The notes under the pieces: generated by a model
Told to the model about the DNA's origin: nothing
The model's input: the letters and a program-made list of their open reading frames with translations, nothing else
Databases searched by the model: none
Part shown: positions 1 through 64,000 of the stretch, piece after piece
How the letters are laid out: every line of letters starts with the position of its first letter
Position numbering within the stretch: position 1 is the stretch's first letter
Source of the DNA: Prevotella communis
GTDB taxonomy: Bacteria > Bacteroidota > Bacteroidia > Bacteroidales > Bacteroidaceae
Length of the DNA: 64,000 bases
Assembly: GCF_022024115.1 (NCBI RefSeq)
Contig: NZ_CP091792.1
Span: forward strand, 3,503,700 to 3,567,699
Reading direction: 5' to 3'
Position numbers and translations under genes: made by a program

Positions 1-55
1 GGCTGTAGGATTCCTCAGCGTTTGGTATCCCGTACATTATTTCTCCAAACGTCTG

Positions 56-892
56 TTATCCTAAGGTGATATTCTCCACCTCAACGGGTTCGTGGAGGAA
101 TATCTGAGCCTGTTCCTTGAATTTATCAGGATTCTCGGTGGTGAGGTAATGGGCAGTGCCCCCCTTAGAGCACTGCCTTTCCATCTCAGGATGGCGCTCA
201 AGGTATGACTTCAGACTCTCGGCCACATACTCACCCTGAGGCACAACCATCACACCTGCTGGCAGATACTTCAAAATCTTTGGCATCAGCAGGGGATAAT
301 GCGTGCAACCAAGGATGATGGCATCTATCTGCGGATCTAGAGCCATAATCTGGTCAATACGCTTCTTCACAAAATAATCGGCTCCTGGGGAATCGGCCTC
401 ATTGTATTCCACCAATGGCACCCAGAAAGGACAAGCAACGCCCGACACCTGGACATCAGGATAGAGCTTCTTGATTTCTAGGTTATAGCTCTCGCTCTTG
501 ATGGTACCCTCGGTGGCCAGCACTCCAACATGACGGCTCTCTGTGAGCGAGCCAATAACCTCAGCCGTAGGACGAATCACGCCCAATACGCGGCGGTCCT
601 TGTCCCATTTGGGAAGGTCAACCTGTTGGATGGTGCGCAGGGCTTTTGCAGAAGCAGTATTACAGCCTAAGATAACCAGATGGCATCCCATCTCAAACAG
701 GCGCTGCACAGCCTGGCGGGTAAACTCATAAACCACATCGAAGGAACGCGGTCCGTAAGGGGCACGGGCATTATCACCCAGATACAGATAATCGTATTCG
801 GGCAACAACTGACGGATGCCATCCAGGATGGTCAGTCCGCCATATCCGCTGTCAAAGACACCTATAGGACCTGGAGCCTGCGAGAGTTTCAT
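56..892 (-). CDS. murI: Glutamate racemase
   Basis: The 278-residue protein interconverts L- and D-glutamate and supplies D-Glu for peptidoglycan; it is cytoplasmic. The N-terminal FDSGYGGL motif (residues 13-20) and the two cysteine motifs expected for the acid/base pair are present: GCNTA with Cys77 and LGCTHYPLL with Cys196. Length is usual for MurI. Its ATG overlaps the stop of the upstream OmpH-like gene by 4 bases (ATGA), so translation is probably coupled. In many Bacteroidota murI lies beside the bamA-ompH operon; here it is separated from it by about 3 kb of rightward genes. Confidence 0.96.
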   Translation of the reverse strand: MKLSQAPGPIGVFDSGYGGLTILDGIRQLLPEYDYLYLGDNARAPYGPRSFDVVYEFTRQAVQRLFEMGCHLVILGCNTASAKALRTIQQVDLPKWDKDRRVLGVIRPTAEVIGSLTESRHVGVLATEGTIKSESYNLEIKKLYPDVQVSGVACPFWVPLVEYNEADSPGADYFVKKRIDQIMALDPQIDAIILGCTHYPLLMPKILKYLPAGVMVVPQGEYVAESLKSYLERHPEMERQCSKGGTAHYLTTENPDKFKEQAQIFLHEPVEVENITLG

Positions 893-1404
893 CGATTCAG
901 TTTCTTAACAACAAGTTCATTGACATCGACACCCATTGCCGGCTCGATAAACGGACAGGCATTGGCATCGGTATTGATGACAAGGGCCAGTCCCTGCTCA
1001 CGGGCAATCGTAGCAATGGCTTCATTCAGATGAATACGAAGAGGTGCCATCAGCTGGGCCTCTGTATCCTTCATCTCCTGAACAGACTGCTGTTTAAAGG
1101 CAACATTCTTCTGGAGCATCTCCTGCAGCTCCGTCTGGCGCTTCAAGAGGATGGTACGTGGAAAATCCTTCTGTCCGTCGAGGAAGTCCTCATACTTACG
1201 GTTGAACTCGTCCTCCACACGCTGCATCTCAGCATTAAAGGCACTGCGCAGGGAGTCCATACGCATCTGTACGGTGGCATATTCCTTCATTGACTTCAAC
1301 GCCAGGTCATAACTCAGATAACCAAACTTCAACGCTGGCGCATTGTCCTGTGCCTGTGCTGCCATGGCGATACAGGCAAATATCACTAAGAGAATTTTTT
1401 TCAT
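889..1404 (-). CDS. OmpH/Skp family periplasmic chaperone (paralog 1)
   Basis: This 171-residue protein has a Sec signal peptide (MKKILLVIFACIAMAAQAQ), a conserved-looking start of the mature part (KFGYLSYDLALKSM) and a long charged helical stretch (about residues 45-125) typical of the Skp/OmpH coiled-coil tentacles. Skp holds unfolded outer-membrane proteins in the periplasm on their way to BamA. It is the first gene of a two-gene unit with murI. It is more divergent than the two paralogs at 4410 and 4992 (it starts with YLSYDLALKSM where they have HVNTQEIV and LVDMDYIF). Family placement is by fold pattern and context. Confidence 0.85.
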   Translation of the reverse strand: MKKILLVIFACIAMAAQAQDNAPALKFGYLSYDLALKSMKEYATVQMRMDSLRSAFNAEMQRVEDEFNRKYEDFLDGQKDFPRTILLKRQTELQEMLQKNVAFKQQSVQEMKDTEAQLMAPLRIHLNEAIATIAREQGLALVINTDANACPFIEPAMGVDVNELVVKKLNR

Positions 1405-1436
1405 ACCTTATTATAAACAGTCTAATGATTCAGCCG

Positions 1437-1444
1437 CAAAATTA
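1437..1444 (-). promoter_or_regulatory. Promoter -7 box of the ompH-murI unit
   Basis: On the minus strand the sequence reads TAATTTTG, matching the Bacteroidota -7 consensus TAnnTTTG, about 33 bases upstream of the ompH start at 1404. No convincing -33 box was identified. Confidence 0.55.
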
Positions 1445-1498
1445 GGCATATTTTCCCAAATAACGAAATGATTTAGCGTTTTTATCAATTATTAATCG

Positions 1499-1506
1499 TA
1501 TCTTTG
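1499..1506 (+). promoter_or_regulatory. Promoter -7 box of nhaC
   Basis: TATCTTTG matches TAnnTTTG and ends 22 bases before the nhaC ATG at 1529. It is divergent from the ompH-murI promoter with about 55 bases between the two boxes. Confidence 0.65.
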
Positions 1507-1528
1507 CACAGGAAATAAAACTAAGCAG

Positions 1529-2788
1529 ATGAAAGCATTAAGTCCATTAATCGTATTCCTGGTGCTCTATCTGGTCACAAGTATCGTTGCTCAGGATTTT
1601 TATAAAGTACCTATCGCCGTAGCCTTCCTCGTCAGTTCCGTCTATTCCCTGCTCACGGTGAAAGGGACGATGAATGAGCGTATCAATATCTTTGCGAAGG
1701 GAGCAGGCAATCCTACGATGGTGCTGATGCTGGCTATCTTCATCCTGGCAGGTGCCTTCGCTGCAGCGGCAAAGACAATGGGGGCTGTGGATGCCACCGT
1801 GAACCTGGCCCTGAACTATCTGCCAGAGCAGGCTATCCTCCCAGGCATCTTCCTGGCTTCATGCTTTATCTCCCTGAGTATCGGCACCAGCTGTGGTACC
1901 ATTGCTGCCCTTACGCCTCTGGCTGTGGGCATCGCCCAACAATCAGGCATCAGCGTTCCTTTGATGGTAGGACTGGTGGTTGGCGGCACATATTTCGGCG
2001 ACAACCTCTCGTTTATCAGCGACACCACCATTGTGGCCACACAGACGCAAGGGTGCAACATGAAGGATAAGTTCCACGTCAACATCCGCATCGTAGCACC
2101 CGTAGCCCTGCTGATGCTTGTTGTCTATTTCTTCCTGGGAACCAGCCTCAACACAAGTGCAGAGGTGGGCGAGGTGAACTTCTGGCTCGTACTGCCCTAT
2201 CTCGCTGTTGTCATCTTAGCCGTATGTGGTATCAACGTCCTGCTGACATTGACTATCGGCATTATCCTCACTGGTATCATCGGCATCAGTCATGGAACCT
2301 ACGACCTTTTTGGCTGGTTCAGCGCCATGAACGAAGGTATGATGGGCATGTCGGAACTGATTATCGTCACCATCCTGGCAGGCGGAATGCTGGAGATTAT
2401 CCGTCACAACGGTGGCATCAACCTCATCATCAAAGCCCTGACAAGGAATATCAATGGAACACGTGGCGGCGAGATGAGCATCGCAGTCCTGACCTGTCTG
2501 GTGAATATCTGTACAGCCAACAACACCGTGGCTATCATCACCACCGGCCCGATAGCCAAGGATGTGGCCAAGCGTTTTGGTATCGACCCACGCAAATCGG
2601 CCTCTATCCTTGATACAGCTTCCTGTTTCACCCAGGGAATGCTGCCCTATGGCGCACAAGTGCTGATTGCAGCTGGGCTATCAGGTCTGAATCCCATCAT
2701 TATCATCCCTCACCTGTTCTACCCCATGCTCATCGGCATAGCCCTTGTATTGGCTATTTTGTTCCGTTATCCAAGGAAATATTCATAA
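1529..2788 (+). CDS. nhaC: Na+/H+ antiporter, NhaC family
   Basis: This is a 419-residue polytopic inner-membrane protein. Two motifs point to the NhaC family: GTSCGTIAALTPLAVGIA near residue 118 and GTYFGDNLSFISDTT near residue 152, followed by a TQTQGC segment. About ten to eleven hydrophobic helices are visible. The family exchanges Na+ for H+ (some members malate/lactate coupled), so a role in sodium or pH balance is likely, but the substrate cannot be read from sequence. It is followed after 22 bases by the patatin gene and probably shares its transcript. Confidence 0.9.
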   Translation: MKALSPLIVFLVLYLVTSIVAQDFYKVPIAVAFLVSSVYSLLTVKGTMNERINIFAKGAGNPTMVLMLAIFILAGAFAAAAKTMGAVDATVNLALNYLPEQAILPGIFLASCFISLSIGTSCGTIAALTPLAVGIAQQSGISVPLMVGLVVGGTYFGDNLSFISDTTIVATQTQGCNMKDKFHVNIRIVAPVALLMLVVYFFLGTSLNTSAEVGEVNFWLVLPYLAVVILAVCGINVLLTLTIGIILTGIIGISHGTYDLFGWFSAMNEGMMGMSELIIVTILAGGMLEIIRHNGGINLIIKALTRNINGTRGGEMSIAVLTCLVNICTANNTVAIITTGPIAKDVAKRFGIDPRKSASILDTASCFTQGMLPYGAQVLIAAGLSGLNPIIIIPHLFYPMLIGIALVLAILFRYPRKYS

Positions 2789-2810
2789 GAACCAGACTAT
2801 TCAACACAAT

Positions 2811-3656
2811 ATGAAAAAAGGACTTGTTTTAGAAGGAGGCGCCATGCGCGGACTATGGACGACAGGCATCATCGATGTGATGATGGAACACGACATATGG
2901 CCCGACGGGCTCATTGGTGTATCAGCTGGTGCTGCCTTCGGCTGTAACTATAAATCCAGGCAGATAGGACGTGCCATCCGTTACAACATGCGCTTTGCCA
3001 AGGATAGTCGCTACAGTGGCATCCGCTCACTACTCACCACAGGCGACTATTTCAACGCAGAGTTTGATTATCATATTGTACCTAAGCAGTATGAGATCTA
3101 TGACGACGATGCTTTCAACCATAACCCCATGGAGTTTATCGTGGTGTGTACGGATGTGGAAACAGGAGAAGCTGTCTATCAACCACTGACGGAAGCCAAC
3201 TATGACACCTATGAATGGATACGTGCATCGGCATCGATGCCCCTGGTTTCTAAAGTGGTCAGCATACAGGGACGCAAACTGCTTGACGGAGGCGTGGCTG
3301 ACTCTATTCCCCTGGCCTACACAGAATCGATTGGTTACGACCGCAATGTGGTGGTTCTCACCCAACCGTTGGGGTATCAGAAAGAGCACAACCGCCTGAT
3401 GCCCTTGATGCGCCTTGCCCTAAGACGCTATCCAGAGATGATCAAAGCCTTGGACTATCGTCACATCATGTATAACAAACAGCTGGAATATGTGGCTCAG
3501 GCCGAGCGTGAGGGTCGCTGTCTGGTGATTCGTCCTGACGCGAAAATTCCCATTGGTCATATCTCGCATAATCCCCAACAGATGCAGCACGTCTACCAGA
3601 TAGGTCGTGCCATTGGTGAACGCTATATTGAGCGCATCAAGGACTTCTGGGGATAA
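2811..3656 (+). CDS. Patatin-like phospholipase
   Basis: This 281-residue cytoplasmic hydrolase carries the patatin signatures in order: oxyanion-hole EGGAMRG (residues 8-14), nucleophile elbow GVSAG with Ser38, and DGG at 159-161 supplying the catalytic Asp. The part after about residue 190 resembles the C-terminal domain of bacterial patatins of the YjjU type (DUF6363). An upstream in-frame extension to 2745 exists but would overlap nhaC, and MKKGLVLEGG is the natural family start. The likely activity is acyl-ester hydrolysis of lipids; the physiological lipid is unknown. Confidence 0.9.
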   Translation: MKKGLVLEGGAMRGLWTTGIIDVMMEHDIWPDGLIGVSAGAAFGCNYKSRQIGRAIRYNMRFAKDSRYSGIRSLLTTGDYFNAEFDYHIVPKQYEIYDDDAFNHNPMEFIVVCTDVETGEAVYQPLTEANYDTYEWIRASASMPLVSKVVSIQGRKLLDGGVADSIPLAYTESIGYDRNVVVLTQPLGYQKEHNRLMPLMRLALRRYPEMIKALDYRHIMYNKQLEYVAQAEREGRCLVIRPDAKIPIGHISHNPQQMQHVYQIGRAIGERYIERIKDFWG

Positions 3657-3792
3657 TCTGCAGGGAGAGTTCAAATTATTTCATCATTTATTTGCTGATA
3701 CTATATATATATGTGGACACTAGTGAACACCAATAATAAAACAGGAAAAACTACGAGAAAGCTTTATATTTTTCTTCAATTTCTTGTTTTAT

Positions 3793-3936
3793 ACTATAAA
3801 AATATGTAATTTTGTAAACTCAAAAGGCAATGGTGATTATATTGAATTCCAAAATATTACTGTGCCAGCAGGAAATAGTTCTTACTATATATTGGACGTG
3901 TTTACAACAAAGATCATTATTATAATAACAATCCTA
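3793..3936 (+). pseudogene. Possible fragment of a decayed gene
   Basis: In the 282-base gap between the patatin gene and the next lipoprotein gene, one frame (stop at 3934-3936) reads without a start codon and contains a protein-like stretch, with GNGDYIEFQNITVPAG encoded from 3826 followed by SSYYILDVFTT. It has good amphipathic composition but no initiator and no recognisable family. It may be the remnant of a truncated gene; it may also be chance. A TAATTTTG box at 3807-3814 lies inside it. Confidence 0.25.
3807..3814 (+). promoter_or_regulatory. Possible -7 box upstream of the DUF4377-like lipoprotein gene
   Basis: TAATTTTG matches TAnnTTTG. It is about 130 bases before the ATG at 3943, so the leader would be long; the assignment to that gene is tentative. 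Confidence 0.3.
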
Positions 3937-3942
3937 TAGAAG

Positions 3943-4323
3943 ATGAATACACAGAAATTGAAGTGGAGTAAAGGGATATGGATTATCCCAATGCTCATGG
4001 TATTAGTACTAGCCTTTGCAGGATGCACAGACGATGAGAGCACCGAAAACGAGCAGTACACAGTTGGAACTATTGAAGTGGCTGCCAACAGCCGCTCAGA
4101 GGGCTATAGTCTTGACGGGCTGCCTGTGTCCTATTACCAGGTCAGGGAGAATAAATCCGGGGAATGGACATTGTCGCAGATTGACGGCTTTGACTCTCTC
4201 TACGCAGAGAATACTGCCTATGAGTTAAAGGTCAAGATTCTCAAAAACAGCAACCAAACAGACATTCCCAGTCGAATTTATGTATTTCTCAACATTGTAG
4301 GCATCACGTCTGAACAGAAATAA
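3943..4323 (+). CDS. Small lipoprotein with DUF4377-like domain
   Basis: This 126-residue protein has a charged N-terminus, a hydrophobic segment and a lipobox ending in LVLAFAGC, so it is a predicted lipoprotein with Cys27 as the lipidated residue. The mature part contains the pattern YYQVRENKSGEWTLSQIDGF followed by an AYELKVK strand and a FLNIVG strand. This resembles the DUF4377 domain, which is often found with META domains and has no established function. It is the last gene before a strong terminator. The domain match is from pattern memory, not a search. Confidence 0.7.
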   Translation: MNTQKLKWSKGIWIIPMLMVLVLAFAGCTDDESTENEQYTVGTIEVAANSRSEGYSLDGLPVSYYQVRENKSGEWTLSQIDGFDSLYAENTAYELKVKILKNSNQTDIPSRIYVFLNIVGITSEQK

Positions 4324-4356
4324 CCAATGATATCTGTGAGCAAAATGCTCCAACAT

Positions 4357-4387
4357 AAAAGGCCGACATTCGTGATGTCGGCCTTTT
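4357..4387. terminator. Bidirectional intrinsic terminator
   Basis: A perfect 13-bp stem AAAAGGCCGACAT / ATGTCGGCCTTTT with a 5-base loop lies between the stop of the lipoprotein gene (4323) and the stop of the leftward ompH gene (4410). The A- and T-runs on both sides let it serve both strands. Confidence 0.92.
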
Positions 4388-4409
4388 ATATAATCTCGTC
4401 TTATAGATT

Positions 4410-4916
4410 TTACTTCAATCCCAGCTTAGCCTTAACCTGAGCGGTAACGTCGCTTGAGAGTGTAGTGCTGATATAAGGAATGCCAGCGCTCATATCCATC
4501 ACGTATACATAGCCACCCTCCTGACCAACAGCCTTGATAGCATCAAGGACCTTGGCGGTGATAGCCTGCATCTTCTCCTGCTGAGCCTTAGCAAGAGCCT
4601 GCTGGTTGTCCTGATAGGTCTGCTGGATACGCTGATAGAGATCCTGCAGCTCCTGATTACGACGAGTCTTGATATTCTCGGGCAGGGTAGCCTCCTCCTT
4701 CTCGAAAGCCTCAGCCTTCTTCTGGAGTTCGTCCTGCATAGACTTCAAATCAGCCTCATACTGCTGAGTAAGCTTCTCGATGTCTGTACGTGCAGTAGTA
4801 AACTCAGGCATAGCCTGGACAATCTCCTGTGTGTTCACGTGACCAAACTTAGCCTGTGCGTTGGCGGTAGTGAAACCGCAGATTGCGCAAAGAGCGCAGA
4901 TAATAAACTTTTTCAT
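4410..4916 (-). CDS. ompH: OmpH/Skp family periplasmic chaperone (paralog 2)
   Basis: This 168-residue protein has a signal peptide ending near ANA-QAKFG, then the family start KFGHVNTQEIVQAMPEF and a long coiled coil rich in Q, E, K and A (residues 45-120). It ends with KAKLGLK, the usual OmpH tail. It is the last gene of the bamA operon and should act as a periplasmic holdase for outer-membrane proteins delivered to BamA. The gap to the next upstream gene is 75 bases. Confidence 0.93.
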   Translation of the reverse strand: MKKFIICALCAICGFTTANAQAKFGHVNTQEIVQAMPEFTTARTDIEKLTQQYEADLKSMQDELQKKAEAFEKEEATLPENIKTRRNQELQDLYQRIQQTYQDNQQALAKAQQEKMQAITAKVLDAIKAVGQEGGYVYVMDMSAGIPYISTTLSSDVTAQVKAKLGLK

Positions 4917-4991
4917 TGTTGTTGTTTTATTTTTATTAAGTTATTTTCGTTAGAACATTATATCGTTATGACGTTATCATGTCGTATGAGT

Positions 4992-5513
4992 TTAATTGGC
5001 GTAGCCCAGTTTGCGCAGCACCTCATCAGAGATATCAATCTTAGGCGAGCCAAAGATGATGCCTGTATCGCTGGCACGATCGAGTACCAGCTGATAGCCA
5101 CGCAGGTCGGCAACATCCTTAATAGCATTATAGACCTCCTCCTGGATAGGATTCATTAGGGCTGTGCGCTTCTTGAAGAGCTCTCCCTCAGGACCAAAAT
5201 ATTTTTTCTTCAGGTCGGCAGCAGATTTCTCCTTCTCCATAATAGCATCTTGCTTAGCCTGTTTCTGCTCCTTAGAGAGGAAAACCACCTCGTTCTGGTA
5301 GTTCTTATACATAGTCTGAGCTTCAGTCATTATGGCATCCACCTCTGCCTGCCATTTCTTCGACACCTGCGACAGTTGTTCGTTAGCACGCTCGTAGGCA
5401 GGGATATTCTTGAAGATATAGTCCATATCAACCAAAGCAAATTTCTGTGCAGAGGCCGTTGAGAGACCACAGACAGCACAGATAAAAAGGATTATCAGTT
5501 TCTTCATTATCAT
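4992..5513 (-). CDS. ompH: OmpH/Skp family periplasmic chaperone (paralog 3)
   Basis: This 173-residue protein has a signal peptide (KKLIILFICAVCGLSTASAQ) and mature start KFALVDMDYIFKNIPAYERA, followed by a long charged helix pair and an ISDEVLRKLGY C-terminus. It lies 12 bases downstream of bamA, fitting a chaperone co-expressed with the assembly machine. ATGs at 5513 and 5507 are both possible starts; both leave the signal peptide intact. Confidence 0.93.
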   Translation of the reverse strand: MIMKKLIILFICAVCGLSTASAQKFALVDMDYIFKNIPAYERANEQLSQVSKKWQAEVDAIMTEAQTMYKNYQNEVVFLSKEQKQAKQDAIMEKEKSAADLKKKYFGPEGELFKKRTALMNPIQEEVYNAIKDVADLRGYQLVLDRASDTGIIFGSPKIDISDEVLRKLGYAN

Positions 5514-5525
5514 TAATTTTATAGG

Positions 5526-8240
5526 TTAGAATTCCTGTCCAAGTATGAAGTGGAACTGACCGCCACCACGCTGCCAGCCTCCATTGTATACCTTGTCGAA
5601 ACCATAGGCCCAGTCGATACCCATCAGACCCACCATAGGCAGGAAGATACGTACACCGACACCAGCCGAACGTTTCATATCAAAGGGGTTGAAATCACGA
5701 GTCTTTGCCCATGCGTTACCACCCTCAAGGAAGCCAAGTCCGTAGATAGTAGTGTTGCCCAACATAAAGGGATAGCGCAACTCCAGCGTGAAGCGGTCGT
5801 AGGCATAGGCATCATAGGCACTATAGCGACTGCCACTCCACTCACCACCCTTTACATAGGCAGAAGAAGAGATAGAACCATTATCATAACCACGCAGACC
5901 GATGGTCTCCTCAGCATAACTGGTGCTATAGCCACTCATACCGTCACCACCCACATAGAAGGTTTCGAATGGTGACTTCTTGTATTTATTGTAAGAGCCC
6001 AGCAAACCAAACTCTACACGAGTCATCAGCACGAAGCATTTCTGACCATCTGAGAGGGCTGTATAGGTACGGCTCTTGAACTTCCACTTGTGATACTCCA
6101 CCCACTTATACTTTGACGACTGCTCGCTCTGGTAGCGCTCATAATCGTTGGTATAAGTATCCTGGGTAGCCAGATTCTTATAATCCTTGCCATCAAACAA
6201 AGACCAAGGTGGCGTAAGGGTTACAGAGAGTGAGAACTCTGAACCATGACGTGGGAACAAGGGGTTATCGGTAGAATTACGTGTCAGCGACAATCCCAGG
6301 TTGATATTGTTACAGTTACCATTGGAAATCAGGAAGTACTGCCAGTCTTTCAGCATATAACGCTGATAAGCCAAGGTAGCCGAGAACTGGAAATAGTCAT
6401 CAGGCCAGCGCAGACGCTTACCCCATCCAACGGAGATACCCAACAGTTTCACATATTTATCGTCATCAAGGAAACTATCATAGTTATAGTAGCTGCTGTT
6501 GTATGAACCCGTGCCATACATGTAACTATAGATATTGTTCATGTAGGCTGAGTTGTAATAGGTGCTCGACACGTCACTCTGCTTAGAATAATAGACACCT
6601 ACGTTGAAGGCGTTAGGACGCTTTCCGCCAAACCAACCCGTAGAGTAGTTGGCACTATAACTGCTATAGTAACGACCATTTGTCTGGAAATTCAAGCCAA
6701 TCTGCTCACCATCACCAGCAGGCAGGAAGCCACGGCGCAGCTTGTTCTTACCAAGGAGGTTGCGCAAAGAGAAGTTATTGAACTTGACACCTACACGACC
6801 GATGACACCAGTCTGTCCCCAACCAAGTGAGAGTTCCAACTGGTCATTAGATTTCTGCTCCAGGTTCCAGTCTACGTCAACAGTACCATCCTGATAGTTA
6901 GGCTTCACGTCTGGGCTCACCGACTCAGGGTCGAAGTAACCCATAGAAGCGATTTCACGAGCAGAACGCATCAGGGCATCCTTTGAGAAGAGATCACCAG
7001 GCTTGGTACGGAGTTCACGGCGCACTACCTCCTCATAGAGGCGGTCGTTACCAAAGATACGTACATTGTTCAAGTGAGCCTGCGGACCTTCTGTGATACG
7101 TACCTCCACATCTATAGAGTCACCCACAACATTGATATCTGTTGGCTCCACACTAGAGAACACATAACCATTATTATAATAGAAGTTATGTACAGCATCA
7201 TCATCCTCTATCAAGCGCTTGTTCATGAGTCGCTGGTTGTAGACATCGCCTTTCACCATTCCCAGCGTCTTATTCAGAGCATCGGTATTGGCAACGGTAT
7301 TACCAACCCAAGTGATATTACGCAGATAGTATTTCTCACCCTCCTCTATCTTGACATACACGTTGACGTGCTTGTCGTCAACCGTCCACACAGAGTCCTC
7401 AACGATTGTTGCATCACGGAAACCCATCTCGTTATACTTGTCGATAAGGGCTTGCTTAGCCTCACCATAGCGCTCTGGAGTAAATTTCTTGGCCTTGAAG
7501 AAATTGCCCAGTTTGCCTGCCTCATGAATCTTACCAAAGGCACCCTTAGAGAAGAAACCACCCTTGATTTTCTTGTCAGCCACCTTTTCATTACCATCAA
7601 AGATAATGCGGCGAACCTTCATCTTGGCTTTCTTATCGATATAGACATCGAGCACCACCTGATTCTTACCCGTTACATCATCGCTCTGACGGATATCAAT
7701 CTCAGCATTCTTATAGCCTTTATCATCAAAATACTTTGTGGCCAGGATCTTAGCACGGTCAATGAGGTTCTTCGTCAGACTCATGCCCTTGGCCATACCC
7801 AGTTTGTTCTCCAAATCCTCGCGCTCGCTCTTCTTCACACCATGATATTCAATATTGGTGATACGAGGACGCAGGGACAGATGGATACAAAGATAGACCT
7901 TAGAATCCACGATAGAGTCGGCGGTGATTGAGACATCTGAGAACAAGCCATGTTTCCAGTAACGCTTCACAGCCTCCGTAATCTCACTGCCAGGAACCTC
8001 GATACTCTGCCCTACACGAAGTTGCGACAGGTTAATCAATACGAAATCCTCATAGCCCTCTACACCTTCTACGGTGATACCACCAATCTCACACTGACGG
8101 GGAGTACCAGCATAGGAGATATCGGGGTTTACTATCTTATTCTGTGCTGAAGCATACAAAGGCAAGAAGGTAAGAAGGCAAAGAGGCAAGATACCTTTCA
8201 CCAATCCTTTCACCTTATTTATAATATAATAATGGGTCAC
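5526..8240 (-). CDS. bamA: Outer membrane protein assembly factor BamA
   Basis: The 904-residue protein has a signal sequence, then repeated POTRA domains in roughly the first half (for example ITVEGVEGYEDFVLINLSQL and IIFDGNEKVADKKI), then a 16-strand-type barrel from about residue 470. The barrel carries the motif IGLRGYDNGS and ends in the aromatic residue Phe (FILGQEF), as expected for a substrate-recognised outer-membrane barrel. BamA folds and inserts outer-membrane proteins. It sits between uppS and two ompH genes, a conserved Bacteroidota arrangement. Confidence 0.97.
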   Translation of the reverse strand: MTHYYIINKVKGLVKGILPLCLLTFLPLYASAQNKIVNPDISYAGTPRQCEIGGITVEGVEGYEDFVLINLSQLRVGQSIEVPGSEITEAVKRYWKHGLFSDVSITADSIVDSKVYLCIHLSLRPRITNIEYHGVKKSEREDLENKLGMAKGMSLTKNLIDRAKILATKYFDDKGYKNAEIDIRQSDDVTGKNQVVLDVYIDKKAKMKVRRIIFDGNEKVADKKIKGGFFSKGAFGKIHEAGKLGNFFKAKKFTPERYGEAKQALIDKYNEMGFRDATIVEDSVWTVDDKHVNVYVKIEEGEKYYLRNITWVGNTVANTDALNKTLGMVKGDVYNQRLMNKRLIEDDDAVHNFYYNNGYVFSSVEPTDINVVGDSIDVEVRITEGPQAHLNNVRIFGNDRLYEEVVRRELRTKPGDLFSKDALMRSAREIASMGYFDPESVSPDVKPNYQDGTVDVDWNLEQKSNDQLELSLGWGQTGVIGRVGVKFNNFSLRNLLGKNKLRRGFLPAGDGEQIGLNFQTNGRYYSSYSANYSTGWFGGKRPNAFNVGVYYSKQSDVSSTYYNSAYMNNIYSYMYGTGSYNSSYYNYDSFLDDDKYVKLLGISVGWGKRLRWPDDYFQFSATLAYQRYMLKDWQYFLISNGNCNNINLGLSLTRNSTDNPLFPRHGSEFSLSVTLTPPWSLFDGKDYKNLATQDTYTNDYERYQSEQSSKYKWVEYHKWKFKSRTYTALSDGQKCFVLMTRVEFGLLGSYNKYKKSPFETFYVGGDGMSGYSTSYAEETIGLRGYDNGSISSSAYVKGGEWSGSRYSAYDAYAYDRFTLELRYPFMLGNTTIYGLGFLEGGNAWAKTRDFNPFDMKRSAGVGVRIFLPMVGLMGIDWAYGFDKVYNGGWQRGGGQFHFILGQEF

Positions 8241-8269
8241 TTTAATTTGACTTTAACATTTTTACCTTA

Positions 8270-9010
8270 TTACTTTTCCTCCTCTTCCACCTGCGCCTCG
8301 GTCTTACCAAAACGACGCTGACGGCTCTGGAAACTCTGAATAGCCTTACGCAGCTCCTGCTCACCGAAGTCGGGCCAGTAGGTGTCGCAGAAATAGAGCT
8401 CTGAGTAAGCTATCTGCCATAGCAGGTAGTTGGAGATACGTACCTCGCCACCCGTACGGATCAGCAGGTCGGGATCGGGCATAAAACTTGTCCACAGGTG
8501 CTCATCGACGGTTTTCTCATCGATAGACTCTGGAGTGAGGGTCCCATCCTTCACCTCCTGTGCCATCTTCTGCATAGCACGTACAATCTCAAGCTTCGAT
8601 GAATAGCTCAATGCCACAACCATTGTCATCGCATCATTCTTTGCCGTATGCTCTTCCGTCTCACGCAGTTTCTGCTGTACAGCCTCAGGCAGTCGACCTA
8701 AGTCGCCTATCACACGGAAACGCACATTATTCTTCATGAAGATCTCATCCTCGAGTGAAGAGAGAACCAATCCCATAAGTGCAGCCACCTCATCATCGGG
8801 GCGGTTCCAGTTTTCAGTAGAGAAGGTATAGAGCGTGAGGTACTTCACACCCAGTCGTGTACATTCTGACGTGATGCGACGTACGGCCTCAACACCGGCC
8901 TGATGACCATAGGTGCGCTCCTTGCCACGTTCCATGGCCCAGCGACCGTTACCATCCATAATAATGGCAATGTGCTGTGGGATGCGCGTCATATCCAGTT
9001 CTGCTGTCAT
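8270..9010 (-). CDS. uppS: Isoprenyl (undecaprenyl) diphosphate synthase
   Basis: The 246-residue cis-prenyltransferase elongates farnesyl diphosphate with IPP to the C55 carrier of cell-wall precursors. The catalytic motif [13 protein letters not shown] (Asp19), the [15 protein letters not shown] motif and the following AYSELYF segment are all present. Length is normal. It lies 29 bases upstream of bamA and 31 bases downstream of the DUF6089 gene, within the same leftward operon. Confidence 0.96.
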
Positions 9011-9041
9011 ATTTAAATTACAGTTTCAATTATCAATTCCG

Positions 9042-9767
9042 TTAGTCATTATCGTTATGACAAGTCTTACATTTCTCCATGAACTCATAGGTCAGCGAGA
9101 GTTGCAAAGTGGTGTAGCAATCGGTATTCTTAAACAGATCGCTGCTCTTGATGCCATAGGGATCACGAATACCATCCAGTTTATCGCTGCCCGAGATATG
9201 CATCAACCATTCTGCCGTGAGGTTCAGACGGTCCATCAACTTATACTTCACACCAAAACCGATAGGTACCTGAAAAGCCACTACCGACTTATCTCCTTTA
9301 GCAAAAGCGAGGCCTCCGCCCAAAGTGATAAAAGGTGTCAACGGCTGTGCACCGTGATACTCCCGTCCTGTACCGAAAGGCCAGAAGTTATATTCATACT
9401 TGACGTTCAAGTCAACCAGCTTCGTAGAGAACGACGTAGGGACATCAGTACCACCAGGATACCACGTGCCAGCATTCTCTGCCTCACCCTTCAGTTGTCC
9501 GTAGTTCAACGTAGCCGCCCATGCCATACGGGGATTCATCTTGTATTTTGCCACCAGTCCCCCCATGGGCTGCATCTTCTTGAGAAGGTTACCATTGTAA
9601 TCGCCCAGATAGTTCATCAGGCCAACACCGGCACCCAACTCCATCTTATATTCCGGCTCGTCCTGAGCCAATATAGTCTGAGTGAAGAGTGAACAGTGAA
9701 GTGTGAAGCATACAAATAGTATTTTCACCCATACTGTTGAGATATGATATTTACCTTCGCTCATCAC
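9042..9767 (-). CDS. DUF6089-type outer-membrane beta-barrel protein
   Basis: This 241-residue protein begins after its signal peptide with YKMELGAGVGLMNYLGDYNG, the typical opening of DUF6089 proteins found next to uppS in Bacteroidota, followed by alternating barrel strands (PRMAWAATLNYG, FITLGGGLAFAKG, PIGFGVKYKLMDRL, LQLSLTYEF). Function is unknown beyond predicted outer-membrane location. The signal-peptide coding stretch (about 9680-9708) is built of the repeated sequence gtgaagagtgaacagtgaag, one of the low-complexity tracts described in the findings, so the real start and signal cleavage are uncertain. Confidence 0.85.
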   Translation of the reverse strand: MMSEGKYHISTVWVKILFVCFTLHCSLFTQTILAQDEPEYKMELGAGVGLMNYLGDYNGNLLKKMQPMGGLVAKYKMNPRMAWAATLNYGQLKGEAENAGTWYPGGTDVPTSFSTKLVDLNVKYEYNFWPFGTGREYHGAQPLTPFITLGGGLAFAKGDKSVVAFQVPIGFGVKYKLMDRLNLTAEWLMHISGSDKLDGIRDPYGIKSSDLFKNTDCYTTLQLSLTYEFMEKCKTCHNDND

Positions 9768-9785
9768 TGCTTATATCTTACATCA

Positions 9786-11015
9786 TCATTTCTTTCCCAG
9801 CCATACCTCACCAGCATCGGTGACCACCCAAAGGCGGTTCTGACTATCGGCAGCAAGACTCATCACAGTTCCCTGCAAATCTGTAGGCAACGCATATTTA
9901 GAAGATTCCTTCCATGTGATGCCCTGATCAGCTGACTGATAAATCACCTTATCACTGCCAAGCGCCAATACCATATTATTATAATAGGCCAGTGATAAAT
10001 GCTGCAGCACAGGCAAAGTATAAGGATTGTTCAGGTCAACAGGCATATATACCCATTTTCCACCCTTCGAAACACCACCATACTGATTAATCTTACGCCA
10101 TACACGAACCTGATTCTGTGCATCGTTACCCACCATCAGCAGGTAATCGGTAGAATCCAGTGGAGTATAATCCCATGATGTCATAGCGATATCGCTAACA
10201 GGCAACAGAGAAGCATCCTCGTCAAGCGTCTCATCCAACCAAGTTGCGCCATTATCTTCTGAACGCTTCATCATGCCGTCGGTACCCAAAGCAAAGAGGC
10301 CCTTTGTGCCTACGCCAACCAACTGCTTCAAAGCTGCTGTACCCATGACAGTCCAGTTATTCAGATCCTCAGAGCGCTCCACATTGGCGCCATTCAGTCT
10401 GAAAGCACAATTATCTGCAGTCACCACGTTCTGGTCAACCAAGCGGACACTATCTCCAAAAGCCACCAGATGGTTTTCGCTCCATCCCTGCAAATCAGCA
10501 CGCGTATCCACCTTATTCCATTCGAAAGAAAGACCGGCACTCTCATCGACAGAAAGAGTTACTGTATAATCACGATAGCCCTCCATATTCGTAGGGAAGA
10601 CACGGAAGACACGAGGTGTAGTGAAATCGATAGAGTCACTGGTACTGAAGAAACGAATACTGTCGCTAGTAAGTGACTTCAAGGTTACAATAGCATTATT
10701 CAGGGTAGAGACACTACTGATGGTCACGTGAGCCAAGTCAGTACCCGATGGCAACAGATCCTGGTTGTAGATACGATAACTGTTCTGGTCGATAGCCATG
10801 TTATAGTTCGAGCCTGTCAATGTAGACTTGATAATGGTATCGTTACCAGTGTCAGAAGAGGTTGAATGGGTATATCTGTTCAGCGTACCCAAAGCGAAGG
10901 CCGTAATAGCCATATCACTATATACTGTTGTATCATCGTCGCCGTTGCCAAGGCACGAAGTCATCGTCACTAATGCGCCAAGCATCACACACAGCGGCTT
11001 AAAAAGTTTTTTCAT
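9786..11015 (-). CDS. DUF6242-like lipoprotein
   Basis: This 409-residue protein has a lipobox TMTSC (Cys22) followed by a Gly/Asp-rich linker. The first half resembles the N-terminal Ig-like region of DUF6242 proteins (DYTVTLSVDESAG). The second half has repeated strands like LKQLVGVGTKGLFALGTDG and LWVVTDAGEVWLGKK with Asp-box-like patterns (RSEDNGATW, SADQGITW), suggesting a beta-propeller. It is the promoter-proximal gene of the operon that runs through DUF6089, uppS, bamA and ompH. The biochemical role is unknown. Confidence 0.75.
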   Translation of the reverse strand: MKKLFKPLCVMLGALVTMTSCLGNGDDDTTVYSDMAITAFALGTLNRYTHSTSSDTGNDTIIKSTLTGSNYNMAIDQNSYRIYNQDLLPSGTDLAHVTISSVSTLNNAIVTLKSLTSDSIRFFSTSDSIDFTTPRVFRVFPTNMEGYRDYTVTLSVDESAGLSFEWNKVDTRADLQGWSENHLVAFGDSVRLVDQNVVTADNCAFRLNGANVERSEDLNNWTVMGTAALKQLVGVGTKGLFALGTDGMMKRSEDNGATWLDETLDEDASLLPVSDIAMTSWDYTPLDSTDYLLMVGNDAQNQVRVWRKINQYGGVSKGGKWVYMPVDLNNPYTLPVLQHLSLAYYNNMVLALGSDKVIYQSADQGITWKESSKYALPTDLQGTVMSLAADSQNRLWVVTDAGEVWLGKK

Positions 11016-11041
11016 CTAATCTTGTTTAAACAATTTGGTTG

Positions 11042-11049
11042 CAAAGTTA
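11042..11049 (-). promoter_or_regulatory. Promoter -7 box of the DUF6242-uppS-bamA-ompH operon
   Basis: The minus-strand sequence TAACTTTG matches TAnnTTTG and lies 26 bases upstream of the DUF6242 ATG. No other match was seen before the downstream genes, whose gaps are 12-75 bases, so this promoter probably drives the whole operon. Confidence 0.6.
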
Positions 11050-11195
11050 AGCACAAATCTGCAAAAAGCAGACATTTTCACCACTTAATTAAACAAAATA
11101 TATCATTATTGCCCTGATTTTAAGTTGTTTTTAGGATTTTGTATGGTTTATTTACCGCTATATGGCAGACTTACTGGTAAAATGAGCATAAAAAA

Positions 11196-11226
11196 GAGTG
11201 CGGTATGAATCGCTCACCCCGCACTC
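11196..11226. terminator. Intrinsic terminator of the small-peptide gene
   Basis: The stem GAGTGCGG / CCGCACTC is followed on the minus strand by a run of six T. It begins four bases after the stop codon of the 31-codon ORF at 11230-11325. The plus-strand side is also T-rich (CCTTT), but no plus-strand gene needs it. Confidence 0.85.
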
Positions 11227-11229
11227 CTT

Positions 11230-11325
11230 TCAACGGATGTTAGTATTCATCAGAGTGATAACACTCAGAATTGTGGAAATAACCACTAATACCAACACAC
11301 ACGTTGTTTGAAAATCTAATAACAT
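11230..11325 (-). CDS. Small membrane peptide (31 aa)
   Basis: In the 488-base gap between the DUF6242 and DUF3667 genes, an ATG at 11325 preceded by an AAGG Shine-Dalgarno-like sequence opens a 31-codon ORF. It encodes MLLDFQTTCVLVLVVISTIL followed by a polar end with NTNIR: one transmembrane helix (about residues 8-26) and a short charged tail. A TACCTTTG -7 box lies 72 bases upstream and a strong terminator follows the stop by four bases, so this is a complete monocistronic unit. An 11-bp inverted repeat (11295-11305 within codons 7-11, and 11367-11377 in the leader) encloses the start codon. I recognise no family; small type I toxins and small regulatory membrane peptides look like this. 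Confidence 0.6.
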   Translation of the reverse strand: MLLDFQTTCVLVLVVISTILSVITLMNTNIR

Positions 11326-11377
11326 AATCTTTACCTTAATTCTATAAAACTACTAACCTAATGAATAACGTGTGTGT
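11295..11377. repeat. 11-bp inverted repeat around the start of the small-peptide gene
   Basis: ACACACACGTT at 11295-11305 and its exact complement AACGTGTGTGT at 11367-11377 would pair in the transcript, bringing the 5' leader onto codons 7-11 and placing the ribosome binding site and ATG in the 61-base loop. Such long-range pairing is known to control translation in type I toxin mRNAs; here that role is an inference. Confidence 0.6.
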
Positions 11378-11396
11378 AATCATCACGACTACATTG

Positions 11397-11404
11397 CAAA
11401 GGTA
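11397..11404 (-). promoter_or_regulatory. Promoter -7 box of the small-peptide gene
   Basis: The minus-strand TACCTTTG matches TAnnTTTG; transcription would start near 11390, giving a leader of about 65 bases and an RNA of roughly 200 bases ending at the 11196-11226 terminator. Confidence 0.6.
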
Positions 11405-11503
11405 CAAATTATTTTGTATTACAAGTGTAGGATAAACGCTTTAGTTTGCGCAAACACCCATAATTCTTGATTTAAATCAAGTTTATGTGTGTAATTTTGC
11501 ATT

Positions 11504-12418
11504 TTATTGTGCGTTCATTGCCATCGTTAACCCTACAACTATACCAACCAGCACCACAATAATCAAAACCGCAATTGTGATGATAGCAAATGAAGCAACG
11601 AGGCCCAGGATGGTACGAAGGTACGAATAACCACAGAGTTGTTTGAGTGCAACAATACTCAATATCGGGGATATAAAGCCGATGGTATCCAAGTTCACGC
11701 AGAAGAAACTGAATACTATTGAGACGATATTCATCATATTAGTAATATAAATCATCGCCACAAAGAACTCAGTATAATACAGATCCGGGATTGCCGGACA
11801 ATTCCTGAAGAGCACATAAAGTGGCAAAGAGAGCACCAACAACCAAACCAGTTCTACCACTGTCTGATGGTCGATAAGGAATCTGATGAAGACCTTGAGC
11901 GTACCATTTATTTTTTCTCCGAAGTCCAGACGTTCATTATCTGTGCCTGACTTCACTCCAGCTTTCTGCTCAGCAGGGGCAGTCCGTATATCCATATCAA
12001 TACTTCTCTCGTAAGCCTGTACAACCTTCACCAACTGATTTTCACCTCTTATATTAAGACCACTATTAACCACGATAGATAAAGTTGCCAAGAGGAAAAA
12101 CATCTTAAACGGTGGAAAATAGGCCATCTGCATACCGCCCAGATAATCGCGAATCATATAGCCGGGACGCAACAACAAGTCGCGAATACTACGAAACATA
12201 CCACGATTACCCAGTCCCCAGACGTCAAGAAACAACAGAAAAGCCGTCTTCATCGAATAACGTCCGATACGTGACGACTGTCCGCATCGCGGACAATAAT
12301 TACCTTGATAACTGGTGCCGCAGGTGGCACAGGTATGTTCCTCCTGTGTGAGTGGAGCCACCTGATAAGGACGCTGTTGCCACTCTTTGAACACACGGTA
12401 TTTCTCTTTCAGATTCAT
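11504..12418 (-). CDS. DUF3667 membrane protein with zinc ribbon
   Basis: This 304-residue protein starts with a cytoplasmic zinc-ribbon (Cys30, Cys33, Cys42, Cys45 in CATCG and CPRCG), followed by the DUF3667 signature around RDLLLRPGYMIRDYLGGMQ and a YFPPFKMFFLL helix. Four to five further membrane helices fill the C-terminal half. No function is established for DUF3667. It lies about 90 bases downstream of pckA, beyond the pckA terminator. Confidence 0.85.
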   Translation of the reverse strand: MNLKEKYRVFKEWQQRPYQVAPLTQEEHTCATCGTSYQGNYCPRCGQSSRIGRYSMKTAFLLFLDVWGLGNRGMFRSIRDLLLRPGYMIRDYLGGMQMAYFPPFKMFFLLATLSIVVNSGLNIRGENQLVKVVQAYERSIDMDIRTAPAEQKAGVKSGTDNERLDFGEKINGTLKVFIRFLIDHQTVVELVWLLVLSLPLYVLFRNCPAIPDLYYTEFFVAMIYITNMMNIVSIVFSFFCVNLDTIGFISPILSIVALKQLCGYSYLRTILGLVASFAIITIAVLIIVVLVGIVVGLTMAMNAQ

Positions 12419-12443
12419 TGTTTCTAATGGTTAGTAAAAAACA

Positions 12444-12486
12444 AAAACAGGCATCTGCACCATTCCGTGTAGACGCCTGTTTTATC
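12444..12486 (-). terminator. Terminator of pckA
   Basis: An imperfect stem of about 17 bp (AAAACAGGC..TCTGCAC with GTGTAGA..GCCTGTTTT, loop CATTCC) lies 22 bases past the pckA stop and is followed on the minus strand by TTTTGTTTTTTAC. It should end the pckA transcript before the DUF3667 gene. Confidence 0.8.
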
Positions 12487-12508
12487 GTTATGTCGTAGGA
12501 CCTAAGGC

Positions 12509-14122
12509 TTAGAGCTTAGGACCAGCAGCTACGAGAGCCTTACCAGCCTCGTTGCCCTCATACTTCTTGAAGTTCTTGATGAAGCGAGCAGCCAGATCCT
12601 TAGCCTTCTCCTCCCACTCAGCAGCATTTGCATAAGTGTCGCGGGGATCCAGGATGTTGGTGTCTACGCCCTCAAGCTGTGTGGGAACCTCGAAATCGAA
12701 GAAAGGAATCTTCTTGGTAGGAGCGTTCAGGATAGCGCCACCCAGGATAGCGTCGATGATACCACGAGTATCGCGGATAGAGATACGCTTACCAGTACCG
12801 TTCCAACCAGTGTTAACGAGGTATGCCTTAGCACCGCTCTTCTCCATCTTCTTAACCAGCTCCTCAGCGTACTTTGTGGGGTGCAGCTCGAGGAATGCCT
12901 GACCGAAGCAAGCAGAGAATGTAGGAGTAGGCTCTGTGATACCACGCTCTGTACCAGCCAGCTTAGCTGTGAAACCAGAGAGGAAGTAGTACTTAGTCTG
13001 CTCAGGAGTCAGGATAGAAACGGGAGGCAGTACGCCGAATGCGTCAGCTGACAGGAAGATTACGTTCTTAGCGTCAGGACCTGCACTCTTACCATTCACC
13101 TTCTTAACAACCTTCTCGATGTGATCGATAGGATATGATACACGAGTATTCTCGGTTACGCTCTTGTCAGCGAAGTCGATCTTACCAGCCTCGTCAACAG
13201 TTACGTTCTCCAGCAGAGCATTGCGACGGATAGCGTTGTAGATATCGGGCTCAGACTCCTTGTCGAGGTTGATAACCTTAGCGTAGCAACCACCTTCGAG
13301 GTTGAACACACCCTCGTCGTCCCATCCGTGCTCGTCGTCACCAATCAGCAGACGCTTAGGATCGGTAGACAGAGTGGTCTTACCTGTACCAGACAGACCG
13401 AAGAAGATAGCGGTGTTCTTACCCTCCATGTCGGTGTTAGCAGAGCAGTGCATTGAAGCGATGCCCTGGAGAGGCAGGTAGTAGTTCTGCATAGAGAACA
13501 TACCCTTCTTCATCTCACCACCGTACCATGTGTTGATGATAACCTGCTCGCGGCTTGTAGTGTTGAAAGCAACACAAGTCTCTGAGTTCAGACCCAGCTC
13601 CTTGAAGTTCTCAACCTTAGCCTTAGAAGCGTTATAGATTACGAAGTTAGGTTCGAAGTTCTCCAACTCCTCAGCAGTAGGCTGGATGAACATGTTGGTA
13701 ACGAAGTGAGCCTGCCATGCTACCTCAACGATGAAGCGAACAGCCAGACGAGTACCCTCGTTAGCGCCACAGAAAGCGTCAACAACATACAGATCCTTAT
13801 TGCAGAGCTCCTTAACAGCGATTTCCTTAACCTTAGCCCATACGTCTTCGCTCATGGGGTGGTTGTCATTCTTATACTCCTCAGAAGTCCACCATACCTT
13901 ATCCTGGCTCTGTGCATCCTTCACGATGTACTTGTCCTTAGGTGAACGACCAGTGTAAATACCAGTCATCACGTTTACAGCGTTCAGCTCGGTGTTCTGA
14001 CCCTTGTCGAAACCAGTCAGACCAGCCTTTGTCTCCTCTGCGAAGAGAGTCTCATACGAAGGATTGTGAGCAATCACGGTAGAACCTGTGATGCCATACT
14101 GTGTCAAATCTAACTTTGCCAT
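12509..14122 (-). CDS. pckA: Phosphoenolpyruvate carboxykinase (ATP)
   Basis: This 537-residue enzyme interconverts oxaloacetate + ATP and PEP + CO2. In Bacteroidota it usually runs in the carboxylating direction, feeding the fumarate-reducing branch. The kinase-1a/P-loop GLSGTGKTT (242-250), the kinase-2 segment [13 protein letters not shown] (259-271) and the ring of conserved residues near [17 protein letters not shown] are intact. Its strong codon bias (highly expressed) contrasts with neighbouring genes. It is monocistronic, with its own promoter and terminator. Confidence 0.98.
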
Positions 14123-14172
14123 TTGTTTTTGATTTATTTAAAAAATTATACTTTCGTCTATTTTAACGGCTG

Positions 14173-14180
14173 CAAAGGTA
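14173..14180 (-). promoter_or_regulatory. Promoter -7 box of pckA
   Basis: The minus-strand TACCTTTG matches TAnnTTTG, about 50 bases upstream of the pckA ATG. The expected -33 position falls inside the heptamer repeat at 14190-14216. Confidence 0.65.
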
Positions 14181-14189
14181 CAAATAATT

Positions 14190-14216
14190 GGTGAAAGGTG
14201 AAAGGTGAAAGGTGAA
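14190..14216. repeat. Heptamer tandem repeat in the pckA promoter
   Basis: Four copies of GGTGAAA (the last one lacking the final A) run head to tail directly upstream of the pckA -7 box, covering the expected -33 region. Confidence 0.9.
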
Positions 14217-14319
14217 TATTTTGTGCGCACACAACCATTTTTATGTTAAAGTATCTCAAAACAAGAGTCAGTTTAAAGGTTTTGCAACCCGCAGTTAGCA
14301 ATTATCGTGCAAAAATAAC

Positions 14320-14327
14320 TATCTTTG
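14320..14327 (+). promoter_or_regulatory. Promoter -7 box of upp
   Basis: TATCTTTG matches TAnnTTTG and lies 19 bases before the upp ATG at 14347. Confidence 0.65.
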
Positions 14328-14346
14328 CAATCAAAAATCTAAATTT

Positions 14347-15003
14347 ATGAAAGTCATTAATTTCTCAGAGCAAAATTCGGTCATCAATCATTTCATGGCC
14401 GAGATTCGTGATAAGAGTTATCAGAAAAACCGTCTGCTGTTTCGTAACAACATTGAACGTATTGGCGAGATGATGGCCTACGAGCTGTCGAAGACCTTGA
14501 CCTACAAGCCAAAAACAGTGACAACACCCCTTGGAACCATCGATATTCCGATGATTAAAGACGAGGTGCTGCTGGCCACGGTGCTGCGTGCCGGACTACC
14601 TTTTCACGAAGGTTTTCTTCGCGTATTTGACCATGCAGAAAACGGTTTTGTATCAGCCTTCCGCATGTACACCAATCGTGAACATACCGAGGTAGGCATC
14701 CACACAGAATACATGGCTTCGCCCAGCGTGAAAGGCAAGACCCTCATCATCGTTGACCCCATGTTGGCTACAGGTGGATCAATGGTAGCTGCCTATGAGG
14801 CTCTTCTGAAAACTGGCAAGCCTCATCAGGTGCATATTGCCAGTGTAATTGGCACGCCAGAAGGTGTTGAAATGTTACAGAAGAGCGTATCCGATGATGT
14901 TACGCTATGGTGCGCAGCCATTGACCCCGGCATGAATGAGCACAAATACATCGTACCAGGTTTCGGCGACTGCGGCGATCTCTGCTTTGGCGAAAAACTC
15001 TAA
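14347..15003 (+). CDS. upp: Uracil phosphoribosyltransferase
   Basis: This 218-residue cytoplasmic salvage enzyme makes UMP from uracil and PRPP. The PRPP-binding loop is present in TLIIVDPMLATGGSMVAAYE, and the C-terminal uracil-recognition motif appears as YIVPGFGDCGDLCFG. Length matches the Bacteroidota form. It is a single gene with its own promoter, converging on the GH2 gene across a shared terminator. Confidence 0.96.
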   Translation: MKVINFSEQNSVINHFMAEIRDKSYQKNRLLFRNNIERIGEMMAYELSKTLTYKPKTVTTPLGTIDIPMIKDEVLLATVLRAGLPFHEGFLRVFDHAENGFVSAFRMYTNREHTEVGIHTEYMASPSVKGKTLIIVDPMLATGGSMVAAYEALLKTGKPHQVHIASVIGTPEGVEMLQKSVSDDVTLWCAAIDPGMNEHKYIVPGFGDCGDLCFGEKL

Positions 15004-15011
15004 ATAAAAAA

Positions 15012-15030
15012 CCCCTCCATTCCGGAGGGG
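15012..15030. terminator. Bidirectional terminator between upp and the GH2 gene
   Basis: The stem CCCCTCC / GGAGGGG with a 5-base loop is flanked by an A-run on the left and CTTTATTATT on the right, 8 bases after the upp stop and just before the GH2 stop. Confidence 0.85.
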
Positions 15031-15035
15031 CTTTA

Positions 15036-17489
15036 TTATTCCACAGGGATACTTATTTTCCTGGTCAGTTTACGCTGTTTGTCCTTGACAGTAAGCGTGA
15101 GCTGACCTTTTTTCTTGCCCGCCTGACAAACCACGACCAACTGTCCCGCAAAGAGTTTCATCGTAGGTTCGGTGAAGACCTCCAGACTGGTAGCATCGCC
15201 ATTGCAGACAGCCTTGAAAGAGCCGGCGCCACTTACCTCAAATGAAAGTTGGTCTGTAGCATCAGGTATCAGCGTGCCATACTTATCCACCAGACTAACA
15301 GTGATATAGGCCAGGTCATTGCCATCGGCTTTGAGACTGGACGCCTGCGACCACACCTCAGTCTTGAGTTTTGCAGGTTTCCCAGCTGTCCTCATTATTT
15401 TCTCACCAACAGGCTTTCCATTGGTGTCATAAACCACCACCTTCACCTCACCAGGCTCATATTTCACATTGTTCCAGCGCAGGCGATAGCGGTCCAGACG
15501 ACTATCTTTGTTTTTCTTGATGCGCCCCTGACTCTTACCATTGACAAAGAGTTCAGCCTCATTATAATCGGTATAGCAATAGACGGGCGTCACCTCGCCT
15601 ACCCTCTCCTTTCCCCATGTCCAATGAGGCAACAGATGGATGGTATGCTCGTCTTTACGCCAATGCGAGCGATAGAGATAATAACGGTCCTTGGGGAGTC
15701 CGGCCAAGTCGCAGATACCAAAATACGACGAGCGCGAAGGCCAGTACTCATCATAAGGCGTGGGCTCACCAAGATAGTCGAACCCCGTCCATACGAACTC
15801 ACCAATCACCCAGTCCTTATCATCCTGCCATTGCCAGTCATCATCGGGCAAGTTACTCCATGAGCACCATTCCACATCATAGCCCGAGCACTGACCATCA
15901 GGGTGAACACCCTTATCCGTAGGCGTTACAGGGAAATAATAGGTGCCACGCGAAGAGACCGTAGAGGCCGTTTCCGATCCTAACAGGAAGCCATGCGTTA
16001 GCGTATCATGCGCCTTTTGGTATTTATTCAATCGGTAATTCAGTCCAGGGATATCCATTGCCTGCGCGAAACCACTGGCCAGTGCATTATCTACGCGATC
16101 CATGCCCTGAGTAACAGGGCGTGTTGCATCAAGAGAATGTACCAGTCCCTGCAAGCGAATGGCCATTTCTCTTCCCTCCTCACTCCATTGTTCAGGAATC
16201 TCGTTGCCGATAGACCACATGACGATGGACGGGTGATTCCTATTCGCCTTCACCAGATTCGTGATATCCTTGTCGGCCCACTGGTCAAAGAAGCGCGCAT
16301 ATCCATTCTTACACTTAGGATACTTCCACATGTCAAAGCTCTCGGCCATCACCATCATTCCCAGCGAGTCACAGATATCCATCTGCCACTGGCTCGGCAT
16401 ATTATGAGCCGTGCGGATAGCATCGCACCCCATCTCCTTCATAATCTTTATCTGGCGAATCAAAGCAGCTTTGTTGACTGCCGCGCCCAGTGGTCCGAGG
16501 TCATGATGCAGACAGACACCCTTCAGTTTTCGCGTCACACCATTCAGCTGGAAACCCTTTTCCTTCGACACTCTGACGGTGCGTAAGCCCAATTTCATCG
16601 TTTTCCGGTCGATGGCCTTACCGAAGTCGTCATATACATTGGGGGCAGAGATGCCGTCACAAAGGGTGATACGCAACTTATAGAGATTAGGCGTTTCAGG
16701 AGTCCACAGTTGGGCATCGGGAATCATAAAGGTGCCGACAGCCTTTCCTGATCCTCTTTTCTGCGGTGCAGGACAGACCCATATCTTGTTTTTATTGTCT
16801 GGAGCGAAGAGTTCCATGATGACAGGCAGTCCCTGACCAGCATTGAGAATGGGCACCTCCACCACCAATTTGGTACAATCAACGCCTTTACCATTCTTAA
16901 CATGCAACTCTGTCCTGGTGGTGATACCCCAGTCATCAATACGCGCCTGCTGAGGTGTGAGGACGAGTGTCACAGGTCGATAGATGCCTGCACCAGGATA
17001 CCAGCGAGAACTCTCCTCCACATTCTTCAGATGCACCTCCAACAGGTTCTCACCTCCTTTTACAAAAGGCGTGATATCCACGCGGAAGGTATTATAGCCA
17101 TAAGCCCAATAGCCAGCCTGCTTTCCATTGACATAGACCGTAGGCTCAGACATGGCACCATCGAATATCAATTCGGCATGGCCACTGAAATCTGAAGGAA
17201 TCGTGATGACCCTTTTATAATGGCCCTCACCAATCCAGGGCAACGACCCACTTCGCCCACTTTTCTCTGTCGCGATTTTTTCACCATTCTGAACGATAGC
17301 TACCGTCTGCAGGTCCCACTTCTTGTCAAAGGGTCCACTGATAGCCCAGTCGTGGGGTACGATCACCGTCTGCCACGTCTGTTTATCACGCGAGAACTGC
17401 CAATCGTCCTGTAAAAGAATTTCCTGTCTCTCTTGAGCTTGCGCCGACAATATGCCAAGCAGCGCCAAGGTTAATAATTGAATTTTCAT
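15036..17489 (-). CDS. GH2 family beta-galactosidase (secreted)
   Basis: This 817-residue protein has a signal peptide (cleavage near SAQAQ), a sugar-binding jelly-roll (about 25-180), an Ig-like domain (190-305) and a TIM-barrel catalytic domain. The barrel carries AIRTAHNMPSQ (358-368), acid/base Glu430 in SIGNE and a nucleophile candidate Glu506 in FLLGSE. Further Ig-like domains (DUF4982-like and a Big-like SLVDKYGTLIPDATD segment) follow. GH2 enzymes of this layout act as exo-beta-galactosidases on plant or host glycans; the exact linkage cannot be read. No SusC/SusD pair is nearby. Confidence 0.92.
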   Translation of the reverse strand: MKIQLLTLALLGILSAQAQERQEILLQDDWQFSRDKQTWQTVIVPHDWAISGPFDKKWDLQTVAIVQNGEKIATEKSGRSGSLPWIGEGHYKRVITIPSDFSGHAELIFDGAMSEPTVYVNGKQAGYWAYGYNTFRVDITPFVKGGENLLEVHLKNVEESSRWYPGAGIYRPVTLVLTPQQARIDDWGITTRTELHVKNGKGVDCTKLVVEVPILNAGQGLPVIMELFAPDNKNKIWVCPAPQKRGSGKAVGTFMIPDAQLWTPETPNLYKLRITLCDGISAPNVYDDFGKAIDRKTMKLGLRTVRVSKEKGFQLNGVTRKLKGVCLHHDLGPLGAAVNKAALIRQIKIMKEMGCDAIRTAHNMPSQWQMDICDSLGMMVMAESFDMWKYPKCKNGYARFFDQWADKDITNLVKANRNHPSIVMWSIGNEIPEQWSEEGREMAIRLQGLVHSLDATRPVTQGMDRVDNALASGFAQAMDIPGLNYRLNKYQKAHDTLTHGFLLGSETASTVSSRGTYYFPVTPTDKGVHPDGQCSGYDVEWCSWSNLPDDDWQWQDDKDWVIGEFVWTGFDYLGEPTPYDEYWPSRSSYFGICDLAGLPKDRYYLYRSHWRKDEHTIHLLPHWTWGKERVGEVTPVYCYTDYNEAELFVNGKSQGRIKKNKDSRLDRYRLRWNNVKYEPGEVKVVVYDTNGKPVGEKIMRTAGKPAKLKTEVWSQASSLKADGNDLAYITVSLVDKYGTLIPDATDQLSFEVSGAGSFKAVCNGDATSLEVFTEPTMKLFAGQLVVVCQAGKKKGQLTLTVKDKQRKLTRKISIPVE

Positions 17490-17538
17490 ATTCGTTTTAA
17501 GCAGATGTTTTTTGACGAAGAAACATTCTTGTCGGCTA

Positions 17539-17546
17539 CAAAATTA
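17539..17546 (-). promoter_or_regulatory. Promoter -7 box of the GH2 gene
   Basis: The minus-strand TAATTTTG matches TAnnTTTG, 49 bases upstream of the ATG at 17489. Confidence 0.5.
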
Positions 17547-17577
17547 CACATTTTTCTTATATTTCTTAATGTAATCG

Positions 17578-17608
17578 TTTGTAATTTCACGATTTTTGAT
17601 TAATTTTG
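17578..17608 (+). promoter_or_regulatory. Promoter of frdCAB
   Basis: A -33 box TTTG at 17578-17581 and a -7 box TAATTTTG at 17601-17608 are spaced by 19 bases, the expected geometry for the Bacteroidota housekeeping sigma factor. The frdC start is 52 bases downstream. Confidence 0.75.
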
Positions 17609-17660
17609 TGCCCTAAATAAATCTAAATACAATAATTCATTCATTAATTTTCAATCATTT

Positions 17661-18371
17661 ATGTGGTTATTTAATTCATCAATTGGTAGAAAGGTGGTGA
17701 TGTCACTCACTGGCATCGCGCTGATTCTGTTTTTGACGTTCCACTGCTGCATGAACCTGGTTGCGCTGTTCTCGGGCGAGGCTTACAATGCTATTTGTGA
17801 GATGCTCGGTGCCAACTGGTATGCCGTAGTGGCAACAATGGGCTTGGCTGGTCTGGCCGTGCTCCACATCGTTTATGCTTTCATTCTGACAGCACAGAAC
17901 CGCAAGGCCCGTGGCGACAATCGCTATGAGGTAGCTACAACGGTAAACGCTGGTAAAGTGGAGTGGGCATCAAAGAACATGCTCGTGCTGGGTATCATCA
18001 TCCTGCTGGGTCTGATTCTCCACCTGTTCAACTTCTGGTACAACATGATGTTTGCCGAGCTGACTGGTATGAGCGTTGCTCACAGCCCCTCTGATGGTTT
18101 TGCCTTCATGCAGGACACCTTCAGCAATCCCGTATTTGCAACGCTCTACGTAATTTGGTTCGTAGCTATCTGGTTCCACCTGACTCACGGTTTCTGGAGC
18201 TCTCTGCAGACCCTGGGTATGAGCGGTAAGACATGGTTCTGCCGTTGGAAGACCATCGGTTTCATCTACGTTACCCTGCTGATGCTGGGCTTCCTCGTAG
18301 TAGTGCTGGCATTCGCTTTCGGTTGCGCTCCTTCACTCTGTGATGGCAGCAGCTGCAGTTTGTGCTGCTAA
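17661..18371 (+). CDS. frdC: Fumarate reductase/succinate dehydrogenase cytochrome b subunit
   Basis: This 236-residue membrane anchor has five hydrophobic helices and conserved histidines for two hemes (LTFHCCMNLVALF, LAVLHIVYAF, LILHLFNFWY, IWFHLTHGFW). It fits the single-subunit di-heme b558 type seen in Wolinella-like fumarate reductases and used across Bacteroidota. It passes electrons between menaquinol and FrdB. It is the first gene of the frdCAB operon; the 40-base gap to frdA holds the low-complexity sequence attatgaattaagaattaag. Confidence 0.95.
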   Translation: MWLFNSSIGRKVVMSLTGIALILFLTFHCCMNLVALFSGEAYNAICEMLGANWYAVVATMGLAGLAVLHIVYAFILTAQNRKARGDNRYEVATTVNAGKVEWASKNMLVLGIIILLGLILHLFNFWYNMMFAELTGMSVAHSPSDGFAFMQDTFSNPVFATLYVIWFVAIWFHLTHGFWSSLQTLGMSGKTWFCRWKTIGFIYVTLLMLGFLVVVLAFAFGCAPSLCDGSSCSLCC

Positions 18372-18411
18372 TTATTCATTATGAATTAAGAATTAAGCAT
18401 TAAAAAAGATT

Positions 18412-20391
18412 ATGGCTAAAGTATTAGATTCAAAGATTCCTGCAGGACCAGTGCCTGAGAAATGGAAGGAATATAAGGCTCATCAGCGACTGGTTAACCC
18501 CAAGAACAAGCTGAAGCTCGACATTATCGTAGTAGGTACCGGTCTGGCTGGTGCTTCTGCAGCAGCCTCACTCGGTGAGATGGGCTTCAACGTGATCAAC
18601 CTGTGTATTCAGGACTCTCCCCGTCGTGCTCACTCTATCGCTGCTCAGGGTGGTATCAACGCTGCTAAGTGCTATCAGAACGATGGTGACTCTATCTACC
18701 GTCTGTTCTACGATACCGTAAAGGGTGGTGACTATCGTGCTCGCGAGGCCAACGTTTATCGTCTGGCTGAGGTATCAAACAATATTATCGACCAGTGCGT
18801 AGCTCAGGGCGTTCCTTTCGCTCGTGAGTATGGTGGTATGCTGGCCAACCGTTCTTTCGGTGGTGCTCAGGTAAGCCGTACCTTCTACGCAAAGGGTCAG
18901 ACCGGTCAGCAGCTGCTGCTGGGTGCCTACAGCTCACTGAGCTGTCAGGTTAACGCTGGCAAGGTGAAGCTCTACACCCGTTACGAGATGGAGGATGTAG
19001 TCATCGTTGATGGCCGCGCTCGTGGTATCATCGCCAAGAACCTGGTTACTGGCGAGCTGGAGCGTTTCTCAGCTAACGCCGTAGTTATCGCTACTGGTGG
19101 TTACGGTAACACTTACTTCCTCTCTACCAACGCTATGGGTTGTAACTGTACCGCTGCTGTTCAGTGCTATCGTAAGGGTGCTTACTTTGCAAACCCCTCT
19201 TACGTTCAGATTCACCCCACCTGTATCCCCGTTCACGGCGACAAGCAGTCTAAGCTGACGCTGATGTCTGAGTCACTGCGTAACGATGGTCGTATCTGGG
19301 TTCCAAAGAATATCGAGGATGCCAAGAAACTTCAGAAAGGTGAGATCCAGGCTTGGGATATTCCCGAGGAGGATCGCGACTACTATTTGGAGCGCCGTTA
19401 TCCCGCCTTCGGTAACCTTGTTCCCCGTGACGTGGCTTCACGTGCCGCTAAGGAGCGTTGCGACAAGGGCTTCGGTGTGAACAACACTGGTCTGGCTGTG
19501 TTCCTCGACTTCTCTGAGTCTATCAACCGTCTTGGTCTTGACGCCATGAAGCAGCGCTATGGCAACCTGTTCGATATGTACGAAGAGATTACCGACGTTT
19601 ATCCTGGTGACTTCGGTAAGGAAATCAATGGCGTGAAATACTATAAGCCCATGATGATTTATCCCGCTATCCACTACACAATGGGTGGTATCTGGGTTGA
19701 CTACGAACTGCAGACCACAATCCCTGGTCTCTTCGCTATCGGTGAGTGTAACTTCTCTGACCACGGTGCCAACCGTCTGGGTGCTTCTGCTCTGATGCAG
19801 GGTCTGGCCGATGGTTACTTCGTATTGCCTTACACCATCCAGAACTATCTCGCAGATCAGGCTGTATGGCCAAAGGTTTCTACCGATCTGCCTGAGTTCG
19901 AGGCTGCCGAGAAGGGCGTTAACGCCGAGATCGACCGTCTGCTCAACATCAAGGGTAAGCGTTCTGTTGACTCTATTCACAAGGAACTGGGTCACATCAT
20001 GTGGGAGTATGTAGGTATGGGTCGCACCGCTGAGGGCCTGAAGGAAGGTCTGAAGAAGATGCACGAGCTCGAGAAGGAGTTCGACACCAACCTCTTCGTT
20101 CCTGGCACTAAGGAAGGTCTCAACGTGGAGCTCGACAAGGCTATCCACCTGCGCGACTTCTTCACAATGGGTCAGCTCGTAGCATTCGACGCACTCTCTC
20201 GTAACGAGTCTTGCGGTGGTCACTTCCGTGAGGAGTACCAGACCGAGGAAGGCGAGGCTAAGCGCGACGACGAGAACTACTTCTACGTAGGCTGCTGGGA
20301 GTACAAAGGCAAGGGCAACGAGCCTGAGCTCATCAAGGAGCCACTGGAGTACGAGGCAATCAAGGTACAGACACGTAACTATAAGAACTAA
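18412..20391 (+). CDS. frdA: Fumarate reductase/succinate dehydrogenase flavoprotein subunit
   Basis: This 659-residue catalytic subunit has the dinucleotide-binding loop GTGLAG (42-47), the FAD-linking histidine motif [13 protein letters not shown] (His74), the active-site region around [10 protein letters not shown] and the capping segment [12 protein letters not shown]. It reduces fumarate in anaerobic respiration (or oxidises succinate), on the cytoplasmic face of the membrane. Codon use is strongly biased, as in pckA, consistent with high expression. Confidence 0.97.
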
Positions 20392-20450
20392 TGTGCAAGC
20401 CGAAGGCAGAGTCAAGCTCGCTTGAACTCTGCTGAGGCGAAGCCATTAGT
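20387..20450 (+). other. Hairpin element between frdA and frdB
   Basis: The outer arms ACTAATG (20387-20393) and CATTAGT (20444-20450) and an inner stem GCAGAGT-CAAG / CTTG-A-ACTCTGC (20406-20432, loop CTCG) form an extended hairpin. It starts in the last codons of frdA and has no U-run, so it is not a terminator. It is probably an RNA stability or processing element, or a REP-like intergenic repeat. Confidence 0.65.
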
Positions 20451-20479
20451 CATCGTAAGATAACTAATGAATTAAAATT

Positions 20480-21238
20480 ATGGCAAGAAATATTTCATTT
20501 ACAATAAAGTTCTGGCGCCAGAATGGCCCCAAGGACCAGGGACATTTCGACACCCACGAGATGCACGATATTCCCGATGATACCTCGTTCCTCGAGATGC
20601 TCGACATCCTGAATGAGGAGCTCATCAACGAAGGCAAGGAGCCCTTCGTATTCGACCACGACTGCCGCGAGGGTATCTGCGGTATGTGCTCACTCTACAT
20701 CAACGGTACACCTCACGGTCGCACAGAGCGTGGCGCTACAACCTGTCAGCTCTACATGCGTCGTTTCAACGATGGCGACGTAATCACCGTAGAGCCTTGG
20801 CGTTCAGCTGCCTTCCCCGTGATTAAGGACTGTATGGTTGACCGCTACGCCTTCGATAAGATTATCCAGGCTGGTGGCTACACCACTATCCGCACCGGTC
20901 AGGCTCAGGATGCCAACGCTATCCTGATTCCTAAGGAGGATGCCGACGAGGCTATGGACTGCGCTACATGTATTGGTTGCGGCGCTTGCGTTGCAGCATG
21001 TAAGAACGGTTCTGCCATGCTCTTCGTATCGTCAAAGGTTTCTCAGCTCGCCCTGCTTCCCCAGGGTAAGATTGAGGCTGCCCGCCGCGTGAAGAACATG
21101 ATTGCCAAGATGGACGAGCTGGGCTTCGGTAACTGTACCAACACCCGCGCTTGTGAGGCTGTATGTCCTAAGAACGAGACCATCGCTAACATCGCTCGCC
21201 TGAACCGCGAGATGATTAAGGCAAAGCTCGCCGACTAA
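20480..21238 (+). CDS. frdB: Fumarate reductase/succinate dehydrogenase iron-sulfur subunit
   Basis: This 252-residue electron-transfer subunit has a plant-ferredoxin-type [2Fe-2S] motif CREGICGMC (Cys62, Cys67, Cys70) and, in the second half, [11 protein letters not shown] and [12 protein letters not shown] for the [4Fe-4S] and third clusters. It connects FrdA to the cytochrome subunit. It is the last gene of the operon, followed by a terminator. Confidence 0.97.
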
Positions 21239-21265
21239 TACGCACGTACATTATTTATATAAGAG

Positions 21266-21304
21266 GCGCCGCAGGGAAATCATCCTTGCGGTGCTTTTTT
21301 TTAT
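21266..21304 (+). terminator. Terminator of frdCAB
   Basis: The stem GGCGCCGCAGG pairs imperfectly with CCTTGCGGTGC and is followed by nine T, about 25 bases past the frdB stop. Confidence 0.88.
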
Positions 21305-21336
21305 ACCATATCGCCCCACTATTCAGAAAAAGTGTG

Positions 21337-21344
21337 TACCTTTG
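21337..21344 (+). promoter_or_regulatory. Promoter -7 box of the DUF2147 gene
   Basis: TACCTTTG matches TAnnTTTG, 33 bases before the ATG at 21378. Confidence 0.65.
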
Positions 21345-21377
21345 CGGTCGAAATTATCACCAATATAAACAGAATAA

Positions 21378-21776
21378 ATGATGAAAAAATTTGTATTAAG
21401 TTTAGTATTGGCCGTGTTCGCCCAGACTGGTTATTCACAAGACATCAAGGGAAAATGGCTGACTGAGGCTGGCGATGCCCAAGTGGAAATCTATGAGGCC
21501 AACGGCAAGGTAAACGGTAAGATTGTGTGGCTGAAGCAGGGTCCTGAGACCAAGGATACCCACAACCCTGACGAGAAATTGCGCAGTCGTAAACTGATGG
21601 GCGTGAACATCCTCTCTGGTCTCTCAAAGAAGAAGGAGAAGTGGGAAGGTGGTCGCATCTACAATCCCAAGAACGGCAAGGACTATAAATGCTCTATTTG
21701 GCTGGAAGACGGCAAGTTGAAAGTACGCGGCTACATCGGTTTCCTGTACGAGACGCAGACATGGAAGCGGAAGTAA
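21378..21776 (+). CDS. DUF2147 secreted protein
   Basis: This 132-residue protein has a signal peptide (cleavage near GYSQD) and then the DUF2147 pattern: DIKGKWLTEAGDAQVEIYE, GKVNGKIVWLKQG, LMGVNILSGL, GRIYNPKNGKDYKCSIWLE and a C-terminal RGYIGFLYETQTWKR. The domain is a small beta-barrel of unknown function, predicted periplasmic. It is a single gene with its own promoter, converging on the HU-HIG gene across a shared terminator. Confidence 0.9.
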   Translation: MMKKFVLSLVLAVFAQTGYSQDIKGKWLTEAGDAQVEIYEANGKVNGKIVWLKQGPETKDTHNPDEKLRSRKLMGVNILSGLSKKKEKWEGGRIYNPKNGKDYKCSIWLEDGKLKVRGYIGFLYETQTWKRK

Positions 21777-21800
21777 GCGAAAATAACTGTCACAAAAATT

Positions 21801-21846
21801 CGAGGGAGATAGATTCAAGGTCTATCCCCCTCGCTTTATTTTTTCA
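21801..21846. terminator. Bidirectional terminator between the DUF2147 and HU-HIG genes
   Basis: The stem CGAGGG-AG-ATAGA / TCTAT-CC-CCCTCG is followed on the plus strand by CTTTATTTTTT and preceded by an A-run, between two convergent stops. Confidence 0.88.
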
Positions 21847-22459
21847 CCCACACTTTATGCGATCCGGCACCTTTTTCAGTTATTCCTGATGCTGGGTTGG
21901 CGACAAACTTAGCCAGTTCTCGCGAGGCAGAACTGCTACTAAGGGCATTGAGATTAGCATAGTCCTGTAGGGTGATGAAGCCATGCTTATCGATATGACG
22001 GAGCACACGCTGCAGACGCTCTTCTGGTGTATAGGGGGAGGTGGTAGCGGGATTATAGGACGCACGCTCAAAGGTGTTGTCTCTGTTAATATCATCTACC
22101 AGTTTCTTATCAACTTTAAAGTTCACTCCCTTAGCCTCTACACGACGATACTTCATCTTGGGCTCGTCCTGCTTATCGTCTTCCGCTGGATTATCAGAAA
22201 ATTGGAGAGCCAACGAGAAGACACCAAGATTGTCTATCTTCATGGTGTGACCCATGGGAAGATATGTCTTCATAACCTCTGAAAGCGTATCAAGTACGCC
22301 ACGCACCGTACCTTCGCTGAAAGCAGGCGAATAGTTGTGAATGAGTTCCACCACCTTATCGTAGTCATATTCTGTATAGACTTGCATCTTGGGGAATATC
22401 CTTCCTTTTTTGCCGTTGCCCATGCCCTCAGGCATTTCCTTAATTACATAATTAGCCAT
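21836..22459 (-). CDS. HU-HIG family DNA-binding protein with C-terminal winged helix
   Basis: This 207-residue protein starts at MANYVIKEMPEGMGNGKKG. The first 120 residues match the enlarged HU form of Bacteroidota (HU-HIG): a strand pair, an ELIHNYSPAFSEGTVRGVLDTL helix and TMKIDNLGVFSLAL. The C-terminal part (about 145-207, EERLQRVLRHIDKHGFITLQ) looks like a winged helix, so two DNA-binding modules are fused. A longer in-frame start (TTG at 22546) would translate a tandem DNA repeat and is rejected. The role is probably nucleoid or site-specific DNA binding; the target is unknown. Confidence 0.85.
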   Translation of the reverse strand: MANYVIKEMPEGMGNGKKGRIFPKMQVYTEYDYDKVVELIHNYSPAFSEGTVRGVLDTLSEVMKTYLPMGHTMKIDNLGVFSLALQFSDNPAEDDKQDEPKMKYRRVEAKGVNFKVDKKLVDDINRDNTFERASYNPATTSPYTPEERLQRVLRHIDKHGFITLQDYANLNALSSSSASRELAKFVANPASGITEKGAGSHKVWVKK

Positions 22460-22477
22460 ATCACTTATCTTTTTTCG

Positions 22478-22560
22478 TTTCAAACTTTGAAATCTCCATC
22501 CCCAACTTTGGAATACGCATCCCAGACTTTGAAATGTACATCCCAAAGTTTGGGATAGAA
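22478..22560. repeat. 21-bp tandem repeat with internal palindromes
   Basis: Four degenerate units spaced about 21 bases begin at 22478, 22500, 22521 and 22542. Each contains a (C)CAAACTTTG(G)-like dyad, the last being the near-perfect palindrome TCCCAAAGTTTGGGA. They lie immediately upstream of the HU-HIG gene and about 35-110 bases upstream of the divergent transporter promoter. Confidence 0.85.
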
Positions 22561-22593
22561 ATTAGTTGCAAAGATAACAACTTTTTTCCAACT

Positions 22594-22626
22594 ATTTGGC
22601 TGTTTCCACATTATTTTGTACCTTTG
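22594..22626 (+). promoter_or_regulatory. Promoter of the DMT transporter gene
   Basis: A -33-like ATTTGG near 22594-22599 and a -7 box TACCTTTG at 22619-22626 have the expected spacing. The ATG at 22640 follows 13 bases later, which excludes the upstream in-frame start at 22616. Confidence 0.7.
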
Positions 22627-22639
22627 CGGCACGAAAACT

Positions 22640-23560
22640 ATGACTTACATTGGTGAATTGATATCTATTGGCGTAGCGTTCTCGTGGACGGCTACGGCGC
22701 TGCTGAGCGAATTTGGCTCAAAGAGACTGGGAAACCTTACGTTGAACGTGCTGAGAATGGCGCTGGCACTGCTGTTCTCGGGAGTGCTGTTTATGGTGGT
22801 AACGGGGAGTCCGTTGCCTGCTGGAGCCTCATGGGAGGCCGGCGGATGGATGCTGCTATCAGGTCTGGTGGGCTATGTGATAGGCGATTTCTGCCTCTTT
22901 CAGTGCTATATCATCATTGGCTCGCGCTTCGGACAACTGTTTATGACGATGGCACCGCTGGCGGCTGCGCTGATGGCGTGGGTCACACTGGGTCAGCAGA
23001 TGACGCTGATGAGCATCGTGGCCATGCTGGTGACGCTCTTTGGTATCAGCATCTCCGTGCTGGGTCGCGGCGAGCATCATAAGGTGTCGCTGAAGTTGCC
23101 CCTGAACGGTGTGCTCTTTGCTGTGGGCGCCGCTATGTGTCAGGGCGTGGGCTTGGTGTTGAGCAAGATTGGTATGGACCACTACGAGATGACGGCAGAC
23201 ATGCCCTCATGGCTCGTTCCCTTTAGTGCTAATTTCTATCGCTGCGTGGCAGGCATCATTGGTTTCTCACTGCTGATGTATGTGCGTCAGGGAATGGCTC
23301 CGCTGCGCGAGGCGCTGCACGACAGAAAGGGTCTGGCGGTAGCAACGGCTACCACGATATTCGGTCCCTTCGTGGGTGTGGGATTCTCACTGATGGCTGT
23401 GCAATACACAGGTGCTGGCATTGCCTCTACACTGATGGCTACGACGCCTATCATCATTATCCTGCCGTCCTACTGGCTGTTTAAGGAGCAGATTACATGG
23501 CGCGCCGTAGTGGGTGCCGTGGTATCGGTTGTAGGTGTCAGTCTCTTCTTCTTAGGATAA
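22640..23560 (+). CDS. DMT superfamily (EamA-type) transporter
   Basis: This 306-residue inner-membrane protein has ten predicted helices in two EamA repeats (residues about 3-135 and 150-305). The second repeat ends with the usual PIIIILPSYWLFKEQITWRA...VVGVSLFF pattern. Family members export amino acids or metabolites or move drugs; the substrate is not readable. Its last 23 bases overlap the end of the convergent YfiH/PgeF gene. Confidence 0.9.
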   Translation: MTYIGELISIGVAFSWTATALLSEFGSKRLGNLTLNVLRMALALLFSGVLFMVVTGSPLPAGASWEAGGWMLLSGLVGYVIGDFCLFQCYIIIGSRFGQLFMTMAPLAAALMAWVTLGQQMTLMSIVAMLVTLFGISISVLGRGEHHKVSLKLPLNGVLFAVGAAMCQGVGLVLSKIGMDHYEMTADMPSWLVPFSANFYRCVAGIIGFSLLMYVRQGMAPLREALHDRKGLAVATATTIFGPFVGVGFSLMAVQYTGAGIASTLMATTPIIIILPSYWLFKEQITWRAVVGAVVSVVGVSLFFLG

Positions 23561-24302
23561 TACCCGTGAAGATGCGACCCGACTCGATGCCCAGTCGGCG
23601 GGCTGAGAAATAGGTGTCTGACTGCATATAGGTGCACACGGGCGACACGCTGATGTGCGCATCTGGCACGCCTGCGGAAATCAACTGCAAGCGGTTGCAC
23701 TCAGGCAAGTCAAGATGCCATTTCTCATATTTTCTGCTGATGGATTCCATCGGAAATCCCGCATCTTCAAAGGCCTGATATACCTCGTCGCCCACCTCGA
23801 AACTCTCCAGGTGGATGCCTGGTCCTATCTGTGCGATAAGGTCTGCGGGATTGGTGCCGTAAACTTCCGTCATCCTTGCTATGGACTGCTCCACAATGCG
23901 CATCACCGTGCCTCGCCAGCCGGCATGAACGGCACAGACGGCACGCTGCCGTGGGTCATAGAGCAACACGGGGATACAGTCGGCTGTAGAGACGCCGATA
24001 CACACATCCTCCACATTGGTCATCAGCGCATCATAGCCCTCAAGGTCAACATCCAACTGTTCGCCAATCACAGCTATCTCGGCTTTGTGGACCTGATGCG
24101 GCATCAGCAGACGGTCGTCGGTAATATCCAGAAGGCGGCACAGCGCCTCGCGATTCTTGCGGATAGCCTCATCGCTATCACCACAATATCTGTTGATATT
24201 AAACTCGCCATAGCGCCCTGTGCTATAGCCCCCTTTACGCATAGAGCTGAAGGCGGTGAGGCCCTCAGCTATATGATAGTATTGCAAACTTGGTATCTTC
24301 AT
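23538..24302 (-). CDS. pgeF: Multicopper polyphenol oxidase-like protein, YfiH/PgeF family
   Basis: This 254-residue protein has the family metal ligands His72 (MPHQVHK), Cys109 (TADCIPV) and His126 (HAGWRG), and a C-terminal motif CTYMQSDTYFSARR. Studied members (FAMIN/YfiH) act on purine nucleosides and PgeF edits peptidoglycan precursors; which applies here is open. The start MKIPSLQYY follows a TATCTTTG promoter; the upstream in-frame ATG at 24350 would precede that box. The gene converges on the DMT transporter with a 23-base 3' overlap. Confidence 0.88.
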   Translation of the reverse strand: MKIPSLQYYHIAEGLTAFSSMRKGGYSTGRYGEFNINRYCGDSDEAIRKNREALCRLLDITDDRLLMPHQVHKAEIAVIGEQLDVDLEGYDALMTNVEDVCIGVSTADCIPVLLYDPRQRAVCAVHAGWRGTVMRIVEQSIARMTEVYGTNPADLIAQIGPGIHLESFEVGDEVYQAFEDAGFPMESISRKYEKWHLDLPECNRLQLISAGVPDAHISVSPVCTYMQSDTYFSARRLGIESGRIFTGIILRRRD

Positions 24303-24323
24303 ATCCTTGCACCTTTTTGCCTG

Positions 24324-24331
24324 CAAAGATA
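24324..24331 (-). promoter_or_regulatory. Promoter -7 box of pgeF
   Basis: The minus-strand TATCTTTG lies 21 bases upstream of the ATG at 24302. Confidence 0.65.
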
Positions 24332-24358
24332 CGCTTTTTCTGTGTAACAACGACAGGA

Positions 24359-24910
24359 TTACTTAGCAAACTTGCCGCTGGCCATCACCTTTGCAGAGGC
24401 GGTGGTGGTGCTATCGCTGGCGCTGCGAGTGATGCCGCGTGTGTTCCAGTAGCCCCAGTCAAAGCGATTGTCGTAGTTCAGGCGGAACACGATATCCTTT
24501 GAGGTGCCGTCGTCCATATAGCCCTCGAAGCGGTTGCTGCTCAGGCGGTAGTCGTTGATATATACGTCGTTCCAACTGTCGGCATAGCGAATGCGGATGC
24601 TTCCCTTGTAGATATCCCACTCGAACTCGCAGTAGTAATAGTCAGAATAGCGGCTGTTCAGGTCGTAGTCAACCTCATAGCCCCATCCGCTATAGGCACT
24701 GGTGCGCTCGAAGTACATCGTGGTGCGATAGCTGTCGCCAGTCAGTCCCCAACGGTCGTAATAGTAGGTATCGATATAGCCAGTCCAAGTGCCGTCGAGT
24801 GTACGAGCCTCGCTGCGGTCTTCCATATCCTCCCAGAACTCAATATCGCAACTGGTAAACAGAGTCATCGTCAGGATGATCATTGCTGTATAGGTAAAAA
24901 ACTTCTTCAT
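24359..24910 (-). CDS. Lipoprotein, unknown, aromatic and acidic rich
   Basis: This 183-residue protein has a lipobox TLFTSC (Cys21) and then a short, repetitive beta-rich domain unusually rich in Tyr, Trp, Asp and Arg (DGTWTGYIDTYYYDRWG, SDYYYCEFEWDIYKG). The C-terminal 30 residues are Ser/Thr/Ala-rich. Similar small lipoproteins occur in Bacteroidota, but I know no function. It has its own promoter and ends 56 bases before the pgeF start on the same strand. Confidence 0.8.
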   Translation of the reverse strand: MKKFFTYTAMIILTMTLFTSCDIEFWEDMEDRSEARTLDGTWTGYIDTYYYDRWGLTGDSYRTTMYFERTSAYSGWGYEVDYDLNSRYSDYYYCEFEWDIYKGSIRIRYADSWNDVYINDYRLSSNRFEGYMDDGTSKDIVFRLNYDNRFDWGYWNTRGITRSASDSTTTASAKVMASGKFAK

Positions 24911-24951
24911 AGCTGTATCTTTTTAAAGGGTTCAACTTCTTGTTCACATTG

Positions 24952-24959
24952 CAAAGATA
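24952..24959 (-). promoter_or_regulatory. Promoter -7 box of the 24.4-kb lipoprotein gene
   Basis: The minus-strand TATCTTTG matches TAnnTTTG, 41 bases upstream of the ATG. Confidence 0.6.
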
Positions 24960-25043
24960 CAAACTATGCAGCTGCTACGCAAGGTGTTTTTCCTAAACCT
25001 CAGTAGGGAATTTCCTATTTCGCAGAGGGAAAACGGAAATGCC

Positions 25044-27497
25044 CTAAGGTATCACCACTTTACGACCGTTTATAATATAAAGTCCCTTATTCAGCCCGCC
25101 ACGGTTGCCCATGCGGCGACCTGACAGGTCATAGATTCGTTTTTCAGCAGACTGCATCATCCTTTCCTGCGACATAGGCAGTTCGTGAATGGCATCAGTC
25201 TTTTGTGAACTGTTAAGCGGAAACAGCATCCACTGACGATGAATGGGGGCGGCGTTGCCGTCCTGATACTGCCAAACAGAGACTACGGTTCCCGGGGCTG
25301 TTGACTCATTATTGAGGTCGAAGGCGTGACTATGCCCCTTCTTAGCCAGAATCTTATAATATGGATAGTCAACGACTTCTATATAGAAATCTTGCTCGTC
25401 GGCCTCGCTCTTCGCAGCGGTAAGCGTAGAGCTGCTCAGGTTACGATGAGCCGTGAGCCGCAGTCCGAGTGCGTTTTGCAAGCCATAGGTACCATTGCCA
25501 AGGTCGGAGAGCATCCAGCGCTGGGCATCACCGTAGTCTATGTCCTGAATAGTCACCCTGCTGCCCGTTGCCGAGACGGCCCGCGAGGTCTCATGTCGAG
25601 GAATAATCAGATATTCACACCCGTCGCGCAGCAGGCTGTCTGGTTCTGCGACCGCACACTGGGTAGGTATAATAAATGTCATGATAGACTGGGCAGGCAT
25701 GATGACCTTCATTTCACTGCCATTAAGGGTAACGCCACTCTTCGTGCTGGTCAGATTCTCGCTGGCCGAAGTGCGGTAAGCCTTGATACTTGTAAGCGCA
25801 GGCAGGTCGGGAAAGAGCGACAGGTCAATATTGTGGATTGCTTTTGTACCTTCGTTGAGCACCACGAGCACCAACGTATCGCGGGCGGCATTAACGGCAG
25901 CCAGCGTCTTCGGACAGGGCGATGTAATGATGTCGTAGCCGTGCTTAATGAAGCGTGAGCACTGCTGGCGCACGTAGTAGTTCTTCACCTTGGCGTAAGT
26001 CTGGTCGGCAAAACTGCCGCGAATGGTACACCACTGGTCATTGGCCTCTTCCATATACTGCCAGTCAATCCACGCCTCAGGCTGTATGTAGCGCATATCG
26101 TCAAGCAGTCGCTGCGCCATGCTGAGATTGCCGCCAATGCCGTTGCCACCACTACCCGTCTCGCTCATCCAAAGGGGCATATCAGACTGATGGGCCAGGA
26201 ATGCCAGGCGCGAACGGTCGGCATTATTGCCGGAATAGGTGTGGGTGTTCCACTGGCCCACCTTCGACAGCACACCGGCATTCTTATATTGCTTGAAGCC
26301 CTCTACGGAGAGTCCTATATTGGTCTCGTCGGATGCCGAGATAACCGTGCTGAGTCCTGAGGCTTTTAGGATAGGCTCTAATACACGGATGAACTTTATC
26401 TGCGAGGCATAGTCGAAATGACAGCCTTCCTGCGGACCGTTGGCATACCAGAAATTAGTGACCGACTCATTAAAGGGCTCCAGGGTCTTGAACTCAATGC
26501 CGTATTCGTCCTTGTAGTGCTTGCAGACATCCACCAGATAATGTGCAAACTCCTCGTAATACTCTGGCTTCAGATTGTCTTTTCCGCCATCCACATTGCC
26601 GCTGCAGCAACCGCTGTAGGTCATGTAATAAGGACAGGAGTTGCTGAAGGCTTCAAACACGGCATCGGGGCGCAGCTCCTTGATTTTCAGCATAATCTTT
26701 CGCTGGGCAGCATCGCGGTCCCAATGATACTCATCGCCACTGAAGTCCTTGAAACCTTCCATCTCAGCACGCAGGCCCTTGCCTCTGCCCATATGGTGCA
26801 GGTCGCAATGACTGTTCTCGGGGTCGTCGCCACCGCCAATGTTATAGCGGAAATGGGTGTAATTAAGGCCGGTGGGACTGACAAGCCACTTCACGATTTC
26901 CGTGATTTTCTCGTCCGACCACTTGCCACACTGGCCTGCCCACCAGCAAAGCGACACGCCCCAGCCATCGAAATGCTGGCGCACCACCTGCGGATTAACC
27001 ATATAAGTAAGGGTATCAACAGGGGGCGTGGCATTGACTTTGCTGCCAAAATACCATAGGTGCTTCATGTCCGACCCGTCTTTGTCGGAAAACACCTTCT
27101 GGTGACCGTCGTTACTGTCTGTACCCAGATATTTGTTATTGGATTTGCAACGCAGTTTTACGTATTGGCTCATGCCTGGTTCAATCAGGAATTTTGCCTC
27201 AGCCAGAGAAGAGTCGGCAACGAAAACCGTGTTCCATTGTCTCGACTGCGACAGGAAAGCTTTTTGTCCGTCCACCTGTATGGAATAATATCCTGTTCCA
27301 TCGGGTATCAACGTCATCTTCTGTGGATTGGATTTTGTGGATGCCTCAATCCATCCGCCATTATCAGTACCTTTCTCCAAGTGATTACCACTGCTATGCA
27401 TCACATACAACGTCGTTGGCTCGCTGAAACTGGTCTGAGCCCAACCGGCAACAGCCGCTACCATGGTTGTTGCCAAAAACAAAAGACATCTCTTCAT
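25044..27497 (-). CDS. GH30 family glycosidase with lectin-like domains
   Basis: This 817-residue secreted enzyme has a signal peptide (MKRCLLFLATTMVAAVAGWA), a beta-trefoil-like N-terminal domain (about 25-155) and a GH30 barrel. The barrel starts at FDGWGVSLCWWAGQC, with acid/base candidate Glu344 in PFNES and nucleophile candidate Glu446 in WMSETG. A C-terminal ricin-type domain (about 660-780) and a short tail with IYDLSGRRM and GLYIINGRKVV, common at the end of Prevotella surface enzymes, follow. The FDGWG/WWAGQCGKW pattern recalls endo-beta-1,6-galactanases. An upstream ATG at 27599 would lie 5' of the promoter and is rejected. Confidence 0.85.
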   Translation of the reverse strand: MKRCLLFLATTMVAAVAGWAQTSFSEPTTLYVMHSSGNHLEKGTDNGGWIEASTKSNPQKMTLIPDGTGYYSIQVDGQKAFLSQSRQWNTVFVADSSLAEAKFLIEPGMSQYVKLRCKSNNKYLGTDSNDGHQKVFSDKDGSDMKHLWYFGSKVNATPPVDTLTYMVNPQVVRQHFDGWGVSLCWWAGQCGKWSDEKITEIVKWLVSPTGLNYTHFRYNIGGGDDPENSHCDLHHMGRGKGLRAEMEGFKDFSGDEYHWDRDAAQRKIMLKIKELRPDAVFEAFSNSCPYYMTYSGCCSGNVDGGKDNLKPEYYEEFAHYLVDVCKHYKDEYGIEFKTLEPFNESVTNFWYANGPQEGCHFDYASQIKFIRVLEPILKASGLSTVISASDETNIGLSVEGFKQYKNAGVLSKVGQWNTHTYSGNNADRSRLAFLAHQSDMPLWMSETGSGGNGIGGNLSMAQRLLDDMRYIQPEAWIDWQYMEEANDQWCTIRGSFADQTYAKVKNYYVRQQCSRFIKHGYDIITSPCPKTLAAVNAARDTLVLVVLNEGTKAIHNIDLSLFPDLPALTSIKAYRTSASENLTSTKSGVTLNGSEMKVIMPAQSIMTFIIPTQCAVAEPDSLLRDGCEYLIIPRHETSRAVSATGSRVTIQDIDYGDAQRWMLSDLGNGTYGLQNALGLRLTAHRNLSSSTLTAAKSEADEQDFYIEVVDYPYYKILAKKGHSHAFDLNNESTAPGTVVSVWQYQDGNAAPIHRQWMLFPLNSSQKTDAIHELPMSQERMMQSAEKRIYDLSGRRMGNRGGLNKGLYIINGRKVVIP

Positions 27498-27523
27498 ATT
27501 ACTTATTATGATTAATCGTGATG

Positions 27524-27531
27524 CAAAGATA
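27524..27531 (-). promoter_or_regulatory. Promoter -7 box of the GH30 gene
   Basis: The minus-strand TATCTTTG lies 26 bases upstream of the ATG at 27497. Confidence 0.65.
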
Positions 27532-27580
27532 TAAAATTTAATCAAAATAAAACACAAAATACGAAAAATCACCACATAAA

Positions 27581-27612
27581 AAAATGTACGCACGTGCATG
27601 TGCGTACATTTT
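27581..27612 (-). terminator. Terminator of secDF
   Basis: A perfect 13-bp stem AAAATGTACGCAC / GTGCGTACATTTT with a 6-base loop (GTGCAT) lies 23 bases past the secDF stop, followed on the minus strand by more T. Confidence 0.92.
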
Positions 27613-27635
27613 CTTATATTAAGAACTTAGTCGTC

Positions 27636-30600
27636 TTATTTTGCAGCCTCAACAGGCTCTGTTGTCAAGTCCTCCATGCGGTCCTTACGGCTCATGGTGA
27701 GATAAGCTGTAGGAGCAGCGATGAAGATAGAAGACAGCGTGCCGAATACAACACCAAGAATCATGGCGAAGGCGAATGAGCGGATGCTGTCGCCACCCAG
27801 GAAGAAGATAGTGAGCAGCACGATTAACGTGGTCACTGAGGTGTTGATGGTACGAGCCAGGGTCTGGTTCAGTGAATCATTGAACAGACGCTTGCGGTCG
27901 CGCTTAGCATAGAGCTGCATGTTCTCACGGATACGGTCGAATACCACCACCTTATCGTTGATAGAGTAACCGATAACGGTCAGGATAGCACCGATAAAGG
28001 TCTGGTCTATTTCGAGCGACATGGGCACCCATGTGTGGAGCAGTGAGAAGAAGCCGATAACAACCAGTGCATCAAGACTCAGAGCAACGATAGAACCGAT
28101 AGAGAAGGCTACGTTGCGGAAGCGGAGCAGGATGTAGAGGAAGATGGCAATCAGAGCCAGGATAACGCTGATGATAGCGCTACGAGTGATGGTCTTTGCC
28201 ACAGAAGGACCTACCTTTGTTGAGCTAACGATGGTACCCTTAGAGGTATCCTCTTCGTTGGCAGGAGGTGTGCGGAAGTCTTCCTTGCTGGTCTCAGCCT
28301 TGATCAGCTCAGCCTTGCTCAGTACGCTGTAGATGCTGTCCTCAATCACGTCGTCAACCACAGGGCTGTTTACGTCGTAGTCCCAGTTGGTAGAGATACG
28401 AACGGTGCGGTTAGAGGCATCACCCAGGGCGATGATAGTGGTGCTGGCAGGAGAACCGGGGTTAGCGCTCTGCTCGTCGTTCTGAGCGAATACGCCATCG
28501 AATGCAGCACGTACATCCTCAACGGGTACTTCCTTATCGAGTACTACAACATAGTTACGACCACCGGTGAAGTCAATGCTCTTGCTGACGCCACGGAAGA
28601 AGAAGCTAATGCAGAATACAACAATAGCGACTGCCCATACAGCGTAAGACACCTTGAATGAGCCCATGAAGTTGAATTTTGTTCCCTGCATCAGGTTCTT
28701 AGACAGAGGTGTAGAGAAGGTGAGCTTCTGCCACTTGTCGTTCTTCATCTGACGATCGTAAACCAGACGGGTCATGAATACAGCGGTGAAGAACGATACG
28801 CAGATACCGATGATCAGCGTCGTTGCGAAACCACGGATAGGACCTGTACCAACTACGAACAGGATGATACCTGTGAGCAGTGATGTCAAGTTAGAGTCGA
28901 AGATAGCTGAGAAAGCGTTAGAGTAACCCAGGTTCAGGGCCTCCTTGATGTTCAAGCCCTTGCGCAACTCTTCCTTCGTACGTTCGTAGATCAGCACGTT
29001 AGCATCCACAGCCGTACCCAGTGTCAACACGATACCTGCAATACCAGGCATGGTCAGCGCTGCTTGGAACGAGCTCAGAATACCCAGCGTGAAGAACAGG
29101 TTGAACAGCAGGGCACAGTTGGCCAGCATACCAGGAATCCAGTTGTAGAGCAGCACCATCACAACCATCAGCAGCACAAAGGCTACGATGAATGAAATAA
29201 CACCCTGCTGGATTGACTGAGCACCGAGTGAAGGACCTACCATCTGGTAAGAAGCAACACGCAGAGGAGCAGGCATCTTACCTGAGTTCAGAGTGTTAGC
29301 CAAGTCCTTGGTGTCGGCCTGAGTGAAGCGACCAGAGATCTGTGAGCTACCACCAGGAATCTCACCGTTTACGCGAGGAGCACTGTAAACCACCTCGTCG
29401 AGGACGATAGCGATAGCGCGACCTACGTTCATCTTAGTCAGGTTAGCCCAGATGCGGGTACCCTCAGTATTCATCTGCATAGAAACCACAGGACCTACAT
29501 TACCAATCTCGTTGCTGTAGTCGTCCTTAGCGGTTGTCACCACGTCACCTGTCAGAGGAGCCTTTCCGTTAGGATCGTTCACCTTGATAGCATAGAGGTG
29601 CAGCACCTTGGTCTTCTTGCCAGTCTCGGGATTCTCGATCTTGCTGACCTTAGCATCCCAGTAGAGGCGCATCTCCTTGGGGAGCACCTTCTTGGCAATC
29701 TCTGAATAGATAACCTTATTGACCTCAGCAGTATCTGTAACGCGGGCATAACCTACGTCGCAGAGGCTCTCTGTGTGATAGGGGTCATTCACTACGAGGT
29801 AGTTCAGCAGGCTCTTTGCCTGATTGTTGTTGCCAGCCTCAGCAGCAGCGAGGTCTTTCTTAGCAGCCAGGTCGAGGGCATTAACGGTATCGTTTGCCTC
29901 TACAGCCTCTGCCTCAGCAACAGCGGCGGTATCCTCCTTAGCCTCAGCCTTGATGTCGCTAATCTCAGCCAAGTAAGCAGAGTGCAACTGACCGATGAAA
30001 GGCATAGCCTCTTCGCGCATGTAGGTCTCATGGAACTGCAGGTCAGCACTTCCTGACAACAGCTTCAGGATACGATCCTTATCTTTCTTGGCGCCTGGCA
30101 TTTCAACCATGATACGGCTCTGGCCGCTCAGCTTCTGGATGTTTGGCTGAGCCACGCCGAACTTATCTACACGGGTACGAACCACGGTCTCGGCGTTGTC
30201 GATAGCAGCATCAACCTCTGCCTGCAGGGCAGCGATAACCTGCTCGTCGGTGCTCTTGGTGTTCACCTTGTCACGCATCTGCTGTGTAGCGAAGATGGTG
30301 TTCAGCTGACGACCACCACCAAACTCCTTCCAGCGCTCTACGAAGAGGCTGATGAAGTCTGACTGACTCTTCTCCTCGTCCTTCACGGCAGCCTCGAATG
30401 CCTTACGGTAGCCCTCGTCGGTCTTGTGACCAGCCAGGAAGTCTACGATGTCAGGCACTGACACTTCCAGAATAACGTTCATACCGCCCTTCAGGTCAAG
30501 ACCCAGGCCAATTTCCATCTCACGGCACTCGTCAAGACTCCAAGCTCCGAGCCATACATGGTCCTCAGATGACAGCGAGTCCAAATACTCGTCGGCTGCC

Positions 30601-30734
30601 TTATCTCCCAGTTCAGCGCGCAGTGCCTCAGCCTTGTTTTCAAAGTGGCGAGTCACAAACGAGAACGAAAGATAGAAGCAGCACACAAGAATGAGTGCAA
30701 CTGCAATAAATCTTACAATTCCTTTGTTTTGCAT
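27636..30734 (-). CDS. secDF: Protein translocase subunit SecDF (fused)
   Basis: This 1032-residue inner-membrane protein is the natural SecD-SecF fusion of Bacteroidota. The SecD half has an N-terminal helix, DLKGGMNVILEVSVPD near residue 80, large periplasmic domains and six-helix RND-like membrane segments (GTAVDANVLIYERTKEELRKG). The SecF half starts about residue 690 (SKSIDFTGGRNYVV) and ends with GYSINDKVVVFDRIREN and four more helices. It uses the proton gradient to complete Sec-dependent export. An Ala/Glu-rich insert (about residues 250-290) interrupts the first periplasmic domain. Confidence 0.97.
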   Translation of the reverse strand: MQNKGIVRFIAVALILVCCFYLSFSFVTRHFENKAEALRAELGDKAADEYLDSLSSEDHVWLGAWSLDECREMEIGLGLDLKGGMNVILEVSVPDIVDFLAGHKTDEGYRKAFEAAVKDEEKSQSDFISLFVERWKEFGGGRQLNTIFATQQMRDKVNTKSTDEQVIAALQAEVDAAIDNAETVVRTRVDKFGVAQPNIQKLSGQSRIMVEMPGAKKDKDRILKLLSGSADLQFHETYMREEAMPFIGQLHSAYLAEISDIKAEAKEDTAAVAEAEAVEANDTVNALDLAAKKDLAAAEAGNNNQAKSLLNYLVVNDPYHTESLCDVGYARVTDTAEVNKVIYSEIAKKVLPKEMRLYWDAKVSKIENPETGKKTKVLHLYAIKVNDPNGKAPLTGDVVTTAKDDYSNEIGNVGPVVSMQMNTEGTRIWANLTKMNVGRAIAIVLDEVVYSAPRVNGEIPGGSSQISGRFTQADTKDLANTLNSGKMPAPLRVASYQMVGPSLGAQSIQQGVISFIVAFVLLMVVMVLLYNWIPGMLANCALLFNLFFTLGILSSFQAALTMPGIAGIVLTLGTAVDANVLIYERTKEELRKGLNIKEALNLGYSNAFSAIFDSNLTSLLTGIILFVVGTGPIRGFATTLIIGICVSFFTAVFMTRLVYDRQMKNDKWQKLTFSTPLSKNLMQGTKFNFMGSFKVSYAVWAVAIVVFCISFFFRGVSKSIDFTGGRNYVVVLDKEVPVEDVRAAFDGVFAQNDEQSANPGSPASTTIIALGDASNRTVRISTNWDYDVNSPVVDDVIEDSIYSVLSKAELIKAETSKEDFRTPPANEEDTSKGTIVSSTKVGPSVAKTITRSAIISVILALIAIFLYILLRFRNVAFSIGSIVALSLDALVVIGFFSLLHTWVPMSLEIDQTFIGAILTVIGYSINDKVVVFDRIRENMQLYAKRDRKRLFNDSLNQTLARTINTSVTTLIVLLTIFFLGGDSIRSFAFAMILGVVFGTLSSIFIAAPTAYLTMSRKDRMEDLTTEPVEAAK

Positions 30735-30781
30735 TGTTTTATTTTTAGTTTATTATATATATAATCGCGTTATTGAGCCTG

Positions 30782-30789
30782 CAAATATA
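30782..30789 (-). promoter_or_regulatory. Promoter -7 box of secDF
   Basis: The minus-strand TATATTTG matches TAnnTTTG, 47 bases upstream of the ATG. Confidence 0.5.
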
Positions 30790-30838
30790 GTGATAATTTT
30801 ACACATTTGAAAATTTTTTGGCTATTTTCATACATTTT

Positions 30839-31933
30839 TTATTGATTCCGCGCCTTTTTCAACCAACAAACGATGGGATAATGGTCGCTGGCATCCATTT
30901 CGTTATCTACGTAACAGCGTACGGGCTCGTAATCATCTGAGCACATCATATGGTCTATACGGAGATTAAAGCCCTTCCGATTAAATGACAGACCAAGACC
31001 GCAACCTGCTGATACAAAGCAGTCATTCAGATGGGTAGCAACGGTATGACGGGTATAGGAAACAGGCGTATCGTTGAAGTCGCCACAGAGGATAATGGGA
31101 TAGCTACTGTGCGTTTCCACAAACTCATTGACCGTCCTTGCTTGAATCGCACGGTCGGCCATATGCAGCGATAGTTTCTTCAGGATATACCACAACTCAG
31201 CCTCCGCAGAATCGCGCTCCACTTCGCCCTTCAGCACCTCCTGATAGCGATTACGCTCCTCACTGGAAAGATGGGTACTCTCCAGGTGGTTGTTGACAAC
31301 GATAACCGTGTCTTCCTCAACTTGCAGGAAATAGGCTATCGCACCATTGCTTCTTGACGACATGGGGAGGCGTTCCTTACGGATGATAGGGTAACGGGTA
31401 TGGATGCCTATCGCGTTGAAAATAACGTCATTAGAGAAATGGATGGTATCGTTGTAGGGATAGAGTTCCTTCATCTTTTCAAAGCCATTTCCACCCTTGC
31501 CTCCCATGTCTTCCTGCAAACACACGATATCGGCATCTATCCGTTTCAGATAGCCAGCCACCGTATCAACAGCCTGCTCGTATTTATAGTTGCCGCCAAA
31601 GCCACAGACATTATACGACACCACCTTGATACCTTCTGCAGGCGGTTCTTTATCAGCATTGAAATTGATAGGGAAATAGGTACGTATGGGTGCATACGCG
31701 AGCACCAGTCCCACAACGGGAATCCATACACGTTTCCATTTGAAGATAACCCAGATGGGTATAAACAGGATATTGGCTACTACGGCGAAGGGAAGAAACA
31801 TGCCCAGACATGCCAGCATAGGATGATCTACAGGATCAATCCTGTCGCTATAGCCAACCAGCAACAGCAGCAAGACTGTCACCACACTGGCTCCCGTCAG
31901 CACGCCAACCAATATATTCTTGATAACCTTCAC
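30839..31933 (-). CDS. Endonuclease/exonuclease/phosphatase family protein, membrane anchored
   Basis: This 364-residue protein has three N-terminal membrane helices (about 1-90) followed by an EEP domain on the far side: SYNVCGFGG, VCLQED, NNHLESTHL, LCGDFNDTP (metal and catalytic Asp/Asn) and SDHYPIV with the catalytic His. The family includes phospholipase C-like, nuclease and phosphodiesterase enzymes; the substrate is unknown. It lies 11 bases downstream of the rhomboid gene and is cotranscribed with it. Confidence 0.88.
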   Translation of the reverse strand: MKVIKNILVGVLTGASVVTVLLLLLVGYSDRIDPVDHPMLACLGMFLPFAVVANILFIPIWVIFKWKRVWIPVVGLVLAYAPIRTYFPINFNADKEPPAEGIKVVSYNVCGFGGNYKYEQAVDTVAGYLKRIDADIVCLQEDMGGKGGNGFEKMKELYPYNDTIHFSNDVIFNAIGIHTRYPIIRKERLPMSSRSNGAIAYFLQVEEDTVIVVNNHLESTHLSSEERNRYQEVLKGEVERDSAEAELWYILKKLSLHMADRAIQARTVNEFVETHSSYPIILCGDFNDTPVSYTRHTVATHLNDCFVSAGCGLGLSFNRKGFNLRIDHMMCSDDYEPVRCYVDNEMDASDHYPIVCWLKKARNQ

Positions 31934-31944
31934 AAGCTCTCAGA

Positions 31945-32880
31945 TCATTTCTCATGACTGGCCTCGAAGAGACGTCTCTTCTCTTCTTTCGACAGACTGT
32001 CGTAGCCACTGACGCGTATCTTATCCAGGATTTTGTCTATCTCCTCCTGACGGGCCTTCTTGCGAGCGTTATACTCCAAATCATCCCCAGTACGAGGGTG
32101 CGTGGTGGTAGTATTCCATCCAGTATTACCCGTACGACTGGTTCCACTCGTATTTCTTGACCACCTGTCGAAGAACTGACGGGTAGCATCAAAATTGAAA
32201 TGGCTGTTAGGACGTTTACGCCAATAGAGTATCAGCAGGAAGCCAAACAGCATACCTCCGATATGGGCCATATGAGCCACACCATCACCAACGCTGCTCA
32301 TAGCCGAGACGAACTCGATGATAGCATAAATAGCTACAAACCACTTTGCCTTAATGGGAATAGGCAGGGGGAAGATAAAGATGCGCTCATTGGGGAAAGT
32401 CATGCCAAAAGCCAACAGGATACCATAGACGGCACCCGAGGCACCTATGGTACTTGAGAGGTTCATAATCTGGTCAACAGTCATCAGGCGCTGTCCGTTT
32501 ACATTCAGCACCTGCGCTGGATCCAGACTCGTCAGACCATCGGCAGCAAACGAGATATACTGCACCATCTCCTGACACAGGCCTGCGCCTACGCCACAGA
32601 AGATGTAATAAAAAATGAATTTCTTAGGACCCCACACATTCTCAATCACGCAGCCAAACATCCACAAGGCAAACATATTGAAGAACAAGTGCGTGAAACC
32701 ACCGTGCAGGAACTGATAGGTGATAAACTGATACACGTGGAAATCGCTGGCCATGAAGAAATGAAGCGCACCCCAGTCCGTCAGACTCTTTCCGCCTAAC
32801 TCAACCACTGATGCCAACAGATAAACCAGCACGTTTATAATGAGCAGATTCCTTGTTACTATCGGTATATTACGAAACAT
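31945..32880 (-). CDS. Rhomboid family intramembrane serine protease
   Basis: This 311-residue protein has six membrane helices carrying the rhomboid dyad: Ser148 in GASGAVYG and His206 in AHMAHIGG. FLHGGFTHLFFNMF supplies the conserved helix-2 HxxxN region. After the last helix it has a soluble tail with a Ser/Thr/Gly-rich linker and a basic/acidic helix (EYNARKKARQEEIDKILDKI) typical of Bacteroidota homologs. It cleaves membrane-spanning substrates; which ones is unknown. It is the first gene of a two-gene unit with the EEP protein. Confidence 0.95.
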   Translation of the reverse strand: MFRNIPIVTRNLLIINVLVYLLASVVELGGKSLTDWGALHFFMASDFHVYQFITYQFLHGGFTHLFFNMFALWMFGCVIENVWGPKKFIFYYIFCGVGAGLCQEMVQYISFAADGLTSLDPAQVLNVNGQRLMTVDQIMNLSSTIGASGAVYGILLAFGMTFPNERIFIFPLPIPIKAKWFVAIYAIIEFVSAMSSVGDGVAHMAHIGGMLFGFLLILYWRKRPNSHFNFDATRQFFDRWSRNTSGTSRTGNTGWNTTTTHPRTGDDLEYNARKKARQEEIDKILDKIRVSGYDSLSKEEKRRLFEASHEK

Positions 32881-32933
32881 CTTGTTGATTTACTTTTTAT
32901 TAGGTTTATTCTTATCTAATTAGTTTCTGGGCG

Positions 32934-32941
32934 CAAAATTA
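32934..32941 (-). promoter_or_regulatory. Promoter -7 box of the rhomboid-EEP unit
   Basis: The minus-strand TAATTTTG lies 53 bases upstream of the rhomboid ATG. Confidence 0.5.
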
Positions 32942-33046
32942 CGAAAAATATCTGTTTTTCAGCACAAAAACAGCCCTTTACACACTTTTTTTCATTAAAA
33001 ATCAATTTTTTTCGGATTTTTTGTTGGTCGTATGAAGATTTCCTAT

Positions 33047-33054
33047 TATTTTTG
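33047..33054 (+). promoter_or_regulatory. Promoter -7 box of hup
   Basis: TATTTTTG matches TAnnTTTG, 56 bases before the HU ATG; the leader is very AT-rich. Confidence 0.55.
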
Positions 33055-33110
33055 CGGTAGATTTTTTTTATAATAACAATTATTATTCACTTTAAAAACC
33101 TTTTTTTATT

Positions 33111-33383
33111 ATGAACAAGACAGAATTGGTAGAGAAGATTGCAGCAGGTGCTGGTATCTCTAAGGTAGACGCAAAGAAGGCTCTTGATGCCACAGTAGCA
33201 GCTATTAAGGACGCCCTGAAGGCTGGTGATAAGGTAGCTCTCGTTGGTTTCGGTACATTCGCTGTTAGCGAGCGCCCCGCACGTGAGGGTATCAACCCCG
33301 CAACAAAGGCTAAGATCAAGATCGCTGCCAAGAAGGTTGCTAAGTTCAAGGCTGGTGCTGAGCTTGCTGACGCTCTGAACTAA
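33111..33383 (+). CDS. hup: HU family DNA-binding protein
   Basis: This 90-residue nucleoid protein has the full classical HU fold: [20 protein letters not shown] helices, the strand [19 protein letters not shown], the arm motif [15 protein letters not shown] and the C-terminal helix [12 protein letters not shown]. It is a single gene with its own promoter and terminator, with strong codon bias. Confidence 0.98.
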
Positions 33384-33405
33384 TTTTTGTAAAGAAAATT
33401 ACAGA

Positions 33406-33436
33406 GGGATGCACTTTTCGGCGCATCCCTTTTTTA
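33406..33436 (+). terminator. Terminator of hup
   Basis: The stem GGGATGC / GCATCCC, loop of about 10 bases, is followed by seven T; it lies 22 bases past the HU stop. Confidence 0.9.
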
Positions 33437-33478
33437 TTTCCCTTCCGTTTTTTTCAAATCCTTCATCCCCAGACAAGT

Positions 33479-34570
33479 ATGTGGTTCTTACTCTTCATGA
33501 TACTTCCCTTTGCAGGACTTGCCTATGTTGGTTGGCATATATGGGTGCTACTGCCATTGGCCAGTATATGGAAAGGCTTGATTCTGACAACAGGCATCGC
33601 TTGTTTCTTTATGCTGTTCCTCAATTTCAGTGGCGCTTTGGAGAAAATTCCCCTACCCCTTTCGCGTATTCTCTATGAGACAGGTACCACAACGATTCTT
33701 GTCCTGCTCTATCTGGTCATCCTGTTCCTGGTGCTCGACTTGGGCCGACTTGTGCACCTGGTACCTCGTTCGTGGCTTTATGCCAACGGGGTCACATCAG
33801 TGGCTATCCTGGGGATGATGCTCACCGTGTTTCTCTGCGGAAATATCCATTATCACAATAAGGTACGCGTGGCGCTGAACCTGCAGACCACGAAACCCCT
33901 GAAGAAAGACTACACCATCGTGATGGCCAGCGACCTGCACCTGGGTTACCATAACACACGCAGCGATCTGGCCAAATGGGTGGATATGATGAATGCCGAA
34001 CAGCCTGACCTCATTTTGATTGCCGGCGACATCATCGACATCAGCGTACGCCCGTTGTTTGAAGAAAAGATGGCAGAAGAATTCCATCGCCTGCAGGCTC
34101 CCGTCTATGCCTGTCTGGGTAATCATGAATACTATAGTAACGAACCACGCGCACAGCAATTCTATACTGATGCAGGCATCCATCTGCTAAAAGACTCTTG
34201 CGTTGTTGCAGACGACCTCTGTATCATTGGACGCGATGATCGTACCAATAGGCATCGCCTAGCCATCAGAAAACTGATGCAGCAGGCCGACAGTACGAAA
34301 TATCAGATTCTGCTAGATCATCAGCCCTATTATCTGGAACAAGCTGAGCAAGCAGGTATCGACTTCCAACTGAGCGGACATACCCACGAGGGACAGATCT
34401 GGCCTGTCTCATGGATCACCCATCATCTCTACGAATGTTCATGGGGCAGTTATCAACGCAGTAACACCCACTATTACGTCAGTAGCGGTCTTGGCATCTG
34501 GGGAGGCAAATACCGTATTGGCACCCAATCGGAGTATATTGTATTAAAGCTAACGCCTAAACGCCAGTAA
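33479..34570 (+). CDS. Membrane-anchored metallophosphoesterase
   Basis: This 363-residue protein has three to four N-terminal membrane helices (about 1-125) followed by a calcineurin-like phosphoesterase domain. The metal ligands are Asp152 and His154 in ASDLHLGY, Asp184 in AGDIID, Asn215 and His216 in LGNHEYY, and the C-terminal GHTHEGQ. The architecture resembles YkuE/YaeI-type lipid phosphoesterases (some hydrolyse UDP-diacylglucosamine), but the substrate is not proven here. The gene is followed by a hairpin shared with the tRNA. Confidence 0.9.
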   Translation: MWFLLFMILPFAGLAYVGWHIWVLLPLASIWKGLILTTGIACFFMLFLNFSGALEKIPLPLSRILYETGTTTILVLLYLVILFLVLDLGRLVHLVPRSWLYANGVTSVAILGMMLTVFLCGNIHYHNKVRVALNLQTTKPLKKDYTIVMASDLHLGYHNTRSDLAKWVDMMNAEQPDLILIAGDIIDISVRPLFEEKMAEEFHRLQAPVYACLGNHEYYSNEPRAQQFYTDAGIHLLKDSCVVADDLCIIGRDDRTNRHRLAIRKLMQQADSTKYQILLDHQPYYLEQAEQAGIDFQLSGHTHEGQIWPVSWITHHLYECSWGSYQRSNTHYYVSSGLGIWGGKYRIGTQSEYIVLKLTPKRQ

Positions 34571-34601
34571 CTCCAATACTACAGAACTTATTAGAAACAA
34601 A

Positions 34602-34634
34602 AATCCTCTGTAAGAACCTGTCCTACAGAGGATT
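34602..34634. terminator. Bidirectional terminator between the phosphoesterase gene and tRNA-Leu
   Basis: A perfect 11-bp stem AATCCTCTGTA / TACAGAGGATT has an 11-base loop, with a T-rich flank on the plus side (GCTTTTT) and T-rich sequence on the minus side (TTTTGTTTC). Confidence 0.88.
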
Positions 34635-34649
34635 GCTTTTTAAAGCTTG

Positions 34650-34731
34650 TACCCAGACCCGGGGTCGAACCGGGACGGGTTGCCCCACTGGTGTTTGAGA
34701 CCAGCGCGTCTACCGATTCCGCCATCTGGGC
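34650..34731 (-). tRNA. tRNA-Leu (anticodon CAA)
   Basis: On the minus strand an 82-base class II tRNA can be folded. The acceptor GCCCAGA pairs with TCTGGGT (first pair G-U). The D-arm contains AATCGGTAGA, the anticodon stem CTGGT/ACCAG holds the loop CTCAAAC (anticodon CAA), there is a long variable arm, and the T-arm is CCCGG-TTCGACC-CCGGG. The discriminator base is A. CCA is not encoded. Confidence 0.96.
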
Positions 34732-34745
34732 TCTAAAAGCGGGTG

Positions 34746-34753
34746 CAAAGATA
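34746..34753 (-). promoter_or_regulatory. Promoter -7 box of tRNA-Leu
   Basis: The minus-strand TATCTTTG lies 14 bases upstream of the tRNA 5' end. Confidence 0.65.
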
Positions 34754-34867
34754 CGAAGTTTTTTTGAATTACGCAAAATAATATGAAAAAAAACATGAAA
34801 ATAGTTGCATTTGTCAATGTCTTTTTGTAATTTAGCCCCCAAATTAGTTGAACTATTAATCTGCTAT

Positions 34868-35959
34868 ATGAATATTTCAAAAAGTAACTACTGTATTATA
34901 CTTGCTGGTGGACGTGGAAAAAGGCTCTGGCCTTCAAGCAGGATGGAGCGTCCCAAACAGTTTTTGGACTTCTTCGGAACAGGTCGCACGCAGTTGCAGG
35001 ACACCTTCTGTCGCATGACTTCCATCGTGCCAAAGGAGAATATATATGTATGCACGTGTAAGGAATACGAGCATTGGGTGCACGAACAACTGCCAGAGCT
35101 GCAGGACGGATGTCTGATGATAGAACCAATCAATCGTAATACGGCAGGTAGTGTGGCCTGGGCTATGCTGAATATCCAGAAGCGCGACGAGAACGCCAGC
35201 ATCGTGATAGTGCCCAGTGATCAGTATATCACCGGCGAGGATGCCTTTAAGCGCAACGTCATCGATGGCCTGGATTTGGTAGGACAGAAAGATATGGTGC
35301 TGGTAATGGGTATCAAACCCACGCGTCCTGAACCTGGCTATGGCTATATCCAGATGGGTAGCAATGGTGAGTTTGACCATGTGTATCGCATCCAGTCGTT
35401 TGTAGAGAAGCCAGAACGCGAGTTTGCCCAGATTTTCATGGACAGTGGCGAGTTCCTATGGAACACAGGTCTTATCCTGAGTAATGCCAGACACCTGCGC
35501 CATTGTCTGCGCGAACTGTTTATGGAACTCTTCGCCCCAGGCATGTGCGAGAACCAAAACTACACAATCGATCAGGTTATCGGCTATATAGAGCGCAACT
35601 ATGCCTCCCTGCCCAATGTGGCTATAGACCAAGGTCTGCTGCAACAAGGCAATCAGGTCTATGTGATGCAGGTTGACTTTGGCTGGGCCGATATGGGTAC
35701 CTGGCATTCCATCTATGAGTTTATGAGTCACGGCACAGATGATAATGTGGTGCTCGACTCAGAAGTGATGATGGACGACTGCAAGGGCAACATCATCAAA
35801 CTGCCCAAGGGTCATATCGGCATCATCAACGGATTGGAAGGCTATATCGTGGCCGAGGAAGGCGACGTACTCCTTATATGCAAAAAGAGCGACTCATCGT
35901 CGCTCATTCGCAAGTATGTCAACGAGGTTGGCATACGTTATGGGGAGGATTATACTTAA
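34868..35959 (+). CDS. manC: Mannose-1-phosphate guanylyltransferase
   Basis: This 363-residue nucleotidyltransferase makes GDP-mannose for surface glycans. It has the N-terminal signature ILAGGRGKRLWPSSR, the VPSDQYI segment, the FVEKPE motif and the WNTGLIL motif, and lacks the phosphomannose isomerase C-terminal domain, as is usual in Bacteroidota. The start MNISKSNYC is preferred over an upstream TTG/ATG extension at 34805, which reads through the promoter region. It ends with a 4-base overlap with the convergent HIT gene. Confidence 0.93.
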   Translation: MNISKSNYCIILAGGRGKRLWPSSRMERPKQFLDFFGTGRTQLQDTFCRMTSIVPKENIYVCTCKEYEHWVHEQLPELQDGCLMIEPINRNTAGSVAWAMLNIQKRDENASIVIVPSDQYITGEDAFKRNVIDGLDLVGQKDMVLVMGIKPTRPEPGYGYIQMGSNGEFDHVYRIQSFVEKPEREFAQIFMDSGEFLWNTGLILSNARHLRHCLRELFMELFAPGMCENQNYTIDQVIGYIERNYASLPNVAIDQGLLQQGNQVYVMQVDFGWADMGTWHSIYEFMSHGTDDNVVLDSEVMMDDCKGNIIKLPKGHIGIINGLEGYIVAEEGDVLLICKKSDSSSLIRKYVNEVGIRYGEDYT

Positions 35960-36351
35960 CCCTTAAAGGCTGCGTATATCTTATCAGCTATCTGCTGCAT
36001 TTCCTCATTGGGGAGATGCAGTTTTTCTTTGCGGAAATCCACGTCGCCCTCGCTGTTCATCGGAATCAGATGGATATGAGCATGGGGCACCTCAAGCCCC
36101 AAGACCACCTGAGCCACCTTCTTACAGGGGAATGCCTTCTTCAGGGCTACAGCCACCTGCTTGGCAAACACCTCAAACTCAGCCAACTCGTCATCGTCCA
36201 TATCAAAGATATAGTCCACCTCACGACGAGGAATCACCAACGTGTGACCTTTTGCCACAGGGTTGATATCAAGGAAGGCATAGAACTTTTCGTTCTCTGC
36301 ACATTTGTAGCTGGGAATCTCGCCAGCAGCAATCTTACTGAAAATATCCAT
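35956..36351 (-). CDS. HIT family protein (histidine triad hydrolase)
   Basis: This 131-residue protein has the HINT-type layout: MDIFSKIAAGEIPSYKCAEN, FLDINPVAKGHTLVIPRR and the triad VPHAHIHLIP. HINT proteins hydrolyse adenosine phosphoramidates. The start at the ATG (36351) is preferred over a TTG two codons upstream. The gene begins 9 bases after the greA stop, so the two are cotranscribed. Confidence 0.94.
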   Translation of the reverse strand: MDIFSKIAAGEIPSYKCAENEKFYAFLDINPVAKGHTLVIPRREVDYIFDMDDDELAEFEVFAKQVAVALKKAFPCKKVAQVVLGLEVPHAHIHLIPMNSEGDVDFRKEKLHLPNEEMQQIADKIYAAFKG

Positions 36352-36360
36352 AATCAATAT

Positions 36361-36828
36361 TTATCCAACAGTAATTTTCTCTATGCGGAGCTTGATGGTG
36401 CCACGTGGAATCTTCACCTCCACCTCGTCGCCCACCTTATGGTTCAGCAAACCCTGAGCAATAGGTGTCTGGATAGAGATCTTTCCCTCACGCAGGTTGG
36501 CCTCGCTCTCACTCACGATCGTGTAGGTCATACGAGCCTTATTGGCCAGGTTGGTCATCTCCACCTTCGACAGAATCTGTACAGAGTCCGTGCTCAGACG
36601 TGATGTGTCTACAATCTTTGCCTCTGATATCTGTTGCTTCATCAGGTTGATCTTAGACTCCAGATGAGCCTGTGCCTCCTTAGCAGCCTCGTATTCGCTG
36701 TTCTCACTCAGGTCGCCCTTATCGCGTGCTTCTGCGATGGCAGCCGATGCTTTTGGACGTTCAACGCCTTCTAAACGTTTCAGTTCAGCTATGAGTTTAT
36801 CATAGCCTTCTTGTGACATGTAAGCCAT
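36361..36828 (-). CDS. greA: Transcription elongation factor GreA
   Basis: This 155-residue protein has an N-terminal coiled coil with the family motif ARDKGDLSENSEYEAAKEAQ near the tip, which contacts the RNA polymerase active site and stimulates transcript cleavage. The C-terminal FKBP-like domain has SIQTPIAQGLLNHKVGDEV. It is the first gene of the greA-HIT unit. Its leader of about 115 bases contains a terminator-like hairpin (36889-36919). Confidence 0.97.
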   Translation of the reverse strand: MAYMSQEGYDKLIAELKRLEGVERPKASAAIAEARDKGDLSENSEYEAAKEAQAHLESKINLMKQQISEAKIVDTSRLSTDSVQILSKVEMTNLANKARMTYTIVSESEANLREGKISIQTPIAQGLLNHKVGDEVEVKIPRGTIKLRIEKITVG

Positions 36829-36878
36829 AATTCTATTGTTTTTTGTTTTATATTATCTTAGGTATCTCCTCGGTCGGC

Positions 36879-36919
36879 AAAAAAGAAAGAATCCCGACTG
36901 TTCTCCCAAGTCGGAATCC
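36879..36919 (-). promoter_or_regulatory. Terminator-like hairpin in the greA leader (possible attenuator)
   Basis: On the minus strand, after the promoter at 36950-36957 and before the greA ATG, GGATTCCGACT pairs with AGTCGGGATTC and is followed by the T-rich CTTTCTTTTTTG. This is the shape of an intrinsic terminator inside the leader. Confidence 0.6.
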
Positions 36920-36949
36920 TCATTATCGCCATTTTGTCTTAACCGTTTG

Positions 36950-36957
36950 CAAAGATA
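36950..36957 (-). promoter_or_regulatory. Promoter -7 box of greA
   Basis: The minus-strand TATCTTTG matches TAnnTTTG; the start would be near 36943, giving a leader of about 115 bases. Confidence 0.65.
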
Positions 36958-37031
36958 AGCCTTTTTTCCGAATCGACCAAATTTTTTGGAGGGAATTATT
37001 TTTCTGCCCGTTTACGCTCACCCAGCAAAAG

Positions 37032-37096
37032 GTCGTTTCTCAACAAGCAACTCGACGTTTCTCTATGAGTAACTCGTCGTTTCTCTGACGTTTTTA
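37032..37096. repeat. 22-bp tandem repeat
   Basis: Almost three units begin at 37032, 37054 and 37076, with the core GTCGTTTCTC or GACGTTTCTC and, in the first two, a closing AACTC. They lie in the 381-base gap between the greA promoter and the promoter of the lipoprotein pair; the rest of that gap is AT-rich and shows no gene. Confidence 0.85.
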
Positions 37097-37136
37097 CGTG
37101 ACATGATTGTTTTTAGGAAAAATATCAAAGAAAAAT

Positions 37137-37167
37137 TTTGATGTTTCTCGATTTGTTTGTACATTTG
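37137..37167 (+). promoter_or_regulatory. Promoter of the lipoprotein pair
   Basis: TTTG at 37137-37140 (-33) and TACATTTG at 37160-37167 (-7) are 19 bases apart. This places transcription start after 37170 and fixes the first gene's start at 37210 rather than the upstream ATG at 37138. Confidence 0.7.
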
Positions 37168-37209
37168 CCAGCAGAAAGTAAACCATTCATTGATAACCAT
37201 AAAACGCAA

Positions 37210-37968
37210 ATGAGAAAATTATTTGTTACTGCATTTATCACCATTACCACTTTTGCTCTTACAAGTTGTGGTGGCAATTCCCAGAACGTAGAAAAAGAAG
37301 GACCTCTGGATTTCTCTGCCGTCTGGACCAGTCATCAAGACTATGTTTTAGGCTATGTTGGTGAGAACTATCAGCGTTTCTACTTCCTGATTGACAGCAT
37401 CAAGATGGATACAGAGGATACACTTTATTATCATGTTTGGGGAAAGTATCGCATCAAGGATAGAGTCTCAAGTTATGAAGGAAAGGTTCGTATCCTTGGA
37501 GAAATTTCGACATTGCCCAAGAAATACCAGGTAGATGAAGAAGTTAATCCTCAAAGTGGTACCCAGATATATGGTATTACCTCTGATTGGAATCTTAACG
37601 CCATAGATATCAACGAAAGAATCAAGGGTAAGATGATATCAACCTTCTATATAAAAGATGGTAAGGCTGTGTTCGATGATATAGATCATTATAGCGATTC
37701 TTTTTGCAACAATCAGTTCGAAGGTATTTTGTCTTCACCAACCACCAGCGAACAGAAATGCTGTTGGGGTGCCTGTCGCATTCCTGACTGTGGCGACTTA
37801 GACATTGGCGAAGGTGAATTCTTTCCCAATGAGAAATATCTGACCTATGGATGGCAGTCCTATCATGATGCTTCTGTTGAGGGCACAGAAGAAGGCTGGG
37901 AAAAAGAAATCCAGAGCCGATGGAATTTACAGCTAGATACCATATACAAGCTTTCAACCTCAAAATAA
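37210..37968 (+). CDS. Lipoprotein, unknown (252 aa)
   Basis: This protein starts MRKLFVTAFITITTFALTSC (lipobox with Cys20) and continues with a Gly/Asn linker. The mature part has strands such as YVGENYQRFYFLIDSIKM and YYHVWGKYRIKDRVSSYEG, with two cysteines at CCWGACRIPDC that may form disulfides. I recognise no family. The next lipoprotein gene follows after 5 bases, so the pair is cotranscribed. Confidence 0.8.
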   Translation: MRKLFVTAFITITTFALTSCGGNSQNVEKEGPLDFSAVWTSHQDYVLGYVGENYQRFYFLIDSIKMDTEDTLYYHVWGKYRIKDRVSSYEGKVRILGEISTLPKKYQVDEEVNPQSGTQIYGITSDWNLNAIDINERIKGKMISTFYIKDGKAVFDDIDHYSDSFCNNQFEGILSSPTTSEQKCCWGACRIPDCGDLDIGEGEFFPNEKYLTYGWQSYHDASVEGTEEGWEKEIQSRWNLQLDTIYKLSTSK

Positions 37969-37973
37969 CAATC

Positions 37974-38552
37974 ATGTTACAACTTCTCAAGAAAACAGTT
38001 TTTTTCATCCTTGCAGCCCTCTCTGTTGCTGCATGCAGTAGTAGTGATCCTGAATATGTGGACCCTGAGGCCCACGAGAAAACCATACAGCTAAATGAGA
38101 AGTATGGTCCTGTGCTGGTGGGTACCTGGCACTTCGAGAAGATTGGTGAGAAACAGCGCTATTTCGAGCGACTGACATTTCAGGCAGACGGCACGCTGAC
38201 AGGGATGCGGAAATGGCAGAAGCGTAAACTCGTCACCATCAATGGCGAGCAGGTATATACCGATTGGGAGGACGTAGAACTTGGCGTCTGGGAAGACGAA
38301 GACATCAAACAGAACGGCACTTTCTCCGGCACCTGGAAACTGCGCTACTGGGATCCTTTTGGAGATGGGAAGCAAAACTATCTGGAACTTTCTGCCAAAT
38401 ACGATAATAAGGATATTGACTTTGCAGCCTACCAGTATAATGCCGTCTTCGACTATGCCGACGAGACGACACTCCGCTTCAAGAGCTATTATATAAGTGG
38501 TGAAAATGGCTGGATGATTTTCCAAAGAGGAGAAGCCGAACCAAGCTTCTAA
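37974..38552 (+). CDS. Lipoprotein, unknown (192 aa)
   Basis: Signal and lipobox are LAALSVAAC (Cys19), followed by SSSDPEYVDPEAHEK. The mature part carries VLVGTWHFEKIGE, YFERLTFQADGTLTGMRKW and GTFSGTWKLRYWD, the repeating pattern of lipocalin-like DUFs (lipocalin_4/5-like beta-barrels) common in Bacteroidota lipoproteins. This domain reading is tentative. It lies 71 bases upstream of the ECF sigma gene. Confidence 0.78.
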   Translation: MLQLLKKTVFFILAALSVAACSSSDPEYVDPEAHEKTIQLNEKYGPVLVGTWHFEKIGEKQRYFERLTFQADGTLTGMRKWQKRKLVTINGEQVYTDWEDVELGVWEDEDIKQNGTFSGTWKLRYWDPFGDGKQNYLELSAKYDNKDIDFAAYQYNAVFDYADETTLRFKSYYISGENGWMIFQRGEAEPSF

Positions 38553-38623
38553 AAATTTTTTTCTTTCGTTTGCAATGTTTCTGTCATTTTCTGCGTATAT
38601 ATAAATGTAAGACTAAAATAATC

Positions 38624-39181
38624 ATGACAGAAACCGAGACAAACCTCATAGCGGGACTGCTCAAGAAAAGTCCCAAAGCCCAGCAGCAGATGCTCGACCT
38701 CTATGGTCGTGATGTCTTTGCACAGGTGGTGCGAATCGTCTCTGTCATCGAGAATGCCGAAGAGGTCTATCAGGATGTCTTCATCAAGGTCTTTAATAAT
38801 ATAAATAGGTATAACGCCGAAAAATCCTCGCTCAAGACCTGGATATCGCGCATAGCCTATAACGAGTCTATCAGCTTCCTGAGACACAAAGGGATGCCAG
38901 TCATCTATTTCGAGGATCAGGGCGACAAGGCCGAGGCATTATCAGATACGGAGGTGGACGAGACCTTCGGACATGCCAACCAGGAAACGGTACAACTGAT
39001 CCGATCGGCATTGAAATATCTGCCTCCTGACGAGCGAGCCATCATCACAATGTTCTATTATGATGAACTGAGCTTAAAGGAAATTGCCGACATCACAGAG
39101 TCGATACCGTCAACTATCGCCTCGAAACTAAGCAGAACGAGAAAGAAACTTTGTAGAATCATAAAAATGTTACAGTCATGA
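38624..39181 (+). CDS. ECF-type RNA polymerase sigma factor
   Basis: This 185-residue protein has region 2 (about 20-85: LYGRDVFAQVVRIVSV, YQDVFIKVFNNI, SSLKTWISRIAYNE) and region 4 (about 125-180: YLPPDERAIITMFYYDELSLKEIADI, SIPSTIASKLSRTRKKL), with no region 1.1 or 3. The start MTETETN is chosen over an upstream ATG at 38570. The stop overlaps the next ATG by 4 bases, a strong sign that the next protein regulates it. No TAnnTTTG box precedes the gene, consistent with an ECF-type or autoregulated promoter. Confidence 0.95.
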   Translation: MTETETNLIAGLLKKSPKAQQQMLDLYGRDVFAQVVRIVSVIENAEEVYQDVFIKVFNNINRYNAEKSSLKTWISRIAYNESISFLRHKGMPVIYFEDQGDKAEALSDTEVDETFGHANQETVQLIRSALKYLPPDERAIITMFYYDELSLKEIADITESIPSTIASKLSRTRKKLCRIIKMLQS

Positions 39182-39867
39182 ACGAGGACAAACTCAAAAC
39201 TTTATTGGAGCAGGACCAGAACCTGCGCGACGCCATCCGGATGGAAGAGGCGGAGGGTCCTCAGATGCCTGCCGACCTCAACGCCCGTCTGATGCAGAGA
39301 GTTCAGCACCCTTCTGCGAAGGAAAGGAGCAAGAAGAAGTGGTGGCCCTGGATTGCAGCAGCCTGTGTGGCTGGCTTCATGATGGTGTACCTGACCCCAC
39401 CAAAGGACACAACGATGGGAACAGGCATGAATCAGGAAGTAGCCGTAAAGGTGGAACCCAAGCAGGCAAAGCCTCAACAGGACGTTCAACAGGAAATCAT
39501 CCTGCCAGAAGCACCTGTGAAGGAAACGCCTAAGCAGATAGCCCAAAGCACGCCTGCCAAGCCCAAGAAGCAGCAGACGCCTGTTGTCGCAGAGCCACAA
39601 ACAGCTCAGGAAACGGTTCCTGCAGAGACGGTTTCTATAGAAACACTCAAGGCAGAAACTATGAAGGCAGAAACACCAGCTATCGCTCAGGCAGCCACCA
39701 CAACACTGACAGAACGCGACGTCCCCATTACCCGTCCAGAGAACCTGAAGTACACCCCAGAGGAGATGGCCCTGATGAAGAAACAAGCTAACGAGGCCTA
39801 CCTAAAATGGGTGGAACTGGAACTGGAAATCGCAAAATACCATTTAGAGCAAACTGCTCAGAAATAA
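39178..39867 (+). CDS. Putative anti-sigma factor, single-pass membrane protein
   Basis: This 229-residue protein has a short cytoplasmic part (1-53; KLKTLLEQDQNLRDAIRMEE), one membrane helix (about 55-73, WWPWIAAACVAGFMMVYL), then a long Pro/Glu/Thr/Lys/Gln-rich region (75-195) with the repeat ETLKAETMKAETPA, and a C-terminal helix (YLKWVELELEIAKYHLE). The N-terminus lacks a clear zinc-type anti-sigma motif. The anti-sigma assignment rests on translational coupling with the sigma gene and topology. Confidence 0.7.
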   Translation: MNEDKLKTLLEQDQNLRDAIRMEEAEGPQMPADLNARLMQRVQHPSAKERSKKKWWPWIAAACVAGFMMVYLTPPKDTTMGTGMNQEVAVKVEPKQAKPQQDVQQEIILPEAPVKETPKQIAQSTPAKPKKQQTPVVAEPQTAQETVPAETVSIETLKAETMKAETPAIAQAATTTLTERDVPITRPENLKYTPEEMALMKKQANEAYLKWVELELEIAKYHLEQTAQK

Positions 39868-39913
39868 TGTGAAAATGTAACAATTAAAAATGTAAGAATT
39901 AAAATTACGAGAT

Positions 39914-41395
39914 ATGAAACGTATATTCATCATGCTGCTCATTGCTTGCAGCGCCATAACAACCATTAGTGCCGATCCATTGGCAAATCCTCAGAAGAAA
40001 CCTGAGACCGTTATCGCTACCCTGAACGCCATCATCGCTAAGTTTGGCTTGAACGAAGGACAGGTATATTCCGTGAATCGCAACCCCAATACGAGTATCA
40101 TCGAGTCGAGTACGAAGATTGTGCCCTTCCGCTGTTCAGCCAACAGTATGCAAAACGATAATGTGCTGAAGGCTGTGGCTCTGAACTTCCCCAAAGAGGA
40201 ACCTCTGGCTTATCAGTTCCTGCATATCCAGCCTGGCAGCAAAGAGAATTTCTCACTGAAGGTCATTACCGAAAATGGTAAGACTCAAGGCACCCAGCAC
40301 ATTCGTACCAATAAGAATCAGGAGATGTGGCTCATGTGCTGCAAGAATCCTGAGAACCCTACGTTGCGTGATGCCTATGCCGTCACTTGGGAATATATGC
40401 ACGACCAGAAGAATCAGGTATTGGGCACCGTGTATATGATTACCTCGCTGCGTCCCGACCTCTTCGAGAAAAGTATGAGCACTGACCTCTACGCGAAAGA
40501 TCAGGATGGTTCAAGAATGAGGTTCACCCTCGAAGGCCGTGTAGGCGATGACCTGAAGGATTCTCTCTACGTGTTCTATATAGCTGAAACGGCTGAGCAG
40601 CTCAACAATGCTACAGACGATAGCTTTACATTTACGATGCCTGTCATAAACGGCCGTTTCGGTATCTCTGTTGAAAATGACAAGCCTTTTGTGGGTCGTA
40701 TCCGTACGGTGATGCCCGATGGCTCGCTCTGTCAGCTGTGGACAAACATCGACTGTGTGCCTGGTGAGACCTATCATATCACCACTCATAACGGTTGGTA
40801 CGAGGAGGACCGCGACTACGAGAACCGTGTAGGTCGCTATAGCGGTAAGAGTCTGCTGAATGCACGACAAATTGCCGGAAATGATGATGTGGATATATTA
40901 GAGGTCGACTCCATACCAGTAGTAGATGACGTACCAGTAGATTATGTCAATGGTGAAGGAACGAATAGAAGAGTAGATCAGTGGAGAGAGAACCTGACTA
41001 CGAAACAGAAAGTTCAGTTTGTGTCAAAGGTTCAGACCCTTGATACTTATGAAAAGGTTTTGAAACAAAGCTATGACCTGATTGGTAAGGAAATTAATGG
41101 CATGAGAGATCCTTTCCGTATCAATAGTGCTTTCGATATAATCTACAAGCAGAATAAGACGTTTGACAATCATGTGCAAGACTTCGTGAAATTTGGGCTC
41201 AACACGGGTTTACCCAAAAAATCGTTGCCGGATTTCTATAAAAAGGTTCTGGATTTGTATAGTAAACAGAATCAGGCAATCGCCGAATTTTACAAGGAAT
41301 ACGGCTCCTACACCAAGTCGGCCCGCAAAGTCCAAAAGCAAGTCAACAAGTTTACGGAGAAATACATGAATGAAATGATTAAACTGATGAAATAA
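39914..41395 (+). CDS. Secreted protein of unknown function (493 aa)
   Basis: A signal peptide (MKRIFIMLLIACSAITTISA) precedes a protein with no family I recognise. The first 160 residues include strands such as VPFRCSANSMQND and YQFLHIQPGSKENFSLKV. The middle (about 210-300) has TLEGRVGDDLKDSLYVFYIAE and INGRFGISVENDKPFVGRIRTV, resembling the DUF4369-like domain of Bacteroidota lipid-anchored thioredoxin partners. The C-terminal third is helical. It follows the sigma/anti-sigma pair by 46 bases on the same strand and may be a target or partner of that system. Confidence 0.7.
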   Translation: MKRIFIMLLIACSAITTISADPLANPQKKPETVIATLNAIIAKFGLNEGQVYSVNRNPNTSIIESSTKIVPFRCSANSMQNDNVLKAVALNFPKEEPLAYQFLHIQPGSKENFSLKVITENGKTQGTQHIRTNKNQEMWLMCCKNPENPTLRDAYAVTWEYMHDQKNQVLGTVYMITSLRPDLFEKSMSTDLYAKDQDGSRMRFTLEGRVGDDLKDSLYVFYIAETAEQLNNATDDSFTFTMPVINGRFGISVENDKPFVGRIRTVMPDGSLCQLWTNIDCVPGETYHITTHNGWYEEDRDYENRVGRYSGKSLLNARQIAGNDDVDILEVDSIPVVDDVPVDYVNGEGTNRRVDQWRENLTTKQKVQFVSKVQTLDTYEKVLKQSYDLIGKEINGMRDPFRINSAFDIIYKQNKTFDNHVQDFVKFGLNTGLPKKSLPDFYKKVLDLYSKQNQAIAEFYKEYGSYTKSARKVQKQVNKFTEKYMNEMIKLMK

Positions 41396-41446
41396 TCATA
41401 TTGAACGCAAATAGTCCTACGACCTACAGAAGTGAGGCTAATCATA

Positions 41447-41485
41447 AGAAAAAGGAGGAGAAAATTCATTTCTTCTCCTTTTTCT
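41447..41485. terminator. Terminator after the 493-aa secreted protein
   Basis: A 17-bp stem with one mismatch, AGAAAAAGGAGGAGAAA / TTTCTTCTCCTTTTTCT, loop ATTCA, is followed by CTTTTGG. It lies directly upstream of the GH43 promoter. Confidence 0.85.
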
Positions 41486-41509
41486 TTTGGTTCTTTGTCC
41501 ATTTTTTCT

Positions 41510-41517
41510 TACCTTTG
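41510..41517 (+). promoter_or_regulatory. Promoter -7 box of the GH43 gene
   Basis: TACCTTTG matches TAnnTTTG; TTCTTTG near 41491-41497 could be the -33 box. The ATG at 41549 follows; an in-frame ORF start at 41432 would lie upstream of this promoter. Confidence 0.65.
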
Positions 41518-41548
41518 CCCTCAGGTTACTAAAAACTACAACTATAAA

Positions 41549-44368
41549 ATGAAGCAATTATACATCTTACTATTGGCATTGCTGACTGGAACATCGGCCA
41601 GCGCACAGACAGAGTTGACAACATCTGAGGCAAAATCACTCTATAAGACTGTCTCTAAGAAGCGACAGAGCGTGCACGACCCATCAGTGGTGTATGAACC
41701 TAACAGCAAACGCTATTATATCTTTGGTTCACATCGTGCCCAGGCTTATACCACTGACCTGCAGAACTGGACGTGGTTCACGTCGCCCTGGAAAGTTGGC
41801 AATAATAACAATGCCAGCAACGAGAGTGCTTTTGTCACCCCCAAGGTCACAAAGGTGAAGAAAGGTGGCGTAGAGGTCGACCTGCCTGCTTTCAATGCCA
41901 AGGAATGGGCAGCACGTACGGATGCCAGCTATGATATCAACGGCAATATGTGGGCTCCTGATGTCATCTGGAACCCCGTGATGCAGAAATGGTGTCAGTA
42001 TCTGAGTGTGAACGGCGATAAATGGCACTCCAGTATCATCCTGCTCACATCAGATAATATTGAAGGTCCCTACGAGTATCAGGCACCTGTGGTCATCAGC
42101 GGCTTTGATAATGGCAGTCACTCGTTCAAGGATACCGACGTAGAACTGGTTCTTGGCACCATGAGCACCCTACCTTCACGCTATAACACATGGGTCAACA
42201 CCTTTATTCTTGGTATGCCAAACAATATTGACCCTTGCGTCTTTTATGACGAGGAAGGTAAGCTCTGGATGGCCTACGGCTCTTGGAGTGGTGGCATCTT
42301 CATCTTGGAACTGGATGAGGAGACAGGTCTGAGGGATTATGACGTGACCTATTCTGTAGCCAGTGGCGACCCCTATTTTGGAAAACGCATAGCTGGAGGC
42401 TACTACGTATCTGGCGAGGGTGCCTATATAGAGTATATTGGAGGCTACTATTACCTGTTTATGAGTTATGGTTTCCTGGATCAGAAGGGCGGTTACGAGA
42501 TGCGCGTATTCCGTTCTAAGAAACCTGACGGTCCCTATACTGATGGTGGTACACGTAGTGCTGTATTCCCCAGTTATATTCTCAACTATGGTCCTAACGC
42601 CACAGCCCGTGGTGAGAAACTGATGGGTCCTTACAGCCACTGGGGCTATATGTCGCTGGGCGAGCGTTCTCAGGGGCATAACTCTGTGATTGCTGCTCCC
42701 GACGATCGCACCTACCTGATTTACCACACCCGCTTCTGTAATGACAATAAGGACGACAACGAAGGTCATCAGGTGCGTGTTCATCAGTTGTTCCAGAACA
42801 AGAACGGCTGGCTCGTTGCCTCACCCTTTGAATATAACGGCGAGACGATTACCAATACGGATATCACCACCCAACAGCCATTTACCACAGATGAGATAGC
42901 AGGCACCTATCAACTGCTGGTTCATAAAATCCCCAATAATCATAGCAACCTGGAGCAGGTAGAACCTGTCACTATCGTATTAAAGGCTGATGGTACTGTC
43001 ACAGGCAGTAAAACGGGCACATGGAGTATCGATCAGGGCACACACTACATCACACTGACGCTAGGCAACAGTATCTATTATGGAGTGGTGTATGAAGAGA
43101 CGATGGACTATACCAACATGCATGCTGTCGCTATTACTGCCGTAAGTAATGGTGGCGTAAGTGTATGGGCCTATAAACTGCATCCTAAGTATGAGCTGGC
43201 TTATCAGGTCAAGACGCAAAAGCTGCCTGTCAGCAATAACAAGAATATCAAGCAGAACGTTGACCTCTATGGCAGTATGCCGCTCTATGGCGACCAGACC
43301 ACTCTTGAATGGACCAGCAGCAATCCGGCTGTGATCAACAACTATGGCAAATACTATCCCCTGGGACTCGCAGAGGATACGGAAGTAACGCTGACAGCCC
43401 GTCTCATCTGTGGTAATTATTTCTGGCAAGAGGCATTCGTTGTCAAAGCCCTCTCAGAGGCAAATGCCAAGAACAATAATACGACCTGGGCCGATGGTAT
43501 GCTGGCTCATTATGAATTTGATGATGCTGAGCTGGCCAACAAACTGAACCCATCAGAAAAAGCATTGCTGAAGAAAAACGGTACTGCAATCGCTCCTACT
43601 GTTGACGATACGGAATTATTGCGTAATGGCAATACCGTGCATCTGAACTTTGGTGCCAATGGCAAGGAGAGTTATGTAGCCATTCCCAACCCACTAAAGG
43701 GAAAAGACCTCGCTAATGGTGCCACTATCTCGTTCTTCGTGAAGCGTACAGATGATAACCTGTGGGATGCGCTCTTTGGTATGGAGAACAACGGCCAGCG
43801 CCTCTATATGACAGGCAATCTGTATGTAGGCTTTAATAATGGCAGTGGCAATTATGTAGATATCAACCACCCAGAGACAGTGAAGACAGGCAAACTGACA
43901 CCAGGCAAATGGGATATGGTGACCATCACCTTCTCGCGTACTGTCAATTCTTCATCAGGTGGCATCACTATCTATGTAAACGGCACCAAGACAACGGATA
44001 AATACAAGGAGTCGCTCAATGGCAAAGAAGCCACCACCAAACAAGGCTTCGACTATAACCTCATACTCGACCTCATGGCTTCAAGTGATGAACTGTGGTT
44101 TGGAAAAGGCTCGTTCTGGGGTTCTGCCGATGTACGTCTTGACGATGTGATGGTCTACGACCGCGTGCTCAATCTGCTGGATGTTATGGCGCTACAACAG
44201 ATGACTGATCGCAGCAACATAGACGGTAAGACCGATGGCATTGCAATAATGGATAATGGAAAATGGATAATGGATAATGGTCAATGGACGGACCTGCAGG
44301 GACGCAGAGTGGAGAAACCCACCCACGGCCTGTATATCAGAAACGGTAAAAAGATACTGGTTCGCTAA
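41549..44368 (+). CDS. GH43 endo-arabinanase-like enzyme with Ig-like and LamG domains
   Basis: This 939-residue secreted enzyme has a signal peptide to about residue 20. The five-bladed GH43 propeller (about 40-430) has the three expected acids, Asp44 (HDPSVVYE), Asp228 (NNIDPCVFYD) and Glu290 (SGEGAYIEY). Then follow a GH43 C-terminal beta-barrel as in endo-alpha-1,5-L-arabinanases (about 460-550), an atrophied-Ig (aBig) domain (555-640), a LamG/concanavalin domain (650-870) and a tail TDLQGRRVEK...GLYIRNGKKILV. The tail is preceded by a repetitive MDNGKWIMDNGQW segment encoded by a low-complexity tract. Confidence 0.88.
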   Translation: MKQLYILLLALLTGTSASAQTELTTSEAKSLYKTVSKKRQSVHDPSVVYEPNSKRYYIFGSHRAQAYTTDLQNWTWFTSPWKVGNNNNASNESAFVTPKVTKVKKGGVEVDLPAFNAKEWAARTDASYDINGNMWAPDVIWNPVMQKWCQYLSVNGDKWHSSIILLTSDNIEGPYEYQAPVVISGFDNGSHSFKDTDVELVLGTMSTLPSRYNTWVNTFILGMPNNIDPCVFYDEEGKLWMAYGSWSGGIFILELDEETGLRDYDVTYSVASGDPYFGKRIAGGYYVSGEGAYIEYIGGYYYLFMSYGFLDQKGGYEMRVFRSKKPDGPYTDGGTRSAVFPSYILNYGPNATARGEKLMGPYSHWGYMSLGERSQGHNSVIAAPDDRTYLIYHTRFCNDNKDDNEGHQVRVHQLFQNKNGWLVASPFEYNGETITNTDITTQQPFTTDEIAGTYQLLVHKIPNNHSNLEQVEPVTIVLKADGTVTGSKTGTWSIDQGTHYITLTLGNSIYYGVVYEETMDYTNMHAVAITAVSNGGVSVWAYKLHPKYELAYQVKTQKLPVSNNKNIKQNVDLYGSMPLYGDQTTLEWTSSNPAVINNYGKYYPLGLAEDTEVTLTARLICGNYFWQEAFVVKALSEANAKNNNTTWADGMLAHYEFDDAELANKLNPSEKALLKKNGTAIAPTVDDTELLRNGNTVHLNFGANGKESYVAIPNPLKGKDLANGATISFFVKRTDDNLWDALFGMENNGQRLYMTGNLYVGFNNGSGNYVDINHPETVKTGKLTPGKWDMVTITFSRTVNSSSGGITIYVNGTKTTDKYKESLNGKEATTKQGFDYNLILDLMASSDELWFGKGSFWGSADVRLDDVMVYDRVLNLLDVMALQQMTDRSNIDGKTDGIAIMDNGKWIMDNGQWTDLQGRRVEKPTHGLYIRNGKKILVR
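44247..44286. repeat. Low-complexity tract inside the GH43 gene
   Basis: The sequence repeats ATGGATAATGG(A/T)-type units, giving the protein repeat IMDNGKWIMDNGQW between the LamG domain and the C-terminal tail. Confidence 0.85.
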
Positions 44369-44403
44369 CTCTCAGTTCTCACCTCTCAGTTCTCACCTCT
44401 CTA
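44368..44403. repeat. 14-bp tandem tract between the GH43 and pyridoxamine kinase genes
   Basis: CTCTCAGTTCTCAC occurs twice in tandem (44369-44382, 44383-44396) and is followed by CTCTC, filling the whole gap between two convergent stops. Confidence 0.9.
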
Positions 44404-45213
44404 CAGCAGGTCCAGACAACGCTCAATGAATATGCCGCAGCAGCGATCTTCCACATCGCGGTTGCGGTATATCATTTCTCGTACTACGTCCATCGCCTGA
44501 CGGGTGCTGGCAGAGAGCGACTCCTGTTTCATCAGATGACCAATGAGCACAGCCGAGAAGATATCACCTGTGCCATGATACAGTCCAGGAATCTCGTCGT
44601 AGTCGTGGAAGAAGTATTTGCCTGTAGCAGCATCATAGCCGCACACCTGATTCTTGTTGTCGATAAAGCAACTGGTGATGATAGCAGAGCGCGCGCCCAA
44701 CTTCACCAGCTTATCCAGCAATTCACAAGCCTCACGCCGTGTCAAGCCATCCTGTTTAAAAGGTTCACCAACCAGATGACAGGCCTCCGTATAGTTTGGG
44801 AATATCAGATGTGCCACGCTGACCATCTCACGCATCAGTCGCACCTGGTTCTCGCCTATACCATTATATAACTTACCACCATCGCCCATCACAGGGTCCA
44901 CGAAGATGGTACATCCCTGTCCGGCCTGATCCCTACAGAACTGCGCCACCAATCGCGACTGTTCCTCGCTGAACATCAAACCCGTACAGATAGCATCAAA
45001 ACGGAAACCCAGCTTTTTCCAGACGGGCAAGGTCTGGCGCATATACGCTGTGGTGTCCTGCATGGCAAAATCACCATAGTCGAGGGTGTTAGACACTAAT
45101 GCCGTTGGCAGATTAAATGCAGGAATACCCATATACGACAAGATAGGCAACATGGCGGCCATACCCACCTTGCCATATCCTGCAACATCATTTACTAAAA
45201 GAACCTTTTTCAA
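44401..45213 (-). CDS. pdxK: Pyridoxamine/pyridoxal kinase
   Basis: This 270-residue PfkB-like vitamin B6 kinase starts MKKVLLVNDVAGYGKVGMAA, has LVSNTLDYGDF for substrate binding, VDPVMGDGGKLYNGI (metal/phosphate loop) and GTGDIFSAVLIGHL with the catalytic Asp. It phosphorylates pyridoxal/pyridoxamine for PLP salvage. It lies 14 bases downstream of the aldo/keto reductase gene on the same strand; that junction contains a low-complexity tract. Confidence 0.92.
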   Translation of the reverse strand: MKKVLLVNDVAGYGKVGMAAMLPILSYMGIPAFNLPTALVSNTLDYGDFAMQDTTAYMRQTLPVWKKLGFRFDAICTGLMFSEEQSRLVAQFCRDQAGQGCTIFVDPVMGDGGKLYNGIGENQVRLMREMVSVAHLIFPNYTEACHLVGEPFKQDGLTRREACELLDKLVKLGARSAIITSCFIDNKNQVCGYDAATGKYFFHDYDEIPGLYHGTGDIFSAVLIGHLMKQESLSASTRQAMDVVREMIYRNRDVEDRCCGIFIERCLDLL

Positions 45214-45238
45214 CTTTCAACTATCAACTATGAATTAA
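45211..45238. repeat. Low-complexity tract at the end of the aldo/keto reductase gene
   Basis: The plus strand reads CAACTTTCAACTATCAACTATGAATTAA: AACTWTC-type units covering the pdxK start and the stop codon of the aldo/keto reductase gene. Confidence 0.8.
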
Positions 45239-46175
45239 CACAAAGCAGGTTTTTCTGCAACTGTTGTGCGCTGCTGGCACCTACCAATACAGAGGTAACG
45301 CCACGCTGCTGCAAAATCCATTCCAATGCCATCTGCGACAAAGGCTTACCCTGCTCCTGCGCTTGTTTGTTGTAAGTGCGGAGTTTTGCCAATAGCTCTT
45401 CTGTGAGCATACTCTCCTTCAGGAATTTCCCTTTCGACATACGTGAATCCGCAGGAATACCATTCAGGTAACGGTCTGTCAGCAGACCCTGTGCCAGAGG
45501 TGAGAACGAGATAAAGCCAATACCCTTCTCTGCACAGAAATCCAGGATTCCCTCTTCCTGTGGTGCCCTGTCGAGCATATTCAGGCGACCCTGATAAATC
45601 AGCATAGGTACATCGCGCTCACGCAGATACTGCTCTGCAAACTTCGTAGCTTCCAAAGGCCAGCGTGAGATACCCACATACAAGGCCTTTCCACTTCTTA
45701 CAATATCTACCAATGCCTGCAGTGTCTCCTCCAGAGGTGTCTCAGGGTCATAACGATGACTATAGAAAAGATCCACGTAATCCAGATGCATACGTTTCAG
45801 ACTCTGGTCAAGCGATGCCATCAGGTATTTTCTGGAACCCCAGTTGCCATAAGGCCCAGGCCACATGTCATAACCCGCCTTCGTAGAGATGAAGAGCTCA
45901 TCACGATAAGGTGCAAAGTCATCATCCATCAGCCGGCCCATCGTCTCTTCTGCAGAACCATAAGGAGGTCCGTAGTTATTAGCCAGGTCAAAGTGCACCA
46001 CACCATGATCGAAGGCATAATGCGTTATCTCTCTGGAACGTTCGTAAGAGTCCACACCACCAAAGTTATGCCAGAATCCCAGCGATACCTTTGGTAACAT
46101 AACACCAGAGCGTCCGCACCTCTCAAACTTCATTCCGCCATCATAACGCAGCGGGTCTGCAAAATATTTATCCAT
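45228..46175 (-). CDS. Aldo/keto reductase, YghZ-like, C-terminally shortened
   Basis: This 315-residue protein follows YghZ-type (L-glyceraldehyde 3-phosphate reductase) enzymes: LRYDGGMKFERCGRSG, catalytic Tyr in DLANNYGPPYGSAEE, KAGYDMWPGPYGNWGS, YSHRYDPETPLEET and TSVLVGASSAQQL. It stops at QQLQKNLLCVNS, about 20-30 residues before the usual helical tail of the family. The stop lies in a low-complexity tract. The start MDKYFADPL is preferred over an ATG 105 bases upstream that would cross the promoter. Confidence 0.9.
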   Translation of the reverse strand: MDKYFADPLRYDGGMKFERCGRSGVMLPKVSLGFWHNFGGVDSYERSREITHYAFDHGVVHFDLANNYGPPYGSAEETMGRLMDDDFAPYRDELFISTKAGYDMWPGPYGNWGSRKYLMASLDQSLKRMHLDYVDLFYSHRYDPETPLEETLQALVDIVRSGKALYVGISRWPLEATKFAEQYLRERDVPMLIYQGRLNMLDRAPQEEGILDFCAEKGIGFISFSPLAQGLLTDRYLNGIPADSRMSKGKFLKESMLTEELLAKLRTYNKQAQEQGKPLSQMALEWILQQRGVTSVLVGASSAQQLQKNLLCVNS

Positions 46176-46195
46176 AGACAATAAAAATTTGTGTG

Positions 46196-46203
46196 CAAAG
46201 TTA
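46196..46203 (-). promoter_or_regulatory. Promoter -7 box of the aldo/keto reductase-pdxK unit
   Basis: The minus-strand TAACTTTG matches TAnnTTTG, 20 bases upstream of the ATG at 46175. Confidence 0.6.
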
Positions 46204-46306
46204 TAAAAAAAAGTAGGTAAAGTGTAAAAATAACCAAAAAAAAGAATAAAATATTGCACATTTACCCCCTGTGTGTGCACACAAAGGGCAGTTTTTTAGT
46301 AAAAAG

Positions 46307-46338
46307 TTTGCGTAATTGAAAGAAAATGAGTTACTTTG
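46307..46338 (+). promoter_or_regulatory. Promoter of acpP
   Basis: TTTG at 46307-46310 (-33) and TTACTTTG at 46331-46338 (one mismatch to TAnnTTTG) are 20 bases apart; the acpP ATG is 65 bases further. Confidence 0.55.
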
Positions 46339-46403
46339 CATCCGATTTTCGAAAAGATTATCGTAAAAAGATTGAATATTAACATTAAAAAAAGGAAAAA
46401 ATT

Positions 46404-46640
46404 ATGTCAGAAATTGAAAGCAAAGTAAAGGCTATTATCGTAGACAAACTGGGTGTTGACGAGGCAGAAGTAAAGCCCGAGGCAAGTTTCACCAATGATC
46501 TGGGTGCAGATTCACTGGATACCGTTGAGCTCATCATGGAGTTTGAGAAGGAGTTCGGCATTTCTATTCCTGACGATAAGGCAGAGAAGATTGGCACCGT
46601 TGCTGATGCTATCGCTTATATCGAAGAGAACGCAAAATAA
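46404..46640 (+). CDS. acpP: Acyl carrier protein
   Basis: This 78-residue acidic four-helix protein has the phosphopantetheine attachment Ser37 in the motif [12 protein letters not shown]. It carries growing acyl chains in fatty-acid synthesis. It is followed by fabF, as in many bacteria, but an inverted-repeat region of about 116 bases lies between. Confidence 0.98.
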
Positions 46641-46649
46641 ATTAAAAAG

Positions 46650-46738
46650 GAAAAGTGAAGAGTGAAGAATTTGCTGCCGCCTTACTTCACCATAACTTGG
46701 AGTGCGGTAGCAAATTTTTCACTTTTCTTTTTTCACTA
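46650..46738 (+). repeat. Long imperfect inverted repeat between acpP and fabF
   Basis: GAAAAGTGAA..AATTTGCTGCCGC (46650-46680) can pair with GCGGTAGCAAATT..TTCACTTTTC (46704-46728), followed by TTTTTT. It could be a partial terminator or attenuator; its arms are of the gtgaagagtgaag low-complexity type. Confidence 0.65.
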
Positions 46739-46756
46739 TTCCCTTAAATTAGAGTT

Positions 46757-48019
46757 ATGGAATTAAAAAGAGTGGTTGTGACAGGCCTTGGCGCAGTCAC
46801 CCCTGTGGGAAACACCCCCGAAGAAATGTGGAAGAATCTCCTTGCAGGAGTTAGTGGTGCAGCCCCTATCACATCTTTCGATACAACCAACTTCAAGACA
46901 AAGTTTGCTTGTGAGGTGAAGAACCTCAACGTAAACGACTTCCTCGATCGCAAGGAGGCTCGCAAGATGGACCGCTACACACAGCTGGCCCTGATTGCTG
47001 CCAAGCAGGCTGTTGAGGACAGCAAGATGGATTTGGAAACCATCGACAAGAACCGCATCGGTGTTGTTTACGGTGTAGGTATCGGTGGTATTAAGACTTT
47101 CGAGGACGAGATTACCTATTATGGTGTTCATCGTGCAGATGGTCCTAAGTTCAATCCCTTCTTCATTCCTAAGATGATTGCCGACATCGCAGCCGGACAG
47201 ATTTCTATCATGTACGGCTTCCATGGTCCCAACTATATCACTTCATCTGCCTGCGCTTCTTCAAGCAACGCACTGGCTGACGCCTTCAACCTGATTCGTC
47301 TGGGTAAGGCCAACGTCATTGTAGCTGGTGGTGCCGAGGCAGCTATCTGCGAGAGCGGTGTAGGCGGTTTCAACGCTATGCACGCCCTTTCAACCCGCAA
47401 TGATGAGCCCGAGAAAGCAAGTCGTCCTTTCAGCGCCAGTCGCGACGGTTTCGTCATGGCCGAGGGTTCTGGTTGCTTGATTCTCGAGGAACTGGAGCAC
47501 GCTAAGGCTCGTGGTGCCAAGATCTATGCAGAGATGGTTGGTGCTGGTATGAGTGCTGATGCACATCATATCACTGCTTCACATCCAGAGGGTCTGGGTG
47601 CTAAGCTGGTGATGCAGAACGCCCTTGAGGATGCTGGCATGAAGCCCGAGGATATCGACTATATCAACGTACACGGTACTTCTACCCACGTTGGTGATAT
47701 CTCTGAGGCAAAGGCTATCAAGGAAGTATTTGGTGATGCAGCTTACAAGCTCAATATCTCGTCAACCAAGTCAATGACTGGTCACCTGCTGGGTGCTGCT
47801 GGTGCCGTAGAGGCTATGGCCACTGTGCTGGCTATCCAGAACGACATCATTCCTCCCACCATCAACCACGAGGACGGTGACGAAGATCCTGAGATTGACT
47901 ATAACCTCAACTTTACCTTCAACAAGGCACAGAAGCGTACTGTACGCGCCGGTCTGAGCAATACGTTCGGCTTTGGTGGTCACAACGCTTGTGTGGTATT
48001 CAAGAAGTATGAGGCTTAA
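46757..48019 (+). CDS. fabF: 3-oxoacyl-[acyl-carrier-protein] synthase II
   Basis: This 420-residue condensing enzyme has catalytic Cys166 in SSACASSS, the two histidine motifs NVHGTSTHVGD and SMTGHLLGAAG, and the C-terminal SNTFGFGGHNACVVF. It elongates acyl-ACP in type II fatty-acid synthesis. Its stop overlaps the rnc start by 11 bases. Confidence 0.98.
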   Translation: MELKRVVVTGLGAVTPVGNTPEEMWKNLLAGVSGAAPITSFDTTNFKTKFACEVKNLNVNDFLDRKEARKMDRYTQLALIAAKQAVEDSKMDLETIDKNRIGVVYGVGIGGIKTFEDEITYYGVHRADGPKFNPFFIPKMIADIAAGQISIMYGFHGPNYITSSACASSSNALADAFNLIRLGKANVIVAGGAEAAICESGVGGFNAMHALSTRNDEPEKASRPFSASRDGFVMAEGSGCLILEELEHAKARGAKIYAEMVGAGMSADAHHITASHPEGLGAKLVMQNALEDAGMKPEDIDYINVHGTSTHVGDISEAKAIKEVFGDAAYKLNISSTKSMTGHLLGAAGAVEAMATVLAIQNDIIPPTINHEDGDEDPEIDYNLNFTFNKAQKRTVRAGLSNTFGFGGHNACVVFKKYEA

Positions 48020-49070
48020 CGATATCATCGACCGTATAAAGCTCCCTTTCCGCAAGGAGAAGGAGCTTTTTTCTTCTCTTCACGCCATCATTGGCTTCTA
48101 TCCCCACGATATCAAGTATTATAAGATTGCGCTGACCCATAAGAGTAGCGGACAGCGTAATGACAAGGGTCGCCCCCTGAATAACGAACGACTTGAGTTC
48201 CTGGGCGATGCCCTGCTCGATGCCGTGGTGGGACATATTGTATTCGAGCATTTCGAAAACAAGCGTGAGGGCTTCCTCACCAATACCCGTTCTAAGCTGG
48301 TGAGTCGTGAGACCCTGGGAAAACTGGCTCAGGAGATGGGACTCACCGAACTCATCCAGAGCAACACCTCCAAGCGTTCACACAACAGTTATATGGCTGG
48401 TAATGCCTTCGAGGCACTTGTTGGCGCTATCTACCTGGATCAGGGCTATGATGCCGTGATGCGTTTCATGAAGACACGTATTCTGGCTCAGATGGTCAAT
48501 ATCGACAAGGTGGCTTATAAAGAGGTGAACTTCAAGTCGAAACTGCTGGAGTGGACCCAGAAAAACCGGGTGAAGATGGCTTTTGAGATTCTGGAAGAAG
48601 ACAAGGACAACGAGGGGTCACCCATCTTTGGTTTCCTCGTCAAGATAGAGGGCGTAGAAGGTGGTAAGGGCAAAGGCTACTCCAAGAAAGAAGCGCAACA
48701 GGCAGCCTCACAAGAGACTCTGCAGCGCCTCCGTCGCGAGCCACAGTTCATTGACGCCATCTTCCAGGCTAAGTCTGAGCGTACCAAGATGGAAGAAGAG
48801 CCCACTGCTATTGCACCTGATTTGGAGAAAGAGAAGGAGTTTATTATCTCAACTGAGAATGGAGAACTGAAAACTGAGAGGTATGATAACCTTCAGGACG
48901 AGCAGGCTTCTGAAAACGAAAACAGCAAAACTAATCCCACCTCTCAACTCTCAGATCTCAATTCACAATTAGACAATGAGTTCGATCTCTCAGATATCAC
49001 ACACCAGCCCAAGGAGCTCTCTCGTGAAGACATCATAGCTGCTGCCGAGGCCGCAGCCTATGAGTCATAA
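48009..49070 (+). CDS. rnc: Ribonuclease III with a long C-terminal extension
   Basis: This 353-residue protein has an RNase III domain with signature NNERLEFLGDALLDAVVG (catalytic acidic residues) in the first 170 residues and a dsRNA-binding domain (about 175-245; EVNFKSKLLEWTQKN, KGYSKKEAQQAASQETLQRL). It then has about 110 extra residues not found in ordinary RNase III. That tail is partly encoded by low-complexity DNA (48848-48967) and reads ENGELKTERYDNLQDEQASE. The start MRLNDIIDRIK overlaps the end of fabF by 11 bases, indicating coupling. Confidence 0.94.
   Translation: MRLNDIIDRIKLPFRKEKELFSSLHAIIGFYPHDIKYYKIALTHKSSGQRNDKGRPLNNERLEFLGDALLDAVVGHIVFEHFENKREGFLTNTRSKLVSRETLGKLAQEMGLTELIQSNTSKRSHNSYMAGNAFEALVGAIYLDQGYDAVMRFMKTRILAQMVNIDKVAYKEVNFKSKLLEWTQKNRVKMAFEILEEDKDNEGSPIFGFLVKIEGVEGGKGKGYSKKEAQQAASQETLQRLRREPQFIDAIFQAKSERTKMEEEPTAIAPDLEKEKEFIISTENGELKTERYDNLQDEQASENENSKTNPTSQLSDLNSQLDNEFDLSDITHQPKELSREDIIAAAEAAAYES
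48848..48967. repeat. Low-complexity tracts inside the rnc tail
   Basis: Two stretches, ctcaactgagaatggagaac and cacctctcaactctcagatc, with flanking variants, are built of GAGAACTGA / CTCTCAACT-type units and encode the non-conserved tail of RNase III. Confidence 0.75.
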
Positions 49071-49082
49071 TCCGAAAGTTAT

Positions 49083-50261
49083 ATGAAGACAGCAGTCGTC
49101 GGTGGAGGTGCGGCAGGATTCTTTCTTGCCATCAATCTCAAGGAGATGTGTCCACAGATGGACGTAACCATCCTTGAGGCCTCGCACCACGTACTTGCCA
49201 AGGTAAAGATCTCTGGTGGCGGACGCTGCAACTGTACCAACTCCTTTGAGGAGGTCAAGGACCTGCAGAGCGTCTATCCGCGAGGCCATCGCCTACTGAA
49301 ACGTCTCTTCAAGCAGTTTGACCATCGCGATGCCTACCAGTGGTTTGAGAGCCGAGGTGTCAAACTTGTTACGCAGCCAGACCACTGTGTCTTCCCACAG
49401 TCGCAGGATTCACAAACCATCATCAACCTCTTTCTCAGTGAGACGCGTCGTCTTGGTGTAACCATCAAGACAGGCTGTCGCGTCAATAGTCTTGATGAAC
49501 TCTCTGATTATGACTTCATCGCCATCACCACAGGTGGCATGAATTCCCACTCATCTCTCACCTCTCATCTCTCACCTCTCATCCCTCCCGTGCCCTCGCT
49601 CTTCACCTTTAATATAGAAGAGCAGGCCTTGCGAGATTTGATGGGTACCGTCGTAGAGGCCACCGCCATGATTCCAGGCACTAAGATGCGCGCCTCTGGT
49701 CCGCTTCTCATCACCCACTGGGGCATGAGTGGCCCGTGTATCCTACGCCTCAGCAGCTATGCAGCACGTCTGCTTAGTGAGAACAACTATCAGATGCCGC
49801 TCTCTGTGAACTGGACCCAATTAAAGGAAAACGAGGTACAACAGGAACTGCTGTCTTTCTGCCGACAGTATGCACAAAAGCAGCTGCCCACTATGCGTCC
49901 TTTCGACCTGCCCCAGCGCCTGTGGAACTACCTCACGGAGAAAGCCCTTGCAGGCAGAGCACGCGCCCCCTGGGGAAGTCTCAACCAAAAGGAGCTGAAC
50001 CGTCTGACCAACAGCCTCATCAACGATACCTATCAGATAGCCGGACGTGCACCCTTCAAGGACGAGTTCGTCACCTGCGGTGGTATCGACCTCGCCTCTG
50101 TCAACCCCTCAACACTTGAGAGTCGTGAGCATCCTCAATTATATTTCGCTGGCGAGGTGCTCGATATCGACGGCGTCACAGGAGGCTTCAATTTCCAGGC
50201 CGCCTGGACCACCGCCTATGCCGTTGCCACTGCCATTGCAGCAGCATCAGTACAAGGATAA
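49083..50261 (+). CDS. BaiN/HI0933-like flavoprotein
   Basis: This 392-residue NAD(P)/FAD-dependent oxidoreductase has the N-terminal Rossmann loop VVGGGAAGFFLAINL, the family motif KVKISGGGRCNCTNS and, at the C-terminus, CGGIDLASVNPST, LYFAGEVLDIDGVTGGFNFQ. The family includes BaiN, but the function of most members is unknown. An in-frame low-complexity stretch at 49551-49589 (HSSLTSHLSPLIPPVPS) interrupts the fold around residue 160. It follows rnc by 12 bases. Confidence 0.9.
   Translation: MKTAVVGGGAAGFFLAINLKEMCPQMDVTILEASHHVLAKVKISGGGRCNCTNSFEEVKDLQSVYPRGHRLLKRLFKQFDHRDAYQWFESRGVKLVTQPDHCVFPQSQDSQTIINLFLSETRRLGVTIKTGCRVNSLDELSDYDFIAITTGGMNSHSSLTSHLSPLIPPVPSLFTFNIEEQALRDLMGTVVEATAMIPGTKMRASGPLLITHWGMSGPCILRLSSYAARLLSENNYQMPLSVNWTQLKENEVQQELLSFCRQYAQKQLPTMRPFDLPQRLWNYLTEKALAGRARAPWGSLNQKELNRLTNSLINDTYQIAGRAPFKDEFVTCGGIDLASVNPSTLESREHPQLYFAGEVLDIDGVTGGFNFQAAWTTAYAVATAIAAASVQG
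49551..49589. repeat. 14-bp tandem tract inside the BaiN-like gene
   Basis: TCATCTCTCACCTC occurs twice in tandem followed by a partial third unit. The reading frame is kept. The unit resembles the one at 44368-44403. Confidence 0.9.
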
Positions 50262-50279
50262 ATCTCAAAAAAGAAGAAA

Positions 50280-50307
50280 GGCGGGATATCTGTCACAGAT
50301 GCCCGCC
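50280..50307 (-). terminator. Terminator of the DUF3836-like gene
   Basis: The stem GGCGGG-AT-ATCTG / CAGAT-G-CCCGCC is followed on the minus strand by TTTCTTCTTTTTT. It lies between the convergent BaiN-like and DUF3836-like genes. Confidence 0.85.
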
Positions 50308-50342
50308 CGAAGAGAGATTTATAGAAAAAATAATGATGTGTT

Positions 50343-50888
50343 TTACTTCTTAGCCAAGAGTACAAAGGGTTCCTTTACGGCCGTCTCGCTAACCAGTTGG
50401 AAGGAAGCCGATGGACGGTCACGATGATAGCAAATCACATGGTTGATACTATCCTTCAGCGTATATACCATTCTGTCCAGAGGCTGGTCAAAACGGTTTG
50501 CCTTTTGATTATAGCGACTGAACTCAGCAAAATAGTTATTATCCGTCAATGTATAATCATAGCGAGCCGTACACTCCCAGTCACGATGACTGTCGTTCCA
50601 GCGATAGGCCACACGGTTCTTCAGTGTACCATCGAGAGCATAGTTATATTCATACTTCAGGTGAGGCGTCAGTGTGATATCACCCTTGCTGTTGGTTGCC
50701 TTCTGATAGACAAACATCGTGGTGATGTCCTTACCCTTCCGTTCGGCATTATAGCAATAATCGCCGTCGGCCTTATTAGACACTGCCTCATAGACATTAT
50801 TAACGGTCTCAGAGGTGAGAACTTGTGCCTTAGCGCTCATGGCTGCCACGCACATCAGAGTTGCAAATACAAACTTTTTCATAATCAT
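50343..50888 (-). CDS. Secreted DUF3836-like protein
   Basis: This 181-residue protein has a signal peptide (MKKFVFATLMCVAAMSAKAQ). Its mature part has repeated strands of the form LKYEYNYALDGTLKNRVAYRW and CTARYDYTLTDNNYFAEFSRY, as in DUF3836 proteins of gut Bacteroidota; function unknown. The domain name is a pattern-based guess. Either ATG at 50888 or 50882 could be the start. Confidence 0.7.
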   Translation of the reverse strand: MIMKKFVFATLMCVAAMSAKAQVLTSETVNNVYEAVSNKADGDYCYNAERKGKDITTMFVYQKATNSKGDITLTPHLKYEYNYALDGTLKNRVAYRWNDSHRDWECTARYDYTLTDNNYFAEFSRYNQKANRFDQPLDRMVYTLKDSINHVICYHRDRPSASFQLVSETAVKEPFVLLAKK

Positions 50889-50954
50889 GCGTTGTTTAAT
50901 TAACTGTTTCTATCCGTTAGACGCATGACTGATTTGTTTTATTACAACTTTTTT

Positions 50955-52154
50955 CTAATTTTTTTTCTTGGTGAACAAATTCAGGTCAATACTACTGCCC
51001 ATGGTCTCATAGCCCTTAGCATTGAAATGCAACCAGTCGTTCTCGAAAAGAAACGCTTTCTGCATAGCTTCCGGATCCTGAGGATTACGCACAGCCTTGT
51101 CGAAATCGATAATGCCATCCAGCAGTTCAGTGGTGCGAATCCACTCGTTGAGTGTGCTGCGGCCTTTCTCATGGTCAGCAGAATAATAGTTATTACCCTT
51201 GAACGGTGTGATGGTAGCGCCATAGACGCGGATACCTTTCTGATGAGCCTCATCGATAATCTCCTTATAGACATCAATGATACGCTCTGCCGTCTGTACA
51301 CCATTCCACGAAGAGCCCAGATCGTTGACAGCCTCGAAGAGGATAATCCACTTCACACCCTCTTGACCAAACAAATCGCGATGATAGCGATCCTTACCTG
51401 TAGGACCTAAGCCACCACGCAGCACACAGTTGCCGCCGATACCCATATTGAGCACACCCACCTGCTTCGTAGCCTTATTCTGCAACAAACGACGTGAGAA
51501 CACATCTGCCCAACGGTTCTGTTCGTTGGTAGTAGAGCCGCGTCCGTCCGTGATAGAGTTGCCCAGGATGGCTACGGCACCCGCTTTCTTTGATGCCTCA
51601 ACCTCCAGCGTCTGGATATTATACCAGTGGTCTGTGCGGATAGCACCAGTGAAATCAGTGGTATTGCCTTCTTTCAGGTAAGAAGTAGTTCGCGAACCGG
51701 GATGTCCGCTCACAGATGGAGAGGTCTGTCCGTAGTGGATGGTGATAGCCACGTTCTCACGATTGCCGATGGGAAACTTCACCGCATCAGACACAATCAT
51801 GCCTCCTGCAGGAATGGTAACCGACTGTTTGCCGTTGAAGGTCAGACTGACTGTTGATGCTTCGTCAATCTCGCTGCTGCTGCCAGAGGTCTTTGCTATA
51901 GACAGCTCAATAGCTTTTATCTCCGTAGGTTCTTTACTAAACTCATTGGTAAGCTTCAAGCGCACCTTCTTGCCACCTATCGACACCTGCACAATCTGAC
52001 GCAGGGAATTGTTGGTCAGTCCTGGTGCCGGCGGATTATTATGACGTTCCACAAGTTGTGGAGCTGTGCCCCATGTACCTACCCAGTGACCCTTGGCCAG
52101 TGCGATGCCTGCTGTGAGCAGACAAGCGAATAAAAGTGTTGTTCTTTTGTTCAT
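50955..52154 (-). CDS. SGNH/GDSL-type esterase (secreted)
   Basis: This 399-residue protein has a signal peptide (cleavage near GIALAKG), an N-terminal beta-sandwich (about 25-185), then an SGNH hydrolase domain: block I VAILGNSITDGRGS with the nucleophile Ser, the Gly block GGNCVLRGGLG, an EAVNDLGSS block with Asn, and the C-terminal NDWLHFNAKGY with the catalytic Asp/His pair. Enzymes of this layout deacetylate polysaccharides or act as esterases. It is a single gene with its own promoter, divergent from the GH36 gene. Confidence 0.88.
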   Translation of the reverse strand: MNKRTTLLFACLLTAGIALAKGHWVGTWGTAPQLVERHNNPPAPGLTNNSLRQIVQVSIGGKKVRLKLTNEFSKEPTEIKAIELSIAKTSGSSSEIDEASTVSLTFNGKQSVTIPAGGMIVSDAVKFPIGNRENVAITIHYGQTSPSVSGHPGSRTTSYLKEGNTTDFTGAIRTDHWYNIQTLEVEASKKAGAVAILGNSITDGRGSTTNEQNRWADVFSRRLLQNKATKQVGVLNMGIGGNCVLRGGLGPTGKDRYHRDLFGQEGVKWIILFEAVNDLGSSWNGVQTAERIIDVYKEIIDEAHQKGIRVYGATITPFKGNNYYSADHEKGRSTLNEWIRTTELLDGIIDFDKAVRNPQDPEAMQKAFLFENDWLHFNAKGYETMGSSIDLNLFTKKKN

Positions 52155-52220
52155 TGTTTTATACGGTTTTTAGGTTGATGAAACAATCCTTTTTTCTCTA
52201 ACCATCCATTATTGGTTGTG

Positions 52221-52228
52221 CAAAGATA
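52221..52228 (-). promoter_or_regulatory. Promoter -7 box of the SGNH esterase gene
   Basis: The minus-strand TATCTTTG matches TAnnTTTG, 66 bases upstream of the ATG. Confidence 0.6.
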
Positions 52229-52270
52229 ACCTTTTTTCTTGAATATCCCCATTGTTTAAAAATAAATTTG

Positions 52271-52278
52271 TACTTTTG
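52271..52278 (+). promoter_or_regulatory. Promoter -7 box of the GH36 gene
   Basis: TACTTTTG matches TAnnTTTG, 22 bases before the ATG at 52301. Confidence 0.6.
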
Positions 52279-52300
52279 TAGCCGGATTACTAAAAACTAT

Positions 52301-54463
52301 ATGATGAAAAAGTATTTACTATTGGCCTTAGCCACGATGACACTGAACCAGACGGTCTGTGCCAAAGATGTGTTTGTTAACACCCAAAAAACCACGTTGA
52401 TGCTCTCTGTGAACGATGGAGAGACGCCTCGTATCCAGTATTATGGCTCGCGCCTCAAAGCCAGTCAGGCCAGTGAGGTCTATGCTGCCAGAAGTCTCAA
52501 CCAAGATGCCTATCCTGCCTTTGGCCGCGACAGCTTTGACGAGACGGCGCTCAGCGTGACCCATGCCGATGGCAATATGTCAACGGAGTTGGTGGTGACA
52601 GGGTGCAGGCAGGAGGGCGACCAGACTATCATCACGCTAAAGGATAAGAAGTACGATTTCTTCGTGGACCTTTATTATAAAGCCAACAACCAGAGCGATG
52701 TGATTGAGACCTGGACGGTGCTTCGTAATGGCGAGAAGAAGCCTGTGAAACTGGAACAATATGCCAGTGGTGTGATGCCCCTACGTCAGGAGGGTGCCTG
52801 GCTCACGCATTTTCATGGTTCGTGGGGACAGGAAGCCACGATGACGGAAGAGCCTCTGACTGCCGGACTGAAGGTCATCGTGAATCACGACGGCGTGCGC
52901 ACGGCGATGGACGATCGTGCTGAGGTGATGATCTCGCTCGACGGCAAACCTCAGGAGAATAGCGGACGCGTGATTGGTGCGGCACTCTGCTGGACTGGTA
53001 ATTACAAGTTGCGCCTTGAGACCCGCGGCAAGTATCAGCACACGTTGTTGGCTGGTATCGACGACCTGCATACAGCCTATACCCTGAAGAAGGGCGAACA
53101 GTTCGAGACGCCTAAACTGGCGCTTTGCTATAGCGAAGAGGGAAAAGGCGGCGTGAGTCGTGCCTTCCATCGCTGGGGACGCAACGGACAACTGCATAAC
53201 GGCAAGGCCCTTCGTGAGATTCTCCTGAACTCATGGGAGGGTGTCTATATGAACGTCAACCAGGAGGTGTGCGAACAGATGATGGATGGTCTGAAGGAAC
53301 TGGGTGGCGAACTCTTCGTGGTCGATGATGGCTGGTTTGGCCGCAAGTATCGTCGTACGTATGATGATAAGGCCCTGGGCGACTGGATCACAGATACGGT
53401 GAAGTTGCCCAAGGGTATCCCTGCCCTCGTCAAGGCAGCCGAGGACCGCGGACTGAAGTTTGGTATCTGGATAGAGCCAGAGATGACCAATAGCGCCAGC
53501 GAACTCTTTGAGGCGCATCCTGATTGGGTTGTGGCTCATCCCTCGCGTGAACTGTCAAAGGGTCGTGGAGGCACGCAGCTGGTGCTCGACCTCTCTAATC
53601 CCAAGGTGCAGGATTTCGTGGTGGGTATCGTGGACAACCTGGTGAAGGAGAACCCCACGCTGCATTATATCAAATGGGACTGCAACATGTCGATGCAGAA
53701 CTATGGCAGCAGTTACCTCACAGCCGACAAGCAGAGCCATCTCTTCGTGGATTATCACTTAGGACTGCGCAATGCCTTGGAGCGTATCCGCAAGGCCCAT
53801 CCCGACCTCGTTATCCAACTCTGTTCAAGTGGTGGCGGACGTGTGAACTGGGGTGCCCTGCCCTACTTCGACGAGTTCTGGGTCTCTGATGATACTGATG
53901 CACAGCAGCGCCTCTTTATCCAATGGGGTACCAGTCATTTCTTCCCCACTCTGGCTATGGCTCAGCATGTAAGTGCCTCGCCTAATCATCAGACGGGTCG
54001 CGTCATTCCTCTGAAGTTCCGCTTCGACGTAGCTATGACGGGCCGACTGGGTATGGAGATGAAGCCCAGCGACCTGAATAATGAGGAGCGTGCCTATGCC
54101 AAGAAGGCAATGGCGTTCTATAAGGAGATTCGTCCTATCGTCCAACTGGGCGATCAGTATCGCCTGCTCTCGCCCTACGACAACAAGGGTTTCTGTAGCG
54201 AACTGTTTGTTACTGAGGACAAGAGCGAGGCTGTGTTCTTCTGCTATAAGTTCGAGAACTATATCGGGCTGGAGACGCCCCGCTGGCACATGGCCGGCCT
54301 CGACCCCAACGCCATCTATCGCCTCAACGAGTTTGAGTGCGCTGAGCGCAGCCATAGCTTCGAGGGCAAGACCTTCAGTGGCAAGTTCCTCATGGAGACA
54401 GGTCTCGACGCCACGCTGACCCGTCAGTTTGACAGTCGCGTCATCCGTCTGAAGAAGATTTGA
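52301..54463 (+). CDS. GH36 alpha-galactosidase (secreted)
   Basis: This 720-residue enzyme has a signal peptide (cleavage near VCAKD), an N-terminal beta-supersandwich (about 25-310), then the (beta/alpha)8 domain with FVVDDGWFGRK, GIWIEPEM, the nucleophile Asp460 in YIKWDCN and the acid/base region SDDTD (529-533). A beta-sandwich closes the protein. It releases terminal alpha-galactose from raffinose-type or galactomannan side chains. The start MMKKYLLL follows the promoter; an ATG at 52268 lies upstream of it. Confidence 0.95.
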   Translation: MMKKYLLLALATMTLNQTVCAKDVFVNTQKTTLMLSVNDGETPRIQYYGSRLKASQASEVYAARSLNQDAYPAFGRDSFDETALSVTHADGNMSTELVVTGCRQEGDQTIITLKDKKYDFFVDLYYKANNQSDVIETWTVLRNGEKKPVKLEQYASGVMPLRQEGAWLTHFHGSWGQEATMTEEPLTAGLKVIVNHDGVRTAMDDRAEVMISLDGKPQENSGRVIGAALCWTGNYKLRLETRGKYQHTLLAGIDDLHTAYTLKKGEQFETPKLALCYSEEGKGGVSRAFHRWGRNGQLHNGKALREILLNSWEGVYMNVNQEVCEQMMDGLKELGGELFVVDDGWFGRKYRRTYDDKALGDWITDTVKLPKGIPALVKAAEDRGLKFGIWIEPEMTNSASELFEAHPDWVVAHPSRELSKGRGGTQLVLDLSNPKVQDFVVGIVDNLVKENPTLHYIKWDCNMSMQNYGSSYLTADKQSHLFVDYHLGLRNALERIRKAHPDLVIQLCSSGGGRVNWGALPYFDEFWVSDDTDAQQRLFIQWGTSHFFPTLAMAQHVSASPNHQTGRVIPLKFRFDVAMTGRLGMEMKPSDLNNEERAYAKKAMAFYKEIRPIVQLGDQYRLLSPYDNKGFCSELFVTEDKSEAVFFCYKFENYIGLETPRWHMAGLDPNAIYRLNEFECAERSHSFEGKTFSGKFLMETGLDATLTRQFDSRVIRLKKI

Positions 54464-54480
54464 TAAGAAGACCATAAGCA

Positions 54481-54512
54481 AGATGCAGGACTATTTGCGG
54501 TCCTGCATCTTT
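54481..54512 (+). terminator. Terminator of the GH36 gene
   Basis: The stem AGATGCAGGAC / GTCCTGCATCT, loop of 8 bases, is followed by TTTATT; it lies 17 bases past the stop. Confidence 0.88.
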
Positions 54513-54633
54513 TATTATGCATAAACGTGTAGATAGGGGGCATTTTGACAGACTGATGAGGCATAAGTACCTCAAAATGTGTCCTTTTAGGAAGATTTTC
54601 TTCCGTATCGGAGCATAATTACAATATTTTTTG

Positions 54634-54641
54634 TACATTTG
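54634..54641 (+). promoter_or_regulatory. Promoter -7 box of the ABC importer gene
   Basis: TACATTTG matches TAnnTTTG. The main ATG at 54714 is 72 bases further, and a 17-codon upstream ORF lies between. Confidence 0.6.
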
Positions 54642-54673
54642 CACCGAATCTTTAACTTAATTACGCCATTATT

Positions 54674-54727
54674 ATGGCACTACTAATCGCAGAAAAAAAA
54701 GTTGAAAAGCGTTATGGATATGTTTAG
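54674..54727 (+). CDS. Possible 17-aa leader peptide overlapping the ABC importer start
   Basis: An ATG 33 bases after the -7 box opens MALLIAEKKVEKRYGYV and its stop TAG lies 11 bases beyond the main ATG at 54714, in another frame. Such overlap could couple or regulate translation of the importer. It may also be chance. Confidence 0.35.
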   Translation: MALLIAEKKVEKRYGYV

Positions 54728-57455
54728 CAATGTGGCAGAGAGCTTCAGCAACAACCTGATAGTAGAGGATCGCTACCGCATGATTCTCGACGGTCTGCAG
54801 GTGACGCTGCTTATCACATTATGTGCCGCCGTGCTGGGTACGATACTGGGCGGACTGGTGTGCTGGATGCGCATGAGCCGCCGCCGATGGCTGCAGCAAG
54901 TGGCACGGGTGTATATCGACTTGATGCGGGGCACGCCGGTGCTGGTGCTGCTCATGCTGATGTACTATGTGGTGATGGCACCAGTGGATGCTACCGGCAT
55001 CGTGGTGGCCATCGTCACCTTCGCCATGAACACTGCGGCCTACATCAGCGAGATGCTGCGGACCACCATCCAAGGCATCGACCGCGGACAGACGGAGGCG
55101 GGCCTGGCCTTGGGCTTCACCCCGAGACAGACGTTCCTGAAGATTGTGCTGCCACAGGTGGTCCGTGCGGTGATGCCCGTCTATCAGGGTGAGATTATCA
55201 GTCTGCTGAAGGGTACGAGCATCGTAGGCTACATTGCCGTGGCCGACATGACGCGCGCCTCGGACCTGATACGCTCGCGCACGTTCGATGCCTTCTTCCC
55301 CCTCATCGTGACGGCCGTTATCTATTTCGTTATGGCATGGCTCATCGGAATGCTGCTCCAGTCACTGGTGCAGCGTCGGCACACGAAGGCCATCGTGGCC
55401 GCCCTGATGCTGACGCTGTTTGGTCTGGCAGGCTACGTGCCAACAATAGTTAATGACGGGGAAAACGTCACCCAAACGGGCGACCAGAAGGATATCCCCC
55501 CCGTATTCAAGGCCCTATCGGGCAAGCGCGTGGCCGTCATCATCGGCAGTGTCCAGGACATTGCCGTCACCGACATGGTTCCCGATGCCGACATCCTGCG
55601 CTTGACCACGCAGACCGATATGCTGGCCGCCTTGGAGAACGGCAAGGTGGATGTGGCGGGCAGCGAGAGCCTGACGCTGGTATTCAGCAAGGAAATTGCT
55701 GCCAAGGTGGACTCTGTAAACGCAGGGATGCAACCAGTTCCGATAGCAGCCTGCTTCCGTTTAGACAATACCGAGTTGCAGCAGGACTTCAACAGTTTCC
55801 TGGCCGACATCCGCCGCGACGGCACCTACCAGCAGTTGTACGACCGCTGGCAGCAGGCCGAAGACCCCTCGACTATGGACATCCCCCAGCCGCGCGGCAC
55901 GGGGCGCACCCTGCGCGTGGCCACCTATCCCACCATGCCGCCGTTCAACTTCATCAGCCAGGGGAGACCATCGGGCTTAGAGCCTGCCCTGCTGACGGAA
56001 TGGGCCAACCGGAGGAACTGGAAAGTGGAGTATCTCGTGATGGACTTCGCCGCACAGATGCCTGCCGTACAGGCGGGCAAGGCCGACCTAGCCATGGGAG
56101 CCATCAGCATCACCGAGGAGCGGCAGAAACAGGTGCTCTTCTCCGACGGCTATTTCGATTCGCACATCTTGTTCATCACGCGCAAGGGCGAGGCTGGGAT
56201 ACTCACCAGTCCGTCGCAGCCGTCGGCTGCAGACAATAACGGCAGCCTCATTACTGAGCAAAGCTCGCCTACCCGCCTTTGGCCGTGGGCTGTGGCGCTT
56301 ATTATTATAATAGGTGGTGGCGCCTGGTTTGTCCGCCGGCGCAGGAATGCTTTCACAAACGGGCAAACCACCAATACCTCCAACGACCGGCAGGAGCCTA
56401 TCATCAGCATCGCGCACCTGAAGAAGAGCTACGGCAGCCTTGACGTGCTGCACGACATCACCGTAGATATCCGCCAGGGCGAGGTCATCTCCATCATCGG
56501 CCCCTCGGGCACGGGCAAGAGCACACTCCTGCGTGCTCTCAACCTGCTCGACCCGCCCACTGGCGGCAGCATCGTCGTCGATGGCGAGGACATCCTTGCT
56601 CGGGACTATCCCGCAGACCGCCTGCGCCAGAAGATGGGCATGGTGTTCCAGTCATTCAACCTCTTCGAGCATAAGACGGTGCTGGAGAACGTCATCTTCG
56701 CGCCCTGCCAGTTGCGTCGTATGCCAGAGGAAGAGGCACGCAGGGAGGGACTGGCATTGCTGCGCAAGGTGGGACTGGCCGAGAAGGCCGACGTCTATCC
56801 GTCGAGCCTCTCCGGCGGACAGAAGCAGCGTGTGGCCATCGCCCGCGCTCTGGCCATGAAGCCCGACGTCATCCTCTTCGACGAACCCACCAGCGCCCTC
56901 GACCCGACGATGGTGGGCGAGGTGCTCAGCGTCATCCGCCAGTTGGCCAAGGAGGGCATGACGATGCTCATCGTCACCCACGAGATGAAGTTTGCCCATG
57001 ATGTAAGCACCCGTATCTTCTTCATGTACGACGGCTATATCCATGAGGACGGCTCGCCCCGGCAGATCTTCGAGTCGCCCGTCCACAGCGCCACCAAGGC
57101 CTTCATACAGCGCATCCGCAAGGAGGTGTTTGAGATTGACGGCCCTGACTTCGACTTCCTCGGCATGCACTCAGTTGTCAGTGCCTTCTGCCACAAGTAC
57201 GGCATCCCTGAGAAGGAAGAGAAGGCCCAGCAGCTGATCGGCAAGATGCTCGACGGCGCGATGGCACCCTACCGCCCCATCACCGTGCGAATCACGCACA
57301 GCGAGCAGTCGCTCGTCACGGCCCTCGACTTCATGGTGGAGAAAATGACTGCCACGCCGCTGAACGATGCCCATCGCAGCGAACTCTCCGGGCAGTGCCG
57401 CCAGGTTATAGAGGAAGAGACCAAGCGCGGCTTCCGTGTGAAACTGATTATATAA
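54714..57455 (+). CDS. Single-polypeptide amino-acid ABC importer (permease, binding domain, ATPase)
   Basis: This 913-residue protein fuses three modules. A HisM/GlnP-type permease (about 25-220) has the EAA loop GQTEAGLALGFTPRQTFLKI. Periplasmic binding-protein segments (265-382 and 398-492) follow. A second membrane helix (523-541) leads to an ABC ATPase with Walker A GPSGTGKST (596-604), signature LSGGQKQR (699-706), Walker B VILFDEP and the H-loop His in VTHEM. About 100 extra C-terminal residues (810-913) match nothing I know. The binding segments appear in swapped lobe order. A TTG start four codons upstream is possible. The gene is markedly GC-rich. Confidence 0.9.
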   Translation: MDMFSNVAESFSNNLIVEDRYRMILDGLQVTLLITLCAAVLGTILGGLVCWMRMSRRRWLQQVARVYIDLMRGTPVLVLLMLMYYVVMAPVDATGIVVAIVTFAMNTAAYISEMLRTTIQGIDRGQTEAGLALGFTPRQTFLKIVLPQVVRAVMPVYQGEIISLLKGTSIVGYIAVADMTRASDLIRSRTFDAFFPLIVTAVIYFVMAWLIGMLLQSLVQRRHTKAIVAALMLTLFGLAGYVPTIVNDGENVTQTGDQKDIPPVFKALSGKRVAVIIGSVQDIAVTDMVPDADILRLTTQTDMLAALENGKVDVAGSESLTLVFSKEIAAKVDSVNAGMQPVPIAACFRLDNTELQQDFNSFLADIRRDGTYQQLYDRWQQAEDPSTMDIPQPRGTGRTLRVATYPTMPPFNFISQGRPSGLEPALLTEWANRRNWKVEYLVMDFAAQMPAVQAGKADLAMGAISITEERQKQVLFSDGYFDSHILFITRKGEAGILTSPSQPSAADNNGSLITEQSSPTRLWPWAVALIIIIGGGAWFVRRRRNAFTNGQTTNTSNDRQEPIISIAHLKKSYGSLDVLHDITVDIRQGEVISIIGPSGTGKSTLLRALNLLDPPTGGSIVVDGEDILARDYPADRLRQKMGMVFQSFNLFEHKTVLENVIFAPCQLRRMPEEEARREGLALLRKVGLAEKADVYPSSLSGGQKQRVAIARALAMKPDVILFDEPTSALDPTMVGEVLSVIRQLAKEGMTMLIVTHEMKFAHDVSTRIFFMYDGYIHEDGSPRQIFESPVHSATKAFIQRIRKEVFEIDGPDFDFLGMHSVVSAFCHKYGIPEKEEKAQQLIGKMLDGAMAPYRPITVRITHSEQSLVTALDFMVEKMTATPLNDAHRSELSGQCRQVIEEETKRGFRVKLII

Positions 57456-57460
57456 GACAA

Positions 57461-58186
57461 ATGATGTTTAAAGGACTGAGCGGCAACGCACTGAAGGTCA
57501 TCGCCATCGTCGCCATGACGATCGACCACCTGGCATGGGTGGGCATCGAGACCTATGAGCAGGCAGAGACGCCGACGCAGATATTCCTGCACTGCATCGG
57601 ACGGCTGACGGCCCCGATGATGATATTCTTCGTGGCCGAGGGCTATCACCACACGCACGACTTCCGCCGCTACCTACGCCGTCTGCTCATGCTGGCCGTG
57701 GTAAGCCACTTCGCCTTCTGCTATTTCAACATGTCGGGCTTCAACCCGCTCGGCAACCTGCTCTTCAATGCCACGAGCATCGCCTGGCCGCTGCTCTGGG
57801 GGCTGATACTGCTGAAAGTATGGGACATGGAGCGACTTGCCCGATGGCAGAAGGTCGGTGTTACGTTGGTGGCCTGCCTGCTCACCTGCACCTCCGACTG
57901 GAGTTGTGCCGCCCCGCTGGCCATACTCATGATAGGCCGGAACCGGGGCTGCTTCCACAAGCAGATGCTCTGGATGATGGCCATCATCTCGCTCTACGCC
58001 GTCGCCTTCTTCATATTCCACAGTCCCACCTACGGCATGGTCCACCTGGCCTGCTGGCTGGCAGTACCACTGCTGGCGATGTACAACGGCCAGCGAGGAC
58101 GGCTGAAGTGGCTCGGCAAGTTCTTCTACTATTACTATCCCGCCCACATGGCGGTAATAGGCCTGCTGGCCCGTTGCTTCCAATAA
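57461..58186 (+). CDS. TraX family membrane protein
   Basis: This 241-residue protein has seven to eight hydrophobic helices and the TraX pattern: LKVIAIVAMTIDHLAWVG, IGRLTAPMMIFFVAEGYHHT, RRLLMLAVVSHFAFCYF and a C-terminal FFYYYYPAHMAVIGLL. TraX acetylates F-pilin in plasmids; chromosomal relatives are membrane acyltransferase-like proteins of unknown target. It starts 5 bases after the importer stop and shares its high GC, so the two form one unit. Confidence 0.88.
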   Translation: MMFKGLSGNALKVIAIVAMTIDHLAWVGIETYEQAETPTQIFLHCIGRLTAPMMIFFVAEGYHHTHDFRRYLRRLLMLAVVSHFAFCYFNMSGFNPLGNLLFNATSIAWPLLWGLILLKVWDMERLARWQKVGVTLVACLLTCTSDWSCAAPLAILMIGRNRGCFHKQMLWMMAIISLYAVAFFIFHSPTYGMVHLACWLAVPLLAMYNGQRGRLKWLGKFFYYYYPAHMAVIGLLARCFQ

Positions 58187-58250
58187 CCGTGAGGTCGGCA
58201 ACTTCCCTTGTCAACTATGTCCACGATGTGGCAAAAATAAATATTTACCC

Positions 58251-58350
58251 CACCTCTCACTCAAAACGCCGGAAAAGCCCTGCAGCAAAGGCTTTGAGAC
58301 CAGTGAGAGGTGCTTTTGACATCTCACCCACCTCTCACTGACCTCTCACT
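58251..58350. repeat. Hairpin element with ctctcact arms
   Basis: CACCTCTCACT (58251-58261) and its complement AGTGAGAGGTG (58302-58312) flank a second stem AAAGCC/GGCTTT. Two further copies of (CA/GA)CCTCTCACT follow at 58329-58350. The 284-base gap after the TraX gene otherwise shows nothing. Confidence 0.75.
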
Positions 58351-58385
58351 TATCAAGAAATCAAAGATCTTTCCCATGATCTTTC
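58351..58385. repeat. Direct repeat R1 flanking the accessory module
   Basis: TATCAAGAAATCAA..AGATCTTTCCCATGATCTTTC is partly repeated at 59358-59391 (R3), with the same neighbouring CTCTCACT/CTCCCACT sequence on the left. The core CCATGATCTTTC also recurs at 58807-58818 (R2). Confidence 0.6.
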
Positions 58386-58440
58386 AAAGAAATAATTACG
58401 CATTTTCTTTTGTTTTATTTGCGGATTCAAAAATAATGCG

Positions 58441-58448
58441 TAATTTTG
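58441..58448 (+). promoter_or_regulatory. Promoter -7 box before the broken gene
   Basis: TAATTTTG matches TAnnTTTG and lies 22 bases before an ATG at 58471. Confidence 0.55.
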
Positions 58449-58470
58449 CAGCATACAAACCAATATCAAC

Positions 58471-58784
58471 ATGAGTTATGACATATCTCAACCAATTCCA
58501 CAAGGAAGTGACGGAGCGCAAGATGCAGAAAATAGCCGCATCTCAGCAATCACCGATGAGCTCAAGCGACTTTGCGCAGTATATGAAGCGCAACGTGGAG
58601 ATTGCGTCGAAGATGTAAACCGCTTCGAGATACCTATATGGCTGCTCTAGGGTTTGAAAAGACATCCCAAGAAGGACGCTTCAGAAACAGTCAATACGAG
58701 ATATGGGACCTTGTTCCTCGTAATGTACTTGTTGACGAGGAAGGCGACATCTTTGTAGTCGATGCAGAGATTAAGCAACTATAA
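58471..58784 (+). pseudogene. Broken kinase-like gene (remnant)
   Basis: After a good promoter, ATGs at 58471 (59 codons, ISQPIPQGSDGAQDAE) and 58478 (46 codons, MTYLNQFHKEVTERK) open frames that stop early. From about 58620 a third frame reads YMAALGFEKTSQEGRF and then EIWDLVPRNVLVDEEGDIFV to the stop at 58784. DLVPRN followed by FVVDAEI matches the catalytic DxxxxN...D pattern of aminoglycoside-kinase-like or HipA-like folds found in polyvalent mobile-element proteins. The continuous protein is missing, so I read this as a remnant; a genuine small-ORF locus is the alternative. Confidence 0.5.
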
Positions 58785-58884
58785 AAGAATATCAAAACGT
58801 CTGTCCCCATGATCTTTCATGGGAAACTGAATAAGGTTTCAAACAAGGAGATTTCCCTAGTTGAATAAGAGAGGGATCAACAAA

Positions 58885-58930
58885 AATCAGAACTTGCAGA
58901 CATCGCACTGCAGGTCCTGATTTCTTTTAT
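58885..58930. terminator. Imperfect terminator-like hairpin
   Basis: AAATCAGAACTTGCAG pairs with CTGCAGGTCCTGATTT (two mismatches) and is followed by CTTTT on the plus strand. It lies between the broken gene and the convergent antitoxin gene and could serve either. Confidence 0.65.
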
Positions 58931-58967
58931 AAAAAGCAAAATCTTTCCTGATTAATTGGGATATAGC

Positions 58968-59279
58968 CTATAAAACGGTGAGCGAGATACGCTTACCCAA
59001 TCCTGCAAAAATACGGAATAAGGTAGATAGCTGGATATCAGCATGACCGTTTTCTATCTTTGAGATATAGCTCTTCTTTGTGCCAATCTTTTCTGCCAAC
59101 TGCTCTTGAGTAAGACCAGCCAAACGACGTTGCTCTTTTAGACACTCTGCCAAACAGAATGTCTCAGCCTCAGCTTCAAACTTCTCACGAGTTTCAGTGC
59201 CACGCTCACCATACTCGGCATTTAACAACTCCTCGAAACTTGTACTCTCCAGAATAGCATTTTTCTTCTTTGTTTCCAT
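58968..59279 (-). CDS. XRE-family antitoxin-like regulator (HigA type), no toxin partner seen
   Basis: This 103-residue protein has an acidic N-terminal helix (FEELLNAEYGERGTETREKF) and a C-terminal helix-turn-helix (about 46-98: LKEQRRLAGLTQEQLAEKIG, KSYISKIENGHADIQLSTLF). This is the layout of HigA/XRE antitoxins that follow a HigB/RelE toxin. The 115 bases upstream hold no toxin ORF, and the downstream neighbour is the broken gene, so it is either an orphan or pairs with something unrecognised. It may bind the structured intergenic region 59331-59392. Confidence 0.88.
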   Translation of the reverse strand: METKKKNAILESTSFEELLNAEYGERGTETREKFEAEAETFCLAECLKEQRRLAGLTQEQLAEKIGTKKSYISKIENGHADIQLSTLFRIFAGLGKRISLTVL

Positions 59280-59330
59280 TATTTTTCCTCCTTACTTTTA
59301 AAATATTCTTGAGAACTGAGAATTCTGTGG

Positions 59331-59391
59331 GACAGATACTCTAATCACTCCCACTTGTTAAGAAATCAAGTGCCTGTCCCGCTGATCTTTC
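59331..59391 (-). other. Structured intergenic element between mrr and the antitoxin gene, with repeat R3
   Basis: The outer arms GGGACAG and CTGTCCC and inner arms CACTTG and CAAGTG form a two-tier hairpin (59331-59380). R3 (59358-59391) overlaps it and is the partner of R1 at 58351. It could be an operator, a terminator for mrr, or a recombination scar. Confidence 0.5.
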
Positions 59392-59394
59392 CAT

Positions 59395-60294
59395 TTATTC
59401 ATTATTTCCCAAGAACGATATACGCTTCAACGGGAGCATATTCTTGTCATCATCGGTCATTTTGTCGTAGTATTCCTGCCACATCTCGATAAACTCATCA
59501 CCATCTATCAGTCGTACGAACTTATCACTTCCAGATGCTGCGTTTCTAGCATCAGCAGAGTAACTGCCACTTGTCACAAACAAAGCAATATCTCCTGCCT
59601 TCAATACACCCGATAGCGCACGCACATCAGCAGCACCAATAGACGTGTCTGGCTTATGCTTCACCTGTACCTTGATTCTTGGAGTTTGAGCACCGAGAGG
59701 ATCCAAGTAGGCTATAATGTCAATACCTCCATCTTTGCCCTTTGGCGCCACAAACGGTGTGTAGTATTTCATAGCTCGAAGCAGAGCTGCAACCATATCC
59801 TGAAATTCGTATGGACTCTTTGAGACGATATACTGCCTGATGCCAGCACGAGCATCCGACTCCAGCAGGTCGAGATTCATGGCATTATCTTTCTCTGCTG
59901 TCTCGTCATTCGGCTCCTCTTCGATGCTTTCCTCCTTAGGATTCAGTCTGCGCCACTCATGATAGGCAGCATTGGCAATATTCATCACCTCTTCAGGCTT
60001 CTTTTTCAACACAGCCTCACCCTCTGGTGTCAGATACCAGTTGCCATTCTTCTTCACGATAAAGCCAGCCTTCTGATAGTCGATGGAGTAGAACTGGAAG
60101 CTATTCGTCCAGCGGATGTATTTCATCTTTCCTGCTGGTTCCTTTTCCCATTCCGTCAATTCGACGTTATCATTGACAAAAGGATAGAGTTCTTTTGCGG
60201 GCATACTCCCGCCTCGCCGACTCATTTCCTTCATCACAGCATACAATGTCTTGGTTGCGCAGGCTTTGGTCCTGCTGAATTGTTCCTTTGCCAT
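59395..60294 (-). CDS. mrr: Mrr-like restriction endonuclease
   Basis: This 299-residue protein has an N-terminal winged-helix Mrr_N domain (about 10-100; YPFVNDNVELTEWE, YLTPEGEAVL), an acidic linker (120-140) and a C-terminal PD-(D/E)XK-type Mrr catalytic domain. That domain includes Glu163 in YEFQDMVAALL, Asp192 in KDGGIDIIAY and Gln210-Lys212 in KVQVKHK, then GDIALFVTSGSYSADARNAA. Mrr enzymes cut modified DNA, typically with methylated adenine or cytosine. Its neighbour two genes upstream is an adenine methyltransferase, so it must tolerate the host modification. Confidence 0.9.
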   Translation of the reverse strand: MAKEQFSRTKACATKTLYAVMKEMSRRGGSMPAKELYPFVNDNVELTEWEKEPAGKMKYIRWTNSFQFYSIDYQKAGFIVKKNGNWYLTPEGEAVLKKKPEEVMNIANAAYHEWRRLNPKEESIEEEPNDETAEKDNAMNLDLLESDARAGIRQYIVSKSPYEFQDMVAALLRAMKYYTPFVAPKGKDGGIDIIAYLDPLGAQTPRIKVQVKHKPDTSIGAADVRALSGVLKAGDIALFVTSGSYSADARNAASGSDKFVRLIDGDEFIEMWQEYYDKMTDDDKNMLPLKRISFLGNNE

Positions 60295-60354
60295 ACTATT
60301 TCACTCTACATTATTCTTTTCTTAAGAATTCCCCAAACCCAAAAGAGCAATTAT

Positions 60355-61152
60355 TTATTTCAAAGATCTATATTGAAATCTTCCGTAATTATTGTATTCT
60401 TCTATTGCATCATATTCGTACAAGTCCTCCTTTTGAACCATGTGAAATACAATCTCATTCTTTTTATATATAATTGAACGATAATATCTACTACCTATCA
60501 TCATTGGACTTTTATCCACTCGTATATTATCTACATACAATCTATTTCTAGCAGTCTTCCATGATGCTAATTTGTAATCATAAGTATAGGGTATGATAAA
60601 CTCAATAGTGTGTTCTGTTGTGTACGGAGTAAGAGAATAGTTTCCCTCAATAGTTTCATATTTTTTAGGGATTGCCACTTCTTTAACATTCGTCTCAGGA
60701 ACGACCAAAACCCATTTAGAATAAGGAGGAATAGACATTGTTACACTACTTTCATTTGTTTGTACTGAATTTACAGCATCTTGCACATTATTGAATGTGG
60801 TAATTTTTCCTGTTCTTACATCCTTAAACAAATCATTTGTATACCCATCGTACAAAACGAAACTTTTCGACTTATCAATGATAAGACTATTATTGTTCCT
60901 GTTTTCGATTTCAAAAATCATACGATGCATATCATCTAAATAGTATTTTATATTGAAGGATTCATAAAAAGCCGTCAAAGTAGTCCTATCACATTTTGCA
61001 GCCTTATCCACATTTTCTATTCCATATTCATAATGATTACACGTAACATTCACCGGTGGCAGGGGCTTCGCTGGTGCTGGAATAAATGTCTTAGTACTGC
61101 ACGAACAGGTAAAAGCTACAATTATCAACAGAAATAACAGATTCTTTTTCAT
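60355..61152 (-). CDS. Lipoprotein of unknown function within the restriction gene cluster
   Basis: This 265-residue protein has a signal and lipobox IVAFTCSC (Cys16 or Cys18), then a Pro-rich stretch (FIPAPAKPLPP) and a beta-rich domain (FEIENRNNNSLIIDKSKSFV, YSKWVLVVPETNVKEVAIP). It is AT-rich compared with its neighbours. I recognise no family. It sits between the DUF262-HNH gene and mrr on the same strand with gaps of 39 and 60 bases. Whether it belongs to the defence function is open. Confidence 0.75.
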   Translation of the reverse strand: MKKNLLFLLIIVAFTCSCSTKTFIPAPAKPLPPVNVTCNHYEYGIENVDKAAKCDRTTLTAFYESFNIKYYLDDMHRMIFEIENRNNNSLIIDKSKSFVLYDGYTNDLFKDVRTGKITTFNNVQDAVNSVQTNESSVTMSIPPYSKWVLVVPETNVKEVAIPKKYETIEGNYSLTPYTTEHTIEFIIPYTYDYKLASWKTARNRLYVDNIRVDKSPMMIGSRYYRSIIYKKNEIVFHMVQKEDLYEYDAIEEYNNYGRFQYRSLK

Positions 61153-61191
61153 AATAGTAAATATTTAAAATGTTTGACGATGTTATTAGAA

Positions 61192-62355
61192 CTATCTATT
61201 TCCTTTTGCTCTATTATGCGTTTTGCAAAGCATCTGGCAGTTCTCTATAGTGGTGGCACCACCTTTACTCCAAGCGGACACGTGGTCTGCGTCCATTTCT
61301 GAGAGTTTCCAGATGCGAGTCTTGGTGGCTTCGTGACCAATGGCGCAATAAGGGCAGTTTGATATTCCTTTCATTTCTGCATCATCAGTCTGAAGTTTAT
61401 ATACCTGACGCTTGATCTTTTCATCGAAGACACGTACATTCAGAAGCTTTGTGTCCTGCTCACCTCCAAGCACATATTCAAAGATGCCACTCTTGTTCTC
61501 CACTTGTGGGTCATCCAGCAGTTCTGCTACACGTTCGTCCACCTTTTGCGGGTCGTATGGCTGCTTATGGTAGGTTTCATAGAGTCGGCCCCATTCCAAC
61601 CCCTTCATTTTATCGTATGGTGTTGGGAAAACGCTGTTCACCCAACCAAGGACGGCATTAAAATAGGTTTTAAGCTCAGTGATATTATCATCGCGACGAT
61701 GTTGTTTCATATAGTCGCTGATATTGCCCTTGCTCACCCAATCAAGAGCCCTCTCCAAGAAATCCTGGCGATTAGCTGTACCATTAATGAAATGACTCCA
61801 CATCTGAATATGGGCATTCTGAGAATTACTGAACTCTTCCTTGGCTTTTGTCACAAAAGGTCCACTGAAGACAGCATTGAGCAGTTCCTGGGGTTTCAAA
61901 GGAACGCCCGCAATATTGATGGTCCTAAACCATTCCTTTATTTCTGATTCCGTACCCTCACAGATATAGATAAGCAACTTGGTCTTTAAGATCTTCTCAC
62001 GTTTATCTGTAGCAATGCTATTGATGTCTTGAGGAATACCGCTTTCATCAATAATGCTCAATACACCTTCTACGAAACGACCCAACGAAGTGATACGCTG
62101 TTGACCATCTAGCACCTCAAACTTATCGTCACCCACCTTATTGAAATATATCAGACCAATGGGGTAACCTTTCAGCACAGAGTCAATCACGGCTACGTCT
62201 TTTTTTCCATCGGCATAAATGTAGTTGCGCTGATACTCAGGCTGGATAGTCAGCTTGCCAGACAGACCATAAAGACCTTTGCCCTCCAACTCGTTATAGT
62301 GGAATCCTTTGCAGATGTCCTCTACTGTAATGTCCGTTCGTAGTTCAGTATTCAT
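61192..62355 (-). CDS. DUF262 protein with C-terminal HNH nuclease
   Basis: This 387-residue protein has a DUF262 (ParB/sulfiredoxin-like) domain with QPEYQRNYIY (38-47) and the nucleotide-binding motif VLDGQQRITS (DGQQR 83-87), a helical middle, and an HNH domain at the end (about 335-387): CPYCA, DADHVSAWSKGGATT, LCKTHNRAKGNR. DUF262-HNH nucleases are known from GmrSD, BrxU and SspE-like defence systems that use NTP to cut modified or unmodified phage DNA. It is separated by 2 bases from the methyltransferase stop, so the two are surely coexpressed. Confidence 0.93.
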   Translation of the reverse strand: MNTELRTDITVEDICKGFHYNELEGKGLYGLSGKLTIQPEYQRNYIYADGKKDVAVIDSVLKGYPIGLIYFNKVGDDKFEVLDGQQRITSLGRFVEGVLSIIDESGIPQDINSIATDKREKILKTKLLIYICEGTESEIKEWFRTINIAGVPLKPQELLNAVFSGPFVTKAKEEFSNSQNAHIQMWSHFINGTANRQDFLERALDWVSKGNISDYMKQHRRDDNITELKTYFNAVLGWVNSVFPTPYDKMKGLEWGRLYETYHKQPYDPQKVDERVAELLDDPQVENKSGIFEYVLGGEQDTKLLNVRVFDEKIKRQVYKLQTDDAEMKGISNCPYCAIGHEATKTRIWKLSEMDADHVSAWSKGGATTIENCQMLCKTHNRAKGNR

Positions 62356-62357
62356 AG

Positions 62358-63497
62358 TTATTGTTTTTTACGGATGAGTATTCTGGCGTATGGCTTTACG
62401 GGATAGCCATCTTCCATGTAGTATAATTGTCCTTTGCGAAGGCTGGGATTCATCTTCTTGTATTCAGGTGGAAAAGGCTTTAATCCTAACTCCTTGCCTG
62501 AGTCGCCTTCAGCTATTCCTATTATCTCAAATTGCTCTGGACAGTATTTATCAAGAAAAGACTTTGGTACGCCCATAATGCCATCATAATCAGAAGGAAT
62601 TGCATCCGTATAAGGAATCTCTATAGCATCATAATTGTCGTAGTGAATATAATCTTGCCTTCCTTTGATTTCTTTATGCCGACTAAACTTAAGATTCTCA
62701 GAAGCAGACATTAATGGGATCGGTTGATGACGACGACCATGCTCAAGATTAGTAAACCAACAAGAGTTTCCTAACCTTGTATAATTTCCGACATACCCCA
62801 TTCGTTCTGCTTTTGCTTTATCGCTATCAGAAACTATAGAACCTTCAGGAACAGCAAATACCATATCATTTCCATTACCCGTAGCACCAAGCCAAATCTG
62901 ATTGTCTTTAATTTGTGGAAATACCTCTTTATATGTTACAGCATTCATATTTCCAATAATCAAGAACTTCTTGTTCGCGTCCATAATCCATGCCAAGAAC
63001 TCCCGAAATAACGAGAACGGTGGATTAGTCACGATTATATCCGCTTCGTCTCTCAGTTTGCAGACCTCTCTACTACGAAAGTCACCATCACCTTCAAGAT
63101 AAGTCCACTCAATATCCTGATAATCTATGCGGCCATCACCCGTTTTGTCTCTTTCCAACACAAAGATTTTTCCATGCGTCTGAGTCTTTGCCGCATCGAA
63201 TTTAGGATCATCAGCCTCGAAAAGTGATGGCTGATAACCATACTTATACTTCTTTGATTCTGGCGCGTAACTGGTAGAAATGAGTTTTTTCAGTCCAAGA
63301 GTCTGGAATTTCTGCGCAAAGAACTTAGTGAAGTTGCTCCATTCTGGGTCGTCACAAGGCAAAAGTACCGTCTTTCCACGAAACACGTCCTTGTCATACT
63401 CCAGATAGGCATTCACCTCCACCTCAATATCATGATACTGCGTATAAAACTCATCATTCTTCGCAGTTTTAGCGTTTGATAGGTTCTGATTAGCCAT
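62358..63497 (-). CDS. EcoRI-family adenine-specific DNA methyltransferase
   Basis: This 379-residue protein matches EcoRI-type methyltransferases: NAKTAKNDEFYTQYHDIEVE near the N-terminus, VLLPCDDPEWSNF, the catalytic motif IVTNPPFSLF (NPPF 158-161) and a C-terminal FEIIGIAEGDSGKE. Enzymes of this family methylate an adenine in GAATTC. No R.EcoRI-type endonuclease follows; instead a DUF262-HNH nuclease gene follows after 2 bases. The specificity here is inferred from family and needs testing. The start lies in a region with several inverted repeats. Confidence 0.93.
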   Translation of the reverse strand: MANQNLSNAKTAKNDEFYTQYHDIEVEVNAYLEYDKDVFRGKTVLLPCDDPEWSNFTKFFAQKFQTLGLKKLISTSYAPESKKYKYGYQPSLFEADDPKFDAAKTQTHGKIFVLERDKTGDGRIDYQDIEWTYLEGDGDFRSREVCKLRDEADIIVTNPPFSLFREFLAWIMDANKKFLIIGNMNAVTYKEVFPQIKDNQIWLGATGNGNDMVFAVPEGSIVSDSDKAKAERMGYVGNYTRLGNSCWFTNLEHGRRHQPIPLMSASENLKFSRHKEIKGRQDYIHYDNYDAIEIPYTDAIPSDYDGIMGVPKSFLDKYCPEQFEIIGIAEGDSGKELGLKPFPPEYKKMNPSLRKGQLYYMEDGYPVKPYARILIRKKQ

Positions 63498-63519
63498 CTA
63501 TGCGTTTTAAGTGCACTAC

Positions 63520-63716
63520 TGACTTATCGGGCTTGTAGATAGACAAAACTACGAGGCTTCAGGACATAGAAAAAGCGTGAACCGCCTTATCTACATCTTG
63601 AGGCCGTGAGAATTGCCCATTCGTACCGATAAGTCATGTCCACGCCATACAGCGCAGACACTAGTGACCATCTTTGGTACGAATTATCTCAGAAATTTCT
63701 CACGTTTCAAGATGTA
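63520..63716 (-). promoter_or_regulatory. Structured leader with competing inverted repeats upstream of the methyltransferase gene
   Basis: Arm 63592-63626 pairs imperfectly with 63677-63716 (matched blocks TACATCTTGA, CGTGAGAA, ATTCGTAC). TGTAGATA at 63534-63541 pairs with TATCTACA at 63588-63595, overlapping and competing with the first arm. TGACTTATCGG at 63520-63530, 23 bases upstream of the start codon, is exactly complementary to CCGATAAGTCA at 63626-63636 in the loop of the long hairpin. This is the geometry of a switching or pseudoknotted leader RNA. Confidence 0.6.
63544..63551 (-). promoter_or_regulatory. Possible proximal -7 box of the methyltransferase gene
   Basis: The minus-strand TAGTTTTG matches TAnnTTTG, 46 bases upstream of the ATG. 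No -33 box was seen. If used, the transcript would lack most of the structured leader. Confidence 0.35.
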
Positions 63717-63802
63717 CCGAATAATCAGCTAATGCTGTTATTATTTTACCCTCAAAAATCATACCAGCACCTCCTCCGAGGCTTCGTGCCGATACTTGAT
63801 TG

Positions 63803-63833
63803 CAAAGATACGAATAAGCAAGGACAAAACAAA
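63803..63833 (-). promoter_or_regulatory. Distal promoter of the methyltransferase operon
   Basis: The minus-strand TATCTTTG at 63803-63810 (-7) and TTTG at 63830-63833 (-33) are 19 bases apart. A transcript from here would carry a leader of about 300 bases holding all the inverted repeats. The 503 bases from 63498 to the window end contain no convincing gene apart from the ORF opening at 63925. Confidence 0.55.
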
Positions 63834-63924
63834 ATAAAAAGGAAATTTTTTGTCTATATACGAGAATTTTACTTTTTTCTATCATCCTCATCAGAATCCC
63901 TCAAAACGTCTTTATACAAAAGGG

Positions 63925-64000
63925 ATGCAAGAGATTGAGGATGCTCTTCATCCTACACTCACCCTCACCACATCCTACACTGGTCACCTACTCGAAAACG
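63925..64000 (+). CDS. Possible gene start running off the window
   Basis: An ATG at 63925 opens a frame MQEIEDALHPTLTLTTSYTG that is still open at the window edge. It is a promising amino-acid sequence but there is no promoter box, and the DNA has a repeated CATCCTACACT element. Nothing more can be said from 25 codons. Confidence 0.25.
   Translation, partial: MQEIEDALHPTLTLTTSYTGHLLEN

Follow-up and report, generated by a model that had tools for sequence, protein, structure and literature searches.

An EcoRI-family methylase paired with a DUF262-HNH protein in Prevotella communis, and the structured leader RNA that precedes the pair

What does an EcoRI-family DNA adenine methyltransferase do beside a DUF262-HNH protein in place of the EcoRI endonuclease, and what lies upstream of the two genes? 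Here, we follow these questions in a 64,000-nucleotide stretch of DNA (the window), which forms the final 64 kb of the 3.57 Mb single-contig genome of Prevotella communis (GCF_022024115.1, contig NZ_CP091792.1). Taken as a whole, the locus is fairly probably explained by a two-gene restriction-modification (RM) system driven by a promoter through a structured leader. The pair itself has been reported previously; the unexpected part is the leader RNA, which lies outside positions 61192 to 63497.

A regular pair of genes and an exchanged nuclease

The open reading frames of the methylase (M) and of the DUF262-HNH protein (R) lie 2 bases apart on the same strand, M upstream (Table 1), as the earlier note had it; the note also called them fused in an operon, of which the adjacency holds and the fusion does not, M and R being separate genes. 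M matches the Pfam family EcoRI_methylase (PF13651; E = 7.4e-127, residues 5 to 378) and the PADLOC model MTase_II PDLC03297 (E = 7.2e-89, residues 3 to 378), with NPPF at residues 158 to 161. R matches GmrSD_N/DUF262 (PF03235; E = 2.1e-21), HNH (PF01844; E = 7.9e-9) and the PADLOC model REase_II PDLC03418 (E = 2.9e-92, residues 9 to 386), the type II label of both PADLOC models being annotation only. With DGQQR at residues 83 to 87 of R, the motif positions and Pfam matches bear out an NPPF methylase next to a DGQQR DUF262/HNH protein. This motif is invariant in 46 sequences, as are C334, C337, D357, H358, N372 and C377, and these appear to be the residues expected for catalysis in a presumed nuclease.

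Table 1. Positions of the M-R operon and its upstream elements in the window
Feature	Position	Strand	Basis
M, EcoRI-family DNA adenine methyltransferase, NPPF motif	62358-63497	-	ORF 379 aa, PF13651
R, DUF262 (ParB/Srx-like)-HNH protein, presumed endonuclease	61192-62355	-	ORF 387 aa, PF03235 + PF01844
Structured 5' leader of the M-R operon	63498-63800	-	MFE -101.5 kcal/mol, z -5.1
Leader core, nested helices P1-P4	63586-63724	-	150.3 bits with model R1, window copy in training set
GATAAGTC close to the start codon; might form a pseudoknot with the joining strand 63626-63636	63521-63528	-	Inverted repeat I3
TATCTTTG, -7 promoter element TAnnTTTG	63803-63810	-	Sequence match

Structure models of M and R reach a mean pLDDT of 90.4 and 87.8, respectively. 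Fold comparison of R gives weak matches to ParB/Srx, BrxU and SspE, with BrxU and SspE ranking first among the VIA matches, and the Foldseek matches of the M model are all weak and mixed in kind, including some methyltransferases. An NCBIfam scan gives no match for either protein; a PDB sequence search gives none for M and, for R, a single chance match to the repeats of a chain named lysozyme, which we discard. The genome also encodes a second, divergent M-R pair (2673204 to 2675298) with alignment identities to the window pair of 34% for M and 29% for R.

M and R are regular partners. A profile search finds PF13651 in 12 of 60 relatives, at 16 places, with R directly downstream at 14 and an R.EcoRI-like gene upstream at the remaining two (L012, L017). 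Among the best 80 of at least 574 confirmed M relatives, R follows on the same strand at 71 loci, with gaps mostly of -11 to +17 bases; by record title, these 80 span Bacteroidota, Actinomycetota, Chloroflexota, Pseudomonadota, Verrucomicrobiota, Bacillota and others, many being metagenome bins, in which the assignment of contigs can be wrong. Of the nine loci lacking R, eight run into a contig end after at most 274 bases, and the ninth, L035, continues for 5 kb downstream of the methylase without R. Since the 80 loci were picked for likeness to M, we also counted the whole family by profile in 296 Bacteroidota genomes. This yields 29 rows, or 26 places once split rows are merged, from which we dropped three cut by contig ends (G329:C2, G329:C140, G275:C118) and two degenerate fragments (G317:C111, G266:C54). 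The 21 judged places, one of them a partial gene (G329:C145), comprise 17 with R downstream, 2 with R.EcoRI and 2 with neither (G274:C69, G346:C31). In the reverse search (R as query, E 1e-20), 18 places are found in 13 of the 296 genomes, one with an internal stop, and a PF13651 gene adjoins all 18, two of these methylases being seen only in part. In addition, M and R distances correlate with r = 0.84 over 154 pairs from 149 loci (permutation maximum, 0.19), shared descent not being controlled. The pairing is far beyond chance. The earlier note had proposed to follow the pair across Bacteroidota and took rare adjacency as a point against its reading; adjacency is conserved there in both directions and, among the M relatives, in several phyla. 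As in type II RM systems, methylase and presumed nuclease are encoded by separate, adjacent genes.

The EcoRI type II system shares with the window a PF13651 methylase and an arrangement of two adjacent genes; its nuclease, however, is a PD-(D/E)XK enzyme (PF02963), whereas that of the window is a DUF262-HNH protein. The upstream gene at L012 matches R.EcoRI in the PDB (E = 4.4e-139), and both this gene and its counterpart at L017 match PF02963. Beside the same methylase family, PF02963 is present at four loci (L012, L017, G168 and G342, the last cut by a contig end); there R precedes M, whereas in the window M precedes R. Window R has no PF02963 match, and a PF02963 search of G000 gives none. 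In a tree of 118 methylases, made by a quick method and with at least one error among its partner labels (L175 is labelled solo though R is present), three R.EcoRI-paired sequences fall among DUF262-paired ones, requiring at least two changes. The nuclease has thus been exchanged beside one methylase family, and R takes the place of R.EcoRI, in keeping with the replacement of the classical endonuclease proposed in the note. By the pairing counts in these samples, methylases of this family normally go with DUF262-HNH and only exceptionally with R.EcoRI, so that "EcoRI methylase" genes in the Bacteroidota sample usually belong to a DUF262-HNH system and not to EcoRI.

R also resembles the effectors of GmrSD, BrxU and SspE, with which it shares a DUF262 domain with DGQQR and a C-terminal HNH-type nuclease. 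Unlike these, it has a dedicated methylase partner, and where they carry DUF1524, R carries PF01844: at E up to 0.01, the Pfam scan finds PF01844 and a sub-threshold PF14279 and no PF07510 (DUF1524). It is also shorter, at 387 residues against 560 to 580 in the first-ranked BrxU and SspE chains.

The earlier note knew of no named system of this composition, but the pair does match described items, namely, the PADLOC models and two published loci. The note had listed such a match among the outcomes that would refute it, and its reading holds in part. In the sections of PMC9025767 (2022) available to us, a pair on S. indolifex pDSM14862_g, proposed as a possible novel RM system, is arranged like that of the window, with an EcoRI_methylase homologue followed by a DUF262 gene with an HNH domain. 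Its methylase is 42% identical to window M, and the two genes, the neighbour being annotated as a DUF262 protein, overlap by 4 bases. The accessible portion of PMC5608340 (2017) lists M.Pin25611FORF1345P of P. intermedia ATCC 25611 with status "Inactive", an EcoRI-like methylase separated by 71 bases from a 1104-base nuclease gene. At our locus L010 (genome G017), the gap is likewise 71 bases and the gene beyond it a 1104-base DUF262-HNH gene, with the methylase frame drawn longer; this geometry suggests that L010 is the P. intermedia locus. PMC4619093, as far as its text was available, describes DUF262 neighbourhoods, with an enriched-domain table that starts with type I RM elements, and does not name the M-R pair. 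The parts at hand of PMC12707154, PMC4081073, PMC7785942, PMC8565338 and PMC9252829 contain nothing on it, and the searched terms are absent from the available text of PMC10333322. A literature search for demonstrated activity of any pair member found none. We regard the pair as a widespread, already noticed candidate RM system in which R stands in for R.EcoRI.

Proposed action of the pair and its mobile copies

In the proposed mechanism, M would methylate adenine within its target, and R, predicted to combine a ParB/Srx-type nucleotide-binding domain, a helical linker and an HNH nuclease, would use NTP and cut DNA where that target is unmethylated, in the position that R.EcoRI holds in the classical system. 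What bears on the NTP dependence, restriction and licensing by methylation put forward in the note are sequence motifs and the weak fold matches of R. The N-terminal domain of R is common to the modification-dependent BrxU and SspE, which would argue for the opposite logic. In another reading, M would write a self mark and methylated host DNA would activate R instead of blocking it, as phosphorothioate does SspE; R would then nick or cut unmarked phage DNA. We consider this reading unlikely, though the strongest of the alternatives.

A further possibility is that the pair acts mainly as a selfish module that stabilises plasmids and islands, phage restriction being a by-product or absent. Plasmid records, 98 with a methylase match (E 1e-5) and 50 with a nuclease match (E 1e-20), favor this, as does the sporadic presence of the methylase within the genus (11 of the 36 genomes listed as own or same genus). 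However, type II systems can act as stability modules and restrict, so such a role does not exclude restriction, and an Mrr-like gene (59395 to 60294) lies two genes from the window copy. We judge the selfish role improbable as the main one and retain a restricting pair as the preferred reading.

Methylases without R in viral sequences are compatible with a protective mark copied by phages. In a viral collection, 80 methylase loci were inspected, and 56 contain R, whole or in part; 6 without R lie within 367 bases of a contig end, and one locus (L145) carries an R.EcoRI-like gene. At the remaining 17, the contig continues for 1.8 kb or more beyond the methylase without an R match at E 0.001; some of these 17 are near-copies (L125/L127 and L160/L161), and several adjoin phage-like genes, as judged by eye.

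A leader RNA upstream of restriction and defence operons

The 303 nt upstream of M fold strongly (Table 1), none of 100 shuffles reaching as low an energy, and have no match in Rfam release 15 at the gathering score or at E up to 5. We assembled 11 longer leader copies, including that of the window, from the search of the own genome and its relatives, some rows consisting of the promoter stretch only, and aligned them with MAFFT without fitting to a structure. In this alignment, 86.1% of the P1-P4 cells are paired versus 73.0 +- 1.5% after shuffling; sliding the helices by 1 to 3 columns leaves 29 to 49% paired, a control that leans toward P1-P4 because the structure was drawn from the same sequences. 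Two-sided changes occur in 55 cells versus 21.2 in shuffled alignments, and covariation is 0.453 versus 0.224 +- 0.021, with none of 500 shuffles as high. The alignment of P3 is poor (61% paired). Fitting 78 copies to the model gives 96.6% paired cells and a covariation of 0.853, values biased by the fit. The leader belongs to a structured RNA family that shows covariation and has no match in Rfam 15. A pseudoknot between CTTATC of the joining strand and GATAAG near the start codon was set aside as weakly supported, the mean complementary run being 6.35 in 54 copies versus 5.91 +- 0.10 with downstream parts swapped (21 of 75 copies, lacking the joining strand, were left out).

One known element lies near a copy of this family. 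The DUF805 RNA (RF03081), of Rfam type Cis-reg, follows one divergent leader copy (L347), beyond the leader core and not inside it; it is absent from the other 19 loci of that scan and, at E up to 1, from 20 leader loci. The main text of PMC8040213, to the extent available, contains no word beginning with "restriction" and no "methyltransferase", and that of PMC2864571, likewise in part, no word beginning with "restriction" and no "methylase".

The placement of the copies points to a transcript. In 59 of 67 copies the next same-strand start codon lies 60 to 125 bases past the core (80 to 106 in 42 of them), with similar spacing over unrelated downstream genes, and TAnnTTTG, which we take to be the consensus of the Bacteroidetes-type -7 promoter element, is present in 55 of 74 copies between 150 and 31 bases ahead of the core, compared with 6% after mononucleotide shuffling. 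A promoter about 310 bases ahead of M would drive the operon, its transcript passing first through the folded leader, which most likely would set the amount of operon transcribed or translated. The leader could instead be a DNA element, such as a mobile repeat or a folded recombination site, that stands before genes by chance, as its copy number (up to 10 per genome in the genus sample and 15 in the order sample) and its spread over unrelated genes might suggest; yet the start codon spacing, the promoter motif and the many two-sided pair changes all oppose this, and we hold it to be improbable.

Searches with covariance model R1 (E 1e-3 and stricter filters) recover the leader in 79 of 120 genus genomes and in 53 of 198 order genomes, representing 45 of 151 genera. 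The genes that follow the copies were grouped into single-linkage blastp clusters, and representatives were scanned against Pfam and PADLOC, so that most assignments rest on similarity to a scanned member. The genus sample holds at least 150 places, of which 30 became loci and 11 near contig ends were left out by eye; from the remaining 109 we removed 12 on already-seen contigs and drew 40 of the 97 at random, taking 39, with one (G359:C3) replaced by a hand-added place of the own genome. Among the 37 judgeable of these 39, 21 precede RM or defence-like genes and 16 do not. The 21 comprise 10 from a PLD plus SNF2-type helicase cluster, 4 type IIG, 2 type II M, 2 type III Mod, 1 HsdM, 1 HSDR_N (Pfam only) and 1 ZorA; for the helicase cluster members L255 (identical to L272) and L245, the defence-like label comes from Pfam domains together with PADLOC matches that are weak or partial. 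The 16 others include LRR/BspA-type, lipoprotein-like, acyltransferase and DUF4419 genes. As a control, 60 random proteins of the own genome (of 209) were scanned as a set, and 16 PADLOC families were matched at 1e-20, each by one member. We read this as about 4 proteins (AbiEi, AbiU, a methylase and a type II nuclease), because a DPPY-type motif occurs in a single protein, with a strict upper bound of 13 of 60. The random leader sample exceeds both figures (21/37 versus 4/60, p = 6.5e-8; versus 13/60, p = 8.6e-4), the sets coming from different genomes and being judged by differing rules.

The association is strongest among high-scoring copies. For the best copy per genome, 28 of 29 judgeable loci (of 30) are RM or defence-like, and one is not clear-cut (L280). 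At 75 bits or more, a threshold set after seeing the data and a class favored because the training copies sit there, 50 of 52 judgeable copies (54 in total) stand before RM or defence-like genes (types I, II, IIG and III, and PLD-helicases), the exceptions being a sulfatase (L257) and L280. Below 75 bits, 7 of 23 judgeable copies (24 in total) do so, and the other 16 precede mostly exported or uncharacterised proteins.

Around the methylase itself, R1 gives 17 matches (E 0.001) in 95 loci, 16 immediately ahead of M in the same orientation and one elsewhere (L072); two with identical coordinates and score (L014, L023) are probably one locus. Most methylase loci thus have no leader match, many of them lying outside Bacteroidales or having little upstream DNA. 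The leader stands at 7 of the 16 methylase places in relatives (the window, L002, L005, L006, L010, L014 and L016), with no match at the other 9, and the 80 viral-collection loci yield none at E 0.001. The second M-R pair of the own genome has its leader at L002 3726-3865. The four own-genome copies among the matches listed all lead RM or defence-like operons, which with L002 makes at least five; they precede both M-R pairs, a type I HsdM gene (L252), a PLD-helicase gene (L256) and, by cluster, a type III Mod-like gene (L333).

We infer that the leader family regulates the RM and defence operons that it precedes. More tentatively, and with somewhat less than even confidence, this one RNA family without an Rfam 15 match may be a common control element of Bacteroidales defence, by which unrelated immune systems in one cell could be set by one signal. 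The systems preceded include type I, II, IIG and III restriction, PLD-helicases and a Zorya gene, and if this reading is true, at least five operons of the own genome, among them both M-R pairs, share the leader. Against the part given to the leader stand the 16 of 37 random copies before genes without an RM or defence match, the strong copy before a sulfatase and the 9 methylase places in relatives without a leader match. Should the leader regulate, it would offer a handle on how bacteria keep restriction systems, many of which are horizontally acquired, in check without self-harm, and defence operons could be found through it.

Target sequence

The EcoRI name implies GAATTC as the target of M, which is contradicted in two published methylomes, neither of them of the window pair. 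GAATTC is unmethylated in the S. indolifex strain with the pair, according to the available part of PMC9025767, and likewise in P. intermedia ATCC 25611, for whose pair it had been predicted (PMC5608340, accessible portion). The EcoRI name is therefore no guide to specificity, and as the published evidence gives these two pairs either no target or a different one, a GAATTC label carried over in annotation is doubtful. The target of M is probably not GAATTC. The P. intermedia system is called inactive by its authors, so some pairs may be silent, and divergence of pair methylases down to about a third identity suggests several targets. In the S. indolifex study, the motif GGCATC occurs only in that strain among the strains compared, with no enzyme attributed to it in the text at hand (PMC9025767). 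Across 444 kb of the own genome, neither GAATTC (74 found, 74.6 expected) nor GGCATC (531 versus 541 expected) is depleted, a comparison that gives no signal in either direction. We consider it very improbable that R, with its unrelated fold, is an isoschizomer of EcoRI that cuts GAATTC beside a methylase whose EcoRI specificity outlasted the nuclease exchange: the common methylase family, the nesting of R.EcoRI-paired among DUF262-paired methylases and the P. intermedia prediction speak for it, but both methylomes, the strain-specific GGCATC, the undepleted GAATTC and the methylase divergence speak against it. Without visible link to the pair, GTCGAC is the most depleted palindrome in the same 444 kb.

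Variant layouts of the methylase-nuclease loci

In some of the loci pairing M, the EcoRI-family methylase gene, with R, the DUF262-HNH gene presumed to encode the endonuclease, additional genes are inserted between the two, encoding a YhcG/DUF1016 nuclease, a Fic protein or an ORF6N protein (the insert of locus L039 was judged by eye). Another locus has a tandem pair of methylase genes followed by a single R. The methylase of L035, close to M's family, is an orphan, with R absent across the 5 kb downstream.

Features of the window (W) and of related loci
Feature	Sequence	Position	Strand	Remarks
TraX-like protein	W	57395-58186	+	
HTH_3 regulator	W	58968-59279	-	
Mrr-like restriction endonuclease	W	59395-60294	-	PF04471, PF14338; PADLOC PDC-S02 candidates
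265-aa protein	W	60355-61152	-	lipoprotein-like N-terminus; between R and Mrr-like gene
Insert	L020	8547-10302		between M and R
Insert	L039	3765-4763		between M and R
Insert	L031	9136-9876		between M and R
Insert	L074	9465-10052		between M and R
Tandem methylases, then R	L045	8001-10260		
Methylase	L035	4775-5902		
DUF805 RNA (RF03081)	L347	1368-1436	-	between gene and leader core

Window neighborhood and depleted palindromes

The Mrr-like gene is the second downstream of R; the intervening 265-aa protein had no family match. The HTH_3 regulator shows weak likeness to HipB-type antitoxins, under NCBIfam cut-offs.

In the own-genome sample (L225-L243 plus the window), GTCGAC occurs at 0.30 of expectation (28 observed versus 92.5 expected) and CTTAAG is also depleted, at 0.39, possibly the footprint of some other restriction system.

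Weaker leader-RNA copies

Lower-scoring copies of the structured leader RNA found upstream of M (L294, L305, L314, L316, L330 and L332) precede a single blastp cluster of exported-looking proteins, whose sole scanned member (L294) is of LRR/BspA type; these copies perhaps represent a second RNA subfamily. One divergent copy is accompanied by a DUF805 RNA.
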